Assembly: GCA_002393895.1 (NCBI GenBank)
Contig: DGUE01000117.1
Span: 1-8,746 of the forward strand
Reading direction: 5' to 3'
Source of the DNA: Bacteroidales bacterium UBA4318
GTDB lineage: Bacteria; Bacteroidota; Bacteroidia; Bacteroidales; UBA932
DNA length: 8,746 nt
The first letter of the stretch is position 1, and the number at the start of each line of letters is the position of its first letter. The notes below the pieces were generated by a model that did not search any database, had not been told where the DNA came from, and saw only the letters and a list, made by a program, of their open reading frames with translations. The position numbers and the translations under genes were made by a program. Below are positions 1 to 8,746 of this stretch, in pieces.

Positions 1-947
1 GGTTCTGGCTGTCGGACAACAAACTCTCCAATGTCCGCGAGAAGGCGGAACTCTTCGTGTACCCCTACACCACTCCCGAGGATGTGATGGCGGTGCTGGA
101 TACGGTCGTGGCGCGTCCGGGGAGCATACGCAGGGCATTCAAGGAGCACAAGGTGGCCGAGTACATCACTCCGGGGCATTATGCCGTGGAGCCCGGGCAG
201 ACCAGTGCCTACATCTCCCGTATGCTCAACAATGGCTGGCAGACACCTGTGCGCCTGCGCATCCCTTCTGTGCGCCTGAAAGGATCGCTCGCCAGAAGCA
301 TCTCCAGTCAGATGATGGTGGATTCCGCCACGGTTGCCGCCGCACTCGAAAACGCCGAACTTCTCGGCCGCTACGGCTTCAAGCCGTCCACGGCATTCTC
401 CCTGTTCATCCCGGATACCTACGAGATGTACTGGACAGACTCGATAGACGAGATTTTTGCCCGTCAGAAGAAGGCCTGGGATGCTTTCTGGACTCCGGAC
501 AACATTGCCAAGGCAAAAAGACAAGGGCTCAGTAAACTGGAAGTCTCCATCCTCGCGTCGATAGTGAAGGGGGAGAGCAACATGCCGTCGGACTATGCCC
601 GTATAGCAGGCGTGTATCTGAACAGGCTGCACAAGGGGATGAAACTCCAGGCGGATCCCACCGTTGCCTTCCTGCTGAATTACGAGACCGGCCGCATCCT
701 CAAGAAGGACCTCCGGATAGATTCTCCTTATAATACATATGTGTACGCCGGCCTTCCTCCAGGGCCTATCAATGTGCCTGGCAAGGAATATCTGGATGCC
801 GTGCTGAACCCGGATACCGCTTCGGGCTATATGTTCTTCTGTGCCGACCCGTCCTTCGATGGCTCGCACCGCTTTGCAAAGACCTATGCCGACCACCTGA
901 AGAATGCCCGCGCGTTCCAGAAGGCGCTTAACCAAAGGGGAAAATAG
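1..947 (+). CDS. mltG: Endolytic murein transglycosylase MltG, C-terminal part (5' end outside window)
   Basis: MltG is an inner-membrane lytic transglycosylase that cleaves nascent peptidoglycan strands and is thought to end glycan polymerisation. The frame is open from base 3 with no start inside the window (FWLSDNKLSNV...), so the N-terminal membrane anchor lies upstream; the GTG at 57 is internal. Counting from that GTG, the family motif FIPDTYEMYW is at residues 117-126. The catalytic segment ASIVKGES carries the presumed catalytic Glu (E173, codon 573-575). It is followed by the hallmark GVYLNRLHKGMKLQADPTV (185-203) and by SPYNTYVYAGLPPGPI (223-238). The C-terminus is FAKTYADHLKNARAFQKAL, as expected for YceG-like proteins. 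The stop is TAG at 945-947, only 3 nt before the next start, so the gene is probably co-transcribed with the rel gene. The motif match makes the family assignment very secure. Confidence 0.95.
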   Translation, partial: FWLSDNKLSNVREKAELFVYPYTTPEDVMAVLDTVVARPGSIRRAFKEHKVAEYITPGHYAVEPGQTSAYISRMLNNGWQTPVRLRIPSVRLKGSLARSISSQMMVDSATVAAALENAELLGRYGFKPSTAFSLFIPDTYEMYWTDSIDEIFARQKKAWDAFWTPDNIAKAKRQGLSKLEVSILASIVKGESNMPSDYARIAGVYLNRLHKGMKLQADPTVAFLLNYETGRILKKDLRIDSPYNTYVYAGLPPGPINVPGKEYLDAVLNPDTASGYMFFCADPSFDGSHRFAKTYADHLKNARAFQKALNQRGK

Positions 948-950
948 AAT

Positions 951-3032
951 ATGGAAGAGATAGTCGAAAGAGCACGTGCGCTTGCTCTGGAAGTGCTTAA
1001 AGACGAGCAGCGCTTCGACGGGACGCCCTTCATAGGGCATCCCGATGCCGTCGCGGCCATCGCCCGCGACGAACTCGGCCTCCCGGCCGAATGCAGCGCT
1101 GCAGTATACCTGCACGAGGCGACCAGGATTCATAAGGATGTTGATATTTCCGCCTTCCCCGCGGACGTGCTCACTATGGTGGACGGTCTCAACAAGATAT
1201 CTACCATTAAACCTAAGGACACCCGCCTGGAGGCCGAGAACTATAAGAAACTGATAGTTCAGTACTCGACCGATCCGCGCGTGACCGTGCTCAAGATTGC
1301 GGACCGCCTGGAGGTGATGCGCAACCTTGCCATCTTCCCGAAGTCTTCCCGCGACCAGAAGGTCCTCGAGACTCTCATGCTCTACATTCCTCTGGCCCAC
1401 CAGCTGGGGCTGTACAACATAAAAAGCGAGCTGGAGAATATCTACTTCCGCTATGCCGACCCGGAGCAGTACAGAGCGATTACCAATAAGCTGAAAGCCA
1501 CCGAACGCGACCGCGAACGCTTGATGGCGGAATTCATAGAGCCCCTCAAGCAGAAGCTTTCTGATGCCGGAATAGTCTATAAGCTCAAGATACGCACCAA
1601 GACCGCCTATTCCATCTATCGTAAGATGCAGGTGCAGAAGGTTCCTTTCGAAGGGGTGTACGACGTTTTCGCCATACGTTTCATAATAGACTGCGAGCAG
1701 GATCCAAAGCTTGAGAAAGAGCTTTGCTGGAAGGTCTATTCCTATGTTACCGAGGAGTACGAACCCGATACCAAGCGCCTGCGCGACTGGCTCACCACCC
1801 CTCGCCCCAATGGCTATGAGAGCCTCCATATCACGGTTAAGAACAGCAAGGGGAACGCACTCGAAGTGCAGATCCGCACGAAGCGAATGGATTATGAGGC
1901 CGAGAACGGGCAGGCCGCCCACTGGGCCTACAAAGGTGTGCAGCATGAGGTGAACATGGACCGCTGGCTGAAGTCCGTGCGCTATGCCCTGGAGCATCCC
2001 TCCGAAGCCAAGCCGGAAGACCTGCCGCAACCACCCAGTAAGGAGATATTCGTCTTCACGCCCACGGGAGAACTCCGGATCCTTTCTGCCGGAGCTACCG
2101 TGCTGGATTTCGCTTTTAACATCCACACCAATGTGGGTATCCACTGCACCGGTGGCCGCATAGGAGGAAAGGCTGTGTCCATCCGGGAGAAACTCCATAC
2201 CGGTGACACCGTGGAGATCATCACCTCCAAGAACCAGCGCCCCAACCGGGATTGGCTGAACTACGTGGTGAGTTCCAAGGCCCGTACCAAGATCAAGCAG
2301 GAACTCGATGCCGAGGAGCGCAAGCTCGGCACCGACGGACGGGAACTCCTGGAACGGCGTCTCAAGAACTGGAAACTGGAGTGGCCTGATGCCCTTCAGC
2401 AGGAGTACATGAAGGCTCACCAGTATTCTTCGGTCATTTCGTTCATGGCCGATATCGCCCGCGAGGTGATAGATGTGAACGATATCAAGGCCTACATCCA
2501 GAAGCATTCGGATGCTCCGGCTCATGAATCGGAGCAGACGCCAAAGGAGCGTGTGCTGAATTATTCTTCCGGAAACGACGATATCCTGGTAATCAATGCC
2601 AAGAATGTGCGAGGCCTGGATTACAAGCTTGCCAAGTGCTGCAACCCGGTTTTCGGGGACGATGTGTTCGGCTTCGTGACCCGCACCGACGGCATCAAAA
2701 TACATCGCATGGGCTGCCCTAATGCCGCGCAGCTTATGGAAAAGTACCCCTACCGCATCCAGAAGGTGGTGTGGCAGGACAACGCATCCTCGGGGGATTT
2801 CCAATGCACTCTGAATATAGTTGCAGACAGGGAACAATCTGCGATTGCCTCCGTGATGAATGTGATTGGGCAGTTCAAGGCGTCGTTGCGTTCGTTCAAC
2901 GTCAACGAGAACCAGAGGGGCGGCACCTACGATATATCCGTGCGCCTGCTTGTGCCGTCAAATACGGAATTAGACAAAATCGTTTCCCAAATAGCCAATT
3001 TGCGTAATATTCTCAAGGTTAAGAGAGTATAA
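951..3032 (+). CDS. rel: RelA/SpoT homologue: (p)ppGpp synthetase with degenerate HD hydrolase domain
   Basis: This is a long RSH protein (693 aa) that makes the stringent-response alarmone (p)ppGpp from ATP and GDP/GTP. Domains in order: HD region about 25-175; synthetase about 210-330, with RTKTAYSIYRKM (215-226), D238, NGYESLH (287-293) and EVQIRT (305-310); TGS about 364-425, with DFAFNIHTNVG; zinc-finger region with C563-C564, H585 and C589; C-terminal ACT/RRM about 603-693. The charge motif before NGYESLH reads RLRD (277-280), close to the RFKD of bifunctional Rel rather than the EXDD of RelA. The HD site is eroded: H30, H55 and D118 remain, but the usual HDVVED is HEATRI (55-60) and the usual RLHNMR is RLEVMR (119-124). 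Hydrolysis is therefore inferred to be weak or absent. ATG at 951 follows mltG by 3 nt, with no Shine-Dalgarno site. The gene could equally be named relA or spoT. Confidence 0.95.
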   Translation: MEEIVERARALALEVLKDEQRFDGTPFIGHPDAVAAIARDELGLPAECSAAVYLHEATRIHKDVDISAFPADVLTMVDGLNKISTIKPKDTRLEAENYKKLIVQYSTDPRVTVLKIADRLEVMRNLAIFPKSSRDQKVLETLMLYIPLAHQLGLYNIKSELENIYFRYADPEQYRAITNKLKATERDRERLMAEFIEPLKQKLSDAGIVYKLKIRTKTAYSIYRKMQVQKVPFEGVYDVFAIRFIIDCEQDPKLEKELCWKVYSYVTEEYEPDTKRLRDWLTTPRPNGYESLHITVKNSKGNALEVQIRTKRMDYEAENGQAAHWAYKGVQHEVNMDRWLKSVRYALEHPSEAKPEDLPQPPSKEIFVFTPTGELRILSAGATVLDFAFNIHTNVGIHCTGGRIGGKAVSIREKLHTGDTVEIITSKNQRPNRDWLNYVVSSKARTKIKQELDAEERKLGTDGRELLERRLKNWKLEWPDALQQEYMKAHQYSSVISFMADIAREVIDVNDIKAYIQKHSDAPAHESEQTPKERVLNYSSGNDDILVINAKNVRGLDYKLAKCCNPVFGDDVFGFVTRTDGIKIHRMGCPNAAQLMEKYPYRIQKVVWQDNASSGDFQCTLNIVADREQSAIASVMNVIGQFKASLRSFNVNENQRGGTYDISVRLLVPSNTELDKIVSQIANLRNILKVKRV

Positions 3033-3037
3033 ATTCT

Positions 3038-3045
3038 TATATTTG
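3038..3045 (+). promoter_or_regulatory. Candidate Bacteroidota -7 box for the SDR gene
   Basis: TATATTTG fits the Bacteroidota sigma consensus TAnnTTTG. It lies 5 nt after the rel stop codon and about 35 nt before the SDR start, which would give a leader of roughly 30 nt. A matching -33 TTTG is not clear; only GGTT at 3017-3020 is near the right place. There is no Shine-Dalgarno site before the ATG at 3081, as is usual in this phylum. The box suggests that the SDR gene is transcribed separately from mltG-rel. Confidence 0.5.
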
Positions 3046-3080
3046 TAAGACGATAGAAACCATTTAACATACTCTTTTAT

Positions 3081-3851
3081 ATGAAGAATTATTTCGATCT
3101 TACCGGCCGTGTAGCAGTTGTTACCGGCGCTTCCACCGGCCTGGGCCTCCAGATGGCAAAGGCATTCGCAAGCCAAGGTGCAAACCTCGTGCTTCTTGCA
3201 CGTCGTATGAATCTTCTTGAAGAAAACGCAAAGGCAATCAACGCCGAATTCGGCGTCGAGGTTCTGCCTTTCGCCTGCGACATCACCGACACCGAGAAGG
3301 TTAAGGCTGCTGTTGCTGCAACTATCGAAAAGTTCGGCCGTGTCGACATCCTCATGAACAACGCCGGCACCGGCGCAGTCGCTCCTGCCGAAGAAATCAC
3401 CGACGACCAGTTCAAGCACGAGATGCAGATCGACCTCTTCGGTACTTTCATCTGCGCACGTGAGTTCGGTAAAGAAATGATCAAAGCCGGTTATGGCCGC
3501 ATCATCAACATCGCTTCTATGTACGGTCTGGTGGGCAACCTGATCGTAGGAAGCGCTCCCTACCATGCAGCAAAGGGCGGTGTGGTCAACCTCACCCGCG
3601 CTCTCGCAGCAGAATGGGGCAAGTACGGCATCACCGTCAACAGCATCTGCCCCGGCTACTTCTACACCGATCTTACCACCGCAACCCTGGATTCCGATTA
3701 CTTCCAGGCTATCGCCAAGAATAACATCCCTCTCGGGCGTTACGGCAAGCAGGGCGAACTCGACACCTGCGCCCTCTTCCTGGCATCTCCCGCCAGCACT
3801 TACGTAAACGGCCAGAACATCGCAGTTGACGGCGGTTACACCTGCATCTAA
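3081..3851 (+). CDS. Short-chain dehydrogenase/reductase (SDR), classical type
   Basis: This is a 256-aa cytosolic NAD(P)-dependent oxidoreductase of the classical SDR family (usual length about 250). The nucleotide-binding motif TGASTGLG is at 15-22, and basic residues R41-R42 after the second strand favour NADP(H). NNAG is at 93-96, the catalytic Ser is in NIASMYG (S146), and the catalytic pair is Y161-x3-K165 (YHAAK). PGYFYTDL (191-198) and the C-terminal NGQNIAVDGGYT are also typical. The closest relatives by eye are gluconate 5-dehydrogenases and 3-oxoacyl-ACP reductase-like SDRs, but the substrate cannot be read from the sequence. The gene stands alone between its own -7 box and a strong terminator. 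Its codon choice is markedly restricted (GCA, CTC/CTT, AAG, ATC, GGC), which may mean high expression. A 320-codon open frame on the opposite strand is a shadow of this codon bias. Confidence 0.92.
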   Translation: MKNYFDLTGRVAVVTGASTGLGLQMAKAFASQGANLVLLARRMNLLEENAKAINAEFGVEVLPFACDITDTEKVKAAVAATIEKFGRVDILMNNAGTGAVAPAEEITDDQFKHEMQIDLFGTFICAREFGKEMIKAGYGRIINIASMYGLVGNLIVGSAPYHAAKGGVVNLTRALAAEWGKYGITVNSICPGYFYTDLTTATLDSDYFQAIAKNNIPLGRYGKQGELDTCALFLASPASTYVNGQNIAVDGGYTCI

Positions 3852-3866
3852 TTTACTGTATAGAAT

Positions 3867-3902
3867 AAAAAAGGCCGGAACCCGGGCAGGTTCCGGCCTT
3901 TT
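3867..3902 (+). terminator. Intrinsic terminator of the SDR gene
   Basis: A perfect 12-bp stem, AAGGCCGGAACC (3871-3882) with GGTTCCGGCCTT (3889-3900), encloses the 6-nt loop CGGGCA. It is flanked by A-run and T-run ends (AAAA before it, TTTT at 3899-3902), so it could work in both directions. It begins about 15 nt after the SDR stop codon and ends about 10 nt before the first 98-bp repeat. Confidence 0.9.
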
Positions 3903-3912
3903 GCGTCTGTGG

Positions 3913-4011
3913 TGGGAAAGGTCCAATTCCATGCCTGAGACCTTACCCGCATTTCTACCTCACACACACTTCCAGTGGGAATGGTCCCGGCCATAAAAGG
4001 GGACCTTTCCC
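3913..4011. repeat. 98-bp REP/BIME-like palindromic repeat, copy 1 (left flank of RAYT cassette)
   Basis: The core 3914-4011 is repeated at 5428-5525 in the same orientation and differs at one base (A at 3945, T at 5459); the shared T just before makes 99 bp. It begins GGGAAAGGTCC and ends GGACCTTTCCC, perfect 11-bp terminal inverted repeats. Hairpin A pairs 3914-3923 with 3939-3948 (15-nt loop, with an A-A mismatch in this copy). Hairpin B pairs 3977-3988 with 4000-4011 (12 bp with one T-T mismatch, 11-nt loop GGCCATAAAAG). The linker contains a CACACACAC run. On the minus strand a GTAG (3958-3955) lies 6 nt before hairpin A, recalling the tetranucleotide head of classical REPs. REP naming is inferred from the structure and from the adjacent RAYT-like gene. 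Confidence 0.9.
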
Positions 4012-4050
4012 GGAAATCAGTATATCGAAACTTAAAACATTTACCTTTTA

Positions 4051-4080
4051 ATTCACCATAAAATAAATCTTATGGTGCAT
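4051..4080. repeat. Inverted repeat upstream of the two-gene cassette
   Basis: CACCATAA (4054-4061) pairs perfectly with TTATGGTG (4070-4077) around an 8-nt AT-rich loop. With one mismatch the arms extend to 11 bp (4051-4061 and 4070-4080). The 9-mer TTAAAACAT occurs on both sides (4032-4040 and 4081-4089). This palindrome is unrelated in sequence to the 98-bp repeat. It could be an operator, a recognition hairpin for the transposase, or part of the cassette's end. It is not followed by a clear T-tract, so it is unlikely to be a terminator. Confidence 0.6.
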
Positions 4081-4138
4081 TTAAAACATACAATCGTCAG
4101 CAGAAACTTAAATTAAAAGAATTGTTTCCGCATAATTC

Positions 4139-4169
4139 TTGGCCTAATTACCGTATTCCTGTATTATTG
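4139..4169 (+). promoter_or_regulatory. Weak promoter candidate for the 104-aa gene and RAYT
   Basis: TTG at 4139-4141 and TATTATTG at 4162-4169 (seven of eight to TAnnTTTG) are 20 nt apart, the spacing expected for -33/-7 elements in Bacteroidota. The predicted transcript start would leave a leader of only about ten bases before ATG 4184. That leader consists mostly of a run of nine A (4172-4180), which would suit Shine-Dalgarno-free initiation. TACCTTTT at 4042-4049 is an alternative -7 box. Assignment is by pattern only. Confidence 0.3.
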
Positions 4170-4183
4170 CGAAAAAAAAAGTT

Positions 4184-4498
4184 ATGAAAAAGATCCTTGA
4201 AGTATTACAGTACGGTGAAATGGACATCCGCTTCAACACCGACATTGAGTCAGTCAAAAATCCTGAATCTATCCCAAATACAATATCCAGGTTGACTTTC
4301 GCCATGATGACAAAACTATGGGGTGGAAATGAACAAGATGTTTTGGCCATGGTCCGTGCGTTGGCAATAGCCGACCTTGCCTTGAGCACGAATAGAAAGG
4401 AAATAATTAAATACCTTGATGAGTCATCTAAAATGGTAGTGAGGACACTTGTCGAAGCAAAGAAACAGTTTGAGAGTCAGGGAGGTAAGTTGACATGA
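4184..4498 (+). CDS. Unrecognised 104-aa protein translationally coupled to the RAYT
   Basis: I do not recognise this protein family. The product is 104 aa, soluble, without cysteine, signal peptide or membrane segment. It begins MKKILEVLQYGEMDIRFN and is probably mostly helical from about residue 34 onward (SRLTFAMMTKLWGG, then QDVLAMVRALAIADLALS, then a Lys/Glu-rich C-terminal helix). Its stop overlaps the transposase start in ATGA (4495-4498), so the two genes are almost certainly co-transcribed and translationally coupled. Both lie between the two 98-bp repeats, which suggests that this gene travels with the transposase as an accessory, regulatory or assembly partner; that is inference. 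The start is preceded by an A9 run and no Shine-Dalgarno site. Base composition is A+T-richer than in rel or uvrB, like the transposase. The frame is real by coupling, composition and length; the function is unknown. Confidence 0.75.
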   Translation: MKKILEVLQYGEMDIRFNTDIESVKNPESIPNTISRLTFAMMTKLWGGNEQDVLAMVRALAIADLALSTNRKEIIKYLDESSKMVVRTLVEAKKQFESQGGKLT

Positions 4499-5424
4499 AA
4501 AGGGTTGTCCAAAGGATGATGCCGAACGGACAAATAATGTATGTTTGGCCGTTTCATATCAGTCTTGAGGGTTTGGAAACCGCGGTATTGTGCAGGGATG
4601 AGGATGATTATGACTCTATGGTGAAGATAATATGTGTATGCGCAAAAAGAAAGAATGTCATAATCGTGATTTATGCCGTGGTTTCCAATCATTGCCATAT
4701 TGCCGTCCTGGCCGCAAGCCAGGGAGCAGCGGACAACTATGGGCAAGAAGTGAAAAGGATGTTCTCGATGTGGTTGAATCGGAAATACGGCGCAAAGGAA
4801 ACTATGCGTAATGTGGATGTCAAAGCCATCCTTCTGGATAATGATTGGTATGTTCGCAATGCACTTGCATATATACCTCGCAACGCTTTGGACAATGGTT
4901 GCAATGTAAATGAATACAGGTGGTCTGGTTATCGGGCAATGTTCAACATGGATCATTCAGACGGGGTAATAAAGGTGGCATCGCTGTCTAAGAGGGAGAA
5001 ACTGGCTGTAATGCATACAGGAGACGCCTTGTTTGATGTTCCCTGGTTGCTAGACAAAAAATGGCAACTGGTGCCCTCGAGTTTTTGCGATCACTTGTAT
5101 TTGGAACAGGCTTTCGAGAATGATCAGACATATTTTATAAAAACCATAGGGATCCAGAACTCGGCCGAAATGGAGAACAAACTGGTCAGCCAACCCAGAA
5201 GGATGATGCCGGATACCGAATTTTTTAAATTTGTCAACGATATAAGTAACCGCTGGTTTAAAGATGATGTTCCCAACTTGTCTCTGGAAAATAAAATCAA
5301 ATTGCTGCCATTCATCAATCGTACGACAAAGACTACCGTTCCTCAATTGGCGAGGGTATTTGGACTGGGGAGGGAGCAAATTACCCAAATAATAAGCCCA
5401 CGGACAAAGCAAAACAAACGATGA
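4495..5424 (+). CDS. REP-associated tyrosine transposase (RAYT)-like Y1/HUH protein
   Basis: This 309-aa protein belongs to the IS200-like Y1 transposase superfamily, single-strand-specific DNA nicking and joining enzymes. The N-terminal half fits the fold: YVWPFHISLEG (16-26), the strand YAVVSNHCHIAVLA (60-73) with metal-binding H66-C67-H68 (the His-hydrophobic-His position holding Cys), then YIPRNALDNG (126-135) and YRWSGYRAMF (141-150), equivalent to the YIxxNPvrAG and WSSY motifs of RAYTs. The likely nucleophile is Y126, with Y119 as an alternative. Residues about 160-260 are unassigned. A helix-turn-helix-like segment follows at 281-300 (TVPQLARVFGLGREQITQII), like the DNA-binding tails of some longer RAYTs. 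The gene is bracketed by near-identical palindromic repeats and its stop lies 3 nt before copy 2. It is therefore more probably a domesticated REP-associated enzyme than a free insertion sequence; that part is inference. Confidence 0.85.
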   Translation: MKRVVQRMMPNGQIMYVWPFHISLEGLETAVLCRDEDDYDSMVKIICVCAKRKNVIIVIYAVVSNHCHIAVLAASQGAADNYGQEVKRMFSMWLNRKYGAKETMRNVDVKAILLDNDWYVRNALAYIPRNALDNGCNVNEYRWSGYRAMFNMDHSDGVIKVASLSKREKLAVMHTGDALFDVPWLLDKKWQLVPSSFCDHLYLEQAFENDQTYFIKTIGIQNSAEMENKLVSQPRRMMPDTEFFKFVNDISNRWFKDDVPNLSLENKIKLLPFINRTTKTTVPQLARVFGLGREQITQIISPRTKQNKR

Positions 5425-5426
5425 AA

Positions 5427-5525
5427 TGGGAAAGGTCCAATTCCATGCCTGAGACCTTTCCCGCATTTCTACCTCACACACACTTCCAGTGGGAATGGTC
5501 CCGGCCATAAAAGGGGACCTTTCCC
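5427..5525. repeat. 98-bp REP/BIME-like palindromic repeat, copy 2 (right flank of RAYT cassette)
   Basis: This is the second copy (core 5428-5525), in the same orientation as 3914-4011, 97 of 98 bases identical. Hairpin A is perfect here: 10 bp, 5428-5437 with 5453-5462. Hairpin B pairs 5491-5502 with 5514-5525 with one T-T mismatch. The repeat fills almost all the space between the convergent stops of the transposase gene (5424) and the oxidoreductase gene (5533). No other terminator is visible there, so its hairpins may also stop or stabilise both transcripts; that is inference. Confidence 0.9.
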
Positions 5526-5532
5526 AAAAGAA

Positions 5533-6543
5533 TCAGTATGCCAGGCTGTCCAGCAGGGAATAGGTGTTGCGGAGGGATTCCAGTTCGGAAAGGGCGTCGG
5601 CTTTTCTGCCTTCCACCCTTGACGCGAAGTCGCGGATTTCGTCGAAGAACCCCTGGGTATACACCTGATTCTGATTCAGGATAGGGGAGAAACTGTTCTG
5701 CTCGAACAGAACGCGCGTTCCGCCTTTCCCCAGACCGGCCTTTTCGAGAGGGATGCCGGCAATCACCGCAGGTTTCAGGGACAATGTCAGGCGCTCCAAC
5801 TTGTCGAGCCGATAAAGCCCGGTTCCAGTATTGATGCTTAGATTCTCTCTGGCATCAGCCCAACTGTAATCGGTGGACAGTTCCAGGGTGCCGCAAATGT
5901 CTTTGTGCCTGAGCATCAGCAGGTATGAATCCGGAGAAGTTTTTTCGAAGGCAGCGATTCCGGCCTTGCCGAAAAGGTGGCAGACAAGGTCAAGAGGATG
6001 GATATAAAGGTCTGTCAGGGCATTTCCTTCGGGATATGCCCCGGTGCAGTAATGCAGGTCGTAGCTTATGAGTTTTTCTCCGGACAGTTTCTTCTTGAGT
6101 ATCTTGACTGCCGGGGAATAGCGTTTCTGCAAGCCGGCGGTCGCGATGCCTTTTTTCATCCCGATAAGGACTTCGAGTTCCCGGGAATTCCGCACCGGAG
6201 GCTTCTCCACGAAAAGTGACTTCCCGCTTTGCAGCACCTTCTGGGCAATGCTGAAATGGGCTTCGGGGCTGGCCGCGACGAACACTCCCTTCACTTCAGG
6301 ATCGGCGAGGACCGCGTCCAGGTCGGTGGTGCCCGTGACACCCGGGAACTTTTTCCCTATCAGTTCCGCTTTTCCTGCCGAGGTCACACAGATATACTTC
6401 AGAGGCAGTTGAAGATAATGGATAACAGGGTAGAGATTGCTGAGGCTGTGCTGGCCGAGGCCTACGAACGCATACTTGCCCTCGTAGGTTTCCTTCAGAT
6501 ACTTTTCGGAACGGATACGTTTGTAGGTGTCGATGATGCTCAT
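5533..6543 (-). CDS. Gfo/Idh/MocA-family NAD(P)-dependent oxidoreductase
   Basis: The protein has 336 aa, the usual length of the family. An N-terminal Rossmann domain starts after a short extension (AFVGLGQHSLSNLYPVI, 25-41). VKGVFVAASPEAHFSIA (84-100) and the hallmark EKPP at 113-116 follow. QKRYSPAVKIL (139-149) and DLYIHPLDLVCHLFG (178-192) come next; the Asp and His there occupy the usual catalytic region of the C-terminal alpha/beta domain. Family members oxidise or reduce sugars, cyclitols or sugar nucleotides with NAD(P); the substrate here is unknown. The ATG overlaps the radical SAM stop by 4 nt (6540-6543), so the two enzymes are translationally coupled and probably act in one pathway. 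The stop lies 7 nt from repeat copy 2. No signal peptide is seen, so the enzyme is cytosolic. Confidence 0.9.
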   Translation of the reverse strand: MSIIDTYKRIRSEKYLKETYEGKYAFVGLGQHSLSNLYPVIHYLQLPLKYICVTSAGKAELIGKKFPGVTGTTDLDAVLADPEVKGVFVAASPEAHFSIAQKVLQSGKSLFVEKPPVRNSRELEVLIGMKKGIATAGLQKRYSPAVKILKKKLSGEKLISYDLHYCTGAYPEGNALTDLYIHPLDLVCHLFGKAGIAAFEKTSPDSYLLMLRHKDICGTLELSTDYSWADARENLSINTGTGLYRLDKLERLTLSLKPAVIAGIPLEKAGLGKGGTRVLFEQNSFSPILNQNQVYTQGFFDEIRDFASRVEGRKADALSELESLRNTYSLLDSLAY

Positions 6544-7592
6544 TTGCTGAAATACTTTTTATACGTTATCCGGTGGTCGGAGGTCCATTGGTATGGCCCG
6601 TAGATCCATTCAATTACTGGTTTTGGCAGGAACTTCTCGAAATTCCTGAGGAGTATAATGTCGTATTTGCGGTGGAAGTTGATCCAGCAGCCGTTGCAGT
6701 TGCGCTCGTATTCGCACTGAAGCCTGTGAGCCGCCTTGCCGTTGAATATCTCATCCAGAGTGTTCTCCCGTATATTGCCAAGATTCACTCCGAGGTTCTG
6801 GCAGACAGGGACATCTCCGTTGCTATGTATCACCAGACTGCTGAAAATGCTCTGGCAACGGAGTTTGAGCCTTCCCTTTCGCCACTCGTCATAGAGGGCG
6901 ACAAAGTCGAAGTTCTCTTCCGTTTCGTGTATGCTAGCGGGAATTCCGGCCTGGAAACCCTCGACATTAATCAGGTCTGCCTTTGTGTCGAAGAAATCCA
7001 TGGTGCCATAAATGCCGATGCGCACGTCTATGCCATATTTTTTGGCCACATCGATCACATAGGCCATATCCGAGAAGGAATTCCATGGCGTCAGGCAGAA
7101 CATCAGCGAGATTGGTATCTCGTCTTTGAGGGTTTCAATGAGTTCTATTACGCTGTCGTGGGCATCTACACCGCGCACTTCAGGATAAGTCTTCTTGTCT
7201 CCATCCAGAGAAATGTAAAGACGCACCGGCTTATACTGCCTCACGGCATCTACCACTTTGGGAACTGCGATTCCGTTGCTCAGGAGGGTATAGTAAGGAT
7301 GATTGTCCCTCAGCCATTCCATTATTTCCCTGTACTGGGGATGGAGCACGAACTCGCCCCCTTCCAGCCCTACTACCGTCCTGCGCGTTACGCATCTGCT
7401 CCCAACTATTGCTTTGATCTCCTCAAGGCTTAGACTCTCGCGGGGTTTTTGCCAGATTGAGCAGTGCCTGCACCTGGACTGGCAAATCGTGGTTGCGTAT
7501 ATCATCAACTGGCTCAGCTTTTTGTGCCGGGGCCGAACCATATTGTTGACAAACAGTAATCCGTTATGGATGTAATCTCCTAACTTGTACAT
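6540..7592 (-). CDS. Radical SAM protein with SPASM-like C-terminal cysteine region
   Basis: This is a 350-aa radical S-adenosylmethionine enzyme. The cluster motif C37-x3-C41-x2-C44 (CQSRCRHC) binds the [4Fe-4S] cluster that cleaves SAM. LEGGE (76-80) and YISLDGDKKTYPEVRG (126-141) are further core motifs. The C-terminal part holds C246, C264 (HSNGDVPVCQN), C293, C299 and C302 (CEYERNCNGC), with LGNIRENTLDEIF (271-283) between them. That is the SPASM/twitch pattern, implying one or more auxiliary clusters. SPASM enzymes modify peptides or proteins (PqqE, AlbA, sulfatase maturases) or small molecules (BtrN-type dehydrogenation). The coupled oxidoreductase favours a sugar or cyclitol route, while a possible 27-codon gene just upstream leaves a peptide route open. 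The start ATG at 7592 is preceded by an inverted repeat and no Shine-Dalgarno site. Superfamily is secure; substrate is not known. Confidence 0.93.
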   Translation of the reverse strand: MYKLGDYIHNGLLFVNNMVRPRHKKLSQLMIYATTICQSRCRHCSIWQKPRESLSLEEIKAIVGSRCVTRRTVVGLEGGEFVLHPQYREIMEWLRDNHPYYTLLSNGIAVPKVVDAVRQYKPVRLYISLDGDKKTYPEVRGVDAHDSVIELIETLKDEIPISLMFCLTPWNSFSDMAYVIDVAKKYGIDVRIGIYGTMDFFDTKADLINVEGFQAGIPASIHETEENFDFVALYDEWRKGRLKLRCQSIFSSLVIHSNGDVPVCQNLGVNLGNIRENTLDEIFNGKAAHRLQCEYERNCNGCWINFHRKYDIILLRNFEKFLPKPVIEWIYGPYQWTSDHRITYKKYFSK

Positions 7593-7595
7593 TTC

Positions 7596-7611
7596 TGCGT
7601 AAATATACGCA
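7596..7611 (-). promoter_or_regulatory. Small hairpin covering the translation start region of the radical SAM gene
   Basis: TGCGTA (7596-7601) and TACGCA (7606-7611) form a perfect 6-bp inverted repeat around a 4-nt loop. It ends 3 nt before the radical SAM ATG, exactly where a ribosome would load. It may tune translation or be a small operator; no homologous element was identified. Confidence 0.4.
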
Positions 7612-7638
7612 TTTTCCTAAAGAATCTGAAATAGAAGC

Positions 7639-7722
7639 TTATTCCATTTCCAGGCCAAGGTCTGCGATAAGGGCTGCAATTTCGGAATTCTCGAAGAAGA
7701 TTTTAAGATCGTTGGCGTTCAT
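7639..7722 (-). CDS. Possible 27-aa mini-gene upstream of the radical SAM gene
   Basis: An ATG at 7722 opens a 27-codon frame that ends in TAA at 7639-7641. The peptide begins MNANDLKIFF and ends ADLGLEME. It is acidic and has the heptad-like pattern of an amphipathic helix. It contains no Cys, Trp, Tyr, Ser/Thr-rich core or Gly-Gly cleavage site. The frame is closed upstream by an in-frame TAA four codons before the ATG, so it cannot be longer at the N-terminus. It lies about 25 nt downstream of the expected transcript start of the TACCTTTG promoter and 46 nt before the radical SAM ATG, in the same orientation. Codons are of the neighbours' style. It could be a short RiPP (ribosomally made, modified peptide) precursor, a regulatory leader peptide, or chance. 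No homologue is recognised. Confidence 0.4.
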   Translation of the reverse strand: MNANDLKIFFENSEIAALIADLGLEME

Positions 7723-7751
7723 AATGCAAGTCGTTTAATTGTTCAACGATG

Positions 7752-7759
7752 CAAAGGTA
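7752..7759 (-). promoter_or_regulatory. Bacteroidota -7 box for the mini-ORF / radical SAM / oxidoreductase unit
   Basis: Read on the minus strand this is TACCTTTG, an exact match to TAnnTTTG. It lies 29 nt before the mini-ORF ATG at 7722 and 159 nt before the radical SAM ATG. Possible -33 TTG triplets sit at 7776-7774 and 7786-7784, giving gaps of 14 and 24 nt. Neither has the usual spacing of about 20, and both fall inside the adjacent palindrome. Confidence 0.55.
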
Positions 7760-7769
7760 CGCCCTCGTT

Positions 7770-7791
7770 TTGTCAACTTTTGACAATTGTC
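7770..7791. promoter_or_regulatory. Operator-like palindrome over the -33 region
   Basis: TTGTCAA-CTT-TTGACAA (7770-7786) is a perfect 7-bp inverted repeat with a 3-bp spacer. It overlaps a second perfect palindrome, GACAATTGTC (7782-7791), so the half site TTGTC/GACAA occurs three times. The array begins at the last base of the uvrB stop codon and overlies the position expected for a -33 element of the leftward promoter, as a repressor site would. A terminator role for uvrB is less likely, because the stem is short and no T-run follows on the minus strand. Confidence 0.45.
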
Positions 7792-8746
7792 TATAAACTT
7801 TTCCAGACTTTTAAATATTGCTGCAGCGCCCACATCTCGTCGCGGTAGCGGGCGGCTTCGGCAAAGTCCAGTTCTGCGGCGGAGTGCTGCATCCGGCGCT
7901 TGTCTTCCTCTATCATCTTTTCTATCTGCTCGCGGCTCATGGAGCGGATGACGGGATCCTGCAGCACGGCGGCCAGGTCGGCCTGGATATAGCCGTCCAC
8001 ATAGGCCGATGTGCCTTCGCGCTTGGCGTCGTGCCCCAGACCCACGCTCACGTCGCCCTTGCCCAGTTCGGAGGCCGAGGGCACGTATTCGGGGTGGGAG
8101 ACGGAATCGCGTGCGCTCACGTGACCGGTGACGCTGTTGCGGAGGTTCGGGTTCAGGAAGCCGCTCACGTGGGTGGTGTCTTCGCCGGAGCGGACCAGCT
8201 CGCTCATGAGGATGTTGGAGCGCACCTGCACCTGCTTGGGCGTGATGCCGTGCAGTTTGTTGTATTCCTGCTGTTTGGCCCTGCGGCGGGCGGTTTCGCG
8301 GATGGTCTCCTCCATGCTGGGGGTGACGGAATCGGCATACATGATAACCAGGCCGTTCACGTTGCGGGCGGCCCGTCCGGCGGTCTGCGTGAGGGCGCGG
8401 GCGCTGCGGAGGAAGCCCTCCTTGTCGGCGTCCATGATGGCTACCAGGGACACCGTGGGAATGTCCAGGCCCTCCCTGAGCAGGTTTACGCCGATGAGCA
8501 CGTCAAACAGCCCGTTCTTGAAGTCTTCGATAATCTCCACGCGCTCGGCCGTGTCCACATCCGAGTGAATGTAGCGGCTGCGCACGCCGGCCTTGGTGAG
8601 GTAGTCGTCCAGTTCTTCGGCCATGCGCTTGGTGAAGGTGGTCACCAGCACGCGCTCGTCCTTTTCGGCCCGCACGCGGATTTCCTCCATGAGGTCGTCT
8701 ATCTGGTTCTGGGTGGGGCGTACCTCGATGGGCGGGTCCAGCAGGC
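7791..8746 (-). CDS. uvrB: Excinuclease ABC subunit UvrB, C-terminal part (5' end outside window)
   Basis: UvrB is the damage-verifying helicase-like subunit of nucleotide excision repair; it is loaded by UvrA and recruits UvrC. The frame is open to the window edge: the last 56 bases encode [18 protein letters not shown], a known UvrB stretch, so the ATG at 8690 is internal. In the 317-residue fragment, [15 protein letters not shown], the motif V region [30 protein letters not shown] and motif [11 protein letters not shown] (120-128) are all present. HGITPKQ (165-171) follows. The C-terminal UVR motif, which contacts UvrC, is about 268-313 ([17 protein letters not shown], then [13 protein letters not shown]). 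Between HGITPKQ and the UVR motif lies a long Ser/Gly/His-rich linker of about 90 residues, longer than I expect for this family. The stop TAG (7793-7791) abuts the palindrome. Confidence 0.97.

Follow-up and report, generated by a model that had tools for sequence, protein, structure and literature searches.

The cassette located between positions 3914 and 5525 of the window, i.e. of the whole 8,746-nt stretch of DNA that was analysed, is very likely a REPtron of a long-RAYT subfamily, composed of a resident transposase, elements copied in trans and bracketing copies that are homogenised locally. According to this reading, a low-copy HUH/Y1 transposase, like E. coli TnpAREP, would act on single-stranded DNA, recognising the hairpins of double-hairpin elements 98–119 bp long, and would copy these elements in trans, mostly to intergenic sites elsewhere. 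The pair that brackets the cassette would belong to this dispersed population; in some lineages, including that of the window, its two direct copies would be kept nearly identical through gene conversion or local copying. The cassette itself would be inherited vertically at a fixed place, with ORF1 acting as an accessory partner of the transposase.

In the window, the cassette is preceded by a partial MltG/YceG gene, a RelA/SpoT-type gene and an SDR gene, and followed on the opposite strand by a Gfo/Idh-like gene (5533–6543, minus strand; ORF list and Pfam), a radical-SAM gene and a UvrB fragment (all assigned by Pfam). It comprises, in this order, an upstream element (3914–4011), ORF1 (4184–4498, plus strand), the RAYT gene (4495–5424, plus strand) and a downstream element (5428–5525), as given by the ORF list and a repeat search. 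The reading frames of ORF1 and RAYT overlap by 4 nt, and 3 bases separate the RAYT stop codon from the downstream element. The initial annotation had described two direct 98-bp repeats, identical at 97 of 98 positions, which enclose a small gene and a RAYT-like transposase, and both statements hold: the repeats form one family with 99-nt copies at 3913–4011 and 5427–5525 (98 of 99 positions identical, 1514 nt apart; the element proper comprises 98 nt), between which lie ORF1 with 104 aa and a Y1 transposase with 309 aa. The sole mismatch, A/T, falls within the first hairpin, in its 3′ arm. Since the second-best direct repeat in the window measures 40 nt at 73% identity, chance can be ruled out as the source of the copy pair. 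A candidate promoter 5′ of ORF1 (TTGGCC ... TATTAT, 4139–4167, plus strand) is a weak consensus match, with three promoter-like sites found versus 3.7 expected by chance.

Pfam, alignment and predicted fold identify the RAYT as an HUH/Y1 transposase. His66, His68 and Tyr126, which form the HUH motif and the single tyrosine, are invariant among 61 aligned sequences and, by analogy, would be the catalytic residues. The predicted fold is nearest to E. coli TnpAREP (best structural match 4er8) and closer to TnpAREP than to IS608, whereas the added C-terminal part is predicted to be mostly helical with a probable helix-turn-helix at its end. The window RAYT scores below the curated cut-offs of Pfam Y1_Tnp (20.6 versus 23 bits) and NCBIfam NF047646 REP_Tyr_transpos (15.1 versus 80 bits); Y1_Tnp is matched at an E-value of 0.1 or better by all 29 members of alignment A1. 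Among the relatives found, the long-RAYT subfamily is almost confined to Bacteroidales, and the nearest relatives are MAGs of uncultured Bacteroidales, most of which, judging by the record titles, come from the rumen and other ruminant stomachs; the host of the window probably belongs among them. One RAYT in the otherwise Bacteroidota set stems from a MAG labelled Fibrobacter (L074) and groups with L057; mis-binning or transfer could account for it.

ORF1 shows no match in Pfam or NCBIfam. In 46 of 81 loci, among them that of the window, a profile match places this small RAYT-partner protein 5′ of RAYT; the window protein is shorter by about 14 C-terminal residues than its 117-aa relatives. 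As a partner of the transposase, ORF1 is probably dispensable. In 13 of the 35 loci lacking ORF1 (L030, L032, L036, L047, L050, L052, L058, L068–L072 and L076), a DprA-like gene is located directly 5′ of RAYT. These genes are 54–60% identical to that of L058, except for L050 (95%), and the Pfam domain DNA_processg_A is present in both that were tested (L058 and L071). The pairing of a DprA-like gene with RAYT is conserved, and the position of a RAYT sister group right behind dprA, a recombination-mediator gene, hints at a possible place of action of such enzymes. Further cassettes that contain ORF1 relatives adjoin repetitive sequences of their own, recognisable from repeated peptides among the listed ORFs (L190:2540–3150, L186:3960–4310 and L189:1640–2080), which apparently represent different repeat families.

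The double-hairpin element

Each bracketing copy consists of two 35-nt hairpins joined by a linker, located at 3914–3948 and 3977–4011 in the upstream copy (linker of 28 nt) and at 5428–5462 and 5491–5525 in the downstream copy. This REPIN- or BIME-like anatomy agrees with the REP/BIME palindromes proposed in the initial annotation. The hairpins, each with a 10-bp stem and a 15-nt loop, lie 63 nt apart from start to start. R1, a covariance model of the element trained on 98- and 108–110-nt elements, the two window copies among them, matches the upstream copy with 71.9 bits (E 4.1e-15) and the downstream copy with 75.4 bits (E 5.3e-16). When folded as single-stranded DNA, the downstream copy reaches −21.8 kcal/mol (shuffle mean −11.9) and its opposite strand −21.2 (shuffle mean −12.8), with none of 200 shuffles as low in either case.

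In the element alignment, 96.3% of the stem cells are paired versus 83.3% after shuffling and 12 of 20 pairs change on both sides, values which are partly built in since the elements were chosen for paired stems. Less biased by this choice is the pairing between the outer half of one hairpin's loop and that of the other (73.8% versus 59.5% shuffled, 0 of 500 as high), which also enables the element to fold into a single long hairpin, like REPINs. The inner loop halves in the same alignment do not pair above chance. A GT[AG]G foot is absent from the profiles of 63-, 74- and 75-spaced elements (71 distinct elements; the profiled classes exclude three 73-spaced ones). At both outer ends of the 74-spaced (strong) and 75-spaced (weaker) elements, but not in the 63 class, a TTTTG/CAAAA foot is found, which could be a guide or target-site sequence.

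The length of the element is confined to discrete classes. When at least 9 of 10 stem pairs were required in each hairpin and spacings of 40 to 160 nt were permitted, all 73 hairpin pairs found in the window and 80 related loci were spaced by 63, 73, 74 or 75 nt. Under other criteria, with spacings of 55 to 84 nt permitted, a scan added a spacing of 84 in three further loci and found no hairpin pairs in 885 kb of shuffled loci. Among the matches listed for one family (84 distinct places), lengths of 97–98 (20), 109–111 (27) and 119 nt (37) occur and no others; the 119-nt class emerged from the R1 search though absent from the R1 training lengths. Of the 133 full-length matches around the 81 cassettes, 129 measure 97–98 or 108–111 nt, with exceptions of 94 (L028), 105 (L050), 106 (L057) and 107 nt (L005), in a tally that drops the partial or 35-nt matches in L010, L020, L034, L040, L061, L064, L068 and L072. 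At least five changes between spacings of 63 and 73–76 are needed on the RAYT tree, which derives from a quick search and has weakly supported deep forks. The steps of approximately 10.5 bp correspond to about one helical turn and may reflect helical phasing.

Such phasing could mean that the element is read as a DNA duplex by the RAYT through its HTH-like domain, perhaps with the participation of ORF1, and that the direct brackets serve as an in-place template pair which re-seeds and homogenises the elements of a lineage at the transposase locus. This would explain the length jumps (97–98, 108–111, 119) because both hairpin sites would lie on one helix face. Given the four of 133 lengths that fall between the classes and a third ORF1-bearing transposase family that is weakly supported as Y1, recognition of the duplex is regarded as a tentative and rather doubtful variant, rated lower than the REPtron with single-stranded recognition.

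The orientation of the brackets, compared using 63 elements near cassettes, bears on whether the element pair could instead belong to a TIRtron (TIRYT), in which a RAYT-like gene is associated with terminal inverted repeats unrelated to REPs. In the accessible parts of PMC6006769 and PMC3733652, TIRYT or subclass 2.1 proteins are long and carry a C-terminal HTH, like the window RAYT, and some TIRs occur as families of moderate abundance that contain self-complementary tracts. However, TIRYT flanks are inverted, whereas direct alignment is better in 20 of the 27 bracket pairs (orientations differ by less than 0.05 in four, L044, L068, L004 and L080). Moreover, many TIRYT flanks share GGGGWSAS, which the stems seen here do not fit, and the flanks of the cassettes studied here are two-hairpin elements of set length. 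A TIRtron is thus considered improbable, and the REPtron is retained.

Residence of the cassette and identity of its brackets

The cassette lies behind the SDR gene in three relatives (L007, L011 and L054), the RAYTs of which are 53–64% identical to that of the window. The order is MltG, RelA (90%), SDR (95%), element, ORF1, RAYT, element and radical SAM in L007; SDR (truncated at the end of the contig), ORF1, RAYT, element, radical SAM, Gfo/Idh and UvrB in L011; and SDR, element, ORF1, RAYT, element and UvrB in L054, where RelA is 76% and RAYT 53% identical to the window. This shared locus indicates that the cassette is old at its position in the window. L001 has the same neighbours but shows no match to SDR, and its radical-SAM/Gfo pair precedes the cassette. 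In the window, the radical-SAM/Gfo-Idh pair (5533–7592) is inverted relative to L011 (the radical-SAM gene also relative to L007) and starts right at the downstream element; elements may mark the ends of rearrangements.

If the repeats were the ends of a 1.6-kb unit that moves as an ordinary insertion sequence of the IS200/IS605 type, a Y1 transposase and direct repeats at both ends would likewise be expected, and the different local order beside the same neighbours in L001 could be accounted for. This alternative is largely refuted by the synteny, since window, L007, L011 and L054 share one locus despite the divergence of their RAYTs. The initial annotation had named occurrence of the cassette at many loci as the mark of a multicopy insertion sequence; among 199 relatives, only one or two close RAYT copies (about 350 bits or more) were found in each of 18 genomes, at most six when distant Y1 relatives at E 1e-10 are counted, and RAYT pairs from the same genome are 47–59% identical. 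In addition, elements occur without the genes and the fold is nearer to TnpAREP than to IS608, leaving an insertion sequence very unlikely.

Within single loci, the identity of direct element pairs amounts to 0.99 in the window, 1.00 in L054 and L013, 0.99 in L062 and 0.97 in L022, and an inverted pair in L002 reaches 0.94. In contrast, elements at the same locus in different genomes share 0.59 (window versus L054) or 0.71–0.74 (window versus L007). Homogenisation is not general across loci: the within-locus median is 0.80 (27 loci), the pair of L007 shows 0.68, and the between-locus median is 0.60 with a maximum of 0.91. An old shared locus combined with nearly identical brackets speaks for gene conversion or local re-insertion and against a recent arrival. 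Accordingly, of the recent generation or active maintenance that had been deduced from the near-identity of the copies, homogenised repeats stand and a recent arrival of the cassette does not (99% within the window and 100% within L054, versus 59% between them at one locus). An assembly artefact was considered for the window pair and is unlikely, with four other assemblies containing pairs of 0.97 or more.

Between the upstream and the downstream copy, 113 nt align at 95.6% across the element boundary. The sequence AATCAGTAT adjoins the upstream element at 4015–4023 and the downstream element at 5531–5539, where positions 5533–5539 represent the 3′ end of the Gfo/Idh gene. Since the upstream copy carries 9 nt matching the end of the Gfo/Idh gene beside the downstream copy, these flanks suggest that copying proceeded from downstream to upstream with little flanking sequence.

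Dispersal in relatives and association with RAYT

Of 39 genomes, 22 contain perfect GGGCAAGGTC hairpins, with 0 matches for the reversed pattern, and 34 contain the looser AAGGTC-N15-GACCTT (210 matches versus 52 for the reversed pattern). R1 matches all 39 genomes bearing the RAYT subfamily, partly by construction since 49 of its 50 training rows came from cassette loci of the kind searched; one or two matches per genome are expected on these grounds, the rest are not. The 661 strand matches correspond to roughly 330 elements, because elements match on both strands, with a median of about 7–8 and a maximum of about 27 per genome, which is low for REPs. Scoring by R1 took 98 candidates per genome in the 39-genome set and 19 per genome in the 199-genome family. 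In genome G007, the element behind RAYT matches four other loci at 90–93% over 100–102 nt, and RAYT is present in only one of 17 element regions, namely its own; longer blocks of 300–450 nt with several elements each also recur. Several contigs of this genome (C26, C62, C63, C91) end 18–85 nt past a hairpin or element, so that short-read MAGs probably undercount the copies. In relatives, the elements thus have the form by which REPINs are defined, two inverted REPs making up one unit that is dispersed intergenically without a transposase, and for these genomes the REP system proposed in the initial annotation is supported.

Presence of elements is associated with RAYT. In one family of 199 genomes, elements were found in 15 of 18 genomes with a close RAYT versus 11 of 181 others (Fisher p 3.9e-13), where the cut of 350 bits was chosen after the scores had been seen; with G079 (214 bits) the counts become 15/19 versus 11/180. 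R1 found no element in the close-RAYT genomes G139, G072 and G121. Eight of the 11 element-bearing genomes without a close RAYT contain a weaker or fragmentary match, and G043, G104 and G211 contain elements, strong ones in G104, with no RAYT at E 1e-10; RAYT loss, incomplete assembly or another driver are possible causes. Moreover, stem sequence diverges along with RAYT sequence (Mantel r 0.44, 0 of 1000 permutations, across 73 loci that have an element no more than 1,000 nt away). In the 75 loci, of 81, that have enough flank, elements are located upstream of RAYT in 55, downstream in 40, on both sides in 26 and on neither in 6. The co-occurrence and co-divergence of elements and RAYT are consistent with elements that would be mobilised by RAYT. 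Structural or regulatory hairpins (terminators, mRNA stabilisers) merely neighbouring RAYT would fit that about 60% of 126 elements in relatives lie mostly outside crude ORFs, versus 10% of random places, and that many are no more than 30 nt away from the stop codon of RAYT, but are most improbable given that no T-run follows the window hairpins, that a scan finds a terminator behind the SDR gene and at neither element, and that element presence and stem sequence track RAYT.

Two pairs of aligned sites differ by one hairpin plus linker, lost or gained, with a 109–110-nt element facing 35 nt: the full element at L065:5442–5551 corresponds to exactly one 35-nt hairpin in L063 (flanks 94–98% identical), and that at L037:6906–7014 to one 35-nt hairpin in L040. 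In the accessible part of PMC8049555, REP singlets are decay products of REPINs; by analogy, the single hairpins of L063 and L040 resemble REP singlets and look like such products. A clean pair of empty and filled element sites was not found among 27 well-aligned pairs, the shortest gap (L033) holding a decayed remnant.

Comparison with known systems

To our knowledge, the understanding of REPs and RAYTs derives from a small number of proteobacterial systems, which have GTAG feet. The uncultured gut Bacteroidales contribute a second, well-sampled architecture, which is unusual in lacking a GTAG foot, in the fixed length classes of its elements, in having a partner gene at 46 of 81 loci and in the visible concerted evolution of its brackets. 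It provides a natural point of comparison for studying element recognition by RAYTs and the reasons why they are retained by bacteria, and the length classes and bracketing copies give concrete predictions that are testable in vitro.

The closest resemblance is to the E. coli TnpAREP REPtron (subclass 2.2, RAYT group 2), with which the system shares the HUH/Y1 fold, a low-copy gene flanked by inverted REP pairs, and dispersed REP pairs without transposase. In contrast to E. coli, a helical HTH-like part is added at the C-terminus, a second gene is present, copies are few, the GT[AG]G foot is absent, and the brackets are mostly direct and homogenised in some lineages. The RAYT is also longer, with 309 aa versus a class median of 165 in the accessible part of PMC6006769. 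With the REPINs of P. fluorescens SBW25, as far as described in PMC3116915, the elements share the combination of two inverted REPs and a spacer into one hairpin-forming unit of set size. Unlike these, they lack the GTAG motif, possess 35-nt hairpins and fall into length classes about 10.5 bp apart, and they number about 1–27 per genome versus the 430 doublets given there for SBW25.

According to what is available of PMC6006769, TnpAY1 subclass 2.6 (RAYT group 5) is a Bacteroidetes class with atypical flanking structures. The host, flanking structures without GT[AG]G and copies elsewhere in the genome are features in common. Membership in subclass 2.6 was rejected, since the same description gives a median of 179 aa, an HUH–Y distance of about 82 and the motif YIH[QN]NP, versus 309 aa, 58–60 residues and YIPRNA here. 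Subclass 2.1 (TIRYT), in the portions of PMC6006769 and PMC3733652 consulted, resembles the window RAYT in protein length, C-terminal HTH-like part and HUH–Y distance, but PMC6006769 reports it without REPs, whereas REPIN-like elements are present here. Owing to these differences from both subclasses, the cassette is best described as a variant REPtron.
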